Below are positions 1 through 64,000 of a DNA stretch of 64,000 bases, piece by piece; positions within the stretch are counted from its first letter, which is position 1, and every line of letters begins with the position of its first letter. The notes under the pieces were generated by a model. That model had not been told where the DNA came from, did not search any database, and saw only the letters and a list, made by a program, of their open reading frames with translations. This DNA is from Hwanghaeella grinnelliae (GTDB lineage Bacteria; Pseudomonadota; Alphaproteobacteria; UBA8366; Aestuariispiraceae): NCBI RefSeq assembly GCF_004005845.1, contig NZ_SADE01000003.1, positions 434,001 through 498,000 on the forward strand, read 5' to 3'. The position numbers were made by a program, and so were the translations under genes.

Positions 1-1442
1 TCAGTGGCACCGCCGGGCTTGTCTTCCAGCACGACGCCCTGCGCCTTCAACCCATCGCGGATTTCGTCCGCGCGGGCGAAGTTCTTTTCTGTCTTCGCCG
101 CGATCCGCTCGGCGATCAATGCTTCGATTTCTTCAGCCGACGGGCCGCCCGCGGCACTCGCCGACCCTTCGCCTTTGAGCCATTGATCGGGGTCCACCGC
201 CAGCAGGCCCAGTGCCTCAGTGCAGTGCAGAAGCCGATCCAGATCGCCGATCGCCGCAATGCGCGCGCTCACCTGTGTGCCCTGCTTGGGCGCGTTTTCT
301 ACTTTCATCAGACTCATATTCAACTGCCGCGCGATACCAAATACGACAGCAAGCGCTTCGGCCGTATTGAGATCGTCCTCCAACGCGCCATAGAAGCTTC
401 GAATGGTTTCGTCCGACGGATCGACGCCGGGGAGTTCCTCCATCAGGGGTTCGGCCTTTCTCAGCGTCCCGTACAGACGGTCGAGGGTCGCCTTCGCTTC
501 TCGGCATTTCTCTTTCGAGAAGTCGAGCGGCTGGCGGTAATGGGTCTGCAGCAGGACGAGGCGCAGGGCCTCACCCGGAAACTCCTCCAGTAATTCGGCG
601 ACGGTGTAGAAGTTGCCGAGGGATTTCGACATCTTCTCGCCTTCGCTGAGCAGATAGCCGTTATGCATCCAGTAGCGGGCGTAGTCCGAGCCCTTGTGAC
701 CGCAGCAGCTTTGCGCAACTTCGTTCTGATGGTGGGGGAATATCAGATCCTGCCCGCCGCCATGAATGTCGAAGGTCTCGCCCAGATACTTGCTACTCAT
801 GGCCGAGCATTCGATATGCCAACCCGGCCGGCCATAGCCCCAGGGACTTTCCCAGCCTGGTTCGTCGCCGGAAGACGGTTTCCACAGCACGAAATCGGCC
901 GGGTCTTTCTTGTAGGGGGCGACTTCGACCCGCGCGCCGGCCACCTGCTCGTCCCGGTCGCGGCCTGAAAACTTGCCGTAATCCGGCCAGGACGGCACGT
1001 CGAACAGCACATGCCCGTCCTTTTCATAGGCATGGCCGTTTGCCACCAGCTTTTCGATAATATCGATCATCTCGGCGATATGGTCGGTCGCGCGCGGCTC
1101 CACATCCGGGGCGACGCATCCCAGCGCAGCGGCGTCCTGGTGGAAGGTCTCTATCGTCGCGTCGGTGAGCTCGCGGATGGTAATCCCGCGCTCGGCAGCG
1201 CGATTGTTGATCTTGTCGTCAACGTCCGTGATGTTCCGAACATAGGTGACCTTCCCGTCGAATTCGTGGCGCAACAGCCGGGCGAAGACATCGAACACCA
1301 CAAGCGGCCGGGCGTTGCCGATATGGATCCGGTCGTAGACCGTCGGTCCGCAGACATACATGCCGACGCCCTTCCCCGCGGGATCGATCGGTGTGAATTC
1401 TTCTTTCTGCCGTGTCGCCGTATTATGAATCCGAATGGTCAT
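1..1442 (-). CDS. cysS: Cysteinyl-tRNA synthetase (3' end cut by window edge)
   Basis: Class I aminoacyl-tRNA synthetase that charges tRNA-Cys in the cytoplasm. The translation shows the N-terminal block with the CGPTVYDRIHIGNAR form of the HIGH motif, the WHIECSAMS zinc and substrate region, and the EKMSKSLGN form of KMSKS. It reads without interruption to the window edge, where the last visible residues (GVVLEDKPGGAT) match the family's C-terminus, so only a few residues are missing. The ATG is preceded by an AGCAGG-type ribosome binding site. About 100 nt upstream is a 21-codon leader peptide ending in a cluster of Cys codons, and behind that a sigma70-like promoter. The gene is therefore probably controlled by Cys-tRNA charging. 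Confidence 0.97.
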   Translation of the reverse strand, partial: MTIRIHNTATRQKEEFTPIDPAGKGVGMYVCGPTVYDRIHIGNARPLVVFDVFARLLRHEFDGKVTYVRNITDVDDKINNRAAERGITIRELTDATIETFHQDAAALGCVAPDVEPRATDHIAEMIDIIEKLVANGHAYEKDGHVLFDVPSWPDYGKFSGRDRDEQVAGARVEVAPYKKDPADFVLWKPSSGDEPGWESPWGYGRPGWHIECSAMSSKYLGETFDIHGGGQDLIFPHHQNEVAQSCCGHKGSDYARYWMHNGYLLSEGEKMSKSLGNFYTVAELLEEFPGEALRLVLLQTHYRQPLDFSKEKCREAKATLDRLYGTLRKAEPLMEELPGVDPSDETIRSFYGALEDDLNTAEALAVVFGIARQLNMSLMKVENAPKQGTQVSARIAAIGDLDRLLHCTEALGLLAVDPDQWLKGEGSASAAGGPSAEEIEALIAERIAAKTEKNFARADEIRDGLKAQGVVLEDKPGGAT

Positions 1443-1548
1443 GACCTGCTGCCTCTGAGCATCCGCGCGGCGGAGCCCTCAAAAATATTCAATTTGGGAA
1501 GTTAAGCGGCTTCTTTGTTCCGTCGGCCACCGAAACGCTGTCGAAGGA

Positions 1549-1614
1549 TCAACAGCACCGACAGCCGCAAATAATGCGGCAGGGGGAGATAATGATGATT
1601 GCGGTGGGGGACAT
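1549..1614 (-). CDS. Cys-rich leader peptide upstream of cysS
   Basis: This is a 21-codon open frame reading MSPTAIIIISPCRIICGCRCC then stop. Five of the residues are Cys, and four of them fall in the last six codons. It starts about 30 nt after a predicted promoter and ends 107 nt before the cysS ATG, on the same strand. The RNA for the GCTGTCG stretch inside its Cys codons (1559-1565) can pair with CGACAGC at 1537-1543. Shifted by one base, it can also pair with CCGACGG at 1520-1526, so the two stems exclude each other. Codons for the amino acid of the downstream synthetase overlapping switchable stems is the classic layout of ribosome-mediated attenuation. The function is inferred. Confidence 0.72.
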   Translation of the reverse strand: MSPTAIIIISPCRIICGCRCC

Positions 1615-1649
1615 GCCCTAACGCCTCGCCTCGGATCGAAACCGGGCGC

Positions 1650-1679
1650 ACTATAGGGAAAACGACCCAGTCTTGGCAA
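1650..1679 (-). promoter_or_regulatory. Predicted sigma70-type promoter for the cysS leader
   Basis: Reading the minus strand, TTGCCA (1674-1679) and TATAGT (1650-1655) are separated by 18 nt. Transcription would start near 1643, about 29 nt before the leader-peptide ATG. This places the leader peptide and the alternative stems in the cysS transcript. Confidence 0.6.
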
Positions 1680-1910
1680 TCCGCCAAAAGCGGCGGGAAT
1701 TTGAAGTCTTCCAGGCGGCGCATGCACAAAACTCGACCAATCATCCTCAATGTCAACGGCCATTGAATACATTGGTTCCACCATCCACACAGGGCCCGCC
1801 GTAACCTGCTAAGGATTGCGACATAACGGCTAGGGCAATGGCTATCCTGCCTTTCCCGACGATGCCAGTTTACGCGAAGGGGCACAGCCCCGGAATGGAT
1901 CGAGGTTAAG

Positions 1911-2648
1911 ATGAGTGTTGTTTCAGTCATGGCGCGGACCGGTATCGCAGCCTGCGCAATTTTTCTGGGTGTTTCCGCTGCGAACGCCGCGACGACCAGC
2001 TTCGACTTCAGCGGTGGTGCGAATACCGCCTTCGCGAACGGCACGCTTTCCATTCCCTCGGTCGAGGGTGGCGTGACCTTCTACGGTTTCGATTTCGACA
2101 AGACCAACAACACCTGGGGAAACTCACCGACACCGGTGGCGCATACCACGGACGGCGTCGGCGTCTGGTCGCGTGAAGAATACGCGAACGACCAGAACCA
2201 TCCGCTCGCGCCGTATACGGACAGCTACACCTCGCTGGAATATCTGGTGATGAAACTGCCGACGGCCGGGAATTGGACGCCGGTCTCCGCCACGTTCAAC
2301 TTCCTGAACCAACAGAACTTCTCGATCTTCGGGTATAACGACACGACCGGCGGCGGCTTCCTGGCCACCGGCGCGGCCTTCAGCGGTGTCCTCGCGGACT
2401 TGGAACTGATCGGCCAGCAGCCGACGACCTCGGGCGACACGTTCGAATTCGCCGGCGGCCTGAGCCCCTTCGAATACATCGTCTTCACGACCAGCTCGAC
2501 CAACAATAACGACAACCGTTTCTTCGTCAGCGGTTTCGAAGGTCAGACCGGCGTTGTACCGCTTCCGGCCGCCCTGCCGCTGTTGCTGAGCGGGCTTGGC
2601 GGGTTCGGCTTGATCGGCTTCATGCGTCGCCGCCGCGCCGCTGCCTGA
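1911..2648 (+). CDS. VPLPA-CTERM exported protein
   Basis: A 245-residue exported protein of unknown function. It has an N-terminal signal peptide of about 25 residues ending near ANA, then an Asp/Asn/Thr-rich body. It finishes with a VPLPAALPLLLSG motif, a hydrophobic helix and an RRRR tail. That tripartite C-terminus is the alphaproteobacterial PEP-CTERM-type sorting signal recognised by exosortases, which usually deliver proteins to the cell surface or exopolysaccharide matrix. No exosortase is in the window. The gene is divergent from the cysS leader and ends at a strong terminator. A second protein with the same C-terminal plan lies at 47205-47996. Confidence 0.85.
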   Translation: MSVVSVMARTGIAACAIFLGVSAANAATTSFDFSGGANTAFANGTLSIPSVEGGVTFYGFDFDKTNNTWGNSPTPVAHTTDGVGVWSREEYANDQNHPLAPYTDSYTSLEYLVMKLPTAGNWTPVSATFNFLNQQNFSIFGYNDTTGGGFLATGAAFSGVLADLELIGQQPTTSGDTFEFAGGLSPFEYIVFTTSSTNNNDNRFFVSGFEGQTGVVPLPAALPLLLSGLGGFGLIGFMRRRRAAA

Positions 2649-2668
2649 AGTCTCAGACACTAGAATAC

Positions 2669-2699
2669 AAAAAGGCCCCGGTTTCCGGGGCCTTTTTTT
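2669..2699. terminator. Rho-independent terminator
   Basis: A GGCCCCGG/CCGGGGCC stem with a short TTT loop is flanked by an A-run on the left and a T7 run on the right. It can stop transcription from the CTERM gene on the plus strand and gltX on the minus strand. Confidence 0.92.
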
Positions 2700-2718
2700 A
2701 AGATGACCGCGCCGAGCC

Positions 2719-4065
2719 TTACCCTCGCAAGCGCGTTTCCGCCCGCTCTTTTCCGATCAGCGGCAGCAGGTCGCGCAGTTCCGGCCCGTTGTCGCGGCCG
2801 GTGAGCGCGCGCCGCAGCGGCAAGAACAGCTGTTTGCCCTTGCGGCCGGTGCTGTCCTTCAAGGCGCCGGTCCAAGTCTTCCAAGTGGTTTCGTCATAGG
2901 GCGTGTCCGGCAAGGCTTCGGCGGCCTGGGCCAGGAAATCGCGGTCCTCGTCTTCGATCGCCGGGTCGATCTTCCCGTTACAGACCTCCCACCAATAGGT
3001 GGCGTCGGAAATTCTGGCGATATTGCCGTGGATGACGGTCCAGAAGGCCTCGTCCGCCTCCGTCAGTCCCGCTTCGGCAAGGCGGCCCTTCACCGTGTCG
3101 AAGGACATGTGATGGATAACCTTGGCGTTCAGCGTATCCAGTTCCGCCGGATCGTATCGCGGGCCCGCGCGCCCGAAACCGGAAATATCGAAATTCCGGG
3201 CCAGATCGGCCATGCCTTCGGACCCGTCCGGCGCAATCGCCGTGCCCAAATGGGCGAGATAGGCGGCAAGCGCGACGGCCTCCGTCCCTTCCGCCCGAAT
3301 TTCAGCCAAGCCGAGACTGCCGATCCGCTTGGAAAGCGCCTTGCCATCGGCACCGACCATCAACGGCATATGCGCAAAAGCCGGCACGTCGTAGCCCAAT
3401 GCCTGGAACAACTGAACCTGAACGGCCGTGTTCACCACATGGTCCTCGCCGCGCATGACATGGGTGATGAACATCTCCCCGTCGTCGACGACGGAGCTCA
3501 AGGTATAGAGCGGCCGGCCGTCCTCGCGGACCAATACCGGGTCGGACAGATGGCCCGGCTCGAAATGCACATGCCCGCGACCCAAATCGTCCCATTCCAC
3601 CGGCTCATCCAGCAGGCGGAAGCGCCAATGGGGCGTACGGCCCTGTTGCACGAAAGCGGCCTGTTCGTCCGCACTCAGGTCCAAGGCGGCGCGGTCATAG
3701 ACCGGCGGCTTGCCCTGCCCCAACAAGATCTTCCGCTTCAGGTCGAGTTCTTCCTGCGTCTCGTAACAGGGATAGAGGCGGCCTGACGCCTTCAAGCGCT
3801 CCGTCGCAGCGTCATAGCGTTCCTGACGGGTGGATTGGCGGGCAAAGTCATCCCAGTCCAGGCCGAACCATTTCAGGTCCTCGATGATCCCCAGTTCGAA
3901 TTCCTTTGTCGAGCGTTCCGCATCGGTATCGTCCATGCGCAACAGCATCTCGCCACCGTGGTGACGGGCGTAAAGCCAATTGATTAGCGCGGTGCGCGCA
4001 TTGCCGACATGCAGGGAGCCTGTCGGGCTGGGCGCGAAACGGACGCGGACGGTCTTGCCGGTCAT
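2719..4065 (-). CDS. gltX: Glutamyl-tRNA synthetase
   Basis: Class Ib synthetase of 448 residues that attaches glutamate to tRNA-Glu (in many Alphaproteobacteria also to tRNA-Gln). The HIGH region reads SPTGSLHVGNAR near residue 11 and the KMSKS region reads KALSKRIGS near residue 240. The length is that of the shorter alphaproteobacterial GltX type. Alphaproteobacteria often carry two gltX copies, so this one could be either the discriminating or the tRNA-Gln-directed paralogue; the sequence alone does not settle that. It lies 23 nt downstream of nadE on the same strand, so the two may be co-transcribed. Confidence 0.96.
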   Translation of the reverse strand: MTGKTVRVRFAPSPTGSLHVGNARTALINWLYARHHGGEMLLRMDDTDAERSTKEFELGIIEDLKWFGLDWDDFARQSTRQERYDAATERLKASGRLYPCYETQEELDLKRKILLGQGKPPVYDRAALDLSADEQAAFVQQGRTPHWRFRLLDEPVEWDDLGRGHVHFEPGHLSDPVLVREDGRPLYTLSSVVDDGEMFITHVMRGEDHVVNTAVQVQLFQALGYDVPAFAHMPLMVGADGKALSKRIGSLGLAEIRAEGTEAVALAAYLAHLGTAIAPDGSEGMADLARNFDISGFGRAGPRYDPAELDTLNAKVIHHMSFDTVKGRLAEAGLTEADEAFWTVIHGNIARISDATYWWEVCNGKIDPAIEDEDRDFLAQAAEALPDTPYDETTWKTWTGALKDSTGRKGKQLFLPLRRALTGRDNGPELRDLLPLIGKERAETRLRG

Positions 4066-4088
4066 AAGAACAACTTCCTTGAAAGAGC

Positions 4089-5762
4089 TTAAAGAATTTT
4101 CCGAAACGCGTTGGTAATCGGATAACGGCGGTCCTTGCCGAAGGCGCGCGACGTGACTTTCACACCGGGCGGCGCCTGGCGGCGTTTATACTCCGCCAAG
4201 TCCAGCATGCGCCAGACCCGCTGGACCGTTTCCGGATCATGCCCGCGGGCGACAATTTCGTCGACGGACTGTTCACCTTCGATCAGGCCCGCCAGGATAT
4301 CGTCCAGCACCTCGTAGGGCGGCAGGGAGTCCTGATCGGTCTGGTCCGGTTTCAGTTCGGCGCTGGGCGGCTTGGTGATGATGCGTTCCGGCATCACCGC
4401 ACCGTCGGGACCCAGCACGCCTGACGGCTTATTTTCATTCCGCCAGCGGCACAGCGCGAAGACATCCATTTTATAGACATCCTTCAGCACGGAGTAGCCG
4501 CCGCACATGTCGCCATAGAGCGTTGCATAGCCGACGGACATTTCCGACTTGTTGCCGGTCGTCAGCAGCATGTAACCGAGCTTGTTGGACATGGACATCA
4601 GAACCAACCCGCGCGATCGCGCTTGGATATTCTCTTCCGTCGTATCCGCGGCGAGCCCCTCGAACAAAGGCGCCAGCATACCCTCGAAGGCCTTCATGGC
4701 GGGCTCGATCCCAACCTCGTCCAGCTTTGCGCCCAACAGGCGCGCGGCTTCCGCGGCATCCTCCAGGCTTTCCCGGCTGGTATAGGGCGACGGCATCATC
4801 AGGCAATGCACCTTGTCCGCCCCCAAGGCGTCAACCGCGACCGCCGCGGACAAGGCGGAATCGATCCCGCCCGACATGCCAAGCACGACGCCCGGGAAAC
4901 CGTTCTTCTCGACATAGTCGCGCAAGCCGAGAACCAGGGCTTTGTACATGCCCGCCAGCCGGTCCGGCGGCGGCACTTTCGTACCCGGTTCGCAGTACCA
5001 GCCATCCGGCCCGCGCACCCAATCGGTCATCAGGATCGCTTCCTCGAAAGCCGGCCCCTGGACAGGAAGGCTGCGGTCACCGTTCAGCACGAAGGAGGCC
5101 CCGTCAAAGACCAGTTCGTCCTGGCCGCCGACCTGGTTCAAATAGGCCAATGCCAGACCACTTTCGACCACCCGGTTGGTCACCAGTTGAATCCGGAAAT
5201 CAGGTTTATCGACCTCAAACGGCGATCCGTTCGGGACCAAAAAGAACTCCGCTCCAGATTCTTCCAGGCATTCGATTACGTCCGGCGTCCATATATCTTC
5301 GCAAATGGGCACGCCGATGCGAACGCCCTTGAAACTGATCGGCCCCGGCATGTCGCCCGGAATGAAAACACGTTTTTCGTCGAAGACACCGTAATTGGGC
5401 AGGTCCACCTTGTGCCGGACGGCGACGATCTCTCCCCCCGCCAGCAACAGAACCGCGTTATGGGCCTTGGCATGGGTCTGCTTTTCGCCGCGCCACGGCG
5501 CCGTCACCAGCATTGCCGGGCCGTCATCGGCGGTATCGTGGGCAAGATCGCGCACCGCCGCTTCGATCTTGTCCAGGAAGAAGGGTTTCAGAACCAAATC
5601 TTCCGGCGGGTAGCCGCTGATCACCAATTCGGTGAACAGCATCAGGTCCGCATTGGCCGCCGCCGCTTCGGCCCGGGCCGCGCGAACCTTTTCAACATTC
5701 GCCGCAATAGCCCCGACGGTCGGGTTCGCCTGGCACAGCGCTATCCGCAATCTATCCGTCAT
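4089..5762 (-). CDS. nadE: Glutamine-dependent NAD+ synthetase
   Basis: Converts deamido-NAD to NAD, taking ammonia from glutamine. The 557-residue protein has an N-terminal nitrilase-type glutaminase domain with the Glu (FTELVISGYPPEDL), Lys (VDLPNYGVFDEKRVF) and Cys (PICEDIW) triad. The C-terminal synthetase domain (about 270-557) carries the SGGIDSALS ATP-pyrophosphatase P-loop. The domain order and length are normal for the two-domain enzyme. It starts at an ATG facing a 476-nt gap and is followed closely by gltX. An NAPRT-like gene 3.6 kb away suggests related NAD metabolism but is not in the same operon. Confidence 0.96.
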   Translation of the reverse strand: MTDRLRIALCQANPTVGAIAANVEKVRAARAEAAAANADLMLFTELVISGYPPEDLVLKPFFLDKIEAAVRDLAHDTADDGPAMLVTAPWRGEKQTHAKAHNAVLLLAGGEIVAVRHKVDLPNYGVFDEKRVFIPGDMPGPISFKGVRIGVPICEDIWTPDVIECLEESGAEFFLVPNGSPFEVDKPDFRIQLVTNRVVESGLALAYLNQVGGQDELVFDGASFVLNGDRSLPVQGPAFEEAILMTDWVRGPDGWYCEPGTKVPPPDRLAGMYKALVLGLRDYVEKNGFPGVVLGMSGGIDSALSAAVAVDALGADKVHCLMMPSPYTSRESLEDAAEAARLLGAKLDEVGIEPAMKAFEGMLAPLFEGLAADTTEENIQARSRGLVLMSMSNKLGYMLLTTGNKSEMSVGYATLYGDMCGGYSVLKDVYKMDVFALCRWRNENKPSGVLGPDGAVMPERIITKPPSAELKPDQTDQDSLPPYEVLDDILAGLIEGEQSVDEIVARGHDPETVQRVWRMLDLAEYKRRQAPPGVKVTSRAFGKDRRYPITNAFRKIL

Positions 5763-6238
5763 CGAAGATCTCTACTTCCCTCGTCCGGCGAAACACTCGC
5801 ATCGGGCGTCGTGGGTCCGCAGTTCGGAAACTCCGGTCTGCCCCTCAAACGCCAGCATCGCGACTATGGCCAACGTTACTGGATAATCAAGGCAGTATAA
5901 TCAAGCTTCACGGTGCTTCTTGCCATGATATCGCCTGTAAAATCGGGCGATAACCCCAACGAATAGCCGCCCGACGGCATGGTCGGCGCCGACTGCCGCA
6001 GGTCACCAGCATTAATATATTCTTTACTGCTTCTATGCTGTTCTCCTCATGCCTTTCCGGGCGATCCGTCTGCGCTAACCAAGCAGGAGGATTTGTGGAT
6101 CGGCAAGGGTGGGCGGAAGCCGGTTACAGTTCACCCAGGCGCTGGGGGGCGGCCTCTCGATCTGCTGCGGTGAAGCGATGGAGCTGGGTATGGCAGGCAT
6201 TTTTCGTTTAACCAGACCGCACGGATTCGCAAACCCAT
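5763..6238. other. Intergenic gap between nadE and hybrid kinase
   Basis: No convincing gene is visible in these 476 nt. The gap separates two divergent genes, so it should hold both promoters, but I cannot fix them. A 7-bp inverted repeat, TATCGCC (5929-5935) with GGCGATA (5946-5952), has an AT-rich 10-nt centre and could be an operator. A short open frame at 5979-6173 has no family resemblance. Confidence 0.4.
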
Positions 6239-9200
6239 ATGTTATTGTCCGAGGGCATAAAAGCTGAGCTTGGCTGGCGGGACCTAGTGGGTTCCCGCCT
6301 GGGTCGGCGCCTTGCGGGCATCATTTTTCTCAGCATCATAGCCATTGAAGGCATTGTGCTCGTTCCATCCTATTTCAACCAGCACGCCATTTATCGCACA
6401 GAAGCCATCAGGATCGGTCAAGTTGCGAGTGACGCGCTTGCCAATTTGGCCGCTGTGGATAGCGGTGGATGGACCGTCGTGCAGCCCGGCCAGAAATTCT
6501 CTTCGGCCGAGGAAATCGTCGGTGGGGCGATTTGCAAACCCGGAGGCGATTGCACGGTTCAATTCGGTGAAAGTATCGGCGATACCGAAGCGATTCCCGA
6601 AAAGGATGGCAACTATGCACAGCCGGAAGCTGACAGGTTGAAAACCGTCCGTACCGTTGAAACAAGCAGCGGCACCTACCGCATCGTCGTTGTCGTTGAT
6701 ACGGCCTGGACGACGGAAGCATTGCTGAAAGATCTTCTACACGTCGCCATCCTTGTTGCTTGTATTGGGATTATTTTCGCTTTGATCGCCGTGGTCTGCG
6801 TCGGCAAGATCGTACTCTTTCCGCTAATGCAGTTGAGCAGAAACCTTTCCGCTGCACTGGAACATCCAGACAGGCCGAACGACTTCGTCATTTCCCACGA
6901 CCGGAATGATGAGATCGGGCGGTTGCTGGATCGTTACAACACTATTCTGCAAGACAATGCCATGCGGGAGGCGAACCGGAGGGAAGCGGAGAGCCACGCG
7001 CTTTGGCTGGCACGCTTTCCCGAGGAAGACCCGTCGCCGATCATCCGTCTTTCCGACACGGGGCGGGTCCTCTACGCGAACGAAACCGCGGAAAAACTGG
7101 TTCAGGCCCTCGTCGTCGGCGATGCACGCAGGTCGCTATTGGCTTCGATCGAAATGGCGCAGGAAAAACAGGGACCTATAACCCTGACACGTCAAGTCGG
7201 CACCACCGTTTACCGGCTCTTGCTCGTGCCGATCAAGGGCGAGAAGTATCTGAACATCTATGCATCCGACATAACCGAAATGGTTCGGGCGCGGGACGAC
7301 TTGGCAAAATCCAAAACCGCCCTCGAAGATGCCGTCGTCCAACGCACCGCGGAACTGCAGACCATCCAGCAACGTCTCACCGATGCGATCGAATCCATGG
7401 ATGACGGCTTTGCCTATTTTGGGCCGGATGGCAGGTTGGCCCTGTATAATCAGCGCTACGCACAAGTCTATGAAGGGTCGGAACAGATTATCAAAACCGG
7501 ATCCACCCTTGAAGAAATTCTGCGATACGGGATGGAGCATGGCTGGTATCCCGGATCCGAGAAAGACCCGGAAGCGTGGCTGCAGAACCGCCTGGCAATT
7601 CGCCGCGAGGCCACCGGTCAACCTTGGATAACGCGGGCGAAGTCCGGACGGTATTATCGTATTCGCGATTACCGCACCAAGGATGGCGGAAGCGTTACGG
7701 TCCGCGTCGATGTCACCGACCAGATGCGTCAAGCCGAAGAATTTGCGTTGGCGAAGGAAGCCGCCGAAGGAGCATCGCGCGCAAAATCGGAATTCTTGGC
7801 CACCATGAGCCACGAGATCCGGACGCCTATGAATGGTGTAATGGGCATGGCCAACTTGCTGCTCGACAGCAATCTAAACCCACAGCAAAAGTCGATGACG
7901 CGGACCATCCTGGACTCCGCCAATGGTCTGTTGACCGTCATCAACGACATTCTCGACTTCTCGAAAATCGAATCCGGCAAGATCGAACTGGAAGACGCAG
8001 AGTTTCGTCTGGCTGACAGCATTGAGAGCGCCGTCGAGCTGCTCCAATCGCGTGCCCTCGAAAAAAACCTCGTCCTTGGCTCAATCATCGATCCGGCCAT
8101 GCCTGAACGCCTTATGGGGGATGAGGGTCGGCTTCGCCAAGTGATCATCAACCTTGCCGGTAACGGTGTTAAGTTCACGCAATACGGTTCCGTGACGATC
8201 GAGGCACGCGTGGTCGGCCAAGAAAACGATAAGACCCGTATCCGCGTTTCCGTCCACGACACGGGCCCGGGCATTCCGGAAGACATGTTCGATAAGTTGT
8301 TCTCGGACTTCTCCCAGCTCGACGCGTCGCGTAGCCGTGCCCATGAAGGGACCGGCCTGGGGCTAGCGATCAGCCGGCGCCTGATCGAGTTCATGGGCGG
8401 GGAGATCGGCGTCGACAGCGCCGATGAAGAAGGCAGCACATTCTGGTTCGAGGTCCCTCTGGCCGTACTGGAAGGTCCGAAATATGCCGAGAACGAAGCG
8501 ATCCCTGCGCTCAATATTCTGATCCATGCCGGTGACGTGCGGACGGGCGAAGTCCTGCAGAGGCAAATCACGGCTTGGGGCGCAACGGCTGAGATCTTGG
8601 GCGAAAAACATCGCCTGGATGCCGGACTGCCTCGGGGCTTCGATGCTGTCATCGTCGATGCCGAATACCTGGAAGCGTTCAGAACGGCCCGGGAATTCGC
8701 TCTTCTGCAGGCTCATGGCACCGCGGTCATCGTCCTTTCGTCGAACGAATTCTCGTCGCCTGACATCCGCCCCGATGCAACTGTCCTGAAACCGGTCCGT
8801 CAATCCGACCTGCTCAATGCAATCATGCATCTGCATGACGATAAGTCCGGCAACCGGCGTGAGGCGAGATCGGAACATCGGCGTGAAGAAGAACAATCCA
8901 TCCGCGAGAAATCGCAAGGTATCGCGCCGTCCCGCATATTGGTCGCAGAAGACAACCCGGTGAACCAGCAAGTGATCCGCATGATGTTGACGAAGATGGG
9001 ACACACCATCGATGTCGCCGGAAATGGGGTGGAAGCCGTTTCGCTGGCACGGCAAGCGCCCTACGATTTAATTCTGATGGACGTGCACATGCCGGAACAG
9101 GACGGTTTCTCGGCCACGCAGGAAATCAGAAGCTTGGGCGGAAAACTGGAAACGATTCCGATCATTGCCCTGACCGCGAATGTCGAGGCCGGTGTTGAAC

Positions 9201-9331
9201 AGCAATGCTTTGATTCGGGAATGACCGGTTATGTTACGAAACCGGTTCGCGTTCAATCCCTCGCCGATATCCTGCGGGAACAGATCCCGCAGGGGGACAA
9301 CACGTCACACCGGGAGCGCTTCGTAACCTGA
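6239..9331 (+). CDS. Hybrid sensor histidine kinase with HAMP, PAS and receiver domains
   Basis: A 1030-residue inner-membrane kinase. Two membrane segments (about 25-45 and 160-183) enclose a periplasmic sensing region of roughly 115 residues. They are followed by a HAMP linker, a short PAS-like region, a coiled coil and a PAS domain at about 375-490. The HisKA box has the phospho-acceptor His525 in MSHEIRTPMNG, followed by HATPase N (NLAGNGVKF), G1 (DTGPGIP) and G2 (GTGLGLAISRR) boxes. The last 120 residues are a complete receiver with AEDN, Asp948 in LMDVHMPE and the TKP lysine. Between kinase and receiver (about 755-865) is a receiver-like stretch that lacks the N-terminal acidic pair. 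No partner regulator is adjacent and the signal is unknown. The start ATG has only a weak ribosome binding site. Confidence 0.93.
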   Translation: MLLSEGIKAELGWRDLVGSRLGRRLAGIIFLSIIAIEGIVLVPSYFNQHAIYRTEAIRIGQVASDALANLAAVDSGGWTVVQPGQKFSSAEEIVGGAICKPGGDCTVQFGESIGDTEAIPEKDGNYAQPEADRLKTVRTVETSSGTYRIVVVVDTAWTTEALLKDLLHVAILVACIGIIFALIAVVCVGKIVLFPLMQLSRNLSAALEHPDRPNDFVISHDRNDEIGRLLDRYNTILQDNAMREANRREAESHALWLARFPEEDPSPIIRLSDTGRVLYANETAEKLVQALVVGDARRSLLASIEMAQEKQGPITLTRQVGTTVYRLLLVPIKGEKYLNIYASDITEMVRARDDLAKSKTALEDAVVQRTAELQTIQQRLTDAIESMDDGFAYFGPDGRLALYNQRYAQVYEGSEQIIKTGSTLEEILRYGMEHGWYPGSEKDPEAWLQNRLAIRREATGQPWITRAKSGRYYRIRDYRTKDGGSVTVRVDVTDQMRQAEEFALAKEAAEGASRAKSEFLATMSHEIRTPMNGVMGMANLLLDSNLNPQQKSMTRTILDSANGLLTVINDILDFSKIESGKIELEDAEFRLADSIESAVELLQSRALEKNLVLGSIIDPAMPERLMGDEGRLRQVIINLAGNGVKFTQYGSVTIEARVVGQENDKTRIRVSVHDTGPGIPEDMFDKLFSDFSQLDASRSRAHEGTGLGLAISRRLIEFMGGEIGVDSADEEGSTFWFEVPLAVLEGPKYAENEAIPALNILIHAGDVRTGEVLQRQITAWGATAEILGEKHRLDAGLPRGFDAVIVDAEYLEAFRTAREFALLQAHGTAVIVLSSNEFSSPDIRPDATVLKPVRQSDLLNAIMHLHDDKSGNRREARSEHRREEEQSIREKSQGIAPSRILVAEDNPVNQQVIRMMLTKMGHTIDVAGNGVEAVSLARQAPYDLILMDVHMPEQDGFSATQEIRSLGGKLETIPIIALTANVEAGVEQQCFDSGMTGYVTKPVRVQSLADILREQIPQGDNTSHRERFVT

Positions 9332-9388
9332 TCCATGCAGGTTTCAAAACAGGCCCGCCGCGCCCAACCGACGTCATGACACTACGGG

Positions 9389-10552
9389 CTATTTCCTAAG
9401 AAGGAATTCACGGCCAACCTTGACGCGTGCCTCGCCGTTATAGTCGACAATGTCCGCCGTCGCATAGGTCTCGCGCCAAACATCGGGCAGGTAGCTGCCA
9501 CTGCCGACAATATCGATGGGCGTGTCGGCCAGGGCCATGACCTTGCATTTTTCAGGACCGAACCCACTCGACCCGACAATCTTCACATTGCCATAACCTT
9601 TCCGGTCCAGCGACTCGCGCATATGCCAAATCGCGGCGGCGGAAACGCCCGGCCCGATAAGATGGCGCAATTCGTCTTCGGTCCGATATCCGCGGATGGC
9701 CCGTGGCGCGTTGCGGTCAAGCACCGCATAGCTCCCCGCCGGGTCCAACCCTTCGCAAAAGCGCCCGCCGGGCGTGTCCAACCGAACCGCCAACTTGCCG
9801 CTTTCCGCCAAATCCGGGAACCGGTCGCAGACAGCCATTGAATCGGTGATCTCATGACCGAAGTAGTCGACCAATACGGTCAGGTTCTGATCAGGAAAAG
9901 TCTCGTGATACATTTCAGCCGCGCGCACGGTAGACCCAGCATATCCGATCAAGGCATGCGGCATCGTACCCAGACCTTTTTCCTGACCGAAATAATGGGA
10001 TGTGGCATCGGTCGCATTGCCAATGAACCCGATTGCGCCGCCTTTGCGCTTCGCCCGCGCCGACCCCACCGATGCGGCATAGGCCATCAGTTCCGCCATT
10101 TCGGTCCCGGCGCAATGGCGCGCATCCATCGCCAGGAAGGACACGTTCGGCAATTCCATGCACATGGAAAAGGCATTGTAGGCGGCAACACAGGCCGGGC
10201 CGATTTTTTGCAGCAACAACGTTTCCAGATCGACCAGATTGTAGAACGAGCCATGGACATACATCAGCGGCTCACCGGCGCCGACCCAGCGACCTTCGTC
10301 GTACATCACATCGATTTTGACTTCGAAACCGCGTTGTTCCGCGACCGACTTCAACCATTCGACCGCCAGACGCGGCGCGGCGACGACCGGTCGGCGCATG
10401 AAGATCGCATATGTGACCTTCGTGTCGCCGAACTTGCCGATCGTCTGTTTGGTCCGATTGAAATAAGCGTCGGTCCAGCGGCTCACGCCATCATCGGCCG
10501 CCGCCGACCGCTGCTCTTCATCCAACGGAACGCATTTTTGAGCGTCGGACAT
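9389..10552 (-). CDS. Nicotinate phosphoribosyltransferase-like enzyme
   Basis: A 387-residue member of the NAPRT/NAMPT family, which joins phosphoribosyl pyrophosphate to nicotinate (or a related base) in NAD salvage. Family features include an N-terminal DAYFNRTKQTI stretch, the AMDARHCAG and GFIGNATDATS segments, GTMPHALIGYAGS with the active-site region His, and a C-terminal KVGREFL. The upstream gene on this strand is the class II DAHP synthase, 75 nt away. The nadE gene is nearby but separated by the kinase. It could act on another nitrogenous base; nicotinate is the best guess. Confidence 0.85.
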   Translation of the reverse strand: MSDAQKCVPLDEEQRSAAADDGVSRWTDAYFNRTKQTIGKFGDTKVTYAIFMRRPVVAAPRLAVEWLKSVAEQRGFEVKIDVMYDEGRWVGAGEPLMYVHGSFYNLVDLETLLLQKIGPACVAAYNAFSMCMELPNVSFLAMDARHCAGTEMAELMAYAASVGSARAKRKGGAIGFIGNATDATSHYFGQEKGLGTMPHALIGYAGSTVRAAEMYHETFPDQNLTVLVDYFGHEITDSMAVCDRFPDLAESGKLAVRLDTPGGRFCEGLDPAGSYAVLDRNAPRAIRGYRTEDELRHLIGPGVSAAAIWHMRESLDRKGYGNVKIVGSSGFGPEKCKVMALADTPIDIVGSGSYLPDVWRETYATADIVDYNGEARVKVGREFLLRK

Positions 10553-10627
10553 GCCCCTCTCCCGGGATAGGTCTCGGCCTGATCTGAACGCAGTCTAGGC
10601 CGATAAAACGGATCGTTACGACGCCAG

Positions 10628-12010
10628 TTACGACGCTTGCGCCAATGCCCCGGCCGAACCCGACCGTTCCAGTTTCAGGGCCTCAGCCAGTTGGAACGCC
10701 AGTTCCAATGCCTGCGACGCGTTCAACCGCGGATCACAATGCGTATGGTACCGGTGCGACAAGTCTTCGTCTGAAATCGCCTGGGCGCCGCCAAGGCATT
10801 CCGTCACGTCCTGCCCGGTCATTTCGAAATGAACGCCGCCGGCATGAGTGCCTTCCGCTGCGTGGACTTCGAAGAAGGCTTTCACCTCAGCCAGGATCCG
10901 ATCGAAAGGACGGGTCTTGAAACCGCTCGGCGACTTGATCGTGTTGCCGTGCATGGGATCACAAGACCAGACGACCTTGCGGCCTTCCTTCTCCACGGCA
11001 CGGATCAGCGCGGGCAGATGCTGATGCACCTTGTCGTGTCCCATCCGGGCAATAAGGGTCAGGCGGCCCGGTTCGTTCGCCGGATTCAGCGTATCGATCA
11101 GGCGAAGAAGATCGTCCGGCGCAAGCGACGGTCCGCATTTCATCCCGATCGGATTTTTGACGCCGCGCAGGAACTCAACATGCGCGCCGTCCAACTGACG
11201 GGTCCGGTCGCCGATCCACACCATATGGGCGGAGCAATCGTACCAGTCGCCGCTCAAGCTGTCCTGACGGGTAAGCGCCTGTTCGTACCACAGCAACAAA
11301 GCTTCGTGGCTGGTGTAGAACTCCGTTTCCGCGATCTGCGGAACGAGTTCCGCCGTAAGGCCGCAAGCCGCCATGAAGTCGAGCGTTTCGGAAAGCCGGC
11401 CGGCCATTTCCTGATACCGGTCGCCCTGCTTGCTTCCCTTCACGAAGTCCAGGTTCCAACGCTGCACCTGATGTAGATCAGCGAAGCCACCCTGGGCGAA
11501 AGCGCGCAACAGATTGAGCGTCGCCGAGGCTTGGTTATAAGCGCTCAACATCCGGTTGGGATCAGGCACACGGGATGCTTCGGTGAAATCGATCCCGTTG
11601 ATGATATCACCGCGATAGCTGGGCAGTTCCACACCGTCGATGTTTTCCGTCGGCGCGGAACGCGGCTTGGCGAATTGGCCCGCCATGCGGCCGACTTTGA
11701 CGACCGGAAGCGACGCACCAAATGTCAGCACCACGGCCATCTGCAGCATGACTTTGAAAGTGTCACGGATGTTATTGGCGTGGAATTCCGCAAAACTTTC
11801 CGCGCAGTCGCCACCCTGAAGAAGAAAAGCATCGCCATTGGCGACCTTTGCCAAGTCTTCCTTCAAACGACGGGCTTCACCCGCAAAAACCAAGGGAGGA
11901 TAATTGGCCAGCGTCGCCTCGACGGTATCGAGCGTGCCCGAATTCGGATAATCCGGAACCTGCTGAATTTCTTTGTCGCGCCAAGTATTCGGGCTCCATG
12001 CGGCAACCAT
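10628..12010 (-). CDS. Class II 3-deoxy-7-phosphoheptulonate synthase
   Basis: Condenses phosphoenolpyruvate and erythrose 4-phosphate, the first step of the shikimate pathway to aromatic amino acids. The 460-residue protein has the type II signature: the N-terminal [16 protein letters not shown] near residue 65, [13 protein letters not shown], and CDPMHGNT with the metal-binding His. I chose the ATG giving MVAAWSP because GGAGG sits 8 nt upstream; an upstream TTG would add five residues. I looked for an aromatic leader peptide upstream and did not find a convincing one. Confidence 0.95.
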
Positions 12011-12386
12011 AGCCCTGTCCTCCAATTTGCAATTATTCCCGCCTTTTAGAGGCTGGGACCGGTTTCTATACGCGGATCAACACAGGTTTTCCACAGTAAA
12101 GGTCGGCTTTTGCGCCCTTTGTCGCCGGATTTCCATAACCCAACCGCCATATACTGGATATATCGCGCCGAGCCCGGGCACAAAGTTCATTCACAAAAAC
12201 TTATACGCCACACCGATCACGACAATAAGGGTAGCAGGCCTAACAGACTGGTCTAATACGCTCTACCTGAAAGCTTTTCCCGTGGATTTCACCAGCCGAG
12301 CCGCCTAATGTTTTTCAATAGGGAGACTACAAATCCAAACTGAAAAATCCGACGGCATATTGCTAACACGAACTGGGAGCATCTTT
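12011..12386. other. Divergent gap between DAHP synthase and solute-binding protein
   Basis: This 376-nt gap should carry the two divergent promoters. I see no gene, no known riboswitch and no tRNA. A minus-strand frame at about 12040-12145 has two scattered Trp codons but no attenuator-like stems. Confidence 0.35.
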
Positions 12387-14006
12387 ATGGACAAGACAAA
12401 ACTGAACGAACTGAGCAGGTTGGAACGACAGTTCCGGGCGGCGCAAATCGACCGCCGTTCTTTCATGATGGGGGCATTGGCCCTGGGTCTGACGGTTCCG
12501 GCCGCCAGCGCCATGGTGTCGAAGGCGAAAGCGGCGACACCGAAGAAGGGCGGCGTTTGGCGCCAGGGGCTAACAGGCGCCGGCACCGGCGACTCGCTGG
12601 ATCCCGCACAAATCCTCGATTCCTACATGATCAATGTCAGCTTCGGTCAGTTGCGCAACTGCCTCACCGAAATCGGGCCGGAAAACCAGCTTATTCCGGA
12701 ACTGGCATCCGGGTGGGAAGCCTCCGACGATGCTTCGCAATGGGTCTTCAAGATCCGCCAAGGCGTTGAATTCCACAATGGCAAGACGCTCGACTCGACA
12801 GACGTGGTCGAGTCCTTCCGTCATCACATGGGCGAAAACAGCAAGTCCGCCGCAAAGGGTATCATTGCTGCCATTCAGGACGTGAAAGCAGACGGCAAAG
12901 ATACGGTGGTCTTCACTCTGTCCGGCGGCAGCGCCGATTTCCCGTATCTTGTGAGTGACTATCACCTTGGCATTTGTCCGGCGAAGCCCGAGGGCGGCAT
13001 CGATTGGGAATCCGGCGTTGGGACGGGCGGTTATGCTCTGAAGTCCTTCGATCCGGGCGTCCGCACGGTAACCACGCGGAACCCGAACTACTGGAAGGAA
13101 GGCGCCGGACATTTCGACGAAATCGTCACACTCTTCATCTCCGATGTCGGCGCCCGTACCAGCGCCCTTCTGACCGGTGAGATTGACGGCATGCAAAACG
13201 TCGATCTGAAGACGATGGGCCGGATGAAGAAAATGCCGAACGTGGTTGCCTTCCCAACTACAGGCAATCAGCACATCACCCTGCCGATGCTGTCCAAGTC
13301 GGCACCCTTCGACAATGTCGACCTGCAATTGGCGCTTAAATACGCCATCGACCGGGAAGAATGGTTGCAGAAAATTCTGCAGGGATACGGTGAAGTCGGA
13401 AACGATTTCCCGATCGGTCCCGTCAATCAGTACCGCGCAACGGAAGAAGAAATTCCGCAACGCGGCTACGATGCGGACAAAGCGAAGTTCCACCTGAAGA
13501 AAGCCGGATACGACAGCATCGATCTGAAACTGTCCATGGCCGCGACCGCCTTTGAAGGCGCAGTTGATGCGGGTCAGCTTTATTCCGAAACCGCCAAGAA
13601 AGCGGGGATCAATATTTCGATCACGCGCGAAGCGGATGATGGATACTGGTCCAATGTCTGGCTCAAAAAACCCTGGTGCGCCAGTTACTGGGGCGGCCGC
13701 CCGACGGAAGACTGGATGTTCAGCCAAGTCTATGCGTCCGGTGCGGAGTGGAACGAAAGCCAATTCGACAACGAGCGCTTCATGAAGCTGTTGATCGAAG
13801 GCCGCGCAGAATTGGATCCGGCGAGGCGGCGTGAGATCTATGTGGATATGCAGCGCATCGTCCACGATGAATGCGGTTGCGTCATCCCGATGTTCTCTGC
13901 GTTTACCCAGGCGGTTTCCGCCAAGACCGGCCTGCCGGAAAACATCGCCAGTAACTGGGGCTTCGACGGAGAAAAAGCCGGCGAGCGCTGGTGGTACAAA
14001 GAATAG
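12387..14006 (+). CDS. ABC transporter family 5 solute-binding protein, Tat-exported
   Basis: A 539-residue periplasmic binding protein of the peptide/nickel/opine (DppA-OppA, SBP_bac_5) class. The N-terminus has a twin-arginine motif (DRRSFMMGALALG) and a hydrophobic stretch ending near AKAATPKKGG. The body shows typical blocks such as LIPELASGWEASDD, WVFKIRQGVEFHNGK and LKYAIDREEWLQKIL. I chose the ATG at 12387, preceded by GGGAG, over a TTG 27 nt upstream. No permease or ATPase gene is adjacent, so its transporter lies elsewhere. It is next to the demethylation locus and may supply its substrate, but it is convergent with it and has no matching operator that I can see. Confidence 0.9.
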   Translation: MDKTKLNELSRLERQFRAAQIDRRSFMMGALALGLTVPAASAMVSKAKAATPKKGGVWRQGLTGAGTGDSLDPAQILDSYMINVSFGQLRNCLTEIGPENQLIPELASGWEASDDASQWVFKIRQGVEFHNGKTLDSTDVVESFRHHMGENSKSAAKGIIAAIQDVKADGKDTVVFTLSGGSADFPYLVSDYHLGICPAKPEGGIDWESGVGTGGYALKSFDPGVRTVTTRNPNYWKEGAGHFDEIVTLFISDVGARTSALLTGEIDGMQNVDLKTMGRMKKMPNVVAFPTTGNQHITLPMLSKSAPFDNVDLQLALKYAIDREEWLQKILQGYGEVGNDFPIGPVNQYRATEEEIPQRGYDADKAKFHLKKAGYDSIDLKLSMAATAFEGAVDAGQLYSETAKKAGINISITREADDGYWSNVWLKKPWCASYWGGRPTEDWMFSQVYASGAEWNESQFDNERFMKLLIEGRAELDPARRREIYVDMQRIVHDECGCVIPMFSAFTQAVSAKTGLPENIASNWGFDGEKAGERWWYKE

Positions 14007-14040
14007 GACTTCTCCGCCCCAAAGGCGGCTATCGATATGG

Positions 14041-14070
14041 AAAAGCCCGGCGGTTGCGCCGGGCTTTTTC
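14041..14070. terminator. Rho-independent terminator between convergent genes
   Basis: An AAAAGCCCGGCG/CGCCGGGCTTTTT stem-loop ends in a T-run. It lies 35 nt after the solute-binding protein gene and 26 nt after the stop of the oppositely oriented flavoprotein gene, so it probably serves both. Confidence 0.9.
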
Positions 14071-14095
14071 TTTGGCCATCAACTGGCCGGGGCAC

Positions 14096-16213
14096 TCAAT
14101 CCACCATGGCGGCAATCATTGCATTCCCATTGCGTTCCGGCGGCGTATGAAAGGCGCCGTCACGTTTGAAGGTCAGAAATTTGGGGCCGTCCATCGCTTC
14201 CGCTGTTGCACGACCGTAAAAAACCGCATGCGCGATCGCGCCGGGCGATAGGGCATCGCCGGTACGCTCCACCGTCCGGATCCCGGCATCCCCCCAGTCC
14301 GCCGTGCGTTCCATCAAGGCGTCATGAAGGTCGCTGTTCTGTCGTCGCAGCCCCACGATCACCAGGGACTTGCACGGCAGTTGCGTTTCACGATCGGTCA
14401 ACATATCGGCAACCGTCGCTGTCGCCCCGTCGAAACCATTGACCCGTTCCAGCGTGCGGATCGGGACACCCAAGTCATGCAGGCGCTGGTGGACAAAAAT
14501 TTGTTCGTTGGCATTGATCGTCCAGGCGGAAGCCCCGCCCGCCGGGCTGACATAGGTTACAGCCTGGCCGCTCAACGCGATCTTTTCCGCCAAAACACCG
14601 CCCATGACATGGAAGTCGCAGTCCAGCACGATCACCGGGCCCTCGGGTTTAGCGCCGGCTGCCAAGTCGCTGGGGGTATAGACGTTAGGGTGGTCCAGTT
14701 CCTCACCCGCAATTTCCATTTTTGTGAACAGGGCCGGCGTCCAAGTCGCGCCGGTCGCCAGCACCACACGTTCAAAGCCGAATTCGAGGATTTGTTCCGC
14801 ATCCAACGCGCTTTCGGAATAGAGTTCCACATTCGGCATGACCTTAAGCTGGCCCAAACGATAGTCGATCACCCGGCGCCAGGCGGATAAGCCCGGCAGC
14901 CCAGATTCGAACAGGACCCGCCCGCCCATTTCCGACCCGGCATCGGCGATCGCGACATCATAGCCCCGCCGGCCGAGCGTCAATGCGCATTCCAACCCCG
15001 CCGGCCCGCCGCCGACGATCAGAACCCGGTCCGTGGACCCGGCCGGCTTCACTTTTTCCGGATGCCAACCTCGGCGCCACTCTTCGCCGAAGCTGGGATT
15101 TTGCGTGCAACGTACAAGGACGCCTTCATGCCAACTGGCGATGCACATATTGCAGCCGATGCACTCCCGGATCTCGTCCTCGCGTCCCTCCCGAATCTTG
15201 TTCGGCAGAAAGGGGTCAGCAATGGACGGGCGCGCCGCACCGATGAAGTCCAACACACCGCGGCGAACCTGGGAGACCATGGTGTCCGGCGATGTGAAAC
15301 GACCCACACCAACGACCGGCTTGTCCGTACAGCTTTTCACAAAACCGGCCATCCGCTCGTGGGATGCTTCCGGCACGAAGCGGGACGGTCCGCAATCGGT
15401 CGGACTGGAGTCCATCTTTACATCGAACAGATCCGTATAGGGGCTCAACAGGCTGACTGCTTCATGGGCCTCGGTTTCCATCACCGTGCCGGGCCGTGTC
15501 AGCAATTCCTCAAGGCTGATGCGCAAAGCCACGGCAATGCCGTCGCCGACCGCGTCCCGCGTGGCTTCCAACATTTCGCGGATGATACGGACACGGTTTT
15601 CCATCGACCCGCCATAGCCGTCCGTGCGCTCGTTATAGTCCGGCAGCATGAATTCGTGCGGCAGATACCCCATGCCGGCATAGACATAGATAATGTCGAA
15701 ACCGGCTTGCTTCGCGCGCTTCGCGGCCGCGGCCTGCCAGTGGACGAGATCCTTGAGGTCGGCCGCATCCATCGCCCGGGGCCGGCCGGGAGACATGAAA
15801 ACGGAATGGTTGGAAGACCACCCCTTGCCGGACGGCGTCAGCGCCGGCAGGCGTGTTTGACGGTTCAGGACCCCACCCCCGCCATGGAAAAGTTCGACCC
15901 CGGCGAGTGCGCCATGTTCATGCACGGCGTCCGTCATCAAGGCATGGGCACGGATGTCGTCGTCGTCCCACATTGTCGCGAATGGCAACGGTGCGTCGTC
16001 ACATGACGGATGGATTGAACACGCGCCCGTGCAGATCACCCCCCAGCCGCCCTCTGCCTTGACGGCCCGAAGGCCCGCCCGCACCCTGGGGCTGGCATTT
16101 GTCGCGCCGCTTGCGTGGGGAACCTGATAGAACCGGTTTGGCGCCGTCACCGGACCGATCGCAACCGGTTCGAAAAGGGTTTTGAACCGGGCATCGCAAT
16201 GGTCGATTGTCAT
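14096..16213 (-). CDS. Trimethylamine dehydrogenase-family iron-sulfur flavoprotein
   Basis: A 705-residue protein with an N-terminal old-yellow-enzyme-like FMN barrel and a [4Fe-4S] Cys motif (CIGCNMC followed by RC, about residues 345-365). The C-terminal part is FAD/NAD(P)-binding (VLIVGGGPAGLE). It matches the trimethylamine/dimethylamine dehydrogenase plan closely (NRFYQVPH, RAVKAEGGW, ARPSIADPFLP, RRGWHPEK). Such enzymes oxidatively remove methyl groups from tertiary amines. Two hallmark TMADH residues are changed: the flavin-linking Cys (YQVPHC) is Ala here, and the substrate-bowl Tyr (EYCSI) is Ala. FMN is therefore probably not covalently bound and the substrate is probably not trimethylamine. 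The ATG at 16213 has GGAG 10 nt upstream. It is divergent from a TetR regulator with a palindromic operator between them. Related families include N-methylproline demethylases. Confidence 0.88.
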   Translation of the reverse strand: MTIDHCDARFKTLFEPVAIGPVTAPNRFYQVPHASGATNASPRVRAGLRAVKAEGGWGVICTGACSIHPSCDDAPLPFATMWDDDDIRAHALMTDAVHEHGALAGVELFHGGGGVLNRQTRLPALTPSGKGWSSNHSVFMSPGRPRAMDAADLKDLVHWQAAAAKRAKQAGFDIIYVYAGMGYLPHEFMLPDYNERTDGYGGSMENRVRIIREMLEATRDAVGDGIAVALRISLEELLTRPGTVMETEAHEAVSLLSPYTDLFDVKMDSSPTDCGPSRFVPEASHERMAGFVKSCTDKPVVGVGRFTSPDTMVSQVRRGVLDFIGAARPSIADPFLPNKIREGREDEIRECIGCNMCIASWHEGVLVRCTQNPSFGEEWRRGWHPEKVKPAGSTDRVLIVGGGPAGLECALTLGRRGYDVAIADAGSEMGGRVLFESGLPGLSAWRRVIDYRLGQLKVMPNVELYSESALDAEQILEFGFERVVLATGATWTPALFTKMEIAGEELDHPNVYTPSDLAAGAKPEGPVIVLDCDFHVMGGVLAEKIALSGQAVTYVSPAGGASAWTINANEQIFVHQRLHDLGVPIRTLERVNGFDGATATVADMLTDRETQLPCKSLVIVGLRRQNSDLHDALMERTADWGDAGIRTVERTGDALSPGAIAHAVFYGRATAEAMDGPKFLTFKRDGAFHTPPERNGNAMIAAMVD

Positions 16214-16258
16214 GAGGATCACACTCCGGATCAGGAACGGGATTTTTGGCAACTCAGG

Positions 16259-16282
16259 TTTATTGAACAAATGTACAGTATC
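16259..16282. promoter_or_regulatory. Palindromic operator, copy 1
   Basis: A 24-bp imperfect palindrome containing TTATTGAACA and TGTACAGTA half-sites. It lies 45 nt before the flavoprotein start and 41 nt before the regulator start. A near-identical element stands ahead of the MttB-like gene (17024-17047). The half-site TTGAACA resembles the TTGAAC core known for BetI-type operators. Confidence 0.7.
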
Positions 16283-16323
16283 ACGGGCATATTCGGCCCG
16301 CCAACTGAAAACAGGTAAAGAAA

Positions 16324-16956
16324 ATGACCCAGAAAGTGGCCACCGAAACGCAGGCCGGGCGCCGCCTTTCGCCGGAGCGGCGCCGTCACGAGATCATCCA
16401 GGGAACGATAAAAGCCCTGGCGGATCACGGCCCACAAAAATGCAGTTTGCGCCAGGTCGCCCGTGACATGGGCATCGCGCCCAGTCTGCTGACCTATTTC
16501 TTCAACAGCTGGGCGGAGCTGTTGTTGGAGACCTATCGTTGGCTCGCGGATATGACCGAGAAGGACTATAGCGACTTGGCTGGCCGGCTGGGGCCGGACC
16601 CCAAACAGAATTTGCAGGATTATCTCGACCTCTACTTCTCGGACAAATGGACATCTGACGACATTGCGGGCGCCTATATCTCTTTCTGGGCACTCTCCCG
16701 CGGCGAAGTGGATCTAAAAACCGAAATGCTCGCGTTCTCCGAAAAAGAACGCGCACGCACACGTCCTTTTCTGGAGGCCTATTTGACCTCGCGCGGCATC
16801 ACGGAAAACATCGATGCATTGAACGAGGCGTTCTGCGTTATGCTATCCGGTATTTGGTACGAAAACGCCGTGAACCCACTCGCCATGCCCCGTGAAAAGG
16901 GGCTGAAAAATGCTTGGACGTTTCTGAACGCAGTTGCGCCCGCCGATACCTGTTAA
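16324..16956 (+). CDS. TetR-family regulator, BetI-like
   Basis: A 210-residue one-component regulator. The N-terminal helix-turn-helix (about 20-65) includes RRHEIIQGTIKALADHG, SLRQVARDMGIAPSLLTYFF and a following TetR helix. The C-terminal ligand domain has the BetI-like pattern of a WALSRGEVD segment and a C-terminal EAFCVMLSGIWYE. It lies between the two catabolic genes and two matching operators. The simplest reading is that it represses itself, the flavoprotein and the methyltransferase until a methylated amine or its product is present. The ligand is not known. Confidence 0.88.
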   Translation: MTQKVATETQAGRRLSPERRRHEIIQGTIKALADHGPQKCSLRQVARDMGIAPSLLTYFFNSWAELLLETYRWLADMTEKDYSDLAGRLGPDPKQNLQDYLDLYFSDKWTSDDIAGAYISFWALSRGEVDLKTEMLAFSEKERARTRPFLEAYLTSRGITENIDALNEAFCVMLSGIWYENAVNPLAMPREKGLKNAWTFLNAVAPADTC

Positions 16957-17023
16957 GCCAAGCCCACTAGCTGAACTTTTCCGCGGGCCCCCACCGCCCT
17001 TATCCAATTGCTGAATTCGAGCA

Positions 17024-17047
17024 CTTATTGTACAGTTGTTCAGTAAG
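17024..17047. promoter_or_regulatory. Palindromic operator, copy 2
   Basis: A 24-bp palindrome with outer arms CTTA and TAAG, in which 18 of 24 positions agree with its own reverse complement. It aligns base for base with copy 1 at most positions, sharing the TTATTG, ACA, TTGT and CAGTA-like blocks. It ends 22 nt before the chosen GTG of the methyltransferase gene, a position suited to repression. Confidence 0.7.
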
Positions 17048-17069
17048 GAAGTGCTATGAGGATACGACG

Positions 17070-18611
17070 GTGAGAAAGAGACAGTCGAACAGGCGGAATA
17101 GAAGCGACCGACCGGTCCGCGTCGCCGGGTCGATCACACAAAGCGCATGGTCGCCGGTAACCTACGCCACACCGCCGACAGCCTTCCTCAGCGCGGATGC
17201 GGTTGAGGCGATCCACGACACCGCGCTGCATATCCTTGAAGAAATCGGTATGAAAGTGCTGAGCACCGATGCGCGAACCCGATTCAAGGCCGCCGGATTC
17301 ACGGTGAACGACTCCACTGAAATGGTGCGTTTCGACCGCCAAGGGATCGAACAGGCAATCGCAACCGCCCCGTCATCCTTCCCCCTTCACGCCCGCAACC
17401 CGGAACGGAACCTCGAAATCGGCGGCAACAATGCTGTCTTTTCGGCCACCGGCGGCCCGGTCTATTGCATGGATCTGGAAAATGGCCGACGCCGCGGCAC
17501 CTATGACGAGATGTGCAACTTCATCCGATTGGTGCAAAGCCTGAACATCCTGCATCAAGAGGGCGGCGGCGGGTTCGAGGCATTGGACCTACCCGCGGAA
17601 ACGCGTCATTTGGACCTGCTCTATGCACAAGCCACCTTGTTGGACAAAAACTGGATGCCCTGGAACATCGGGGCACGGCAGACCATGGATTGCCTGGAAA
17701 TGGCCGCCATCATGCTGGAGACGGACCTTGAGGGCCTTCGGGAAAAACCGATCTTCACCGGCGTGATCAACACCAATTCCCCCCTGCAATTGGATATTCC
17801 GATGGCGGAGGGATTGATCACTTTGGCCGAGTACGGCCAAGCGGCTGTCATCACGCCCTTCACCCTGTCGGGCGCGATGGCGCCCGTCACCCTGGCCGGG
17901 GCGCTCGCCCAACAACATGCCGAAGCCATGGCCAGCATCGCCTTGACGCAGATCGTCCGGCCCGGCGCGCCGGTCGTCTATGGTGGGTTCACGTCGAACG
18001 TGGATATGAAGACAGGCTCACCGGCTTTCGGGACTCCGGAATATGTTCAGGCCGCGCAGGCCTCCGGCCAATTGGCGCGCCACCTGAATCTGCCGTTCCG
18101 GTCCAGTAACGTGACCACCGCGAACACGAGCGATGCGCAGGCTGCCTATGAAAGCATGATGTCGCTTTGGGGCGCGATGAGCGGCGGCGCCAATCTGATC
18201 ATGCATGCAGCCGGATGGCTCGGTGGCGGTCTGACAGCATCCTTCGAGAAACTGATCCTGGACGCCGAGATGCTGCAAATGATGGCGGCCTATAACAAAC
18301 CAATGGAAGTTGACCGGGAAGCCCTGGCGATGGACGCGGTGCGCGATGTCGGTCCGGCGGGCCACTATTTCGGCACGGCGCATACTTTGGCCCGCTACGA
18401 GTCCGCCTTCTATTCGCCGCTGGTGTCGAACTGGGACAATTTCGATGCTTGGCAGCAGGCCGGCTCGACAACGGCGGAGCAAAGGGCAAATACGATTTGG
18501 AAGCAGTTGCTCGCCGAATACGAACAACCCCCTATCGATCCCGGCCTGGATGAAGCATTGCGGGCCTATCGGGACAGGCGGAAGATCGAAATCCCCGGTC
18601 GCACGGCCTGA
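17070..18611 (+). CDS. MttB-superfamily (trimethylamine methyltransferase-like) protein
   Basis: A 513-residue member of COG5598, enzymes that move a methyl group from a methylated amine to a corrinoid protein. It reads through without an in-frame amber codon, so it belongs to the non-pyrrolysine branch, whose characterised members (such as MtgB) use quaternary amines including glycine betaine. The family barrel is recognisable from blocks such as LHILEEIGMKVLS, FSATGGPVYCMD and VYGGFTSNVDMKTG. I chose the GTG at 17070 because GAGGA lies 7 nt upstream; an upstream TTG at 17028 lies inside the operator. No corrinoid protein gene is adjacent, which is odd for this family. Confidence 0.87.
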   Translation: MRKRQSNRRNRSDRPVRVAGSITQSAWSPVTYATPPTAFLSADAVEAIHDTALHILEEIGMKVLSTDARTRFKAAGFTVNDSTEMVRFDRQGIEQAIATAPSSFPLHARNPERNLEIGGNNAVFSATGGPVYCMDLENGRRRGTYDEMCNFIRLVQSLNILHQEGGGGFEALDLPAETRHLDLLYAQATLLDKNWMPWNIGARQTMDCLEMAAIMLETDLEGLREKPIFTGVINTNSPLQLDIPMAEGLITLAEYGQAAVITPFTLSGAMAPVTLAGALAQQHAEAMASIALTQIVRPGAPVVYGGFTSNVDMKTGSPAFGTPEYVQAAQASGQLARHLNLPFRSSNVTTANTSDAQAAYESMMSLWGAMSGGANLIMHAAGWLGGGLTASFEKLILDAEMLQMMAAYNKPMEVDREALAMDAVRDVGPAGHYFGTAHTLARYESAFYSPLVSNWDNFDAWQQAGSTTAEQRANTIWKQLLAEYEQPPIDPGLDEALRAYRDRRKIEIPGRTA

Positions 18612-18803
18612 CCTAATCTCGGCTTACTTCCGCATTGTCAAAAACAAGGTTGCCCGCGTCCCTCTGTCCCCTGGACCGCGCCCGTCGGTCCCGGCATAGT
18701 GCGCCCGCTTGATACGGACCGCCTGGGAAACCATCTTGGGGGAACCATCGTACAGGATGGAAGAACCGTTCAGGTTCCATTGCCCATGTTCCAGGAGGGA
18801 CCC

Positions 18804-19136
18804 ATGCAGACCACCGGTAGACTTTTCGACGATATCGCGCGCGTCGCCAGCGGGGCGGCCGGTGCGCTTTCGGGCGTCCGGGACGAGGTGGAAGCCTTGG
18901 TCAAACACCGAATGGAACGCATTCTGGCCGATATGGACCTTGTTCCGCGGGACGAATTCGAAGCGGTGAAAGAAGTCGCCGCAACGGCGCGGGCGGAACA
19001 GGAAAAGCTGGAAAAGCGCGTTACTGCCTTGGAGGCAGCGCTCGCCGGCGAAACCACGCCCCGCAAGCCTGCCAAAAAGGCGACGGCCCGCAAATCGGCG
19101 TCCAAGTCCGCCAAGGAAAGCCAGCAGGACGGTTAG
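18804..19136 (+). CDS. ubiK: UbiK-family accessory factor (BMFP domain)
   Basis: A 110-residue protein of the UbiK/YqiC family, trimeric coiled-coil factors that help ubiquinone synthesis and can associate with membranes. The signature is the N-terminal amphipathic stretch, then VKHRMERILADMDLVPRDEFE and a coiled coil, with an Ala/Lys-rich tail. AGGAGG lies just before the ATG. The UbiK, YbjN, ProC order continuing downstream is a common alphaproteobacterial arrangement. Confidence 0.88.
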   Translation: MQTTGRLFDDIARVASGAAGALSGVRDEVEALVKHRMERILADMDLVPRDEFEAVKEVAATARAEQEKLEKRVTALEAALAGETTPRKPAKKATARKSASKSAKESQQDG

Positions 19137-19459
19137 ACAAAACGGGTCCAGCCTGTGGATAAGATCTGCCGGAACCCTCTGACTCCACAGCGTTTTTTCC
19201 GTCCCCAAAAAGGGGCCGCAAATCACTTTGTTAAAATAGCGCCAAGCTCGATTCCCAGCTTTGAGTCTCTAGGAATCGAAAAGGCTTTTATTACACAGGC
19301 TTAGCGAAGACGAATTCAGCGCCCTTGCGGCGCTGGAATCGCACATGGCACTCTAACCGTGGTGTCGGGGCCAGCAAGCGATCACAAGATCTGGCGCTTC
19401 CACCAACATGTTGGGCAGCTATGCTGCGGCTTTTTTTGCGTCGAGGGGGACGTCCAAAT
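19137..19459 (+). other. Structured leader or small-RNA region before ybjN
   Basis: These 323 nt contain no protein gene but several stable hairpins on the plus strand: CGATTCC/GGAATCG (19249-19278), a 12-bp near-perfect stem at 19312-19340, a palindrome at 19403-19414, and a terminator at 19415-19437. There is also one perfect DnaA-box-like 9-mer, TGTGGATAA, at 19154-19162. The arrangement suggests either a riboregulated 5' leader or a small RNA ending just before ybjN. I do not recognise a known RNA family. Confidence 0.4.
19415..19437 (+). terminator. Intrinsic terminator just before ybjN
   Basis: A GCAGC-TAT-GCTGC stem-loop followed by GGC and T7. It ends 22 nt before the ybjN ATG, too close to leave room for a promoter after it. 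It is therefore an attenuator candidate or the end of a small RNA. Confidence 0.65.
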
Positions 19460-19963
19460 ATGGATACAGCGCTTGTTTTTGGCGAAGTCGGTTTCCCCAA
19501 TCCCTTGGACATCCTGGAAGCGATGTTCACTGAGAATGAGTGGCCCTTCGAACGTCCCGGCGAGGACGAAATCCTTGTCGAAACGACCGGCGGCTGGTGC
19601 GACTACCGGCTGTTCTTCGTTTGGCGCGAAGATATGCACGCCCTTTATTTCACCTGCTCGTTCGACATGAAGATCCCGCAGGAAAACCGTGGCCGGATCA
19701 ACGATTTGCTGGCCATGATCAATCAGCGCATGTGGATGGGTCATTTCGATCTGTGCAGCGAAGACGGCTCACCGACATATCGCCACACGATCCCGACCCG
19801 GGGATTGAGCCATGTTTCCGTGGAAACGCTGGAAGATATGATGGACATCGCCCTGGCCGAATGCGAGCGGTTCTTCCCCGCATTTCAGTTCATGATTTGG
19901 GGCGGACATTCGCCGGAAGAAGCCGTCAGCGCCGCCCTGTTGGACTGCCAGGGCGAGGCATAA
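19460..19963 (+). CDS. YbjN domain-containing protein
   Basis: A 167-residue protein of the YbjN family (type III secretion chaperone-like fold), widespread in Alphaproteobacteria and linked to stress and motility phenotypes in enterobacteria. Recognisable segments are NPLDILEAMFTENEWPFER at the N-terminus, LYFTCSFDMKIP, and FFPAFQFMIWGGHSPEEA near the C-terminus. The ATG follows a GAGGGGG sequence. The molecular function is unknown. It is preceded by an intrinsic terminator and followed 92 nt later by proC. Confidence 0.85.
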   Translation: MDTALVFGEVGFPNPLDILEAMFTENEWPFERPGEDEILVETTGGWCDYRLFFVWREDMHALYFTCSFDMKIPQENRGRINDLLAMINQRMWMGHFDLCSEDGSPTYRHTIPTRGLSHVSVETLEDMMDIALAECERFFPAFQFMIWGGHSPEEAVSAALLDCQGEA

Positions 19964-20055
19964 ACTTTTATTCCAAACCGTTATATGCTTGCGCGTCAGC
20001 CGGCTGGACCTAGAGTCCGACCGCTGGGTAAGTATTGTTGTGTAGGGAGGGGTAT

Positions 20056-20877
20056 ATGGCAGAAAAACTGAAGCGCCCGCTGCTGCTTGTCGGCTGTGGG
20101 AAAATGGGCGGTGCGATGCTCGAAGGCTGGCTCGCCAGTGGGATTGCAGCCGCCGGAGCCTACGTCGTGGAACCGTTCGGCGCCGATGCTTTCGCGAACC
20201 GGCGCGACGTCACCGTCGTCTCCTCTGTTGAAGAATTGCCCGCCGATCTTTCGCCGCAAGTCATAATCCTAGCAGTCAAGCCGCAAGCGATGTCCGCGGT
20301 CGTCGGCGCCTATGCGAAGTTCGCGACCCCGGATTGCCTGTTCGTGTCCGTCGCCGCCGGCACGACCATTTCATTTTTCGAAGCGGAACTGGGACCGCAG
20401 GCCGCAATCGTTCGCGCCATGCCCAATACGCCCGCTGCCGTCGGGCAAGGCATTACGGTAATCTGCCCCAACGCAAAGGCAACCGCCCAGCAGGTCGCGG
20501 ATGCCGATATCTTGCTTCAAGCGGTCGGTGAAACGGCCAGGATCGAAGACGAAGCGTTGATGGACGCCGTCACCGGCGTTTCCGGCAGCGGTCCCGCCTA
20601 TGTGTTTTTCATGATCGAGTGCATGGCGAAAGCCGGTGTGGACGCAGGCCTGCCGGAAGACCTTGCGGCACGCCTGGCATTGCAGACCGTCGCCGGGGCA
20701 GGCCACCTGGCCCGGCAGAGCGACGACACACCGGACCAACTGCGCCGCAATGTCACCAGCCCGAACGGTACGACCCAAGCGGCCCTCGACGTTCTGATGG
20801 CCGATGATGGGTTGCAGCCCTTGATGACCAAGGCGGTTGCGGCCGCCGCGAACCGAGGACGCGAACTGGCCGGCTGA
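20056..20877 (+). CDS. proC: Pyrroline-5-carboxylate reductase
   Basis: Catalyses the NAD(P)H-dependent last step of proline synthesis. The 273-residue protein has the N-terminal Rossmann motif VGCGKMGGAM, the RAMPNTPAAVG segment and the C-terminal GVSGSGPAYVF and TSPNGTTQAAL blocks that complete the active site. The ATG has GGAGGGG upstream. A diverged paralogue lacking these blocks occurs at 31769-32539. Confidence 0.96.
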   Translation: MAEKLKRPLLLVGCGKMGGAMLEGWLASGIAAAGAYVVEPFGADAFANRRDVTVVSSVEELPADLSPQVIILAVKPQAMSAVVGAYAKFATPDCLFVSVAAGTTISFFEAELGPQAAIVRAMPNTPAAVGQGITVICPNAKATAQQVADADILLQAVGETARIEDEALMDAVTGVSGSGPAYVFFMIECMAKAGVDAGLPEDLAARLALQTVAGAGHLARQSDDTPDQLRRNVTSPNGTTQAALDVLMADDGLQPLMTKAVAAAANRGRELAG

Positions 20878-20935
20878 CCGACTGGACGGATCGGATGGGC
20901 GGGACCGGCTGGGTGGACCGACTGGAAGCGACACC

Positions 20936-21496
20936 ATGACCTGGCTATTGACCTGCGACGCCCACAGGAAGGCGCTTGCCGAGATAGAGCAAACCAAGTC
21001 CGACCGTGCCTCGGCCATTGTCGCCACATCCGTCATCGAAAGAGATTTGGTCAAGGCAATCGCCGCACGGATGGTCGACGACGAGCGCGAGACCAGCATG
21101 CTGTTCAAGCATTCCGGCCCGCTGGGACCATTCGAGGCGAAGGTCCACCTCGCTTACTTGATGGGATTGATCGACGGTTCGTTGCGCGACGACCTGACAT
21201 GCGTCGCCGATATCCGAAACCGGTTCGCGCATCAGGTTGAGCCCCTGCACTTCAATTCGCACACGATCCATGCCTTGTGCGACACGTTCACCATCGTCGA
21301 CGCGCCGACCTACCCGGAAATTCCCGATCCTACCCTGCCGATAGAATACAGAAGCCCCGCCCGTTTACCCGCGGATGCCACGCCGCGCGCACGGTTCATT
21401 CAAACGACAAAACTGTTCCTGATCGCCCTATGGCGTATCAATCACGAGAAGTCGGCCGGAACCTTTGCGGATGGTGCTTGGTCGCCGGCGCCGTAG
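20936..21496 (+). CDS. MtlR-like (mannitol repressor family) protein
   Basis: A 186-residue protein resembling the MtlR/DUF4145 group. The core is VIERDLVKAIAARM, then GPLGPFEAKVHLAYLMGLI and DIRNRFAHQ. There is no DNA-binding motif. In enterobacteria MtlR affects the mannitol operon, but no sugar genes lie here, so that role should not be assumed. It follows proC by 58 nt; the spacer contains an 11-bp direct repeat, GACCGACTGGA, at 20876-20886 and 20916-20926. It converges on the next gene, whose stop is 4 nt away. Confidence 0.7.
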   Translation: MTWLLTCDAHRKALAEIEQTKSDRASAIVATSVIERDLVKAIAARMVDDERETSMLFKHSGPLGPFEAKVHLAYLMGLIDGSLRDDLTCVADIRNRFAHQVEPLHFNSHTIHALCDTFTIVDAPTYPEIPDPTLPIEYRSPARLPADATPRARFIQTTKLFLIALWRINHEKSAGTFADGAWSPAP

Positions 21497-21499
21497 CCC

Positions 21500-22360
21500 C
21501 TATCCGGCTGCTTTTTCTTCCGGGGCACCGGGTTCATCATCGGAAACACTGTCCGGTGTTCCGGCTTTCGGATCGGGGTTTCCTTCCCCGGTCAAACGGC
21601 TCAAATCATCGCGGCCGCGCGCCATCAATAGCAACAGGTCTTCGAAACCGACCTTGCCGGTGGGGCTTCGTTCTTCCGCGATTTTCATGACGTCCTGCTG
21701 CGGAATTGTCGCGGCGGAGCCCGTGGCCCCGACCGACGGTGACGGCCCCTGCTGGCTGACGGTCTGCGTGCCATCCGCGACAGCGCCGCCCTGCGCGTCG
21801 GTCGTAGTACCCGACGATGCCGCCTTCTTCTCTATCTTCTCGCGGATCTCTTCCTTGATTTCCGCGATGATCTTCTCGCGCTCCTCCGGCGGAAGCGCAT
21901 CCAACTCTTCTTGCGTCAGACCCCGTTTTTTCAGCAGGAGTTCAAAGAGGCGCTCTTCCGGCGTCATATCCATGATTTTACGGAAAGCGTCTATCGCGGC
22001 TTGGCCGGGATCAGCCTCGGCCGACGCCGTTTCCGTGGTATCACCGGCAAGTTTTGCCTGCGCCTCACCCGGAATATTTTCTTGTGCGTTTTCTTGGGCG
22101 ACCTGCTGGGCAAGAAACGCCGTCCGGGCCAGCCTCAACGCTTGCAGTCGTTCCAACGCCGCCTGCGCCTGGGCGGTCTGGTCGCCGGAAAGATCGCCAC
22201 CTTCCCCGTAAAGGGTCCGGATACTCTGTTCCTGCGCCTGAACAATCCGGCGGTATTGCTGTTCCGGCAATTCGGCAACCGGCGTATTTGACCGGCGCGA
22301 TCCCGCCAGGAATAAGGTCGCTGCACCGGCTGCGCCATTCCGCCCATCAATTATCGTCAT
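21500..22360 (-). CDS. Uncharacterised alphaproteobacterial protein
   Basis: A 286-residue protein I cannot assign. The N-terminal third is Ala/Gln-rich and probably helical, with a coiled-coil-like stretch. The middle has a charged helical block, FRKIMDMTPEERLFELLLKK, then ELDALPPEEREKIIAEIK, which looks like a conserved domain. The C-terminal 90 residues are low-complexity Gly/Ser/Thr/Ala/Pro. There is no signal peptide or membrane segment. I chose the ATG giving MTIIDGR; an upstream ATG would add eight residues. Confidence 0.6.
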   Translation of the reverse strand: MTIIDGRNGAAGAATLFLAGSRRSNTPVAELPEQQYRRIVQAQEQSIRTLYGEGGDLSGDQTAQAQAALERLQALRLARTAFLAQQVAQENAQENIPGEAQAKLAGDTTETASAEADPGQAAIDAFRKIMDMTPEERLFELLLKKRGLTQEELDALPPEEREKIIAEIKEEIREKIEKKAASSGTTTDAQGGAVADGTQTVSQQGPSPSVGATGSAATIPQQDVMKIAEERSPTGKVGFEDLLLLMARGRDDLSRLTGEGNPDPKAGTPDSVSDDEPGAPEEKAAG

Positions 22361-22460
22361 GGATGCCCCCCGCATCACGAACACAATGATATTGCGAAAT
22401 CGAGTCGCAAGAAGTGTGCCTATCCCTTGTCATGCGGCCTTTCCGTGCCACATTAGAGGT

Positions 22461-23075
22461 ATGGTCAAAGCAACGAAGAAGTCGCCCAGAGCAAAGAAAA
22501 AGAAGCCCGATGCGGTCACAGCCTTCATGGCGTTGGTGGCCGAACGTGGCTGGCGCGGCACCAGCCTGCCGGATGTCGCCGAAGCGGCAGGCATTCCGCT
22601 CGACGAGTTCAGCCGGCAGTATTGGACTAAGACGGATTTGCTGATCGCCTTTCAACGCCGCATCGATGAACAGGTTCTTGCCGATACTGGTCCACCGGAT
22701 GAGGAAGAAAGTCCCCGTGACCGCCTGTTCGATATCTTGATGCGCCGCTTTGACGCGCTGCTTCCCTACAAGGAAGCGCTCGGCAGGTTGGGCAGGGATC
22801 TTCCCCGCGACCCGCTCGCTGCCTTGGTTTGGGCCCGTGGCATGAAACAAGCCATGACTTGGATACTGGCCGCCGCAGACACCGGCGGAAACGGCATTTG
22901 CAGACATTTCTCCACAAAAGGCTTAATTGTGGTATGGTTATTCGCGGTGCGGGCATGGATGTCGGATGATAGCCCCGACATGTCAAAGACGATGGCCGCG
23001 TTGGACAAGGCCCTTGCCCGTGCAGAATCGGTCGCGGAAATTTTTCAACGATCAGAAACAACCGTTGCGGGCTAA
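22461..23075 (+). CDS. TetR-like / COQ9-like regulator
   Basis: A 204-residue protein with a Lys-rich N-terminus and a TetR-type helix-turn-helix (VTAFMALVAERGWRGTSLP, then AEAAGIPLDEFSRQYWTKTDL). The C-terminal half has a pattern shared with the COQ9/rpsU-divergent family, including RLFDILMRRFDAL and W-DDSPDMSKTMAALDKAL. It lies 214 nt before the phasin gene on the same strand and could regulate it or act in lipid metabolism. Confidence 0.68.
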   Translation: MVKATKKSPRAKKKKPDAVTAFMALVAERGWRGTSLPDVAEAAGIPLDEFSRQYWTKTDLLIAFQRRIDEQVLADTGPPDEEESPRDRLFDILMRRFDALLPYKEALGRLGRDLPRDPLAALVWARGMKQAMTWILAAADTGGNGICRHFSTKGLIVVWLFAVRAWMSDDSPDMSKTMAALDKALARAESVAEIFQRSETTVAG

Positions 23076-23181
23076 GTTCAAGTTGGGAATAACCCCAAAG
23101 TAACAAGGGCTTAAATCCAAACACGCCCAAATTCGATGACCGACGCGCGGAAATGCGCTTTATTGCAGTGCACAATTTTTC

Positions 23182-23209
23182 TTGACGTGACGCGGTATCT
23201 ACCTATATG
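23182..23209 (+). promoter_or_regulatory. Predicted phasin promoter
   Basis: TTGACG and TATATG are separated by 16 nt, giving a start near 23216, about 74 nt before the phasin ATG. A TGCA-containing near-palindrome, TTGCAGTGCACAA, lies just upstream (23163-23175). Confidence 0.6.
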
Positions 23210-23220
23210 AGCCGTATTGT

Positions 23221-23241
23221 GCGATGCAAAATTAGCATCGC
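23221..23241. promoter_or_regulatory. Inverted repeat over the phasin transcription start
   Basis: A perfect GCGATGC-N7-GCATCGC inverted repeat begins about 5 nt after the predicted start point. That position suits a repressor. Phasin genes are usually repressed by PhaR, which recognises TGC/GCA-type repeats; whether PhaR binds here is inference. Confidence 0.55.
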
Positions 23242-23289
23242 CGATTAGGCAAAATAGAAAACGACATCTCACACGCCCGGAGAATGACG

Positions 23290-23796
23290 ATGACCCAAAC
23301 CTCTTTTTTTGATTTCAGCAGCAACCCGTTCTTCGACCCGAAGAACAACCCGTTCCTGGACCCGACGAAAAATCCGTTCCTGAACAAGGACCTTGCGGAT
23401 GTCTTCACGAATATGAAGACGCCCGGCTTTGATGTGCAGGAAATGGTTGCCGCCCAGCGTAAGAACATGGAAGCCATCGCGGCCGCCAACAAAACCGCCG
23501 TCGAAGGTGTCCAGGCGATCATCAAGCGCCAGGGTGAAATCCTGAAGGAAATCGTCGACGAGACAAATGCGCTGGCTCAGGAAGCCGGTTCAAATGTCGG
23601 GTCCGCTCCGGAAGATCAGGCCGCCCGCAACCTCGATGCGGTCAAGACCTCCATCGAAGAAGCCGTCGGCAACATGAAGGAATTGAGCGAGATGCTCGCA
23701 AAGTCCCAAGGCGAAGCGTTCGAAATTCTGAACCATCGCCTGACCGAAAGCCTTGAGGAAGTGAAGTCGACCATCGCCAAAGCGAAGAAGAAGTAA
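23290..23796 (+). CDS. Phasin family protein
   Basis: A 168-residue granule-associated protein that coats polyhydroxyalkanoate inclusions. The phasin core includes NMEAIAAANKTAVEGVQAI, the KRQGEILKEIVDE region and a helical C-terminus ending in AKAKKK. The N-terminus is unusual: three near-repeats of about eight residues, each with an NPF motif followed by F/L, cover residues 10-33. I chose the second of two nearby ATGs because GGAG lies 7 nt before it and only 1 nt before the first. It has its own promoter and terminator. Confidence 0.87.
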   Translation: MTQTSFFDFSSNPFFDPKNNPFLDPTKNPFLNKDLADVFTNMKTPGFDVQEMVAAQRKNMEAIAAANKTAVEGVQAIIKRQGEILKEIVDETNALAQEAGSNVGSAPEDQAARNLDAVKTSIEEAVGNMKELSEMLAKSQGEAFEILNHRLTESLEEVKSTIAKAKKK

Positions 23797-23844
23797 ACTT
23801 CATTCCGAAAGGCCTCGTGCCGCAGTATTAGGCTAAGCTTTCCG

Positions 23845-23880
23845 AAACCGCCCCGGTTAACCGACCAGGGCGGTTTTGTT
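23845..23880 (+). terminator. Rho-independent terminator after phasin
   Basis: An AAACCGCCC/GGGCGGTTTT stem with a loop of about 16 nt ends in TTTTGTTTT. It is 49 nt after the phasin stop. Confidence 0.85.
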
Positions 23881-23997
23881 TTGCGCCCTCAAAACCTTCC
23901 GCGACGCGCACCTGGATTTTGTATCCCGGTCTTTTCACAGCAAGTTCCGCCTGCTACCCAACCGGACACACAGGACGACATAGTTAGGGACGCATCG

Positions 23998-24333
23998 ATG
24001 ACCATTTCCTTCGACGACTTTTTGAAGGTCGATATCCGGGTCGGCACCGTTATCAAGGCGGAGCCCTATCCAGAAGCGCGCAAGCCCGCGATCAAAATGT
24101 GGATCGATTTCGGACCGGAGGTCGGGGAACGCAAAACCTCTGCCCAGGTCACGGCTCACTACACGCCGGAAACCCTGACGGGCCGCCAAGTGGCCGCCGT
24201 CGTCAATTTCCCCGCCAAGCAAATCGGCAAGTTCATGTCGGAATGTCTGGTTCTGGGTTTCGCGGACGAGGCGGGCGAGGTCGTCCTGATCGCGCCGGAC
24301 CAAAAAGTCCCCAACGGCCAGCGGCTACACTAA
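23998..24333 (+). CDS. csaA: CsaA-type tRNA-binding domain protein
   Basis: An 111-residue single-domain protein with the EMAP-II/Trbp-like OB fold. The pattern is FDDFLKVDIRVGTVIKAEPYP, RKPAIKMWIDFG, VAAVVNFPAKQIGKFMSECL and PNGQRLH at the end, typical of CsaA. The Bacillus homologue is described as a secretion-linked chaperone. The ATG follows AGGGA. Its stop codon overlaps the stop of the sensor kinase on the other strand by 4 nt. Confidence 0.9.
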   Translation: MTISFDDFLKVDIRVGTVIKAEPYPEARKPAIKMWIDFGPEVGERKTSAQVTAHYTPETLTGRQVAAVVNFPAKQIGKFMSECLVLGFADEAGEVVLIAPDQKVPNGQRLH

Positions 24334-25652
24334 AGCGGCAAACGAATTCTGGCGCGCAAACCGCCATGCGGCGAGTCTTCCAGGAAGAGTTCGCCGCCAT
24401 GGACGCGGGCGATATCGCGTGCGATCGATAATCCCAGCCCCGTGCCGCCGGTTAGCGGATTGCGCGATCGGTCCAACCGGACGAAAGGACGAAACGCGTC
24501 TTCGCGTTGATCTTCGGATATGCCCGGACCGTCATCGTCGATCGTCACCTCGATTGCATCGCCGCGCCGGCCGGCCCGAACCCAGATATTGTCCGCATAC
24601 CGGTTCGCATTGGCGATAAGGTTATCGATGCAGCGTTTAAAGGCATCCGGTTTCACCCAGGTGACGATATGCCCCTCCACATGCGTATCGATCGACGCCC
24701 CGTCCCGCTTCCACTGATCCCCGATGTCTGAAACCAATTCGGTCAGATCCGTTTCCAAGGACTGCTCGCCCCCCTCGCCCCGCGCGAAGGTCAGATACCC
24801 TTCGATCATCTTCTCCATCTCGGAGACGTTTTCCTTCAATTCGGCGATCTCAGGATCTTTCCCCAGCATGGCCAGCTGAAGCTTCATGCGGGTCAACGGG
24901 GTGCGCAAATCGTGACTAACCCCGGACAACATGTCGGTTCGCTGCCGGACCTGCCGGCGGATACGTTCACTCATCAAATTAAAAGCCTGGGTGGCCTGAC
25001 GAACTTCCAACGCGCCTTCGGGCTTCACATCCGCATCCGCTTCCCGCCCCTTGCCGAAACTGTCCACCGCCGTCGCAAGACGCCGGATCGGCCGTACCTG
25101 GTTACGCATGAAAACCGACGCAACCGCAAACAGGACGAGCGAGGTTCCCACCATCCACATGATGAAGATGTAGGTCGTCGAACTGAAAACGCGGTTGCCC
25201 GGAACGATGACCCGCAACACGCCTTCGGCCAACTGCACGTCGACAACCACTTCCTGTCGGAAAGACCTGCTATCGATACGAAACGGACGCTTCACCCGCT
25301 CGCCCAGCGCCTTGGCCAACAAGCTGTGAATAAGACCGTTGGCATCGTCGGCCGGTTCGTTTGGCAGGATCTCTCCCGGACGCAGGATCAGTTCCAGCCC
25401 CATATTCGCCTGCGCGCTTTCAAAAAGATCCTCCGTCTTCTCCGGCGCGTCATACATGCGGTCGAGCACCATGGCGATATCACCGGAAATCCCGCTGACC
25501 AGCCGCCAAGTGATGGAATCCCAGTGGCGATCATAGAAAATCCAGGTGGAAACGATCTGAAGCAGAATCAAGGGTGAGATGATGATCAGCAGCGCGCGGC
25601 CGTACAGCGTTCGCGGCAGGAAATTTTTCAGATGGAACCGTCCCAACGCCAC
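24330..25652 (-). CDS. EnvZ-like sensor histidine kinase
   Basis: A 440-residue inner-membrane kinase with TM1 at about 18-37, a periplasmic domain of about 110 residues, TM2 at about 155-175 and a HAMP domain. The HisKA motif is SGVSHDLRTPLTRMKLQL, followed by the ATPase domain (LIANANRYA, DDGPGI, GGTGLGLSIARDI). It starts 6 nt after the response regulator stop, so the two are translationally coupled and form a cognate pair. Confidence 0.94.
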   Translation of the reverse strand: MALGRFHLKNFLPRTLYGRALLIIISPLILLQIVSTWIFYDRHWDSITWRLVSGISGDIAMVLDRMYDAPEKTEDLFESAQANMGLELILRPGEILPNEPADDANGLIHSLLAKALGERVKRPFRIDSRSFRQEVVVDVQLAEGVLRVIVPGNRVFSSTTYIFIMWMVGTSLVLFAVASVFMRNQVRPIRRLATAVDSFGKGREADADVKPEGALEVRQATQAFNLMSERIRRQVRQRTDMLSGVSHDLRTPLTRMKLQLAMLGKDPEIAELKENVSEMEKMIEGYLTFARGEGGEQSLETDLTELVSDIGDQWKRDGASIDTHVEGHIVTWVKPDAFKRCIDNLIANANRYADNIWVRAGRRGDAIEVTIDDDGPGISEDQREDAFRPFVRLDRSRNPLTGGTGLGLSIARDIARVHGGELFLEDSPHGGLRARIRLPL

Positions 25653-25658
25653 GCCCCG

Positions 25659-26354
25659 TCAATCCGGCCGAAGAACATAACCGCGGCCCCGCACCGTGTG
25701 CAGATATCTGGGGATGCGGGTGTCTGGTTCTATTTTGCGCCGCAGACGCGTCACCTGAACGTCGATGGTCCGGTCGCCACCGTTGATATCGCACAGGGAG
25801 CACAATTCCTCCCGGCTCATGATCCGCCCCGGCTCACGCGCAAGGGCGGTCAGCAATTGCGCTTCGGTAGAGGTGAGGCGCATCGGCTTGTCCGATCGGG
25901 TCAGGATTTGGCGCCCGACATCGAACAGAACCTCGCCCATGGTGACCATCATGGGGCCAGCCGGCACCTGCGCCGTGGGTGTCCGCCGCAGGATAGACTG
26001 GATACGCAGCACCAATTCGCGCGGTTCGAAGGGTTTCGACAAATAGTCGTCGGCGCCGGCTTCCAAGCCGTCGATGCGGGCCTCCGTCTCGCCCATCGCA
26101 GTGAGCATCAGGATCGGTATCTGGTCCGCGGTTCGGACATAGCGGGTAAATTCCAGGCCGCTTTCCCCCGGCAACATCACGTCGACGATCAGCAAGTCGA
26201 ACTGGAACGATGCCAGCTTTGAACGTGCTTCATCCGTATCCGCGGCAGAGGTGACGCGAAACCCCTCTTCGGTCAGGAACCGCTGCAGCAGGTCGCGCAA
26301 CCTTGTGTCGTCGTCGACAACCAGGATATGCGCCGCGTCCACCATGTTGTTCAT
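25659..26354 (-). CDS. OmpR-family response regulator, PetR-like
   Basis: A 231-residue regulator with a receiver domain (LVVDDD, phospho-Asp in IVDVMLPGESG, LSKPF) and a C-terminal winged helix (RLTSTEAQLLTALA, then CDINGGDRTIDVQVTRLRRK). The arrangement of a MarR-type gene upstream and a kinase downstream matches the PetP-PetR locus first described in Rhodobacter. PetR in that genus affects cytochrome bc1 expression; this is not shown here. The ATG at 26354 or one three codons later could be used. Confidence 0.93.
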   Translation of the reverse strand: MNNMVDAAHILVVDDDTRLRDLLQRFLTEEGFRVTSAADTDEARSKLASFQFDLLIVDVMLPGESGLEFTRYVRTADQIPILMLTAMGETEARIDGLEAGADDYLSKPFEPRELVLRIQSILRRTPTAQVPAGPMMVTMGEVLFDVGRQILTRSDKPMRLTSTEAQLLTALAREPGRIMSREELCSLCDINGGDRTIDVQVTRLRRKIEPDTRIPRYLHTVRGRGYVLRPD

Positions 26355-26409
26355 GCCGCACCAACTGCCTTATGCGCCGGCATGCCGGCGCTCCAACCTC
26401 AGGCCACCC

Positions 26410-26955
26410 TCAGGGACGCCGCTTTGTCGCGCCGAACCGGGACCTGTCTTCATCATCGGACATAATGCCGAGCATGACTTTTCGGAACCCTTCCACCGCC
26501 TCCGCACCGGCCTGGCGATAGGCCCGCGCCAGTCTTTGGCGCTGGGTTTCCGTTAATTGTTCTTCAAGCGCGCGGCCCTTTTCGGTCAAGGTCAACAACC
26601 GCTGGCGCCGATCCGACGCTCCTTGCCGCTGCACAATGTAGCCCTCTTCGACCAACTGGCTCAACACGCGGCTCAGACTCTGCTTGGTAATCTGAAGGAT
26701 CGACAGCAAGGACGACACGGTCGCTCCGGGATAGCGCCCGACGAAATAGATCACCCTGTGATGGGCCCGCCCCAATCCGCGATCGGCCAAGATGCGATCC
26801 GGCTCGGAGATAAAGTCCCGATATCCGAAAAAGAGCATTTCGATGCCCTGACGCAATTCCTCTTCCCGCAGGAAAAGGGGGTTCGCGCCGGGCTTGGCGG
26901 AGGACGGCCCCGATGAAGGGAGTGAAGACCGGTTGGGAGAATTTATGTCAGCCAT
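26410..26955 (-). CDS. MarR-family regulator, PetP-like
   Basis: A 181-residue MarR protein. The winged helix covers about residues 65-135, with HHRVIYFVGRYPGATVSSLLSILQITKQSLSRVLSQL and a basic wing (GASDRRQRLLTLTEKGRALE). It has a 30-residue disordered N-terminus rich in Ser and Pro. The response regulator gene begins 55 nt downstream. The start is only a few bases from a promoter-like AT-rich stretch, so the mRNA may have a very short leader. Confidence 0.9.
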   Translation of the reverse strand: MADINSPNRSSLPSSGPSSAKPGANPLFLREEELRQGIEMLFFGYRDFISEPDRILADRGLGRAHHRVIYFVGRYPGATVSSLLSILQITKQSLSRVLSQLVEEGYIVQRQGASDRRQRLLTLTEKGRALEEQLTETQRQRLARAYRQAGAEAVEGFRKVMLGIMSDDEDRSRFGATKRRP

Positions 26956-27095
26956 GTTGACTTATATGCATGACGCTGATACACCGCGCAACCACTTCGA
27001 TTGTTACTTTGTGACTTTCTGAAGCACATCGAAGAAAGGTTCTTATCACAGAATCAGGTTCTTGGGTTAGGTCCTTTCGTTTGAAAACTATCCGT

Positions 27096-27116
27096 GGATA
27101 CCACGTTTCGGTATCC
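27096..27116. repeat. Perfect inverted repeat upstream of ilvE
   Basis: GGATACC-N7-GGTATCC, 7-bp arms, 73 nt before the ilvE start in the divergent gap between the MarR-type gene and ilvE. It may be an operator or a leader hairpin. No T-run follows, so it is not an intrinsic terminator. Confidence 0.45.
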
Positions 27117-27189
27117 CGAACGGGCGGGAAACGGGTCCCCAACCGGCGTAGACAATCACCGGCGGGACAAAAAGATTTTGGAGCACAAC

Positions 27190-28098
27190 ATGTCGGCGAC
27201 ATTCGACGATCGCGATGGATACATCTGGTTCAACGGTGAAATGAAGCCGTGGCGCGAGAGCAACGTTCATATTCTGTCCCACGCGATGCATTACGCGTCC
27301 GCCGTGTTCGAGGGCGAGCGCGTTTATGGCGGCAACATTTTCAAGCTGACCGAACATTCGCAACGCCTGGCCCGGTCCGGCGAATTGCTGGATTTCCAGA
27401 TTCCCTACACCGTTGAAGAAATCGACGCCGCCTGCAACGCGGTCGTAAAGGCGAACAATATCGTCGACGGCTATGTCCGCCCGATCGCTTGGCGCGGGTC
27501 GGAAATGATGGGCGTGTCGGCGCAGAGCACGCGCATCAATGTCGCCATCGCGGCTTGGGAATGGCCGTCCTATTTCTCACCCGAAGCACGCATGAAGGGC
27601 TTGCGGATGCAGATTTCCGATTGGCAGCGCCCGGCCCCGACCACCGCGCCGACCGCCAGCAAGGCAGCGGGTCTGTACATGATCTGCACGCTTTCAAAGC
27701 ACAAAGCGGAAGCAGCCGGTTATAACGACGCCCTTATGATGGATTACCGCGGCCTGGTTGCGGAAGCCACAGGCGCCAACATCTTCTTCCTGATGGACGG
27801 CAAACTGCACACACCGACGCCCGATTGCTTCCTGGACGGCATCACCCGCCGCACGGTCATCGACCTTGCGAAACGCGAGGGGATCGACGTCGTCGAGCGG
27901 CATATCCAGCCGGAAGAACTGTCGAACGCGACGGAAGCCTTCCTGACCGGCACAGCCGTCGAGGTTACGCCGATTTCGGAAATCGGGCCCTACAAGTTCA
28001 CGCCCGGCCAGTTGAGCCAGACATTGATGGGCGCCTATGACCACGAAGTCCGCCGGACCGACGATCGCGCAGCCCTCGTCAGCACAAGCGCCGCTTAA
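27190..28098 (+). CDS. ilvE: Branched-chain amino acid aminotransferase
   Basis: A 302-residue fold-type IV PLP enzyme catalysing the last step of valine, leucine and isoleucine synthesis. Family blocks include WFNGEMKPWRESNVHILSHA, HYASAVFEGERVY, the SKAAGLYM region with the PLP lysine, EATGANIFF and the C-terminal FLTGTAVEVTPI. The ATG follows GGAG. The following MBL gene is 29 nt away, on the same strand. Confidence 0.95.
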   Translation: MSATFDDRDGYIWFNGEMKPWRESNVHILSHAMHYASAVFEGERVYGGNIFKLTEHSQRLARSGELLDFQIPYTVEEIDAACNAVVKANNIVDGYVRPIAWRGSEMMGVSAQSTRINVAIAAWEWPSYFSPEARMKGLRMQISDWQRPAPTTAPTASKAAGLYMICTLSKHKAEAAGYNDALMMDYRGLVAEATGANIFFLMDGKLHTPTPDCFLDGITRRTVIDLAKREGIDVVERHIQPEELSNATEAFLTGTAVEVTPISEIGPYKFTPGQLSQTLMGAYDHEVRRTDDRAALVSTSAA

Positions 28099-28127
28099 AC
28101 AATCGCCTTCGGGCAGGGGTTATCGCC

Positions 28128-28901
28128 ATGCCGTTTGAAGTCGCCGACCGCTGGTTCGATTTCAAACGCATGGACGATGGCATCACCCATATTTGGGAAC
28201 CGTATGTCATACCGCTTATGCGGTGCAATATCTGGCATGTTCGCGGCCGTGACCGGGACATGATCGTGGATACGGGGATGGGCGTCGTATCGCTCCGCGA
28301 CGCCACCCGTCATCTGCTGGACAAGCCTGTCATGGCGGCGGCGACCCACGCCCATATCGACCATGTCGGCTCACATCACGAATTCGACGAATGCCTGGTC
28401 CACCGGCTGGAAGAAAAAGATCTGGCCGAGCCCTATTGGGAAAAAAGCCTTTATCTCGAAAACGAAGACCTTGTCCGTCAGCTTGCGGAGTCCGGCTATC
28501 ATTGCGACATGGGCCAATGCTATATCGACGCCCTGCCGCATGAAGGCTACGACCCCGGCGCCTATGCCCTGCAGGGCAGCAAGGCGACCCGCGTGGTCGA
28601 GGACGGCGATATCGTCGATCTGGGTGATCGCCAATTTCAAGTGATCCACATTCCCGGCCATTCGCCGGGATCGATAGGGTTATGGGAAGAAGCCACCGGC
28701 ATCTTCTTTTCCGGCGACTGCATTTATGACGGCCCGCTTCTGGACGGATTCTCGGACTCGAACATCACCGATTACATCGCCAGCATGAAACGCCTGCGCG
28801 ACCTGCCCGTCCGCGTCGTCCATGCGGGGCATGACCCCAGCTTCGGGCGCGAACGCCTGCTGGAATTGATCGACGCGTATTTGGACCTGCGGGACAACTG
28901 A
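28128..28901 (+). CDS. MBL-fold metallo-hydrolase
   Basis: A 257-residue metallo-beta-lactamase-fold enzyme. The first metal motif is THAHIDHVGSHHEF (HxHxDH), followed by VIHIPGHSPGS, the FSGDCIYDG Asp and a C-terminal VHAGHDPSFGRERL. The N-terminal WEPYVIPLMRCNIWHVRGRDRDMIVDTGMG is typical of the group that includes glyoxalase II-like and lactonase-like enzymes. The substrate is not apparent. It probably shares a transcript with ilvE. Confidence 0.88.
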   Translation: MPFEVADRWFDFKRMDDGITHIWEPYVIPLMRCNIWHVRGRDRDMIVDTGMGVVSLRDATRHLLDKPVMAAATHAHIDHVGSHHEFDECLVHRLEEKDLAEPYWEKSLYLENEDLVRQLAESGYHCDMGQCYIDALPHEGYDPGAYALQGSKATRVVEDGDIVDLGDRQFQVIHIPGHSPGSIGLWEEATGIFFSGDCIYDGPLLDGFSDSNITDYIASMKRLRDLPVRVVHAGHDPSFGRERLLELIDAYLDLRDN

Positions 28902-28998
28902 TCCCGCCCACAGCGGCATTGCCTTGTCTTCCAAAGATCGTTTTTCCAATCTATCGTCAGGCAAAACAGCATATACCTGAAATGGGGGAGGATTTTCC

Positions 28999-29868
28999 AT
29001 GGAAGTCGGGATTATCGGCGTCGGCCTGATGGGGCACGGGATCGCCCGAAACGTCATGTTGAAGGGCGAGCACAAGCTGACCTTCCTCAACCATCCGGGT
29101 AATCAACCGGTTGACGAATTACTCTCCCTGGGCGCGACGGCGAAAGACAAACCGGCTGATGTGGCCTCGTCGGCGGATATTCTCATCCTCTGCGTCACCG
29201 GCTCCCCTCAGGTTGAGGCAATCCTGACCGGAGAGGACAATATTTTACCGGGCTTGCGTCCGAATGCGATTGTGGTGGATTGCTCAACCGCTCTTCCCGA
29301 GTCGACGGTGCGGATGGCGGAAATTGTGACGGGGGCCGGTGCGCGTTTCCTTGACGCACCGATGACGCGCCTGCCGCAGCACGCCCATGCGGGTACGCTG
29401 AACCTGCTGGTCGGCGGCGACCCCGCCGTGTTGGCGGAAGTCTCGCCCATCCTCGATTGCTTTGCCGAGAATGTGACCCATGTCGGACCGGTGGGAACGG
29501 GCCATCGGATGAAGCTGCTTCACAACTATGTCTCAATCGGCTTCATGACCCTGCTGGCGGAAGCGGCGGCACAGTCGAACGATGCCGGCGTCGATCCCAA
29601 GACTTTCATCCATGTGCTTGAGACCGGCGGCGGCGGCGGTGCCGCGCTCGACCGCCTGGGCCCCGCCATCCTGGAAGAGGCAAGGGACTCCGTCCCCTTC
29701 TTCGTCGGCAACGGTGTGAAGGATATCAGCTACTACCTCTCCATGTCCGAAACCGCCGGTGCCCAAGCGACCGTCGCCGACGGCGTCCTCACCGCCTTAA
29801 AGTCCATCGCGGACCAAGGCCACGGTCAGGACTTCATGTCCGACCTCGTCGCGCATTTTCGGAAGTGA
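28999..29868 (+). CDS. Beta-hydroxyacid dehydrogenase (HIBADH family)
   Basis: A 289-residue NAD(P)-dependent dehydrogenase of the 3-hydroxyisobutyrate / tartronate semialdehyde reductase family. It has the Rossmann motif GIIGVGLMGHGIARN and the substrate motif VDCSTALPESTV. DAPMTRLPQHAHAGTLNLLVGG replaces the more usual DAPVSGG. The catalytic Lys region is HRMKLLHNYVSIG. AGGAGG-like sequence precedes the ATG. Compare the related enzyme at 38989-39891. The substrate is unknown. Confidence 0.88.
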   Translation: MEVGIIGVGLMGHGIARNVMLKGEHKLTFLNHPGNQPVDELLSLGATAKDKPADVASSADILILCVTGSPQVEAILTGEDNILPGLRPNAIVVDCSTALPESTVRMAEIVTGAGARFLDAPMTRLPQHAHAGTLNLLVGGDPAVLAEVSPILDCFAENVTHVGPVGTGHRMKLLHNYVSIGFMTLLAEAAAQSNDAGVDPKTFIHVLETGGGGGAALDRLGPAILEEARDSVPFFVGNGVKDISYYLSMSETAGAQATVADGVLTALKSIADQGHGQDFMSDLVAHFRK

Positions 29869-29897
29869 TGTCCCAGGCTGTTTGGCCCAGTTTCATC

Positions 29898-31658
29898 CTA
29901 GCCTTCGGTCTTTTCCGAAAGACCGGATAAGACCGCGACGACGTCGTCCAACCCGTTGCAGGGGATTGCGCCCAATTCCCTCAACTCCCGCGTCACGTCC
30001 ACCGGCAGGTCGGAATTGGTTTCTTTGGGAACCTCGTTCAAACGCCCTCCAACAATGACCGGCAATCGAAGGCCACGCGCCGCGACGGATGCCAGAACCT
30101 TTTCCGTATAGCTGCGCGCGACGCCGTTATAGGTCGACACTGCGATCAGGTCCGCGCCGCCCGTGACCGCCCGGTCGACAAGGATGTCCGGATCGACCGA
30201 TACGCCGCCGTCGACGATCTGCACACCCAGGCCCGCCAGGGATTGCTCGACCAGATATTTTCCGTGTTCGTGAACGTCGCTTGTCCCGACGCATGCTGTC
30301 AGGCCGCGCGGTGAGATGCGCTTTGCGTCATCGGCATGTATGGCGACCCACTCGGCGGCTTTTTCATCCAGTTCCCGCGCCCATTCGGCCAGGATCATCG
30401 GCGCCCTGCGGTCGTCGGTTGTTGGACCAGGACCAAACGCGGCTTCCAACCGTTTCGGGCCCATGCGCCGGATCGCCAAAAGCATTTCGGCCGGATCCTG
30501 GATATCGATCCCGATTTCGCCCAACCCAGCAAGAACATTCGCCGCGAAGACACGCCCACCCGCGACCATGCGATCGGCCATTACCTCAATCTGCGACCAA
30601 TCGATCAGCGCCTCATAGGCAGGTGCATGGTCGGCGAGGCGGTGAGCGAAAGTTTGCGCGTCGATGATTTCCTGAACATCGGGAATGCGCTGGTTCTCGG
30701 TCACCGGTACGGGATTGATCGCATGCCCGGACGGCCAACGTCTTTGGGCCGCGATATCAGCGAGGAGGTAGTTGGCGAGGCTAGCGTAGTTCCCAGCCTC
30801 CGTCGATTGGTAGGAGACCGTATTGCCGAAAATCATCGTGCCCGGCGTATCCGTCACCTGGACGAGCGCCGCGTGAAAGGCCATTCGCGACAGCGGGTCC
30901 GAGAAATGATGCCCATAGCAATGGGACAGACGCGCCCCGATCAGGTCTTCCACGATGTGCTTTTCCACCAGAACCATGCCCAGGCTGCAGCACATATCCA
31001 GGAACAAACCTGCGAAGCCGTCATCCAAGTTGGAGTGAACCAGGATGTCCGCATCAAATTCCTCTTTTTGGGCGGCGATCAGGCCCAGCGCCGTGACGGT
31101 CGCTTCGGTCGTCGCCACGTCGTCGTCCCAACCGGGCAGGCGGAAGGTGAAGTACTGACCAAGATTGCCGAGCGCGGTCGCGCCCGCTTCCAGCGCCGCC
31201 CGCGTATTTTCCAGGGCCCCAGGCAAGCCCAGCATGAAATCGCCGAAATGGGTCGCGGCTGGGACCGCTTCGGTGATGCGCCTGAAATCGCCCGGATCGG
31301 TCAGAACGATACCCGTGCCGCGCGGCGCGTCGGCGCGCATGGCTTGCGGGTAACCCATCGACCAATCCAGCGTGATGCCGAAACGGTCCACGGTCACACC
31401 CAAATCCCGGCACCGTCCATGAACCTGCGCCATCGCTTCCAACGTCCGGTCCAGGCTTCTGAATCCGATATGGGCGTGCTGCATGATCCGGCCGGTGGTT
31501 GCCGTTTTATAGACGACCTCAGACGGAACCTCGGCTTCTCGCAGAAAGCGGCTGGGCTTGAAGGACGTATTGCCCGCAAGCGCTTTCCCGCGCGCCAGCA
31601 ACTCGGCGCCCGGCGACAATGTTTCGGGGATTAGATCCTTGCGGGTTGGAAAAGTCAT
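29898..31658 (-). CDS. Glutamate-mutase-epsilon-like barrel fused to a B12-binding domain
   Basis: A 586-residue protein. The C-terminal 130 residues are a cobalamin-binding Rossmann domain with the DxHxxG motif at 461-466 (SDVHEHGKYL), a SVDPD/GADLIAVSTYNG block and IVGGRLNE, indicating base-off/His-on B12 binding. The upstream 400 residues look like the epsilon-subunit barrel of methylaspartate (glutamate) mutase, with LPGALENTRAALEAGA and GNLGQYFTFR. In clostridial glutamate mutase the two parts are separate proteins (GlmE and GlmS); here they are fused, barrel first. The substrate is unknown. It is divergent from a ProC-like reductase, and a cobalamin riboswitch with bluB follows that gene. 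I chose the ATG at 31658; a longer frame begins at 31739 but has unlikely composition. Confidence 0.78.
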   Translation of the reverse strand: MTFPTRKDLIPETLSPGAELLARGKALAGNTSFKPSRFLREAEVPSEVVYKTATTGRIMQHAHIGFRSLDRTLEAMAQVHGRCRDLGVTVDRFGITLDWSMGYPQAMRADAPRGTGIVLTDPGDFRRITEAVPAATHFGDFMLGLPGALENTRAALEAGATALGNLGQYFTFRLPGWDDDVATTEATVTALGLIAAQKEEFDADILVHSNLDDGFAGLFLDMCCSLGMVLVEKHIVEDLIGARLSHCYGHHFSDPLSRMAFHAALVQVTDTPGTMIFGNTVSYQSTEAGNYASLANYLLADIAAQRRWPSGHAINPVPVTENQRIPDVQEIIDAQTFAHRLADHAPAYEALIDWSQIEVMADRMVAGGRVFAANVLAGLGEIGIDIQDPAEMLLAIRRMGPKRLEAAFGPGPTTDDRRAPMILAEWARELDEKAAEWVAIHADDAKRISPRGLTACVGTSDVHEHGKYLVEQSLAGLGVQIVDGGVSVDPDILVDRAVTGGADLIAVSTYNGVARSYTEKVLASVAARGLRLPVIVGGRLNEVPKETNSDLPVDVTRELRELGAIPCNGLDDVVAVLSGLSEKTEG

Positions 31659-31768
31659 CGCATCAGTATTCAGCCGACCGCGCCAAAAGCAACCGACAAG
31701 CGTTCGACAAAAATGCGCCCGCGCTCTAGTGTCCCGCACCCCAAACTAACGAAAATTCGGTATCAGCG

Positions 31769-32539
31769 ATGAATGACACCACCCAACGCATCGGCTTCCT
31801 CGGGGTCGGCCATTTGGCCCGCTGCCTGATCGCCGGATTCCTGAAATCAGGCCTGCCCGCCGACCGGTTGATGCTGTCGCCGCGGGGACAGGCCCCAGCC
31901 ATTGCCGCCGAGCAAGGCTTGGTGTTGGCAGAGTCGAACGAAGCCTTGGTGGAGGCTTGCGAAATCGTCATCCTCGCCGTCCGTCCCGCCGATGCAGCCA
32001 AGGCGGTTGCAGGGCTTCCCTGGCGAGACGACCAGGTGCTGATCTCCGCCTGCGCGGGCGTTCCCATCGCAGCGCTCGCGGAACAGGCCGCCAGACCCCG
32101 GATCGTGCGGATCATGCCCGTGACTGCCGCTGAGATCTGCGCCAGCCCGACCGTCTGTTATCCGGCCTCCCCCGATATCACGGACCTCATCGCCAGGCTG
32201 GGCTCGGTCATCCCACTTTCAGGGGAAGCTGATTTCGAAACGGCAACGGTCAGCGCTGCGGTCTACGGATGGGTTCAGAAGCTGATACAAATTTCCGCCG
32301 ACTGGTCCGCCGAACAGGGGCTGTCCCGCGAGGCGGCACGGCAACTTTCAGCAGGCATCTTCATCGCCGCCGGCCAAACCGTCGCGGCCAGCGAGGAACC
32401 CATGGAAGACTTGCTGGCGCATCTGGCCACCCCCGGCGGGATCACGGAACTGGGGTTGAAACATCTGGAAGCCCAAATGGTTGACCAAGCCTGGGCCGGC
32501 GCTTGCGACGCTGTGCTGGACCGGTTGACGAAAGACTGA
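31769..32539 (+). CDS. Diverged ProC-like NAD(P)-binding oxidoreductase
   Basis: A 256-residue paralogue of pyrroline-5-carboxylate reductase. It keeps the Rossmann motif (GFLGVGHLARCLIAGF), AVRPADAAKAV and a late TPGGITELGLKHLE block. It lacks the MPNTP and SGSGPAY motifs seen in the true ProC at 20056-20877, having MPVTAAEI and SAAVYGWVQKL instead. Its substrate is therefore probably not pyrroline-5-carboxylate. It shares a 110-nt divergent promoter region with the B12 fusion protein, suggesting that the two work together. The bluB riboswitch begins soon after its stop. Confidence 0.8.
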   Translation: MNDTTQRIGFLGVGHLARCLIAGFLKSGLPADRLMLSPRGQAPAIAAEQGLVLAESNEALVEACEIVILAVRPADAAKAVAGLPWRDDQVLISACAGVPIAALAEQAARPRIVRIMPVTAAEICASPTVCYPASPDITDLIARLGSVIPLSGEADFETATVSAAVYGWVQKLIQISADWSAEQGLSREAARQLSAGIFIAAGQTVAASEEPMEDLLAHLATPGGITELGLKHLEAQMVDQAWAGACDAVLDRLTKD

Positions 32540-32567
32540 CCGAAACGCTTGCGGCGGCGCCCTGTAA

Positions 32568-34682
<2,115 letters not shown>

Positions 34683-34686
<4 letters not shown>

Positions 34687-35660
34687 GATGGGACTTTTCG
34701 AGACGGGTCCGCGGCATAATTGTCCGACGCGCCGGTCATCAAATGGATGAACGCTTCTTCCAAACCCGTTGACCGTTCCGAAACGTGTACACCGTCCTGC
34801 CCGTCCAACGCCTTCACGGCGGCCGCCAATTGTGCCTTGTCGGTCCCGGATGCATGCAGAACCGACCCAAAGCGAGCAACCTGTTCGACACCCGGCGCAT
34901 CTTCCAAGGCTTCTTCCAGCGCGCGCAGATCGGGACCCGATATTTCGAAAGTAGAAAGCCCGACGATGGACGGGATTTCACGCGACGCCCCGTCGATCAG
35001 CTTTCGACCGTAGGCGATGTAGGCGATGTGATCGCACTGCACAGCCTCGTCCATGTAATGGGTCGAGACCAACACAGTGACGCCGTTATCCGCCAGCGAT
35101 CGGATCTCGCGCCAAAAATCCCGCCGCGCCTTCGGGTCGACACCCGCCGTCGGTTCATCCAACAACAGCAGTTCGGGGTCGTGAATCATGCAAGCGGCAA
35201 GCGCCAGGCGTTGTTTCCAACCACCGGACAAAGTCCCCGCCAATTGCTTCGCCCGGTCGGCGAGGCCTAGATCCTCCAACGCTAGGGTGACGCGTTGGCG
35301 GCGCTTCGGCATGCGGTACATCCGCGCCATGAAATCCAGGTTCTCGCGAATGGAAAGATCTTCATACAGAGAGAAACGCTGCGTCATATAGCCGACACGC
35401 GCCTTGATCTCACTCGCCTGGCGGACAATGTCGTATCCCAGGCATTTGCCGGTTCCACCATCCGGTGTCAGCAATCCGCACATCATCCGGATCGTCGTTG
35501 TCTTTCCGCTGCCGTTCGGCCCCAGGAAGCCGTATATCGCGCCGCGCGGCACAGACATGTCGAACCCGTCGACAACAAGTTTGTCGCCGAAACGCTTTGT
35601 CAGGTTCCTTACGTCGATAACAGGTGGGGCGCCTGCCCCTTCAGGGCCGGCCGATGTCAT
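34683..35660 (-). CDS. ABC exporter ATP-binding protein
   Basis: A 325-residue ATPase with Walker A GPNGSGKTTTIRM, signature LSGGWKQRLALA and Walker B LLLLDEPTAGVD. The C-terminal 90 residues are the regulatory extension seen in DrrA/YbhF-type ATPases. E. coli YbhF has two ATPase domains; this one has a single domain and would work as a dimer. The ATG overlaps the HlyD-like stop by 4 nt. Confidence 0.95.
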
Positions 35661-36616
35661 TGCGGTTCGGCTTCCACCGTAATCGGCTGACCGGGCAGAA
35701 GATTTTTCATCTCCCGCTCCAAGGGAATTGCCTTGGTCATATAGACCAACCTATGGCGTTCTTCCCGGCTGTAGATCACCGGCGGGGTAAATTCCGATTC
35801 CGAGGCGACGCTGACGATCTTCGCCTCAAACGGCGCGCCACAGCCGTCGCAGTCGACCCGCACGATACGCCCCACATTGAATTCTCCGCGCCGTTCTTCC
35901 GGCACGAAGAAGCGTATTTCCAACGATTTCGGCGGCTGTATCGACAGAACCGGCTTCGACGGACCGCTCACCTCCCCAGGGTCGAGATACCGGCGTTCGA
36001 CCCGGCCTGCCACCGGCGCATCGACGCTGTACTTTTCCAAGGTGATCACCGCCCGTTCCACGGCGGCCTTCGCTGCGGCCAAATCCGCGTTGGCGGCAAC
36101 GACTTGCTGCGCCCGAGCGGGCAGGCGCGCCACGGCAAGTTCCGCTTCGAGCTGCGAGACATGCGCCTCCGCCGTCTCATACGCCGTCTTGTCGTTTTCC
36201 AACGCGGTTTCGGATGCGACCCCTGAAATCGTCAGCCGTGCGGTTCGATCATAGTCGCGCTTCGCCTTGTCGCGGGTTATCCGCGCCTCAGCCACATTCG
36301 CTTCGATCACCCGCAGTTCTTCCGGCCTGCTGCCGGTTTGCAGATTTGCGAGTTGGGCCGCCACCGCCCGTTCTTCCGCCTGCGCGGCGGTCAAGGCCGA
36401 CAAGGCATCCGCCTGATCCAGGTTGAACAGAATATCGCCTTCCTCGACCATGTCCCCTTCTCCTACGGATATGGAAACAATTCGCTGGGTCACCACCGGT
36501 GCGACATAGATGACGTTCGCCTCGATATAACCATGCAGGACCGGGTCCATCGGGGGATTAAAGAATGCAGCGACCATCGCGAAGAAACCTGCGAATGCGG
36601 CGATAATGTCGCTCAT
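35657..36616 (-). CDS. HlyD-family membrane fusion protein
   Basis: A 319-residue periplasmic adaptor of the YbhG/YhiI type. It has an N-terminal membrane anchor (about 3-20), a lipoyl-like half (YVAPVVTQRIVSISVGEGDMVEEGD), an alpha-helical hairpin over about 75-185, and a second lipoyl and beta-barrel part (VDAPVAGRVERRYLDPGEVS). It would link the ABC permease to an outer-membrane channel. The start overlaps the TetR stop by 4 nt. Confidence 0.93.
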   Translation of the reverse strand: MSDIIAAFAGFFAMVAAFFNPPMDPVLHGYIEANVIYVAPVVTQRIVSISVGEGDMVEEGDILFNLDQADALSALTAAQAEERAVAAQLANLQTGSRPEELRVIEANVAEARITRDKAKRDYDRTARLTISGVASETALENDKTAYETAEAHVSQLEAELAVARLPARAQQVVAANADLAAAKAAVERAVITLEKYSVDAPVAGRVERRYLDPGEVSGPSKPVLSIQPPKSLEIRFFVPEERRGEFNVGRIVRVDCDGCGAPFEAKIVSVASESEFTPPVIYSREERHRLVYMTKAIPLEREMKNLLPGQPITVEAEPQ

Positions 36617-37260
36617 GCCGCGTCCTTTCGCGCCCTCAACCCATTCATCACTATATCGATATGCTGGGCCACGAAATCCGCCTCGCTGACGCCCGGCGGC
36701 AGCCCGATGCCGAAGATCCGTCCCATAATGATATTGGCAATGATCGGCCCCATGACGCAGCGCATGGCGACCGCATTGTGGACCGGTCGCAATTGTCCGC
36801 AGGCGACCCCTTCCTCGAACAAAGCGGAAAAGGAGCCGACCGCCCGCGCGATGACTTCCTTGCGGTAGAATTCGGCCAGTTCCGGGAAGGACGCAGCCTC
36901 CGCGATAACAAGCAGGGGGATCGCTGCCCGTGTCGGGTCCTTCAACCGTGCCGCAATGGCCTGGACAAGGCCAGCGATCACCTTGGCGGGGTCACCCGAT
37001 CGTGATGCCGCGGCGGTCGCCGCCTCATCCACCAGCGGGCCGACCGCGCGGCGAACCAACGCTTCGAAGATGGTCTGCTTTGTCGGGAAATATTGATAAA
37101 CCGCCCCTTTGGAGATACCCGCCGCGGCGGCGATATCGTCCACCCGCGTGGCGGCGAAACCGCGTTCCATAAACAACCCGACAGCGGCATCCAGAACCTC
37201 GTCGGGGCGGTCGGCGGCCCGACGTCGAAACTTCGGGCCAGATTTGACGTTCGTGCTCAT
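36613..37260 (-). CDS. TetR-family regulator of export operon
   Basis: A 215-residue repressor whose helix-turn-helix spans about residues 15-60 (VGLFMERGFAATRVDDIAAAAGISKGAVYQYFPTK). It is the first gene of a four-gene operon with the adaptor, ATPase and permease, resembling the CecR-ybhGFSR set of E. coli. A palindrome lies 11 nt before the ATG, which suggests autorepression. The ATG has no clear ribosome binding site; the message may be nearly leaderless. Confidence 0.9.
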   Translation of the reverse strand: MSTNVKSGPKFRRRAADRPDEVLDAAVGLFMERGFAATRVDDIAAAAGISKGAVYQYFPTKQTIFEALVRRAVGPLVDEAATAAASRSGDPAKVIAGLVQAIAARLKDPTRAAIPLLVIAEAASFPELAEFYRKEVIARAVGSFSALFEEGVACGQLRPVHNAVAMRCVMGPIIANIIMGRIFGIGLPPGVSEADFVAQHIDIVMNGLRARKDAA

Positions 37261-37270
37261 ATTGAACAAA

Positions 37271-37292
37271 TAACTGACCGGTCGGTTAGTTA
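37271..37292. promoter_or_regulatory. TetR operator upstream of export operon
   Basis: A 22-bp imperfect palindrome, TAACTGACCGGTCGGTTAGTTA, with 18 of 22 positions symmetric. The ACCGGTCGGT core is a common TetR/AcrR-type operator pattern. It lies just before the TetR gene. Confidence 0.72.
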
Positions 37293-37346
37293 CAAGTTCG
37301 AAAGCACATCCCGGCGGGTGGCCACATGCCCGAGTGAGAAGGTTCC

Positions 37347-37718
37347 CTAGACGATGTCGTAGTGAAAGACCTTGGCGATAATCCGCCAGCCATCATCCGT
37401 CCGGATCAGGGAAAGAAAGTCCGTGAAGTATCGTTCCCCGATGGCGCAATTGACCCGCGCGACCGCCGTATTCGGCCCGGCAAAGTCGATGGATTGGATC
37501 GCGTCCTGCCGCTTTTCACCACGGGCCGCCGGCGGCTCCCGCTTGTCGACGACCGGGAAGTATTCATCCATGCCCAGGTTCACCAGGTCCGGCGCGGTTG
37601 CGCAGACATACCGCGCTTGGGGATGAAAGACGCGGCCGAGAATTTCCGTATCGCTGTGATACAGGCCGTCGAAATAGTTATTGAGGGTTTCCGTTACGCC
37701 GTCGAAATCCGGGCTCAT
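37347..37718 (-). CDS. NTF2-like (lumazine-binding/SnoaL-type) protein
   Basis: A 123-residue small cone-shaped-fold protein with TETLNNYFDGLYHSDTEILGRVFHP at the N-terminus and DFLSLIRTDDGWRIIAKVFHYD at the end. Such proteins are often small isomerases, hydratases or ligand binders. AGGAGAAG precedes the ATG. It lies between the TetR operator and the GST gene, 92 nt downstream of the GST stop on the same strand. Confidence 0.8.
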   Translation of the reverse strand: MSPDFDGVTETLNNYFDGLYHSDTEILGRVFHPQARYVCATAPDLVNLGMDEYFPVVDKREPPAARGEKRQDAIQSIDFAGPNTAVARVNCAIGERYFTDFLSLIRTDDGWRIIAKVFHYDIV

Positions 37719-37809
37719 CTTCTTCTCCTGCACAAGGGGTCCACTATAAGGTAAATTTGAAGGCCGTCTCGGCGAACAATCGGGTACCACCGAAACGGCC
37801 CTCTCCGAA

Positions 37810-38421
37810 CTAGCCAGTCAGACCTTCCGCCTGCATCGCCTTCATGACGGCGGGGCGCTGCGAAACGCGCTCGACAAAAGCCGCGACGTTCGGCCATCGG
37901 TCCAAACCGATCCCGGTCGGCACTGCCCAGGACGCGACCACGAAGTTATACGCGTCCGCGACCGTGAAATCCTTGCCCATGATGAATTCCCGTCCATCGG
38001 CAAGAACCCGTTCCAGATGCGCGAACTTCTTGAACAGTTTCGCAAGGGCAGCTTCCTTGACTTCACCTTCCGGCGGCGTATCCGCGAAGAAGGGTGCGAA
38101 ACTTTTGTGCAATTCCGACGCGGTGAAGTTCAATTGCTGTTGAAGGCGCACACGGTCAATCGAACCCGCCGCCGGCGCCAAACGGCTTTCCGGCGCTGTG
38201 TCGGCCAAGTATTGCAGAATCGCGGGCGCCTCGGTGAAAACATCGCCGTCCACGGACAGGGCCGGCACATAACCATCCGGATTGATACCGGCATAGTCAG
38301 CTCCGGTTTCCGTGACCCCTTTTTTGGCATCAACCTTTTCCATATCGAAACGCGCGCCGATTTCGTTCAGCGTAATATGGACGGCGAGAGAACAAGACCC
38401 AGGAATGTAGTAAAGCTTCAT
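37810..38421 (-). CDS. Beta-class glutathione S-transferase
   Basis: A 203-residue cytosolic GST. The N-terminal thioredoxin-like domain begins MKLYYIPGSCSLAVHI, where the Cys at position 10 is the beta-class active-site residue, and the cis-Pro segment is DGYVPALSVDGD. The helical domain ends at about 200 with AVMKAMQAEGL. The ATG at 38421 gives the exact family length; longer frames extend through the operator region. It is divergent from an HxlR regulator, which probably controls it. Confidence 0.93.
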   Translation of the reverse strand: MKLYYIPGSCSLAVHITLNEIGARFDMEKVDAKKGVTETGADYAGINPDGYVPALSVDGDVFTEAPAILQYLADTAPESRLAPAAGSIDRVRLQQQLNFTASELHKSFAPFFADTPPEGEVKEAALAKLFKKFAHLERVLADGREFIMGKDFTVADAYNFVVASWAVPTGIGLDRWPNVAAFVERVSQRPAVMKAMQAEGLTG

Positions 38422-38524
38422 TGTTTCAGTCTCCATTGATGAGGACGGGACAACCCATCCGGTTGAATACGGCGTGTCGGCCGTTGAAGAACAAAGTACC
38501 GTTTCGATTTCTATTGTAAATGAA

Positions 38525-38539
38525 GTATCCTTTTGATAC
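38525..38539. promoter_or_regulatory. Operator-like repeat in the GST/HxlR gap
   Basis: GTATC-N5-GATAC, perfect arms, lies between the divergent GST and HxlR genes, 40 nt before the regulator ATG. An outer pair, GTACCGTTT (38496-38504) and AAACGGTAAC (38557-38566), encloses it. Either could be bound by the HxlR protein. Confidence 0.5.
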
Positions 38540-38578
38540 CCCACTTTGTAGTTTCCAAACGGTAACCAGGCGGTACGC

Positions 38579-38920
38579 ATGGCCCTGAAGGTTCGAAAAA
38601 ATAAAAGTCCCGACCCGCCCACAGCCTGTCCCTTGACGAGATGCATGGCCGTGATCGGTGGCGCGTGGACAGTGAATGTCATCTGGTATCTACGCGCGGG
38701 TCCGCGCCGGTTCAGCGAATTGCGCTTGGATATCCCGCCGATCTCACCAAAAGTGCTGACGACGCGCCTGCGGGAACTTGAAGACCGCGGCGTCGTAAGC
38801 CGGGCGGTCAAACCCACCTCACCGCCCTCGGTGGAATACTCGCTAACCGAATTGGGGCAAGAACTGATCCCAGCCATCGACGGTATCGTAAGGGTCGGGC
38901 AAAAAATGAAGGCCCCCTGA
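38579..38920 (+). CDS. HxlR-family regulator
   Basis: A 113-residue winged-helix protein with the family pattern CPLTRCMAVIGGAWTVNVIWYL, PRRFSELRLDIPPISPKVLTTRLRELED, and EYSLTELGQELIPAID. The conserved Cys at CPL is a redox/electrophile sensor in many HxlR proteins. This fits control of the adjacent glutathione transferase in response to quinones or electrophiles. Confidence 0.92.
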   Translation: MALKVRKNKSPDPPTACPLTRCMAVIGGAWTVNVIWYLRAGPRRFSELRLDIPPISPKVLTTRLRELEDRGVVSRAVKPTSPPSVEYSLTELGQELIPAIDGIVRVGQKMKAP

Positions 38921-38988
38921 ACGAACATTCGGTAGGCTTGTTGGGTACACACCGTGTTGGATGCACACTAGGGAAAAGGAAACGAAAC

Positions 38989-39891
38989 ATGGCGGACAGC
39001 ATGACAGCGGCGGTAATCGGCCTCGGCTCAATGGGATGGGGCGCGGCGGTATCGCTGCTGCGCGCCGGCATCCCGACGACGGGCGTCGATCTGCGGGAAG
39101 ACGTGCTGGCGAAGTTCTCGAAAGAAAGCGGCATGATCGCCAAAACCCCATCGGCGGCGGCGGCCGCGGCGGATGTGGTCTTCGTCTTCGTCGTCAATGC
39201 GTCTCAGGCCGAAGAGGTTCTGTTTGGGGAAAACGGCGCGGCCGCGACCGCCAGGCCCGGCACCGTCTTCGCGCTATGCGTGACCATGCCGCCCAGCGCC
39301 ACCATCGATCTGGCCAAGCGCCTGCAGGATGCGGGCATGCTTGTGATCGACGCGCCCGTTTCCGGCGGGTCCGCCAAGGCATTGACCGGAGAGATGAGCA
39401 TCATGGGGTCCGGCGCCTCGGCGGCATTCGACAAGGCGGCGCCCGCGCTGGATGCAATCGCCGCCAAAATCTTCCGACTAGGCGAGGACATCGGCACCGG
39501 CAGCCAAGTGAAAATGATCAACCAATTGCTGGCTGGCGTGCATATCGCCGCCACTGCCGAGGCAATGACCTTGGCCAAAGCCGTTGGGCTGGACCTGCAA
39601 ACGGTCTTCGAGGTGATTTCCGAAAGCGCCGGAAATTCATGGATGTTCGGCAATCGCGGTCCGCATATCGTCCAGGGCGACTACACGCCGCATTCCGCCG
39701 TCGATATTTTTGTGAAGGATCTGGGCGTTGTCTCGTCCGAGGCTGGCGCGACGGCCTGCCCCACGCCACTGACCGAAACCGCTTTGGCGCTGTTCAAGGA
39801 AGCCAGCGCAAAGGGTTTGGGCCGGGAAGACGACGCGGCGGTTGCCAAACTGCTGGCCGAACGTGCGGGAATCAAACTTCCGGGAATGTAA
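38989..39891 (+). CDS. L-threonate dehydrogenase-like oxidoreductase
   Basis: A 300-residue member of the beta-hydroxyacid dehydrogenase family, close in motif to LtnD: VIGLGSMGWGAAVSLLRAGI, DAPVSGGSAKALTGEMSIM and GSQVKMINQLLAGVHIA with the catalytic Lys. The other enzymes of threonate breakdown (kinase, isomerase) are not adjacent, so the substrate is uncertain. AAGGA lies before the ATG. The membrane-protein gene starts 4 nt after its stop. Confidence 0.85.
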   Translation: MADSMTAAVIGLGSMGWGAAVSLLRAGIPTTGVDLREDVLAKFSKESGMIAKTPSAAAAAADVVFVFVVNASQAEEVLFGENGAAATARPGTVFALCVTMPPSATIDLAKRLQDAGMLVIDAPVSGGSAKALTGEMSIMGSGASAAFDKAAPALDAIAAKIFRLGEDIGTGSQVKMINQLLAGVHIAATAEAMTLAKAVGLDLQTVFEVISESAGNSWMFGNRGPHIVQGDYTPHSAVDIFVKDLGVVSSEAGATACPTPLTETALALFKEASAKGLGREDDAAVAKLLAERAGIKLPGM

Positions 39892-39895
39892 GTCT

Positions 39896-40486
39896 GTGCC
39901 AACCCCCATCACCCTTAAACACCTGTTCTCACACCACCCGAAGCGGGAAGGCTTGTACAAGTTCCTGCTGCTGTTGGCCGTGCTGGTCGGCTATTTCGGT
40001 TATCTAAGCTGGGAATACGACTTGAAGACGGGCGGCATTGTTGCGGCGCTGACCTGGAGCTTCTTCGTCCTTTGCACGCCGGTTGCCGATGCGGGTTTTC
40101 TGCTCGACTTCCCGGTTCGGCTGATTACCGGCATGCGGATGTTCCTGACAGAAATACTGGTCTGGGTCATCGCCATCGGAATCAATCTGATCGGGGTTTT
40201 CCTGATGCCCGGATCGTACGACAAGACCTTTCTGACCTCGTTGTTCTACAAAATCCTGACCCATCCCTGGCCCTATTGGAGCATCATTCTGCTCTGTGCT
40301 GCGGGGACATTCCTGTCCGTCAAATTCGGTGATGAGATGATGGACGTTGTTGCGCACCGTGACCGGGATATTTTTCACCGGCACGGCTTCCTGCACAAGG
40401 TCATGCTGATGATCGCGCTCTTCGTTCTGATCCTCTGGGCCTACTACCATTTGATCGAAAAGCTGGGTGTCGAATTTCCCGCCTGA
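39896..40486 (+). CDS. Uncharacterised multi-pass membrane protein
   Basis: A 196-residue protein with four to five membrane segments (about 24-41, 48-68, 82-102, 125-143, 168-187). Recognisable segments include REGLYKFLLLLAVLVGYFGYL and FVLCTPVADAGFLLDFP. It starts with GTG, 4 nt after the dehydrogenase stop, so the two are probably coupled. I cannot name its function. Confidence 0.75.
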   Translation: MPTPITLKHLFSHHPKREGLYKFLLLLAVLVGYFGYLSWEYDLKTGGIVAALTWSFFVLCTPVADAGFLLDFPVRLITGMRMFLTEILVWVIAIGINLIGVFLMPGSYDKTFLTSLFYKILTHPWPYWSIILLCAAGTFLSVKFGDEMMDVVAHRDRDIFHRHGFLHKVMLMIALFVLILWAYYHLIEKLGVEFPA

Positions 40487-40496
40487 GGGCACGCCG

Positions 40497-41768
40497 CTAT
40501 TCCGCAGACAGCGCGCGATAGATCTTAAGCACCGTCCTGTCGATTTCGGCACGGGCTAGCATGCGCCAGTTTCTTGCAGCGACCTCCACCTCTTCCGGCG
40601 GATTCCGCACCACCGCGTCATACGCGGCACGCGCTTCTTCATCGAAGGCATAGACAGCAATCGCGAACATACCCTTGCCCGGCACCAGCATATATCCCGC
40701 CAAGCCCGCGCCGTAATGCATCGTTCCTGTCTTGGCCCATACGTTCAGTGCCAGCGGCGGTTCCAACATCCGCCGCTTCAACCCGCCATCCCACCCGGCC
40801 GGGGTCAGCATTGCCGGAAACGGAACGCCCGCGACGGCAAGATCCGCATTTGCCGCCAGCAGTCGGGCCATGGCGCGGGGCGTCAGGCGCGCCTCCGCGT
40901 CCAAGCCGGAGAAATTGGTTAGGGCAAAACCATCGATGTCAGGATGTCTTGACGCAAGCCAAGCGCCCGGCGCCTCAGCCTGCAATGCCATCCGCCCCAA
41001 CAGTTCCGCCATGGGATTGCTGGAGGTCCACAGCATTTCCCGCACCAAGTCGAACACCGGTGCGCTTTCATGACGCGCAATTTCAGCGTCGCATCGCGCC
41101 TCGCCCGGTTCAGGCGCTGGAAGGTCTACCCCCATTCCCGCCGCATAGGCACGGAACAGGTCGGCCGCCTGGCGCGGCGGATCGGGATGGGCATACCAAT
41201 CGGTCCCGGTCTCGCTAGGAACCGACGCGCCCGGCGGAACGGTCCAGCCATGGCCGTCCTCGGACCCATGCCCGCGATAGGCCCCTTCCGCGACCATCAA
41301 ATCGGCAAGACGAGGGTTATAAGCGGCATCCCCCGGCTGCTTAGGTTGGATCGGTCCTGATACCTCAGCCGGCGCATATGTCAGCGCCGTGGCACCGGCC
41401 ATGGCGTCCTTCGCCGTCAGGGCGAGGCCGAGCAGATCCTCCACATCGAAAGCTGGATCCCCCCCGCCAATCAGCGCTACCGCGTCGCCGTTCCGGCAAA
41501 CACGCGTGGTGAAGATCAGATCCGGCGGCACGGTATCAAGCACCGCCAAAGCCGTGACGAGCTTGGTAGTGGAAGCGGGCAGCATGGAGCTGGACGACCG
41601 TTCGCCAATTTCCTGGCCGGTTTCCGCGTGGACGGCACGCCAGGCGATTGGGATTGCAGACGGTTTAAGGACCGTTGGCGTCTCGGATTCGGACGTTTGC
41701 GCACAAGATGACAGCACAAGGGCAGAGAGCAGAAAAACCAAAGCCCGAGCCGAGACGATCGTTTTCAA
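40497..41768 (-). CDS. dacB: D-alanyl-D-alanine carboxypeptidase, PBP4 type, lipoprotein
   Basis: A 423-residue S13-family peptidase that trims or cleaves peptidoglycan in the periplasm. The catalytic SxxK is PASTTKLVTALAVLD, the SxN is TSSNPMAELLGRM and the KTG is WAKTGTMHYGAG. The N-terminus is a lipoprotein signal with lipobox LSSC. The start is a TTG: I favour the one giving MKTIVSARA, 5 nt after the moaE stop and with GAGG upstream; a TTG 18 nt earlier would overlap moaE. Confidence 0.85.
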   Translation of the reverse strand: MKTIVSARALVFLLSALVLSSCAQTSESETPTVLKPSAIPIAWRAVHAETGQEIGERSSSSMLPASTTKLVTALAVLDTVPPDLIFTTRVCRNGDAVALIGGGDPAFDVEDLLGLALTAKDAMAGATALTYAPAEVSGPIQPKQPGDAAYNPRLADLMVAEGAYRGHGSEDGHGWTVPPGASVPSETGTDWYAHPDPPRQAADLFRAYAAGMGVDLPAPEPGEARCDAEIARHESAPVFDLVREMLWTSSNPMAELLGRMALQAEAPGAWLASRHPDIDGFALTNFSGLDAEARLTPRAMARLLAANADLAVAGVPFPAMLTPAGWDGGLKRRMLEPPLALNVWAKTGTMHYGAGLAGYMLVPGKGMFAIAVYAFDEEARAAYDAVVRNPPEEVEVAARNWRMLARAEIDRTVLKIYRALSAE

Positions 41769-41773
41769 ACGCC

Positions 41774-42226
41774 TCAATCCTTCCAACGCTCCCGCGCGGC
41801 TTGGTCGCTGTCGCGGCTATCGACCCAACGGGTCCCGTCGCCGGTGTCTTCGACCTTCCAGAACGGGGCTTCGGTTTTCAGATAATCCATCATAAATTGG
41901 CAGGCGGCGAAGGCGTCGCCGCGATGGCTGCTGGCCGCTGCCGTCAGGACGATGACCTCTTCCGGGTTCATGGTGCCGTAGCGGTGGATGATCAGGCTGG
42001 CTTCCAGGTCCCAGCGTTTGTTCGCTTCGGCCTCGATCCGTTCCAGCATCTTTTCGGTCATGCCGGGATAGTGTTCGAGGGTGAGGGTTGAGACCGACGC
42101 ACCGTCATTCACATCACGGACGAGTCCGGTGAAGGCGCATAATCCCCCAATTTGCGGATTACCCTTGGTCAGCGCCTTCAGTTCAGCGCCCACATCAAAC
42201 TCGCCCCGTTGGACGCGTACCGCCAT
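41774..42226 (-). CDS. moaE: Molybdopterin synthase catalytic subunit
   Basis: A 150-residue large subunit that transfers sulfur from MoaD to precursor Z, making molybdopterin. Family blocks include GALCAFTG-like GGLCAFTGLVRD, LTLEHYPGMTEKML, IIHRYGTMNPEEVIVL, SSHRGDAFAACQFMMDYLK and a C-terminal PFWKVE. The start ATG lies 4 nt after the moaD stop. Confidence 0.95.
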   Translation of the reverse strand: MAVRVQRGEFDVGAELKALTKGNPQIGGLCAFTGLVRDVNDGASVSTLTLEHYPGMTEKMLERIEAEANKRWDLEASLIIHRYGTMNPEEVIVLTAAASSHRGDAFAACQFMMDYLKTEAPFWKVEDTGDGTRWVDSRDSDQAARERWKD

Positions 42227-42230
42227 CGCC

Positions 42231-42482
42231 CTATCCGCCCGTGACCGGCGGGAAGAAGGCGACCTCGTCACCCTTCCCAATCGGCGCGTCGTAATCCGCG
42301 AATTCCTGGTTGATCGCAACCTTGATGGCGGATGTATCGGCAAAGGCTTTTTCATAGCCCCCGCCCTTCGCCACCAACCAATCGACGAGCGCGCGCGGCG
42401 TCGTCACATCGGCGGGCGGGTCAACCGCTTCTTCCCCGATGCCGATGCGCTGGCGTAGCCAAGCGAAGTACAGAACCTTCAT
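42231..42482 (-). CDS. moaD: Molybdopterin synthase sulfur-carrier subunit
   Basis: An 83-residue ubiquitin-like protein ending in FFPPVTGG, whose terminal Gly is thiocarboxylated to carry sulfur to MoaE. The N-terminus (MKVLYFAWLRQRIG) is typical. It sits 7 nt after moeA and 4 nt before moaE. Confidence 0.95.
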   Translation of the reverse strand: MKVLYFAWLRQRIGIGEEAVDPPADVTTPRALVDWLVAKGGGYEKAFADTSAIKVAINQEFADYDAPIGKGDEVAFFPPVTGG

Positions 42483-42489
42483 GACGTTT

Positions 42490-43776
42490 CTATCCCATCA
42501 ACTCACTGAATGGCAGATAGGCAACCGATTGTCCTTTTTCCAGCCGTTCGACATCTTCGCCCAATTCCACGAAACCGTCAGCGCCGACCAGCGATGTCAG
42601 AATGGCCGCCCCGCTGCGCCCGAATTTTTCGACAATAGGCATGCCCGCATCATCATAGCCTGAAATCCGCGCCCGCACGAATTCGCGGCGGTCGCGTTTT
42701 TTCTTGTAGTCGAAACCGGCGACGGCCCGCATCCGGTGCGGCGCGCGCACAGCCTGACCGGCAAGGCCTTGCAGCAAAGGGCGCCCGACAAGCGCGAAAG
42801 TGGTGAAGGCGGCGACCGGATTGCCCGGCAGGCCGACGATGGGCACCGAACGGCCGTCCCCCGCCGACACTTGCCCAAGCCCGACCGGCCGGCCCGGCTT
42901 GATCGCAAGGCGCCAGAAATCGACCCGGCCCTGTGCCTCGATCGCAGCCTTAATGTGGTCTTCCTCCCCCATAGACATGCCGCCGGAGGTCACGACCGCA
43001 TCCGCACCGGCCACAGCGCGCTCAAGCGCATCGGTAATGCCGGCCCGGTCATCTTGTTGGATCCCGAGATCCATGACCTCACCCCCCATCGACGACAATA
43101 ATGCCCGCAGCATCAAACGGTTTGAATCATAGAGCCTTCCCGGCGGCAGGGGCTGGCCCGGCTCCACAATCTCATCCCCGGTCGACAGCAGCGCGACCCG
43201 CAGGCGCGCAAAACATTGAACCGTCAACAACCCCTGGGTCGCCAACAAACCGATATCGGCCGGCGTCAGCCGGTGTCCCGCCTTCAGCAGGATATCCCCG
43301 GCGGCCACGTCTTCGCCTGCATCGCGCAAGTTGGCCCCGCATTTGATACCGGGTTGCAGCGTGACGATGCCGGCCCGCTCCACGCAGTCCTCCTGCATCA
43401 TCACCGTATCGGGGCCGCCATTCTCACCATCGGGGACCGGTGCGCCTGTAAAAATTCGCACCGCCTTGCCGCGCGGCGCTGGCCCGTCCAGCGGATGGCC
43501 GGCCGCGACACGGCCGATAACGGGTAAATCCGTCGGCTGATCGGTAGAGAGATCGTCGAAATAGACCGCATAGCCATCGACGGCGGAATTGCGATAAGGC
43601 GGCACGTTTTGAGCCGCTGCAATATCCCGGGCCAGGACGCGGCCGACGGCATCGGTCAACGACACTGCCGCCTCCCCGACGACCGGACGCACCCGTTCCG
43701 CCAATTGGGCGAGCGCGTCATCCAAGGGCAAAAGCGGCCCGTCAAAGGCGAAGCAATCGTCGCTTAGCTGAGCCAT
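42490..43776 (-). CDS. moeA: Molybdopterin molybdenumtransferase
   Basis: A 428-residue enzyme that inserts molybdate into adenylated molybdopterin. The N-terminal part has NVPPYRNSAVDGYAV and FTGAPVPDG. The molybdenum cofactor domain has VVTSGGMSMGEEDHIKAA and GLPGNPVAAFTTF, and domain IV closes the protein. The ATG at 43776 gives MAQLSDD and the normal family length; a longer frame reaches into mobB. Confidence 0.95.
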   Translation of the reverse strand: MAQLSDDCFAFDGPLLPLDDALAQLAERVRPVVGEAAVSLTDAVGRVLARDIAAAQNVPPYRNSAVDGYAVYFDDLSTDQPTDLPVIGRVAAGHPLDGPAPRGKAVRIFTGAPVPDGENGGPDTVMMQEDCVERAGIVTLQPGIKCGANLRDAGEDVAAGDILLKAGHRLTPADIGLLATQGLLTVQCFARLRVALLSTGDEIVEPGQPLPPGRLYDSNRLMLRALLSSMGGEVMDLGIQQDDRAGITDALERAVAGADAVVTSGGMSMGEEDHIKAAIEAQGRVDFWRLAIKPGRPVGLGQVSAGDGRSVPIVGLPGNPVAAFTTFALVGRPLLQGLAGQAVRAPHRMRAVAGFDYKKKRDRREFVRARISGYDDAGMPIVEKFGRSGAAILTSLVGADGFVELGEDVERLEKGQSVAYLPFSELMG

Positions 43777-43789
43777 CTGCCCCGCCCTT

Positions 43790-44296
43790 TTAAGACGCCC
43801 CGGCCAAGCCGGACTGCGCGATGATGAAATCACCGATCGACGGAATGTCGGAAAGATCCAAACGCGGCAGGGCAAGCCCCGGAACATCGGCATCGCTGGC
43901 GACTGCGACAATCCGCGGGTCATCCTTCCACAGCATCGTTTTGCCTATTGCCGCCCTGTAGACTTCCAGTTTCGTATGCGCTTCGGTCTTGAAGCCTTCG
44001 ACCAGCAGCAGGTCGACCGGCGTCATGCGCGCGATCAAGTCGTCCAGGCGCGGTTCCGGGTCATCCCGCAATTCATGCATCAACGCCCACCGGTTGGCGG
44101 ACCCGATCATCACTTCCGTCGCGCCGGCGGCGCGGTGCTCATAAGAATCCTTGCCCGGTTTGTCGACATCGAAACGATGATGGGCGTGCTTGATGGTAGA
44201 GACCCGCAAGCCACGTGCCGTGAGGTTGGGGATCAACGCCTTCATCAAGGTCGTCTTGCCGGACCCGCTCCACCCCGTGATACCGAAAACTTTCAT
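43790..44296 (-). CDS. mobB: Molybdopterin-guanine dinucleotide biosynthesis adaptor protein
   Basis: A 168-residue GTP-binding protein with the P-loop ITGWSGSGKTTLMKAL, then STIKHAHHRFDVDKPGKDS and LLLVEGFKTE. It assists MobA in making the guanine dinucleotide form of the cofactor, although MobA is not in this window. The moeA start lies 13 nt downstream. Confidence 0.93.
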   Translation of the reverse strand: MKVFGITGWSGSGKTTLMKALIPNLTARGLRVSTIKHAHHRFDVDKPGKDSYEHRAAGATEVMIGSANRWALMHELRDDPEPRLDDLIARMTPVDLLLVEGFKTEAHTKLEVYRAAIGKTMLWKDDPRIVAVASDADVPGLALPRLDLSDIPSIGDFIIAQSGLAGAS

Positions 44297-44354
44297 CCCC
44301 GAACCGCCCAACGCGCAATGATTTCTTTGTTTTCCGACCTTGTACTGCCGGTTC

Positions 44355-44924
44355 TCACTCAGCCGGACTGTCCTGCACCATATGGCGCAGGCCCGCCCGC
44401 AGATAGTCGAAACCGGTGATCAAGGTTAGAATCGCCGCGATCCAAATCAAGACCAGACCGATCAGTTCGGAGGGGATCGATTCCGGGCTCGCCTCGCCGA
44501 CCACCAGGAAGCCCAGCGCCAGCATCTGGATACTGGTTTTCCATTTCGCCAATCCGCTAACCGGCACACCGACCCGAAGCTCGGCCAGGAACTCGCGCAA
44601 TCCACTGACTGTGATTTCCCGAATCAGGATGACAAGGCCCGGCAACACGTCGATGCCGGTCAAATCACCCCGTGCAGCCAGCATCAGGATGATGGACGCG
44701 ATCAGAAGCTTGTCGGCGACCGGATCGAGAAAACGCCCCAGTTTGGAAACCTGACCCATCTGGCGGGCGGCGTAACCGTCGAAGAAGTCGGTGACACAGG
44801 CCAGGGCATAGAGACCGAAGGCGGTCCAACGCACGGCATCGCCGTCAAAAAACAGCAAGGCGATGATCGCGGGAATCACCACGATCCGCGACATGGTCAG
44901 CACATTTGGAATACTGAAAATCAT
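44355..44924 (-). CDS. pgsA: CDP-diacylglycerol--glycerol-3-phosphate 3-phosphatidyltransferase
   Basis: A 189-residue inner-membrane enzyme making phosphatidylglycerol phosphate. The CDP-alcohol phosphotransferase motif D-G-x2-A-R-x8-G-x3-D-x3-D reads FDGYAARQMGQVSKLGRFLD and continues PVAD. It has several membrane segments. It heads the minus-strand run pgsA-mobB-moeA-moaD-moaE-dacB, a gene order common in Alphaproteobacteria, where uvrC often lies just upstream; here uvrC is 3.2 kb upstream. Confidence 0.95.
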   Translation of the reverse strand: MIFSIPNVLTMSRIVVIPAIIALLFFDGDAVRWTAFGLYALACVTDFFDGYAARQMGQVSKLGRFLDPVADKLLIASIILMLAARGDLTGIDVLPGLVILIREITVSGLREFLAELRVGVPVSGLAKWKTSIQMLALGFLVVGEASPESIPSELIGLVLIWIAAILTLITGFDYLRAGLRHMVQDSPAE

Positions 44925-45117
44925 ACGCTTGCCGCCCCAGCCACCCCGGCACCCCGCCAGTTCCGTTCTTAATAGCAGTTAAAGCCGCCATTCCTCAATG
45001 GCCGCGAATCCTGAATGGGATGGGCCTGGGAGGACGCATTCAACAAGAAACCGATTGTGCGATTTGCCGGACACATGGTGGTGTGACTGGATCGCTTGAG
45101 GAAGGAAGGAGTTTTTT

Positions 45118-45888
45118 ATGGCCGATGTCCATCGCATGGCCGAGCAGGGCTATCAAAATGCCGCAGCGACGTACAGCGCCGGCCGCCCCGATTATCCCGA
45201 TACGCTGGACCCGATATTGCGCGACGAACTGGGAATTACGCCGGGGAAGACGGTGCTCGATCTGGGTGCCGGAACCGGGAAATTCACCGCGCGCCTGGCG
45301 GCGACAGGGGCGGCGGTCATTGCGGTCGAACCGGTTGACGCCATGCGCAACGAACTGGCCGCAGCCCTGCCGATGGTGGATCTGCGCGCGGGTAACGCAA
45401 CAGCGATACCCGCCGACACCGCCAGTATCGACGCCGTATTTTGTGCCCAAGCCTTTCATTGGTTCGCCACAGCCGAAGCCCTTGCGGAGATCCGGCGCGT
45501 TTTAAAGCCGGACGGATTGCTCGGCCTGGTCTGGAATGTGCGGGATGAGACGGTCGATTGGGTCGCCGGCCTGACGGATCTGATCACCCCCTACGAAGAC
45601 GACACCCCGAGGTACCGCCACATGGTTTGGCGAGCCTTATTTCCGGCCGCCGACTTCTCTGAATTGGAAGAGACGGTCTGCCCCTATGCCCATGAGGGCC
45701 CGGCCGAGCAGGTGGTTTTGGACCGTTTCATGTCGATCAGCTTTATCGCCTCTCAGCCGCTGGCGGTGCGAAACAAGATCGAGGCGGATATCCGACGCCT
45801 GATCGGCCAAACCCCGGCCCTCTCCGGACCTGCCCCCGCCGCCTTTCCGTATGTCACCCGCCTCTACACCTGTCGAAAAACACAATAA
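45118..45888 (+). CDS. Class I SAM-dependent methyltransferase
   Basis: A 256-residue enzyme with the SAM motif VLDLGAGTGKFTARLA, a second motif VIAVEPVDAM and DAVFCAQAFHWF, as in the Methyltransf_11 group. AGGAAGGAAGGAG precedes the ATG. It is divergent from pgsA and 29 nt before the M24 gene. The substrate is unknown. Confidence 0.88.
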   Translation: MADVHRMAEQGYQNAAATYSAGRPDYPDTLDPILRDELGITPGKTVLDLGAGTGKFTARLAATGAAVIAVEPVDAMRNELAAALPMVDLRAGNATAIPADTASIDAVFCAQAFHWFATAEALAEIRRVLKPDGLLGLVWNVRDETVDWVAGLTDLITPYEDDTPRYRHMVWRALFPAADFSELEETVCPYAHEGPAEQVVLDRFMSISFIASQPLAVRNKIEADIRRLIGQTPALSGPAPAAFPYVTRLYTCRKTQ

Positions 45889-45917
45889 CTCACCCTTCGG
45901 TGACTTGGAGGTTTGGA

Positions 45918-47072
45918 ATGCCCCTTCATTTTGACCTGGACGAATACGAAACCCGAAAATCCAAGGCGACAAAGGCCCTGAAACAGGCCGGTTTCGACGG
46001 ATTGCTGATCTTCGCACCGGAGAGCCAGTATTGGATCTGCGGATACGACACGTTCGGCTTCGCGTTGTTCCAATGCCTGGTCCTGACGGCGGACGGTGCA
46101 TTGCACCTACTCACCCGCGCGCCTGACCTGCGACAAGCACAGCAAACCTCCACATTGTCGGATGACCATATTCATATATGGCGGGACGTCGAAGGTGTCC
46201 GGCCCGCGGACCAATTGAAGAACTTGCTGTTTGATCTGGGCCTCGCCGGAAGGCGCCTGGGAATCGAGACCAAAACCGCCGGATTGACCGCTTTCAACGG
46301 GCAGATGGTGCGCGACGCGCTGAAAGCCGAAACCCTGGTTGAGGCAAGCGATCTGATTGCCGCGCTTCGCCGTGTCAAAAGCCCGGCCGAACTGGATTGT
46401 ATTCGCCATGCGGCCAAGCTGTCCGACGACGCACTGGACGCAGCGCTTGGATCAACGCGGGCCGGCGCATCCGAAGGGGACATATTGGCCGACATGCAAG
46501 GGGCGGTTTTCCGCGGCGGTGGGGATTATGCCGGCAATGAATTCATCATCGGGTCCGGGGAAGCCGCCTTGTTGTGCCGGTATCAATCGGGTCGCCGCGT
46601 TCTTGAGCCGTCGGATCAGTTGACGCTTGAATGGTCTGGGGCCTGGCACCGCTATCATGCCGCCATGATGCGCACCCTTGTCATCGGCAAAGCCAATGAT
46701 GTCCAACGCCGCATGCACGCCGCTGCGGCCGAAGCACTGGAAGCCTGCGAGCAGGCAATTCGGCCCGGCGCGCCAATGGGTGATGTGTTCGACGCTCATG
46801 CCCGCGTTTTCGATGCCCACCGGCTGCGCCACGCGCGACTCAACGCCTGTGGCTATGGGATGGGGATTGCCTATAACCCGATCTGGGTCGAGTTCCCCAT
46901 GTTCTACGAGGGGAACCCCTTGATCATGGTACCCGGCAACGCCTTCTTTCTGCATATGATTTTGATGGATTCCGAGAGTGGATTGGCCATGTGCTGGGGG
47001 CATAGCGCAATTTTGTCACCGACCGGTGTCGAACGGCTTAGCCGACACCCGCTCGATCTGGTCGAGCTATAG
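45918..47072 (+). CDS. M24 pita-bread-fold hydrolase, creatinase/DoeA-like
   Basis: A 384-residue protein of the Xaa-Pro peptidase/creatinase family. The N-terminal creatinase-like domain covers about 10-140 and the pita-bread domain about 150-380. All five metal-ligand positions appear replaced: the first Asp box reads LEWSGAWHRYH, the second AAMMRT, the His box CGYGMGIAY, and the two Glu boxes FFLHMILM and CWGHSAIL. This is like creatinase and ectoine hydrolase DoeA, which need no metal, and the RYH-x3-RT pattern fits DoeA best. No ectoine genes are adjacent. GGAGG precedes the ATG. Confidence 0.8.
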   Translation: MPLHFDLDEYETRKSKATKALKQAGFDGLLIFAPESQYWICGYDTFGFALFQCLVLTADGALHLLTRAPDLRQAQQTSTLSDDHIHIWRDVEGVRPADQLKNLLFDLGLAGRRLGIETKTAGLTAFNGQMVRDALKAETLVEASDLIAALRRVKSPAELDCIRHAAKLSDDALDAALGSTRAGASEGDILADMQGAVFRGGGDYAGNEFIIGSGEAALLCRYQSGRRVLEPSDQLTLEWSGAWHRYHAAMMRTLVIGKANDVQRRMHAAAAEALEACEQAIRPGAPMGDVFDAHARVFDAHRLRHARLNACGYGMGIAYNPIWVEFPMFYEGNPLIMVPGNAFFLHMILMDSESGLAMCWGHSAILSPTGVERLSRHPLDLVEL

Positions 47073-47107
47073 TCGAAACCAGGCACTTTGAATAAATAAT
47101 CCCAACC

Positions 47108-47127
47108 CGGTGACTTTTTTGTCACCG
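47108..47127. repeat. Perfect inverted repeat before second CTERM gene
   Basis: CGGTGAC-T6-GTCACCG, 7-bp arms around a run of T, about 36 nt after the M24 stop and 78 nt before the CTERM start. It may be an operator or a weak terminator; the T-run is in the loop rather than after the stem. Confidence 0.45.
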
Positions 47128-47204
47128 TGTGACAACGCGCACTTCGCCACCCCTTCCACACTGGTATCTCTCACACAGCCAGAAGGCGCCAATGGAGAGA
47201 TGAA

Positions 47205-47996
47205 ATGACGTTTGCAGATACTTTCAAGGGAACGATCCTGGCCGCTGCGGTGGCGTTTGGCTTTGCCGGCGCCGCGAATGCGACCTCGATCACCGAATTC
47301 GATTTTACCGGGACGCCCGTGTCGCAGTCCGAAGGGACCGCGTTCGGCAGCCCGTTGAGTGCCACATTCTCCGGTGTCACGGAGGGCGTAGAAACGTCCG
47401 GCGTGACTGCGTTCGGTTTCAGCGAGCGCTTTTATCAGTCCAGTTCCAAAGGAAAAAAGGGCAAGAAAGGCAAGAACGAGCATACCGCGTACAGCGCCTC
47501 TGGCGTTAACTGGAATGCTACCGGGCTTGGCCTGTCTTCCGACCAGGATAACGGCAAATGGTGGCACGGCGGCGCCGTGGAAGACCAAAATGGCCGTGAC
47601 TACCTCGTCCTGGAATTAGGCTCAGCTGACTGGACCCCCGTCGATTTGAGCTTTGGATATCTTTCCGGCGGGAAGAACTATGAAATCTTCGGCTTCAACG
47701 GCGACCTTTCAGTCGGTGACGTGGCCGGGTTCTTTGCCAGTATCAATACCTTCACCCGCCTGGCGGGCGATAATGCTGCCAATGTTGTTTTCGATACGAT
47801 CGAAAAGTTTCAGTACCTGGTTTTGACGACCAAGAATGATCACAAGAAAGATTATTTCCGGGTTTCGGGTTTCAGCGGTGATCTGGTTGCGGCGGTCCCA
47901 GTGCCCGGCGCGCTTCCCCTGCTGCTGACGGGTCTGGGCATTTTCGGTGCCGTACGGCTTGGCCGTAAGAACAAGCCGAGTGACGCTCCGGCCTGA
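47205..47996 (+). CDS. VPVPG-CTERM exported protein
   Basis: A 263-residue exported protein with a signal peptide of about 26 residues ending near ANA. The C-terminus has VPVPGALPLLLTGLG, a hydrophobic helix and a basic tail, matching the sorting signal of the protein at 1911-2648. A Lys/Gly-rich SKGKKGKKGKNEH segment lies at about 82-94. The body shares the FGFN and SGFxG-type features with the first protein, suggesting related folds. Function is unknown; it was probably sorted by a distant exosortase. Confidence 0.83.
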   Translation: MTFADTFKGTILAAAVAFGFAGAANATSITEFDFTGTPVSQSEGTAFGSPLSATFSGVTEGVETSGVTAFGFSERFYQSSSKGKKGKKGKNEHTAYSASGVNWNATGLGLSSDQDNGKWWHGGAVEDQNGRDYLVLELGSADWTPVDLSFGYLSGGKNYEIFGFNGDLSVGDVAGFFASINTFTRLAGDNAANVVFDTIEKFQYLVLTTKNDHKKDYFRVSGFSGDLVAAVPVPGALPLLLTGLGIFGAVRLGRKNKPSDAPA

Positions 47997-48114
47997 TAGC
48001 CCTCAACCGGATTTTCGCCCCATCGGGCACCCTGTTCTACAAAATTCTTTCTAGTCTGGCCGGTTCTCTTCCAAGCGCGGTGCGCCGGAGAGAGCCGGCC
48101 AATTATTTTGCCTG

Positions 48115-50058
48115 TCAGCTTTGCTGAAAATGGTCGTAGATCTTCTTGGCGACGGCGGAGGATATCCCTTCAACAGCTTCCAAGTCCTTCAATCCCGCCC
48201 GCGACACGGCCCGGGCAGACCCGAACCGCAGCAGAAGCGCCTTTTTACGCTTCGCGCCGATGCCGGGTACCTCGTCCAGCGGCGAGGCGCCAAACCCCTT
48301 CGCCCGTTTTTGCCGATGGGTGCCGATAGCGAAGCGATGCGCTTCATCCCGCAGGCGCTGAACGAAATACAGCACTGGGTCACGCGGCGGCAGCAGGAAG
48401 GACTGCTTGTCGGGCTGGTGGAAGCGTTCGCGGCCAGCCTCACGCTCAGGTCCCTTCGCCACACCGAGCAGCGCGACATCGTCGATCCCCAGTTCAGCGA
48501 AAACATCTTGTGCGCTGCTCAATTGCCCCTTGCCGCCATCGACTATTACAAGGTCGGGCCATTGCCCGCGGTCCCTGTCCGGGTCCTCCTTCATGGCGCG
48601 GTTGAAGCGGCGGGTCAGCACTTCCCGCATCATGGCATAGTCGTCACCTGCGCTTGATCCTTCCCCATCCTCGGCGGTTTTCACCGCCGTCTTGATGTTG
48701 AATTTGCGATAGGCGTTCTTCATGAAGCCTTCCGGTCCGGCCACGATCATGCCACCGATCGCGTTCGTCCCGCCGGTATGGCTATTGTCATAGACCTCAA
48801 CCCGTTCCAGCTGGTTCTCCAGACCAAGTTTCTCCGCCAATCCGTCCAACAGACGTCTTTGCGTCGCGCTTTCGGACATGCGCCGACCGAGCGCTTCCCG
48901 CGCATTGTCCAGCGCATGGGCGATCAGTTGCCGCTTCCCCCCCCGTTGCGGCATGAGGATCGTCACCTTCCGGTCGGCGCGGATACAAAAGGCTTCCGCC
49001 AAAAGATCCGCTTCATCGGGCTCGATGTTGACCAGAATTTCCTTCGGCGGCACGCGGCCGTCATAAAATTGGCCGAGGAAGGCGGCCAGAATAGCGGATG
49101 GTTCCTGGTCCTTGTCGTGGCTTGGGAAGTAGGACCTGGTGCCGTTGTTCCGCCCGCCGCGGAAAAAGAACACTTGCACGCAGGTCTGCCCGCCTTCCGT
49201 CTGAAGGGCGACGATATCGGCATCGCTGACACCTTCGACATTGATGTCCTGGTGCGTCTGTACCGAGGCCATCGCGCGGATCCGATCGCGCAGCGATGCG
49301 GCGCGCTCGAAATCGAGTGCCTCCGCGGCAGTCTCCATTTGGGCGGCAAGGTCCTTCTGCACCGCCTGGCTGTTGCCGGTCAGAAAGCTCTTGGCCTGGT
49401 CGACCGAGGCCGCATAGTCCTGTTCCGACACCTTGCCCACGCAGGGCGCGCTGCAGCGCTTGATCTGATACTGCAGACAGGGTCGGGATCTGGTTGAGAA
49501 AATATTGTCGGAGCAATTCCGCAGCAAGAAAGCCTTTTGAAGCGCCGTCAGGGTCCGGTTCACCGCCCCCGCCGAGGCATAGGGCCCAAAATATTCGCCC
49601 GGTCTGGTGCGCGCCCCCCGGTGCTTTACGATTTGGGGAAAATCGTGATCCCCGCGGATCAGGATGTCCGGAAAACTTTTGTCGTCCCGCAGCAGAATAT
49701 TGTAGCGGGGGCGGAGTTGCTTGATCAGATTGGATTCAAGAAGCAGCGCCTCCACTTCCGTGTGGGTGGTGACGAACTCCATCGACGCGGTTTCGGAAAC
49801 CATGCGCTGCAGGCGGATCGGCAAGCGCTGCGGATGGGCATAGGTCTGCACCCGCTTTTTCAGGCTTCGCGCCTTGCCGACATAAAGCACGTCGCCACGC
49901 CCATTGAACATCCGGTAAACGCCCGGGCCCAACCCAAGTTGCGGCAAGTAACCGGCAACGATACTTGCACCCGTTCTCAAACTCGGGCGGGCATCGTCGA
50001 CCGTGACGGCCGCATCGGTTTCGGTGTGGTTGTCGGTATCGTTGTCGGAAGGTATCAT
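48115..50058 (-). CDS. uvrC: UvrABC system protein C
   Basis: The 647-residue nuclease subunit of nucleotide excision repair, cutting on both sides of a lesion bound by UvrB. The N-terminal GIY-YIG domain reads GPGVYRMFNGRGDVLYVGKA. A Cys-rich block (RPCLQYQIKRCSAPC) and the UVR motif (FERAASLRDRI) follow. The RNase H-like domain has VYDNSHTGG and VDGGKGQLS, and there are C-terminal helix-hairpin-helix motifs. An acidic 30-residue N-terminal extension precedes the first domain. Confidence 0.97.
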   Translation of the reverse strand: MIPSDNDTDNHTETDAAVTVDDARPSLRTGASIVAGYLPQLGLGPGVYRMFNGRGDVLYVGKARSLKKRVQTYAHPQRLPIRLQRMVSETASMEFVTTHTEVEALLLESNLIKQLRPRYNILLRDDKSFPDILIRGDHDFPQIVKHRGARTRPGEYFGPYASAGAVNRTLTALQKAFLLRNCSDNIFSTRSRPCLQYQIKRCSAPCVGKVSEQDYAASVDQAKSFLTGNSQAVQKDLAAQMETAAEALDFERAASLRDRIRAMASVQTHQDINVEGVSDADIVALQTEGGQTCVQVFFFRGGRNNGTRSYFPSHDKDQEPSAILAAFLGQFYDGRVPPKEILVNIEPDEADLLAEAFCIRADRKVTILMPQRGGKRQLIAHALDNAREALGRRMSESATQRRLLDGLAEKLGLENQLERVEVYDNSHTGGTNAIGGMIVAGPEGFMKNAYRKFNIKTAVKTAEDGEGSSAGDDYAMMREVLTRRFNRAMKEDPDRDRGQWPDLVIVDGGKGQLSSAQDVFAELGIDDVALLGVAKGPEREAGRERFHQPDKQSFLLPPRDPVLYFVQRLRDEAHRFAIGTHRQKRAKGFGASPLDEVPGIGAKRKKALLLRFGSARAVSRAGLKDLEAVEGISSAVAKKIYDHFQQS

Positions 50059-50610
50059 CGCGCCGTATCATTCCCCATACCGCCCGCCGCCCGCAATAGA
50101 CGGGTGGCGCCCAGTACGCTAACTTCCTGAAAAATCACGGCCTTCATGGATCGATTCGTCTATCCACCAAACCTGTGGATAACTTTGTTGGTAAATAGCG
50201 GATGCAAGGCCATCGGCCCCAGATTCCATGGGTTTCAACCAGTTTGCCTATTTTTTAGGCATGACCTGTAAGTTATTGAAAACAAACAACCCGAAGCCAC
50301 TGAAATATGACTTTGATGTGACACAAAGGTGTATTGTCTACAAGCGTTGAAGAAAATCAGTGGCTTACCGGGGCTGTGCAAAAGATATTGCGAGTCAACA
50401 GCAAAAAACCGGAAATCGACATATTTCTCGCCCTCGGGTCCTCACCATGATCTGCCAGGAATTCGTCCTTAATCGTGAAGTACCGAGATAGGAAACCGGC
50501 AAGCGAAACATTGGAAAAGACCGCGTTCTCTTGCGTCTACTGCCGCACTTGTCCGGCGAGTACTTGGATCGTCGCTTCCATCGACACAACGACGCTCTAT
50601 CCGCGAGCGG
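50059..50610. other. Intergenic gap between uvrC and folB
   Basis: I see no credible gene in these 552 nt. It holds a 7-bp inverted repeat TATCCAC/GTGGATA (50161-50167, 50175-50181) whose right arm is part of a perfect DnaA-box sequence TGTGGATAA (50174-50182). A second inverted repeat is TGCCTA/TAGGCA (50245-50261). A 64-codon minus-strand frame at 50395-50589 has no protein-like features. Confidence 0.4.
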
Positions 50611-51027
50611 TTACTTCTTCACCCGAACGATTTCATACCCCACCGCTGTACAGTCGAGGTAGACGTCCAGTTTGCTCGTCGCAACCCTAACCCCGATAAC
50701 TTGGTCTCGATTTAGGCAGGTGTCTGCAATCGCCTCGGCCAAGGTTTCCTGAAGGTTGATATGGCCCTTCTCGACAATCTCCTTGATCTCCGCACGAACG
50801 AAATCGTAGTCGAGGACATTGTCGATATGGTCGTCGATCGGCCCGTTGAAAGGGCGTAGATAAAGATCGACGTCGATATTGACGCGCTGCGTCCGCCCGA
50901 TTTCGTGGTCGAAGATGCCGATATTCGCATCGACCACGAAACCACGCAGGAACAGGCGGCGGCATTCCCCTTCCGTCCGAAGACGGTCGTTCAGAGAACG
51001 CGAGAGGAAATCAATATCGTCGGGCAC
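50611..51027 (-). CDS. folB: Dihydroneopterin aldolase family protein
   Basis: A 138-residue enzyme of folate synthesis (FolB/FolX type), cleaving dihydroneopterin. Typical parts are VVDANIGIFDHEIGRTQRVNID, LDYDFVRAEIKEIVEKG and NLQETLAEAIADTCL. I chose the GTG at 51027, with GGAGG 7 nt upstream. It lies after folM on the same strand, with an AT-rich inverted repeat in between. Confidence 0.9.
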   Translation of the reverse strand: MPDDIDFLSRSLNDRLRTEGECRRLFLRGFVVDANIGIFDHEIGRTQRVNIDVDLYLRPFNGPIDDHIDNVLDYDFVRAEIKEIVEKGHINLQETLAEAIADTCLNRDQVIGVRVATSKLDVYLDCTAVGYEIVRVKK

Positions 51028-51068
51028 GGCCCATCCTCCACAAAAAACCCGGCAAAACTGCAGCGGGA

Positions 51069-51101
51069 CCATTTATATATAGTACGCGACTATATAAATG
51101 G
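51069..51101. repeat. AT-rich inverted repeat between folM and folB
   Basis: Arms CCATTTATATATAGT and ACTATATAAATGG flank ACGCG; they match except for an extra TA in the left arm. The element begins 5 nt beyond the folM stop and ends 42 nt before folB. It could be a folB operator/promoter element or an RNA processing hairpin; no T-run follows it on the folB side. Confidence 0.6.
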
Positions 51102-51105
51102 CGTT

Positions 51106-51924
51106 TTAGTCATCATTCCCCGGGTTTTCCTCACCCGGGCCGTCATCTGCGGGGCGAGCCCGCTCCGGACTGTCTGTGTCCAGGAACATGACATCGCGAT
51201 CCATCGCGCTAAGGCGCTGGCCGCAATCAACCGGCAGGACAGCCCCCGTCACCGCCGTCGCGCGCACCAGATAGCGCACAGCATCCGCAATGTCATCAAT
51301 CCTCGTACCACGGCCCATGGGGGTCATGGCATGCACCTGAGCGAACTGTTCTTGCGATTGATCGCCACTTTGCAGCGTTAAACCCGGCGCTACGGCATTG
51401 ACGCGACACTTCGGCGCGACCGCCTGGGCCAGCATTTCCGTCGCCCCCTTCAGCCCCAGCTTGCTGAGCGTGTAGGTATAGAAATCGGGATTCAGGTTGA
51501 ACAGTTTCTGGTCCAGCAAGTTGATGACGCAGCCTTGAACCCCGTCCGGCAGATCTTCGATCAAGCGCTGGGCAAGATGCAGCGGCGCACGCAGATTGAC
51601 CGCCATATGTCGGTCGAAGGTCTCTACCGTCCAATTGTCGGCAAGGTCATAGTCGAAAAGGGACGCGCTGTTGATCAAGCATTGCGCCGGTCCCAGCCGG
51701 GTTCGGATATTCGCCATCATGGCTTCGATATCGCCCGCGACCCCCAGATCCGCGCGGAACGGCATGGCCTTGCCGCCCATGGCTTCGACATCGCGAACCG
51801 TTTCTTCCGCCTCGGACTTTGAACTGCGGTAGTGAACGGCGATGTCGTACCCGTCTTCGGCCATCGCCAAGGCTAGACCGCGGCCGATCCGTTTCCCCGC
51901 GCCGGTTACGATTGCAACAGGCAT
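51106..51924 (-). CDS. folM: SDR-family pteridine/dihydromonapterin reductase
   Basis: A 272-residue short-chain dehydrogenase of the PTR1/FolM type, which reduces dihydropterins or dihydrofolate with NADPH. The cofactor motif is VTGAGKRIGRGLA with the adjacent HYRSS Arg/Ser of NADPH users; NSASLF replaces NNAG, and the catalytic Tyr-Lys is YTYTLSK. The 40-residue C-terminal tail is acidic and Pro-rich. Lying before folB and after uvrB, it makes a pterin role likely. FolM is often paired with a FolB paralogue in Alphaproteobacteria. Confidence 0.82.
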   Translation of the reverse strand: MPVAIVTGAGKRIGRGLALAMAEDGYDIAVHYRSSKSEAEETVRDVEAMGGKAMPFRADLGVAGDIEAMMANIRTRLGPAQCLINSASLFDYDLADNWTVETFDRHMAVNLRAPLHLAQRLIEDLPDGVQGCVINLLDQKLFNLNPDFYTYTLSKLGLKGATEMLAQAVAPKCRVNAVAPGLTLQSGDQSQEQFAQVHAMTPMGRGTRIDDIADAVRYLVRATAVTGAVLPVDCGQRLSAMDRDVMFLDTDSPERARPADDGPGEENPGNDD

Positions 51925-51972
51925 CTAAAGGCCTCCCCAAAATCCACTGATCGATCCGCTGGCCGCCGACGG

Positions 51973-54177
51973 TTAGCGTCTGCCGCGCCGCTTTTTCGTG
52001 CCGCCCTTCGCGCCCTTTTTGCCTTTCGGCAGCACATCGCGGGAAACGTTCTTGATGCTGGCGGCAATCTCGCTGTTCAGGGGCGCGGCATGCGCCGGCA
52101 TTTCCAGATCGTAAGCTTCCAGGCGTTTGATTTCATCGCGAACGCGCGCAGCGGTTTCGAATTCCAGATCCGCCGCGGCCGCCCTCATCTGGTTTTCCAA
52201 TTGTTCGATATAGGCTTGCAGCGAAAGGCCGACGAGGTTGTTGTCGACCCCTTCCCCGGCTTCAACGGTCATGTGATCACGTTCGTAAACACTGTCGAGG
52301 ATCTTCGAAATATCCTTGCGAATGCTTTCCGGCGTGATTCCATGTTCCACGTTGTAGGCCTGCTGTTTTTCGCGCCGTCGATTGGTTTCATCGATGGCGT
52401 ATTGCAGGCTGTCAGTCATCTTATCCGCATAGAGCAGCACCCAGCCGTCCACATTCCGGGCCGCGCGGCCGATCGTTTGGACGAGTGAGGTACGGGACCT
52501 CAGGAACCCTTCCTTGTCCGCATCTAAAATAGCGACCAGGCCGCATTCAGGGATATCGAGCCCCTCACGCAGCAGGTTGATGCCAACCAGGATGTCGAAA
52601 GCGCCCAGGCGCAGGTCCCGGATAATTTCAATCCGTTCCAGCGTATCGATATCGGAATGCAGATAGCGCACCTTCAGGCCCGCTTCCGACATATAGTCCG
52701 TCAGATCCTCGGCCATCCTTTTCGTCAGAACCGTCACCAGCACCCGCTGATTCTTTTCCGTGCAGATCCGGCATTCCGCCAAAAGGTCATCCACCTGGGT
52801 TTCCGTCGGGCGGATGACGCAGACCGGGTCGATCAGGCCGGTCGGGCGCACCACCTGTTCCACGAAGACGCCCGCGGTACGGTCCAACTCCCACGGTCCC
52901 GGCGTTGCCGAGACATAAACCGTCTGCGGCCGCATCGCGTCCCATTCCTCGAAGCGCAGCGGCCGGTTGTCGACGCAGGACGGCAGGCGGAACCCAAATT
53001 CCGCCAAGGTCGATTTGCGCGCATAGTCACCCCGGAACATGCCGCCAATCTGCGGCACGGTGACGTGGCTCTCATCGACAAACAAAAGCGCATTGTCGGG
53101 AAGATACTCGAACAATGTGGGGGGCGGCTCACCAGGCTTGCGGCCTGTGAGATAACGGGAATAGTTCTCAATCCCGGCACAAGACCCGGTCGCATCCATC
53201 ATTTCCAAATCGAAGGTCGTTCGCTGCTCAAGCCGCTGCGCTTCCAGCAGCCTGCCATTCCGGTGCATTTCATCCAGCCGTTCCTTCAGCTCTTCCTTGA
53301 TATGCTTCGCGGCCTGATTCAGCGTCGGGCGCGGCGTCACATAGTGGCTGTTGGCGTAAATGCGCACGCCTTCAAGATTGCCGGACTTCTCACCGGTCAA
53401 CGGATCGAATTCCTGGATCGCCTCCACCTCGTCCCCGAAGAAGGAAATGCGCCAAGCCCTGTCTTCCTGATGGACGGGAAAGACCTCGAAACTATCGCCC
53501 CGTACGCGGAAAGTACCGCGGATGAAATTGTTGTCGTTGCGACGATACTGCAATTCGACGAGACGCCGTTGCAGGTCGCGCACATCCAGCCGCTGCCCTG
53601 CCTTCACCTCGGCGACCATCTGGCTATAGCTTTCGACGGAGCCAATACCGTAAATGCACGACACGGACGCAACGATGATCACATCATCGCGTTCCAACAG
53701 GGACCGGGTCGCCGCGTGACGCATTCGGTCGATCTGTTCGTTCCGAGATGATTCCTTTTCGATATAGGTATCCGACCGCGGCACGTAGGCTTCCGGTTGA
53801 TAATAATCATAGTAGGAAACGAAATATTCGACGGCATTGTGGGGGAAGAAGCTTTTCATCTCCCCATACAATTGCGCGGCAAGTGTCTTGTTCGGCGCCA
53901 GCACCAAGGCCGGTCGCTGCAGACGCTGGATCGTATGGGCAACCGTGAAGGTCTTGCCTGAACCGGTCACGCCCAGCAGGACCTGGTCCCGTTCGCCCGC
54001 CCCCAAACCGTCGACGAGTTCGTTGATCGCCTGGGGCTGGTCACCCGCCGGTTCGAAATCGGACTCGATTTTGAACGCAATGCCACCCTCCGTCAGCGGG
54101 CGTTCCGCCCGGCTCATGGAAGAAGGGAGCACCCCCGTCGTCAGGGGATGGCTTGCCATTGAATCCGATAGGCCCAT
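51973..54177 (-). CDS. uvrB: UvrABC system protein B
   Basis: The 734-residue damage-verification helicase of nucleotide excision repair. Walker A is [12 protein letters not shown]; the beta-hairpin region reads [23 protein letters not shown]. Motifs continue through LLFVDESHV to QTIGRAARN, with a C-terminal UVR domain. The N-terminus is about 30 residues longer than usual; an internal ATG at residue 21 gives a more typical start. The C-terminal tail is Lys/Gly/Arg-rich. It leads a probable uvrB-folM-folB transcript; I found no GTTC-N7-GTTC LexA box just upstream. Confidence 0.97.
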
Positions 54178-54268
54178 TGTCTCGATCTGCCGCTGTTGAA
54201 ATGCCGGGCGTGGCCGCCGCGTCCTTGCCTTCGAATATAGGGCTAAAGCACGCGCTTACAAACGCGAC

Positions 54269-54898
54269 TTACCGTGCCAGCGCCAAGCCTGCCGGCCCGC
54301 CATGTTCCCGCGCTGCCAGCAGGACGTAACGCAACCGTCCAGTTGGGTCGAGCGCATGGAAGGGATAGCACGTCACCAGCACCAGGGGTGCGTCCCCGCC
54401 ATTGGACACAATGGCGATATCGTCCTCATCCCGGACTGCAATTTCATGTACCCGGTATGGTACCGGCGGCCCGTTAACGGTTTGCACCAAGAGGCGATCG
54501 CCAAGGCGTATCGATTCCAGAAAGGCGAAATGTGTGTCGCGATGTCCATAAATCACATGGACACCGCCCGGATTGGACAACACCGGGCCGAAAGCGAGCG
54601 CCCGCCCATTGGCACCGTCCAAGATATACCGGTCCACATGAAGCCGCGGCACCGACAGGCGCAGTACCGGACGCGTATCCGCCCAGGGCCAGGGCGGCGG
54701 CGGCATGCCGCCCGCTTCGACGGCACTGGCCCAGGCACGCTTGATCAGGACCGGGGCCAACCAAGCCTTGCCCACTTGTAGGGCTGCACCGCCACCCAGC
54801 CAGACAGCCAGGCCCAGGGCAACAGCCCCGCAGACCATGAAAAATCCGCGGAACCGTGACACCTGCAATCGACCCAAGAAGGTCCAGCGGCGTTTCAT
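54269..54898 (-). CDS. Class GN sortase
   Basis: A 209-residue membrane-anchored transpeptidase of the Gram-negative sortase class. TM1 is at about 17-38. The catalytic residues are His in IYGHRDTHF, Cys in LVLVTCYPF and Arg in TGRLRYVLL. Its ATG overlaps the stop of the target gene by 4 nt. Class GN sortases and VIT/VWA targets are known to occur as a dedicated pair in marine Proteobacteria, and this is such a pair. Confidence 0.93.
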   Translation of the reverse strand: MKRRWTFLGRLQVSRFRGFFMVCGAVALGLAVWLGGGAALQVGKAWLAPVLIKRAWASAVEAGGMPPPPWPWADTRPVLRLSVPRLHVDRYILDGANGRALAFGPVLSNPGGVHVIYGHRDTHFAFLESIRLGDRLLVQTVNGPPVPYRVHEIAVRDEDDIAIVSNGGDAPLVLVTCYPFHALDPTGRLRYVLLAAREHGGPAGLALAR

Positions 54899-57108
54899 GC
54901 CGGGCTTCCCTGCCGCCGCAACGCCGCCCAGAGGCAGAATGCCGCCGCGAGACCGGCCGCAAGCGCGACCAGCAGATCGCGCAACCATCCGGCCGCCGTC
55001 ACAGGGCCGCTCAGTTGAACCGAGGCCAGCGTTCGCATCGCTGATTTGGCCGAGGCCTTACGCAACTGTTCCTGCTGGTCTGCACCGGTGCCGTTGCCCT
55101 CTCCATCGCCGATAGGTTCAGCGGGCTCCCGCGGCAATTCCTTCTCGACCGCGACAAAGCTTGTGTACTTACCGGCAATGCCATGGGCCAAGGCGATCTC
55201 GATCGACTCTGTTCGGATCCGATCCGCATCGGCACCCATCCGGCGTAGGTCATCCAGATCCTCAAGTTTTTCACGCGCCCAAAGCCGCGCCAAACCCGGT
55301 GCCTCACGCGCGCCGTCGGCATCAATGGACGTTGCCCAGGTTTCCCCGTTCAGCATCCCACCCAGAGTCAATTCCTCTGCCTCGACGTCGGACCGCAGAA
55401 CGAAGTAAAGCGGCTCACCGGCATAAAGGTCGGGCAAGTTCCGGGGATAGATTTCGGTCTTCGGCCCACCGGAAAGCGACGCGGCTTGGACGCCGACATC
55501 CAGGTCGGTCAATTGGACGGATTGCAGCTTGCGGTACAGCGCGTCGATTTTCTCCCCGGCTTCCTCGACCCGGTCGATATTCAGGAACACCCCGCGGCCG
55601 GCTTCGGCCGCCTTACGCATGAACCAGCTATTCGGCGCTGGGCCCAACCCGATGGTAAAAAGCCTTGCATCGCCGATATTCGCCGCGGTCATCCCGAACA
55701 GCGCGGTTTCGTTCGACACCGCCCCATCGGTCAGGAAGACGACCTGCCGAAGTGTTTCACCATGCTGACCGCCCGGCCCAGGCAGGGCCGCACGCAGGGC
55801 CGGCGCCATGTTGGTGCCCCCGTCGGAAACCAGATTCGCGACATAACCCCGCGCCAAGCGCAGTGTCTTGTCGGATACCGGCACAGCCTCCCCGAACAGG
55901 CTGTGCATGTCCGAGTTGAATTGGATGATCTCAAACCGGTCCTCCAAACGAAGGCCATCCAACGCGCTCGCCAGCGCGGCTTTCGCTTGATCAAGCGCGA
56001 CGCCGTGCATGGAGCCTGACGTATCAACGATGAAACGAACATCGCGTGCCGGTGCCTTGGTTGTTGCGGATTTCGGCGGTGCAAGTACAGCCATGTAGTA
56101 ATGCTCACCGCTTTTCTCTTCATGAAACAGCATCGCAGCGGGTTCGGCGGTTTCCCGCAGCCGCCAACGTAAGACAAAGTCCTTGTCCGCCGGCACATAG
56201 CGGTCCCGTAATGCGATGTCTGCGGCGTCTTCGTCGTCGCGACGGACGGTCAGGTCATGGCTTGGACTTTCGATGGTCGCGATCTCGCCCCCGGCTTTCA
56301 GGCGAACCACGAAGGCCGCCGGAAAACCATACGGCGCGTTGGGATTGTTCGTTTCAAGAACAGCGCCGTTATCGGCAAGTTCAGCCATCAGCGTGTCCCA
56401 CTCCTTGATGTCGGCGGAAACCAAATGTTGCTGCGGCATGAAACGCGGTGTGATGACCTGGGGCAGACGCAGTTCGAAGACCCCGTCCTTGGGCTTCACA
56501 GTCATCTGATATTCAAGATCAACCGACACCAATTCTCCGCCGGCGATGTTCGCCAGGTCGGTCGAAAAAATGTTCGGGCGCAGCGACTCGACAAGCCCCG
56601 CACGCTTCCCGGCGGCGCGCGCCCGTTCGAAAGTTTGACGGGCTTCGGCTTTCTCTTTCAGCAGCCCTTCGATCCAGCGGTCCCCAAATCGGATATTCAG
56701 TTTGTCGACCGCCGCATCATCCGGCAGGGGAAACAAGTAACGCGCGTCGACCTCAGCGGGCGCCTCGTTCACGAAAACCTGCCGTATACGGGCCCGGGCA
56801 ACGGCGCCGGAAATCTCAACAGCGGCATAACTGGCCAGAAGGCGCGCTTGCCACGCCTGCGCCGCTTCCGACTGATCCATCAGCATCAGGCCGAAGCCCG
56901 TCTCTTCCTGTAGTTCCAGGACGCCAGGACTGCGATCCTGGCCCTGGCCTTGGGCAAATGCGGCGCCGATGTCGCAGAATCCGACCGTCGTCAGAATACC
57001 GAACAAGGCCAAGCCCATAGACATGTGCGGTTGTCGCGAAGCGCCGTAACGCGGCCGCCTAATGCGGCATTGGATGGCACCCCAAACCGAAATTTTCCCG
57101 ATACTCAT
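54895..57108 (-). CDS. VIT/VWA sortase target protein
   Basis: A 737-residue exported protein with a long N-terminus (TM/signal near residues 30-50). Its VIT domain is at about 85-215 and its VWA domain at about 360-540 with the metal-binding motif DTSGSMHG. The C-terminal sorting region reads SGPVTAAGWLRD, then a hydrophobic helix and RRQGSPA, rather than a clear LPxTG. It is probably linked by the neighbouring sortase. The role is unknown; VIT/VWA proteins often bind surfaces or other proteins. Confidence 0.9.
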   Translation of the reverse strand: MSIGKISVWGAIQCRIRRPRYGASRQPHMSMGLALFGILTTVGFCDIGAAFAQGQGQDRSPGVLELQEETGFGLMLMDQSEAAQAWQARLLASYAAVEISGAVARARIRQVFVNEAPAEVDARYLFPLPDDAAVDKLNIRFGDRWIEGLLKEKAEARQTFERARAAGKRAGLVESLRPNIFSTDLANIAGGELVSVDLEYQMTVKPKDGVFELRLPQVITPRFMPQQHLVSADIKEWDTLMAELADNGAVLETNNPNAPYGFPAAFVVRLKAGGEIATIESPSHDLTVRRDDEDAADIALRDRYVPADKDFVLRWRLRETAEPAAMLFHEEKSGEHYYMAVLAPPKSATTKAPARDVRFIVDTSGSMHGVALDQAKAALASALDGLRLEDRFEIIQFNSDMHSLFGEAVPVSDKTLRLARGYVANLVSDGGTNMAPALRAALPGPGGQHGETLRQVVFLTDGAVSNETALFGMTAANIGDARLFTIGLGPAPNSWFMRKAAEAGRGVFLNIDRVEEAGEKIDALYRKLQSVQLTDLDVGVQAASLSGGPKTEIYPRNLPDLYAGEPLYFVLRSDVEAEELTLGGMLNGETWATSIDADGAREAPGLARLWAREKLEDLDDLRRMGADADRIRTESIEIALAHGIAGKYTSFVAVEKELPREPAEPIGDGEGNGTGADQQEQLRKASAKSAMRTLASVQLSGPVTAAGWLRDLLVALAAGLAAAFCLWAALRRQGSPA

Positions 57109-58565
<1,457 letters not shown>

Positions 58566-58611
58566 AACCGGCCTTTTCAAAGATACCCCAAAATTGAGTG
58601 AGACAGTGCAC

Positions 58612-59385
58612 ATGAACTGGAGCGCAAGCGCGAAAACCCTGGCCGAAGCGCGGCTGAACGACGTCCGTCTGGACGACCCACCACGACCCGACCCGCAAAA
58701 CACCGAAGAGGCCTATGCGCTTCAGGATGCAGTCACCCAGGAATTGGGGTTTGAGGTCATCGGCTGGAAGGTCGGCGCCACAAATCCCGCCGCCCAGTCA
58801 GCCTTAGGCGCAAACGAACCCTTTATTGGCCCGGTCTTCAAGGAACGGACATTCGAAGGTACGGCGGAACTGAAAACCGCCGCAGATGCCTTGCGCATTC
58901 CCGAAGCGGAATTCGCCTTAATGCTGAAGGCGGACCTCCCGCCCCGCAGCGCAGCCTATGGCGCGAGCGAAGTCGCGGCGGCGGTCGGCAGCATCCATCC
59001 CGCGATCGAAGTTGTGAACAAACGGCTAGCCGGCAGTTTCGGCGACCATGTGAACCGGGTCATTGCCGATGGCGGTGCGAACCATGCCTTCATCTACGGC
59101 AAGGGGACCGAGACCTTCGATCCAATCGAATTGGCGAGCCATGCGATTTCCGTGACCGTGAACGGCATGAACAAAGCGGCCGGCGGCGGCGGCAATGTTA
59201 TGGGAAGCCCATTGAACGTTCTGGCTTGGCTGGCGAACCATATGAGCAAACGTGGCATCGGCCTGAAGGCCGGCCAATGGGTCAGCACGGGCCTGACGAC
59301 TGAGGTCTTCCAAGTCCGCCGGGGCGACACAGTTGTCGCGGATTTCGGTACTTTCGGCTCGGTCTCCGTCACTTTTCTGGAATAG
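58612..59385 (+). CDS. 2-keto-4-pentenoate hydratase/decarboxylase-family protein
   Basis: A 257-residue member of the MhpD/fumarylacetoacetase family: EEAYALQDAVTQELG, VIGWKVGATNPA, EAEFALML with metal-binding Glu residues, and AGGGGNVMGSPLNVLAWLAN near the end. The family acts in catechol and homoprotocatechuate breakdown, but no other ring-cleavage genes are nearby. I use the ATG at 58612; an in-frame TTG is 18 nt upstream. Confidence 0.85.
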   Translation: MNWSASAKTLAEARLNDVRLDDPPRPDPQNTEEAYALQDAVTQELGFEVIGWKVGATNPAAQSALGANEPFIGPVFKERTFEGTAELKTAADALRIPEAEFALMLKADLPPRSAAYGASEVAAAVGSIHPAIEVVNKRLAGSFGDHVNRVIADGGANHAFIYGKGTETFDPIELASHAISVTVNGMNKAAGGGGNVMGSPLNVLAWLANHMSKRGIGLKAGQWVSTGLTTEVFQVRRGDTVVADFGTFGSVSVTFLE

Positions 59386-59420
59386 CGGGCAACCATTTCA
59401 ATCATACGGACGTTGATCAG

Positions 59421-59448
59421 GACGGGGCCTTTTCGGGCCCCGTCTTTT
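59421..59448 (+). terminator. Rho-independent terminator
   Basis: A GACGGGGCC/GGCCCCGTC stem with a TTTTC-type loop is followed by TTTTCTTTG, 36 nt after the hydratase stop. Confidence 0.85.
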
Positions 59449-59510
59449 CTTTGTTTTCTGCAGAAAGTTTCCTTGATTTTTCCAATACTTTTACCATATC
59501 TACCTCACTG

Positions 59511-59527
59511 TTTAGAATATTTCTAAA
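59511..59527. promoter_or_regulatory. Irr-type iron control element upstream of Dps
   Basis: A perfect TTTAGAA-N3-TTCTAAA palindrome, which matches the Irr-binding ICE consensus of Alphaproteobacteria as I remember it. It lies 67 nt before the dps ATG. In this family Irr represses iron storage genes when iron is low. A promoter-like TTGATT-N18-TATCTA lies just upstream, so binding would block initiation. Confidence 0.72.
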
Positions 59528-59594
59528 TTACAGATCCGGTCGGAAACGATGATCCCGGAAAGCCGCAATTTGACGAAACCAAAGGAGGTCAAAG

Positions 59595-60062
59595 ATGGAA
59601 ATCAACATCGGAATCAATCAGGCCGACCGCAAGGAAATCGCTGACGGTTTGTCACGTCTGCTCGCCGACAGCTACACGGTGTATCTGAAGACGCATAACT
59701 TCCACTGGAATGTTACGGGGCCGATGTTCAATACGCTGCACACGATGTTCGAAGGCCAGTATACGGAGCTCGCAATGGCGGTCGATGAAATCGCCGAACG
59801 GATTCGCGCCCTCGGCGAACCGGCGCCGGGCAGCTATGCCCAATTTGCCGAACTGACGGTCATTTCTGAAGAAACCGGCACACCGAAAGCCGAAGAGATG
59901 ATCCGCCAACTGGTCGAAGGTCAGGAAGCGATTGCGCGCACCGCCCGGTCTGTCTTCCCGGCCGCCGAGAAAGCCGGCGACGAACCGACGGCCGACCTTC
60001 TGACCCAACGCATTCAATTGCATGAGAAAAACGCCTGGATGCTCCGCAGTATGCTGGCCTAA
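59595..60062 (+). CDS. dps: Dps/ferritin-like iron-storage protein
   Basis: A 155-residue four-helix protein that oxidises and stores iron and protects DNA. The intersubunit ferroxidase residues are in KTHNFHWNVTG and YTELAMAVDEIAERIRALG. The N-terminus has few basic residues, so strong DNA binding is not obvious. AGGAGG precedes the ATG. It is a single-gene unit with its own probable Irr box and terminator. Confidence 0.93.
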   Translation: MEINIGINQADRKEIADGLSRLLADSYTVYLKTHNFHWNVTGPMFNTLHTMFEGQYTELAMAVDEIAERIRALGEPAPGSYAQFAELTVISEETGTPKAEEMIRQLVEGQEAIARTARSVFPAAEKAGDEPTADLLTQRIQLHEKNAWMLRSMLA

Positions 60063-60088
60063 GCCGCACTATATCCTTGCTTGCTATG

Positions 60089-60127
60089 CACCCCGCCGGT
60101 CAATTGTAACCGGCGGGGTGATTTTTT
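60089..60127 (+). terminator. Rho-independent terminator after dps
   Basis: A CACCCCGCCGGT/ACCGGCGGGGTG stem of 12 bp with an 8-nt loop, followed by ATTTTTT, 26 nt after the stop. Confidence 0.93.
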
Positions 60128-60272
60128 AGCATCCCCCCAAACACGAAAGGAATTGATGGGTCTCACGCCTCTGTGACTGGGCCGGAGCGGAATGCCCCTC
60201 TAAGTTTTATAATGATAAGCCTGTGCGCCGACGAATAAGGCTGCATTGGCATTGCATTGAGAGGAAAGTGAC

Positions 60273-61247
60273 ATGCTGATCAAAAGGAAACGCGGATGGG
60301 AACTGCCGGAGCAGGCGGCGACACCGGAAGCGGCCTTCCTGAACCGCCGTCAATTGGCCAAAGGTCTGGCGGCCGGGTCTATCCTATTTGCAGGCGGGGC
60401 GCTGTTCTCGTCCCGCGCGAAGGCTGCGGCGGCGTCTGCGGACCCGACAGCGGACCTTTACCCTGTCAAAACCAATGACAGCTACAAGATTGACCGGGCG
60501 CTGACGGACAAAAAACACGCACTGACCTATAATAACTATTACGAGTTCGGGACCCATAAGGGCATTTCGCAACTTGCCCAGAAGCTTGAGACTCGTCCCT
60601 GGACCGTGTTGCTGGACGGTATGGTCGAAAAAGAACAGATCGTCGATGTCGACACCCTGATCCGTGCCATGCCCTTGGAGGAACGCCTCTATCGGCACCG
60701 TTGCGTGGAAGCCTGGTCGATGACCGTCCCTTGGAGCGGCTTCCCCCTAGCCGCGCTTGTGGACTATGCCAAACCGTTGTCCGGCGCGAAGTTCGTCCGC
60801 ATGGAAACGGTGGTGCAGGAAGAAACCATGCCCGGCTTGCGGTCGAGCTGGTACCCCTGGCCCTATGTGGAAGGGCTGACCATGGCGGAGGCGACGAACG
60901 AATTGACCTTTATCGCCACCGGTCTTTACGGCGAACCCATCGCGAAGCAGAACGGCGCGCCGCTGCGCCTGGTGACGCCCTGGAAGTACGGGTTCAAATC
61001 CATCAAATCGCTTGTCCGCTTCACCTTCACAGATCAACGGCCTGTCGGCTTCTGGGAGGAAATCCAGGGGTCCGAATACGGGTTCTGGGCGAATGTTAAC
61101 CCGGAAGTCTCGCACCCGCGATGGAGCCAAGCCTACGAAACCGTCCTGGGTTCGAACGAACGCGTGCCGACCTTACTGTTCAACGGGTATGGCGACTACG
61201 TAGCCGATCTCTACAAAGGGATGGAAGGCGAGCAACTCTATTTGTGA
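60273..61247 (+). CDS. msrP: Protein-methionine-sulfoxide reductase catalytic subunit
   Basis: A 324-residue periplasmic molybdoenzyme (YedY) that repairs oxidised methionine in envelope proteins. A twin-arginine signal (NRRQLAKGLAAG) allows export after the cofactor is inserted; the molybdenum-ligand Cys is in RHRCVEAWSM. Other family blocks are SSWYPWPYVEGLT, LRLVTPWKYGFKSIKS and WEEIQGSEYGFWANVNP. The moa/moe/mob genes for the cofactor lie 16 kb away. The usual heme-bearing partner MsrQ does not follow it here. Confidence 0.96.
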   Translation: MLIKRKRGWELPEQAATPEAAFLNRRQLAKGLAAGSILFAGGALFSSRAKAAAASADPTADLYPVKTNDSYKIDRALTDKKHALTYNNYYEFGTHKGISQLAQKLETRPWTVLLDGMVEKEQIVDVDTLIRAMPLEERLYRHRCVEAWSMTVPWSGFPLAALVDYAKPLSGAKFVRMETVVQEETMPGLRSSWYPWPYVEGLTMAEATNELTFIATGLYGEPIAKQNGAPLRLVTPWKYGFKSIKSLVRFTFTDQRPVGFWEEIQGSEYGFWANVNPEVSHPRWSQAYETVLGSNERVPTLLFNGYGDYVADLYKGMEGEQLYL

Positions 61248-61279
61248 TCCCGGCCCTGCCGGGTCAGGCAACCATCCAA

Positions 61280-61304
61280 CCGCGCGGGCGTCCGGCCCGC
61301 GCGG
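61280..61304. terminator. GC-rich hairpin after msrP
   Basis: A perfect 10-bp stem CCGCGCGGGC/GCCCGCGCGG with a 5-nt loop, 32 nt after the msrP stop. It has no T-run, so termination would be weak or factor-dependent. Confidence 0.5.
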
Positions 61305-61399
61305 CACAAAGCGATTGAACCGTCATCTAAGTTCTTTCCCTCTCCCCGCGCATCTTGCTAGAATCCTAATAAATTAGGCGCGACAGGGAGATTCCGCCT

Positions 61400-63304
61400 T
61401 TGTCTTACAGTTACGATGTGCAGACCCGCCATGGGAAAGATTGGCGGGGGGTGCAGAGCTTCCAGAGCCGCACCAGCGCATTGGTGCGCGCGAACGGCTT
61501 AATCGACTCCAAGGAATCCAAGGCGGTTCGCGTCGTTCATATCCGCCGGCGTCCCAACGATACAATCAAAGAGAAGACGATCTTCGAGCAGATCGTTCCG
61601 GAACAAAAAGAGAAGCCGATTGCGGCGCAATCGGTCGACGAGGCAGCCTATTGCGAAGAAGCGGGCGATGTTTTCCGGCTGGATGCACGCATCACGATCT
61701 CCAAAGTGATGAGCAAGTATTTCGAGCGCAAGCTGATCACGGCGTGTGAGCTTGTCACCGATCCCGGCAATCTGATGATGCTGGCCGGCGACAAACCATT
61801 GCTGAACCAGGCATTCGCTTTCGTCGGTGTCGTCCAAGCAAAATCCCGCGGCGAGGACCAGCAGGCGCGGATCGCCGAGCTGGGCAACCTGTACAAGGCG
61901 GTGCTCAAACTGTCCGAAGCGGTTGCTGAGGGGCTAGAACCTTTCGTCGAGATTCGCGAAGCGAAAGGCCTTGATGCCGCCCTGGAAGCCATCGACGCCT
62001 TGGAGGAACCGAAGCGCCGCGGCACCATGCTTGCCCTGATCGGCGACCGGCTGCGGGACGAAGGCGACCCCGCGCTGAAAGTGAAATCGGTGCTGGCTTT
62101 CCTGTCCGGCGACAACCCGGCGACGTCGGCGACCGCACTGGAACTGATCGACAACGTCATTGCCGAAATGCTGGGCAGTACGGATACGCTGCGGGTCCTG
62201 CTGGGTCGGCGAACCGATTTGGGCGAAGCGCTTTTCACGGCGGCATCGATCGCATCGGGGAAATGGCAGCCGGACAAGAGCGCTTCAGCCGCCCTGATCG
62301 AGCTTAGCGACGCATTAGCCAAGCACCGGTTCCAGCTTTCCAAACAAGCGTTGAACCGATGGGTGGCGAAGGGATTGGATTCGACCACCCAGCTTACAAG
62401 GGAAGGTCAACCGGCCGACCGGCAAACCTTCACGCGTCTGCTGAACGGCATGCTAGGCAATGCAGGCATCTATGGCGGGATCGAAAGCGCGAAGTGCCTG
62501 ACGCAGCGGGCGCGCAGCGCCTTGGCCGCCAACCCCGACGACCAGATGCTGGAGCCGGCGATCGAACGCGTTTCTGATATGATCGAGGAACCCTCGGCAA
62601 AGATCGGCTATCTACTCGACCTGTCGGCCAGTTCCATTATCAATCAAGGCAATGCGGTCACGGTCCTGCGGAAGCTGGCCAAGGTACTCGGCAGCATGCG
62701 CACCCTGGACGACTTCGTACCCAGCGCAACCGACGAAGACGAAGCGGAACAGGTTCGCGGTCTGGTCCTGCGGAAAATCGGCGCATCGACCTTGCCGGCA
62801 GAAGTCCTGCAAGGTTTGGAATCGCGCATCTCCTCCTTGAAGCAAAGCGCCGGTGCTCCAGCCGCGGTCGCACAGGATACAACTGCAAAACAGTCGAAGG
62901 ATACGGAAGAGGCCGTCACCGAGGTTCAAGAAGCAGCGGCGCCCGCCGAACAAAAACCGAAATCCAACCTCCGCGCCTTTTCCACCGGCGATATCATCTA
63001 CACGCCGAATGATGATGCGAACGAGGCCTATATTATCCGGACCGGCTTGGTGAAAATCGTCCAACCGGGCCCCGCCGGCGAACAACACGAGAGGACACTC
63101 GGCCCGTCGGAGGTTTTGGGCGAATTGTGTCTGGCCGGCGTACCGACCAGAAAGGCCACCGCAATTGCCGCGAAGGACACGGAGCTGGTTGCCGTGCCGA
63201 AGTCCGCTTTCGCCAAACGTCTGAAAGGCATTGCCGACAATGACCGCATGATGGCCATCCTGTTGAATGCCGTTCTGAAAGAAATGCGTAGAATGGGGGA
63301 GTGA
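61400..63304 (+). CDS. Uncharacterised protein with C-terminal cyclic-nucleotide-binding-like domain
   Basis: A 634-residue cytosolic protein I cannot name. An N-terminal domain of about 100 residues (YSYDVQTRHGKDWRGVQSF, then VRVVHIRRRPND) is shared with the next gene. A long helical middle (about 110-480) follows, then a low-complexity linker and a cNMP-type beta roll at about 525-630 (FSTGDIIYTPNDDANEAYIIRTG, GPSEVLGELCLAG). The start is TTG, chosen because its N-terminus aligns with the ATG start of the paralogue and GGGAG lies 10 nt upstream. The roll resembles Crp-type domains but no DNA-binding domain follows. Confidence 0.7.
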   Translation: MSYSYDVQTRHGKDWRGVQSFQSRTSALVRANGLIDSKESKAVRVVHIRRRPNDTIKEKTIFEQIVPEQKEKPIAAQSVDEAAYCEEAGDVFRLDARITISKVMSKYFERKLITACELVTDPGNLMMLAGDKPLLNQAFAFVGVVQAKSRGEDQQARIAELGNLYKAVLKLSEAVAEGLEPFVEIREAKGLDAALEAIDALEEPKRRGTMLALIGDRLRDEGDPALKVKSVLAFLSGDNPATSATALELIDNVIAEMLGSTDTLRVLLGRRTDLGEALFTAASIASGKWQPDKSASAALIELSDALAKHRFQLSKQALNRWVAKGLDSTTQLTREGQPADRQTFTRLLNGMLGNAGIYGGIESAKCLTQRARSALAANPDDQMLEPAIERVSDMIEEPSAKIGYLLDLSASSIINQGNAVTVLRKLAKVLGSMRTLDDFVPSATDEDEAEQVRGLVLRKIGASTLPAEVLQGLESRISSLKQSAGAPAAVAQDTTAKQSKDTEEAVTEVQEAAAPAEQKPKSNLRAFSTGDIIYTPNDDANEAYIIRTGLVKIVQPGPAGEQHERTLGPSEVLGELCLAGVPTRKATAIAAKDTELVAVPKSAFAKRLKGIADNDRMMAILLNAVLKEMRRMGE

Positions 63305-63434
63305 ACGCACGCCGTCCTGCATCACTTCAACTCGCATTCCCCGACAATTCGGATAAAGTCCCCCTCACGCTGATGGCCGTCTGACGTGGGGGGCCGTGGT
63401 CGTTCCGGCTGGAAAAAGGAAAGTTCGGGCCCGA

Positions 63435-64000
63435 TGAGTTCTAGTTTTGAAGTACAGGTACAGTTGGAAGGGCGTTGGCAGACCCGTGAGATCGCCGATG
63501 AAAAGGAGTTTGCCCTGGACCGTGGCACCGCCTTGGCGGAGGAAGCGCAATGTGACGCGGTCCGGGTTATAGAATCGGCGCCGAAACCGGACGGAACCAT
63601 CGTCGAAAAAACGGTTTTCGAGAAAAAAGTCGCACGAAAGAAAGCCACGCCGGTGACAGCGCAGCAGGTCGACTCCGCGCCATTGTGCGAAACCGTGGAG
63701 CAGGTGTTCCAGTTGGAAGCACGTCTGACCGCGGGCCGCATCCTGCGCGGATATCTGGACGAGGAAGGCCTGACAGTGTCGGAACTGATGACCGACCCTG
63801 GTCTGCTCGGCCTGCTCGCCCGGCATGAGACAATATTGACGCAATCGGTCGGCGTTGCCTCGTCGGTCCAAGCAAAGCTTTACGATCTTCCCCAGCGCCA
63901 GCGCGCCGATGTGCTCTATGCGCTTTTCGACGATGTGAAGAACATGGCGGCCGCCTTAGCCGGGACGCTGCCCGCCTTCAAAACCGTTTTGGCCGAGGAA
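63435..64000 (+). CDS. Paralogue of the preceding gene (cut by window end)
   Basis: A partial gene of which 188 codons are visible. MSSSFEVQVQLEGRWQTREI aligns with the start of the previous protein, and later KTVFEKKV, VFQLEARLT, ELMTDPGLLGLLARHETIL and SSVQAKLYDL match it in order. The two genes are a tandem duplication. Whether this copy also has a cyclic-nucleotide-binding domain cannot be seen. Confidence 0.7.

Follow-up and report, generated by a model that had tools for sequence, protein, structure and literature searches.

Upstream of the cysS gene of Hwanghaeella grinnelliae, which encodes cysteinyl-tRNA synthetase, lies a short reading frame rich in Cys codons. This raises the question of whether the frame is a leader peptide, through which a translating ribosome adjusts cysS expression to the charging of tRNA-Cys, and by which output such control would be exerted. 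The locus was analysed within a 64,000-nt stretch of genomic DNA, referred to here as the window, and compared to the cysS upstream regions of related and more distant bacteria.

Genomic context and leader frame

Read along the minus strand, the window contains gltX (4065-2719), an oppositely oriented gene (1911-2648), and then cysS, which runs from 1442 to the window edge and is the only full-length copy in the genome. The intervening gene, located on the plus strand, encodes a PEP-CTERM-like protein (PF07589; its E value of 6e-4 narrowly misses the cut-off). The features at the predicted start of the cysS transcription unit are as follows.

1..1442, minus strand: cysS, cysteinyl-tRNA synthetase (ATG 1442-1440; PF01406, 3.8e-121; DALR_2; CysS_C), extending past the left window edge
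1650..1679, minus strand: sigma-70-type promoter TTGCCA-N18-TATAGT (-35 at 1679-1674, -10 at 1655-1650), a sequence match pointing at cysS
1549..1614, minus strand: leader peptide frame of 21 codons, MSPTAIIIISPCRIICGCRCC, with Cys at codons 12, 16, 18, 20, and 21
1579..1581, minus strand: Cys codon 12, where simulated stalling abolishes the terminator of the congener (locus L086) and the terminator-like helices of the window

The initial annotation had placed a promoter-positioned 21-codon leader ahead of cysS, and both elements are present: the promoter-like site at 1679-1650 is the only one between 1400 and 1900 (0.2 expected from shuffles), and the leader ATG follows its -10 element by 35 nt. 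From the position of this site, transcription of cysS is expected to start near 1643. The leader stop is separated from the cysS ATG by 106 nt, rather than the 107 nt given previously. The Cys codons occupy 1581-1579, 1569-1567, 1563-1561, 1557-1555, and 1554-1552; their earlier assignment to 1558-1565 therefore holds for codon 18 and fails for the other four. An ATG frame located no more than 250 nt before cysS and containing five Cys within any ten residues occurred in none of 20,000 dinucleotide shuffles (four Cys in seven of them), and a degenerate pattern for the IICGCR portion of the peptide has a single match in the 5.3-Mb genome, at this leader.

Conservation of the leader in the congener and the family

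The only congeneric genome (G004, locus L086) carries the leader MTPTIVIAFPICRIICGCRCC in the matching position, upstream of a cysS gene 84% identical to that of the window over the matched N-terminal part. Between the two leaders, codons 12-21 (the last ten residues, CRIICGCRCC) differ by three synonymous and zero non-synonymous changes, as compared to seven amino-acid replacements in codons 2-11. The G004 assembly also includes a second cysS (L099; 54% identical) on the 3.6-kb contig C312, which is probably foreign (the genome has 7% contamination).

The search of relatives for Cys-rich short frames upstream of cysS, which the initial annotation had put forward as a check, recovered a leader of this kind in 12 of the 14 family genomes; it is absent before cysS in L087 and L098, both from one genus. 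In the cysS tree, the family forms its own 14-row clade (support 100), apart from the Rhodobacterales and Hyphomicrobiales rows. Within the family, IICGCR is contained in the leaders of L089, L090, L094, and L095, while L093 reads IISGCR, with the first and key Cys of the motif changed to Ser; L091 contains ITGCC, and the leaders of L088, L096, and L097 end in CCC. In L092, a 17-codon frame spotted by eye has its Cys pair in a perfect stem of nine pairs, CGACTGTTG/CAACAGTCG. A TTGCMA-N16-18-TATAGTGC promoter located 35-41 nt before the leader ATG is common to the eight closest leaders (groups g1 and g7).

A strict automatic filter, which required an ATG frame of up to 40 codons with three Cys among ten residues, gave hits at six of the 14 family loci versus 0.25 expected and at 11 of the 17 Rhodobacteraceae-type loci versus 0.85 expected, and at none of 23 gammaproteobacterial and other loci. 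The class-wide result, 14 of 107 loci, was not used as a leader count because several of these matches are false. Candidates at L192, L179, L191, L184, L151, and L147 were rejected as leaders, being out-of-phase reads of the gltX 3′ end upstream of cysS; such gltX ends adjacent to cysS are a trap for automated uORF scans.

It is most improbable that the Cys codons arise by accident from the phase in which a conserved RNA hairpin (GCGGCnGUCGGUGnUGCUGA) is read, the frame then being untranslated or non-regulatory. In favour of this reading, the arm containing the window's distal Cys codons aligns with the antiterminator strand of the g7 genomes, in which the phase at this place encodes other residues. 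However, TGC/TGT exchanges alter bases yet keep Cys, the changes relative to the congener across codons 12-21 are synonymous only, the g7 leaders have Cys codons outside that strand, and a Cys leader with other sequence recurs before cysS in Rhodobacterales and Rhizobiaceae. Comparison of sequences thus confirms the Cys-codon leader before cysS in the window as real and conserved.

Ile clusters, defined as ATG frames with at least four Ile in ten residues, were observed beside the Cys codons in the window (1614-1549), in L086, L089, L090, L094, and L095, and in Rhodobacterales loci. They are enriched in eight of 14 family loci and nine of 17 Rhodobacteraceae-type loci, which sensing of Cys-tRNA does not predict and which would fit a reading in which sensing is done by the peptide itself, whose Ile- and Cys-rich nascent chain would stall the ribosome in response to cysteine, metal, or redox state. 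This reading has little probability, since the leader peptides differ widely across lineages except for Cys (and Ile), and the regulated gene makes Cys-tRNA, so that tRNA charging is the fitting signal. A related and similarly far-fetched idea is that the conserved Ile-Ile-(Ile)-Cys stretch could be a nascent-chain element, with peptide and codons sensing cysteine together, in which case the combined sensor might be ancient in Alphaproteobacteria (the window family, Rhodobacterales, and Rhizobiaceae).

Pairing of the Cys-codon segment

The segment that encodes the distal Cys residues takes part in two predicted pairings.

1537..1556, minus strand: hairpin GCUGUUGA (1556-1549)/UCGACAGC (1544-1537), probability 0.99 when free
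1506..1568, minus strand: outer long-range pairing GCGGCU (1568-1563)/AGCCGC (1511-1506) plus GUCGG (1562-1558)/CCGAC (1526-1522), a candidate antiterminator

In the inner hairpin, one arm (1556-1549) extends from the end of Cys codon 20 through codon 21 to the stop, and its partner (1544-1537) lies downstream. Compensatory changes in the stems, which the initial annotation had named as support for its proposal, were found here: relative to L086, the stem has two compensatory pair changes and one compatible (single-sided) change, as counted on the stem directly in a comparison of two sequences only, for which the automatic alignment had misplaced a gap. The double changes affect the third base of each of Cys codons 20 and 21, where TGC TGT becomes TGT TGC in L086 with Cys kept, and the partner bases follow the swap, from C-G to U-A and from U-A to C-G. 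The alternative pairings proposed earlier exist as complementarities (1565-1559/1543-1537 and 1564-1558/1526-1520), but they are not the preferred stems; the former has a probability of 0.00, with 1544-1537 preferring 1556-1549.

With the ribosome placed at Cys codon 12 and the RNA ending at 1478-1496, the outer helix 1568-1563/1511-1506 reaches a probability of 0.80-0.88. For the duplex between the window's Cys-codon segment (1569-1549) and the 75 nt that follow, the predicted energy is -28.4 kcal/mol, as compared to -17.3 in shuffles (p = 0.004). The corresponding value for L086 is p = 0.002; several other leaders are similar, those of g7 mostly not, and the 12 leaders combined give 3e-6, uncorrected for kinship. 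The leader RNA of the window as a whole folds with no stability beyond that of shuffles (z = 0.11), and the case therefore does not rest on total fold stability. Rfam 15 covariance models yielded zero matches in 1300-2000 up to E = 5.

Codon-by-codon simulation of the predicted switch

Folding was simulated for successive ribosome positions, with the RNA free from 12 nt beyond the A-site codon to the end of the candidate terminator, and compared with 300 shuffles of the intervening sequence per locus. The terminator arms were picked by eye for eight loci, a subjective step taken because the automatic T-run finder returned misleading hairpins and overlooked the terminators of several relatives. 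A strong hairpin is located at the expected terminator place in L086, L091, L094, and L095.

In L086, the probability of the terminator GGCGGCC/GGCCGCC rises from 0.00 for a ribosome at Cys 12 to 1.00 for one at the stop, a contrast reached by none of the 300 shuffles and maintained for ribosome footprints of 10-14 nt. With the ribosome at Cys codons 16-21, the terminator stays formed, and these distal codons give no help in the folding model of this locus. The same key codon/stop contrast is 0.00/1.00 in L091 (0/300 shuffles), where key codon 12 is Thr, two before the Cys pair; 0.03/0.99 in L089 (8/300); 0.12/0.96 in L095 (9/300); and 0.22/0.99 in L093 (13/300), where the key codon is Ser. 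L090 has a weak switch (0.34/0.99; 31/300), and L094 has none in this folding.

The window itself offers the following candidates.

1505..1539, minus strand: weak candidate terminator helices GUGGC (1530-1526)/GCCGC (1510-1506) or AGCG (1539-1536)/CGCU (1508-1505), with the tail UUAACUU

The helix GUGGC/GCCGC is homologous in position to the L086 terminator, and the helix 1539-1536/1508-1505 has a probability of 0 when the ribosome is at Cys 12 and of 0.6-0.7 when it is at Cys codons 20-21 or the stop. For the window terminator candidate, the Cys-versus-stop contrast was equalled or exceeded by 236 of 300 shuffles. The earlier remark that a clear T-run terminator is lacking was borne out by a search of 1400-1900, in which a terminator-like site of this kind was not found. 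In the window, the sensor is thus clear and the output poor.

Proposed mechanism of cysS regulation

The leader is very probably part of a ribosome-mediated attenuator of cysS that reads tRNA-Cys charging, as suggested by the promoter-like site, the frame, the conservation of its Cys codons, the conserved pairing, the codon-dependent switch modelled in relatives, and a published precedent involving this gene and codon (PMC8632094). Transcription would begin near 1643, and a ribosome would translate the 21-codon leader. When Cys-tRNA is scarce, the ribosome would stall on the Cys codons, chiefly codon 12, leaving codons 16-21 and the RNA that follows to fold on themselves and capture a strand of the terminating or closing hairpin; this hairpin would then be prevented, and cysS would be expressed. 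When Cys-tRNA is ample, the ribosome would reach the stop and melt the upstream fold, the downstream hairpin would form, and cysS expression would be lowered. Control by ribosome stalling in response to Cys-tRNA charging, the core of the initial annotation, gains support from the family leaders, the compensation in L086, and the simulated stalling in relatives. Homology with L086 makes intrinsic termination the likeliest output step in the window, followed by Rho and then by translation.

There is a sizeable, though less than even, chance that the same sensor works through another output, with the leader governing termination by Rho or the accessibility of the cysS ribosome-binding site in place of an intrinsic terminator. 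In detail, AAGCCGCUU (~1513-1505) could pair with the Shine-Dalgarno region of cysS, AGAGGCAGCAGG, and GCGGCU could withdraw AAGCCGCUU at a codon-12 stall. The absence of a T-run terminator from the window is consistent with such an output, as are folds extended to cysS+20, which pair part of GCCGCUUAACUUCC with GAGGCAGCAGGU with the ribosome at codon 16, 18, or the stop; moreover, the mycobacterial cys leaders are without terminators, and Rho has been proposed there (PMC1262725). In contrast, the Shine-Dalgarno pairing is not conserved, by inspection, in L086 or the g7 genomes, and the strong hairpins of L086, L091, L094, and L095 stand at the expected terminator site. The preferred reading for the window is an attenuator of cysS with intrinsic termination as the likeliest output.

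Cys frames before cysS in other Alphaproteobacteria

Loci from Rhizobium and Ensifer have a common 14-codon leader, MKTV(T/I)CIICRKIIR, before cysS. In further alphaproteobacterial families, unrelated peptides are encoded by Cys frames before cysS, as in L195, L210 (MTCRCCRKNTTES..), L157/L166 (..CGACGR..), L136, and L219, sometimes followed by a terminator-like hairpin; independent origins of these frames are possible. In Rhodobacterales and Rhizobiaceae loci such as L045, L059, and L064, as well as in L157 and L166, a -10-like element ends, by eye, ~4-12 nt before the ATG, and these cysS leaders may be leaderless, unlike that of the window. An alphaproteobacterial MAG (L067) has, 55-139 nt before cysS, a frame of 27 codons, nine of them for Cys (MTHQSCSCKKCDCHGNCGKNCACGCCK), together with a good Shine-Dalgarno sequence; this frame may represent a leader or a metallothionein-like peptide.

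Comparison with known systems

Classical proteobacterial attenuators of the trp/his type combine a leader peptide, regulatory codons, and mutually exclusive hairpins. The window fits this class in having a short frame with codons for the pathway amino acid between promoter and gene, as read from the sequence. Mutually exclusive hairpins are seen in silico in L086, L091, L089, and L095; in the window, the complementarity is significant and the switch is not. The window further differs from the trp/his type in amino acid and gene, and in that its terminator is not demonstrable. Attenuation of aminoacyl-tRNA synthetase operons was reportedly surveyed by Lopatovskaya et al. in 2010, and Canestrari et al. 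are said to have described polycysteine short ORFs in 2020, leaderless frames by the title.

Cys leader peptides without terminators have been noted for mycobacterial cys operons, P. acnes cys, and B. longum cbs (PMC1262725, 2005), and the mechanism of the mycobacterial leaders has been attributed to translation attenuation (PMC13236596). These actinobacterial leaders resemble that of the window in their short frame, Cys codons near the stop, cysteine-related gene, and lack of an obvious terminator; they differ in belonging to another phylum and in preceding biosynthesis operons instead of cysS.

The closest known system is the uORFC-8-2 motif, of which a 2021 screen reported 145 examples, exclusively upstream of Rhodobacterales cysS (PMC8632094), so that the suggestion in the initial annotation that no Cys leader had been described for alphaproteobacterial cysS was mistaken. 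The motif combines two stems and a U-run with a short frame in which Cys codons stand in tandem, and has been read as ribosome-mediated attenuation by tRNA-Cys charging (PMC8632094); the Rhodobacterales loci examined here show a leader of this type, e.g., MNCICIIICCITC (L064). Both uORFC-8-2 and the window have an AUG frame directly upstream of cysS on the same strand, with conserved Cys codons in a stem (UGC being dominant in uORFC-8-2). However, the tandem Cys codons of uORFC-8-2 are usually codons 14-15, whereas those of the window are codons 20-21, with the others at 12, 16, and 18, in two groups; the window leader is laid out as 21 codons with five Cys and an ATG 35 nt after the -10; uORFC-8-2 has a U-run terminator stem, in contrast to 1400-1900 of the window, where no terminator-like site was found; and uORFC-8-2 has been described for Rhodobacterales only, an order outside of which the window family is placed by the cysS tree.

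A covariance model built here from 13 Rhodobacterales leaders (R1, distinct from the published uORFC-8-2 model) recognized the Rhodobacterales-type loci L028, L035, and L057, which lie outside the model, with E < 1e-10, and matched Rhizobiaceae at the leader with E 0.006-0.04. The matches to L086 (E = 0.1), L089 (0.27), and the window (1.3) each fall exactly at the leader and are below membership, which suggests distant kinship with uORFC-8-2 rather than membership. The window leader and uORFC-8-2 are of one kind but differ in lineage and layout. Cys-codon attenuation of cysS would extend past Rhodobacterales to the window family and, judging by the loci sampled, to Rhizobiaceae and a few other alphaproteobacterial families, suggesting that many Alphaproteobacteria tune cysteinyl-tRNA synthetase to tRNA charging via a leader peptide. 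The finding is of use as annotation and extends the published motif modestly, without introducing a new principle, and the leader frames offer a ready handle on cysteine stress.
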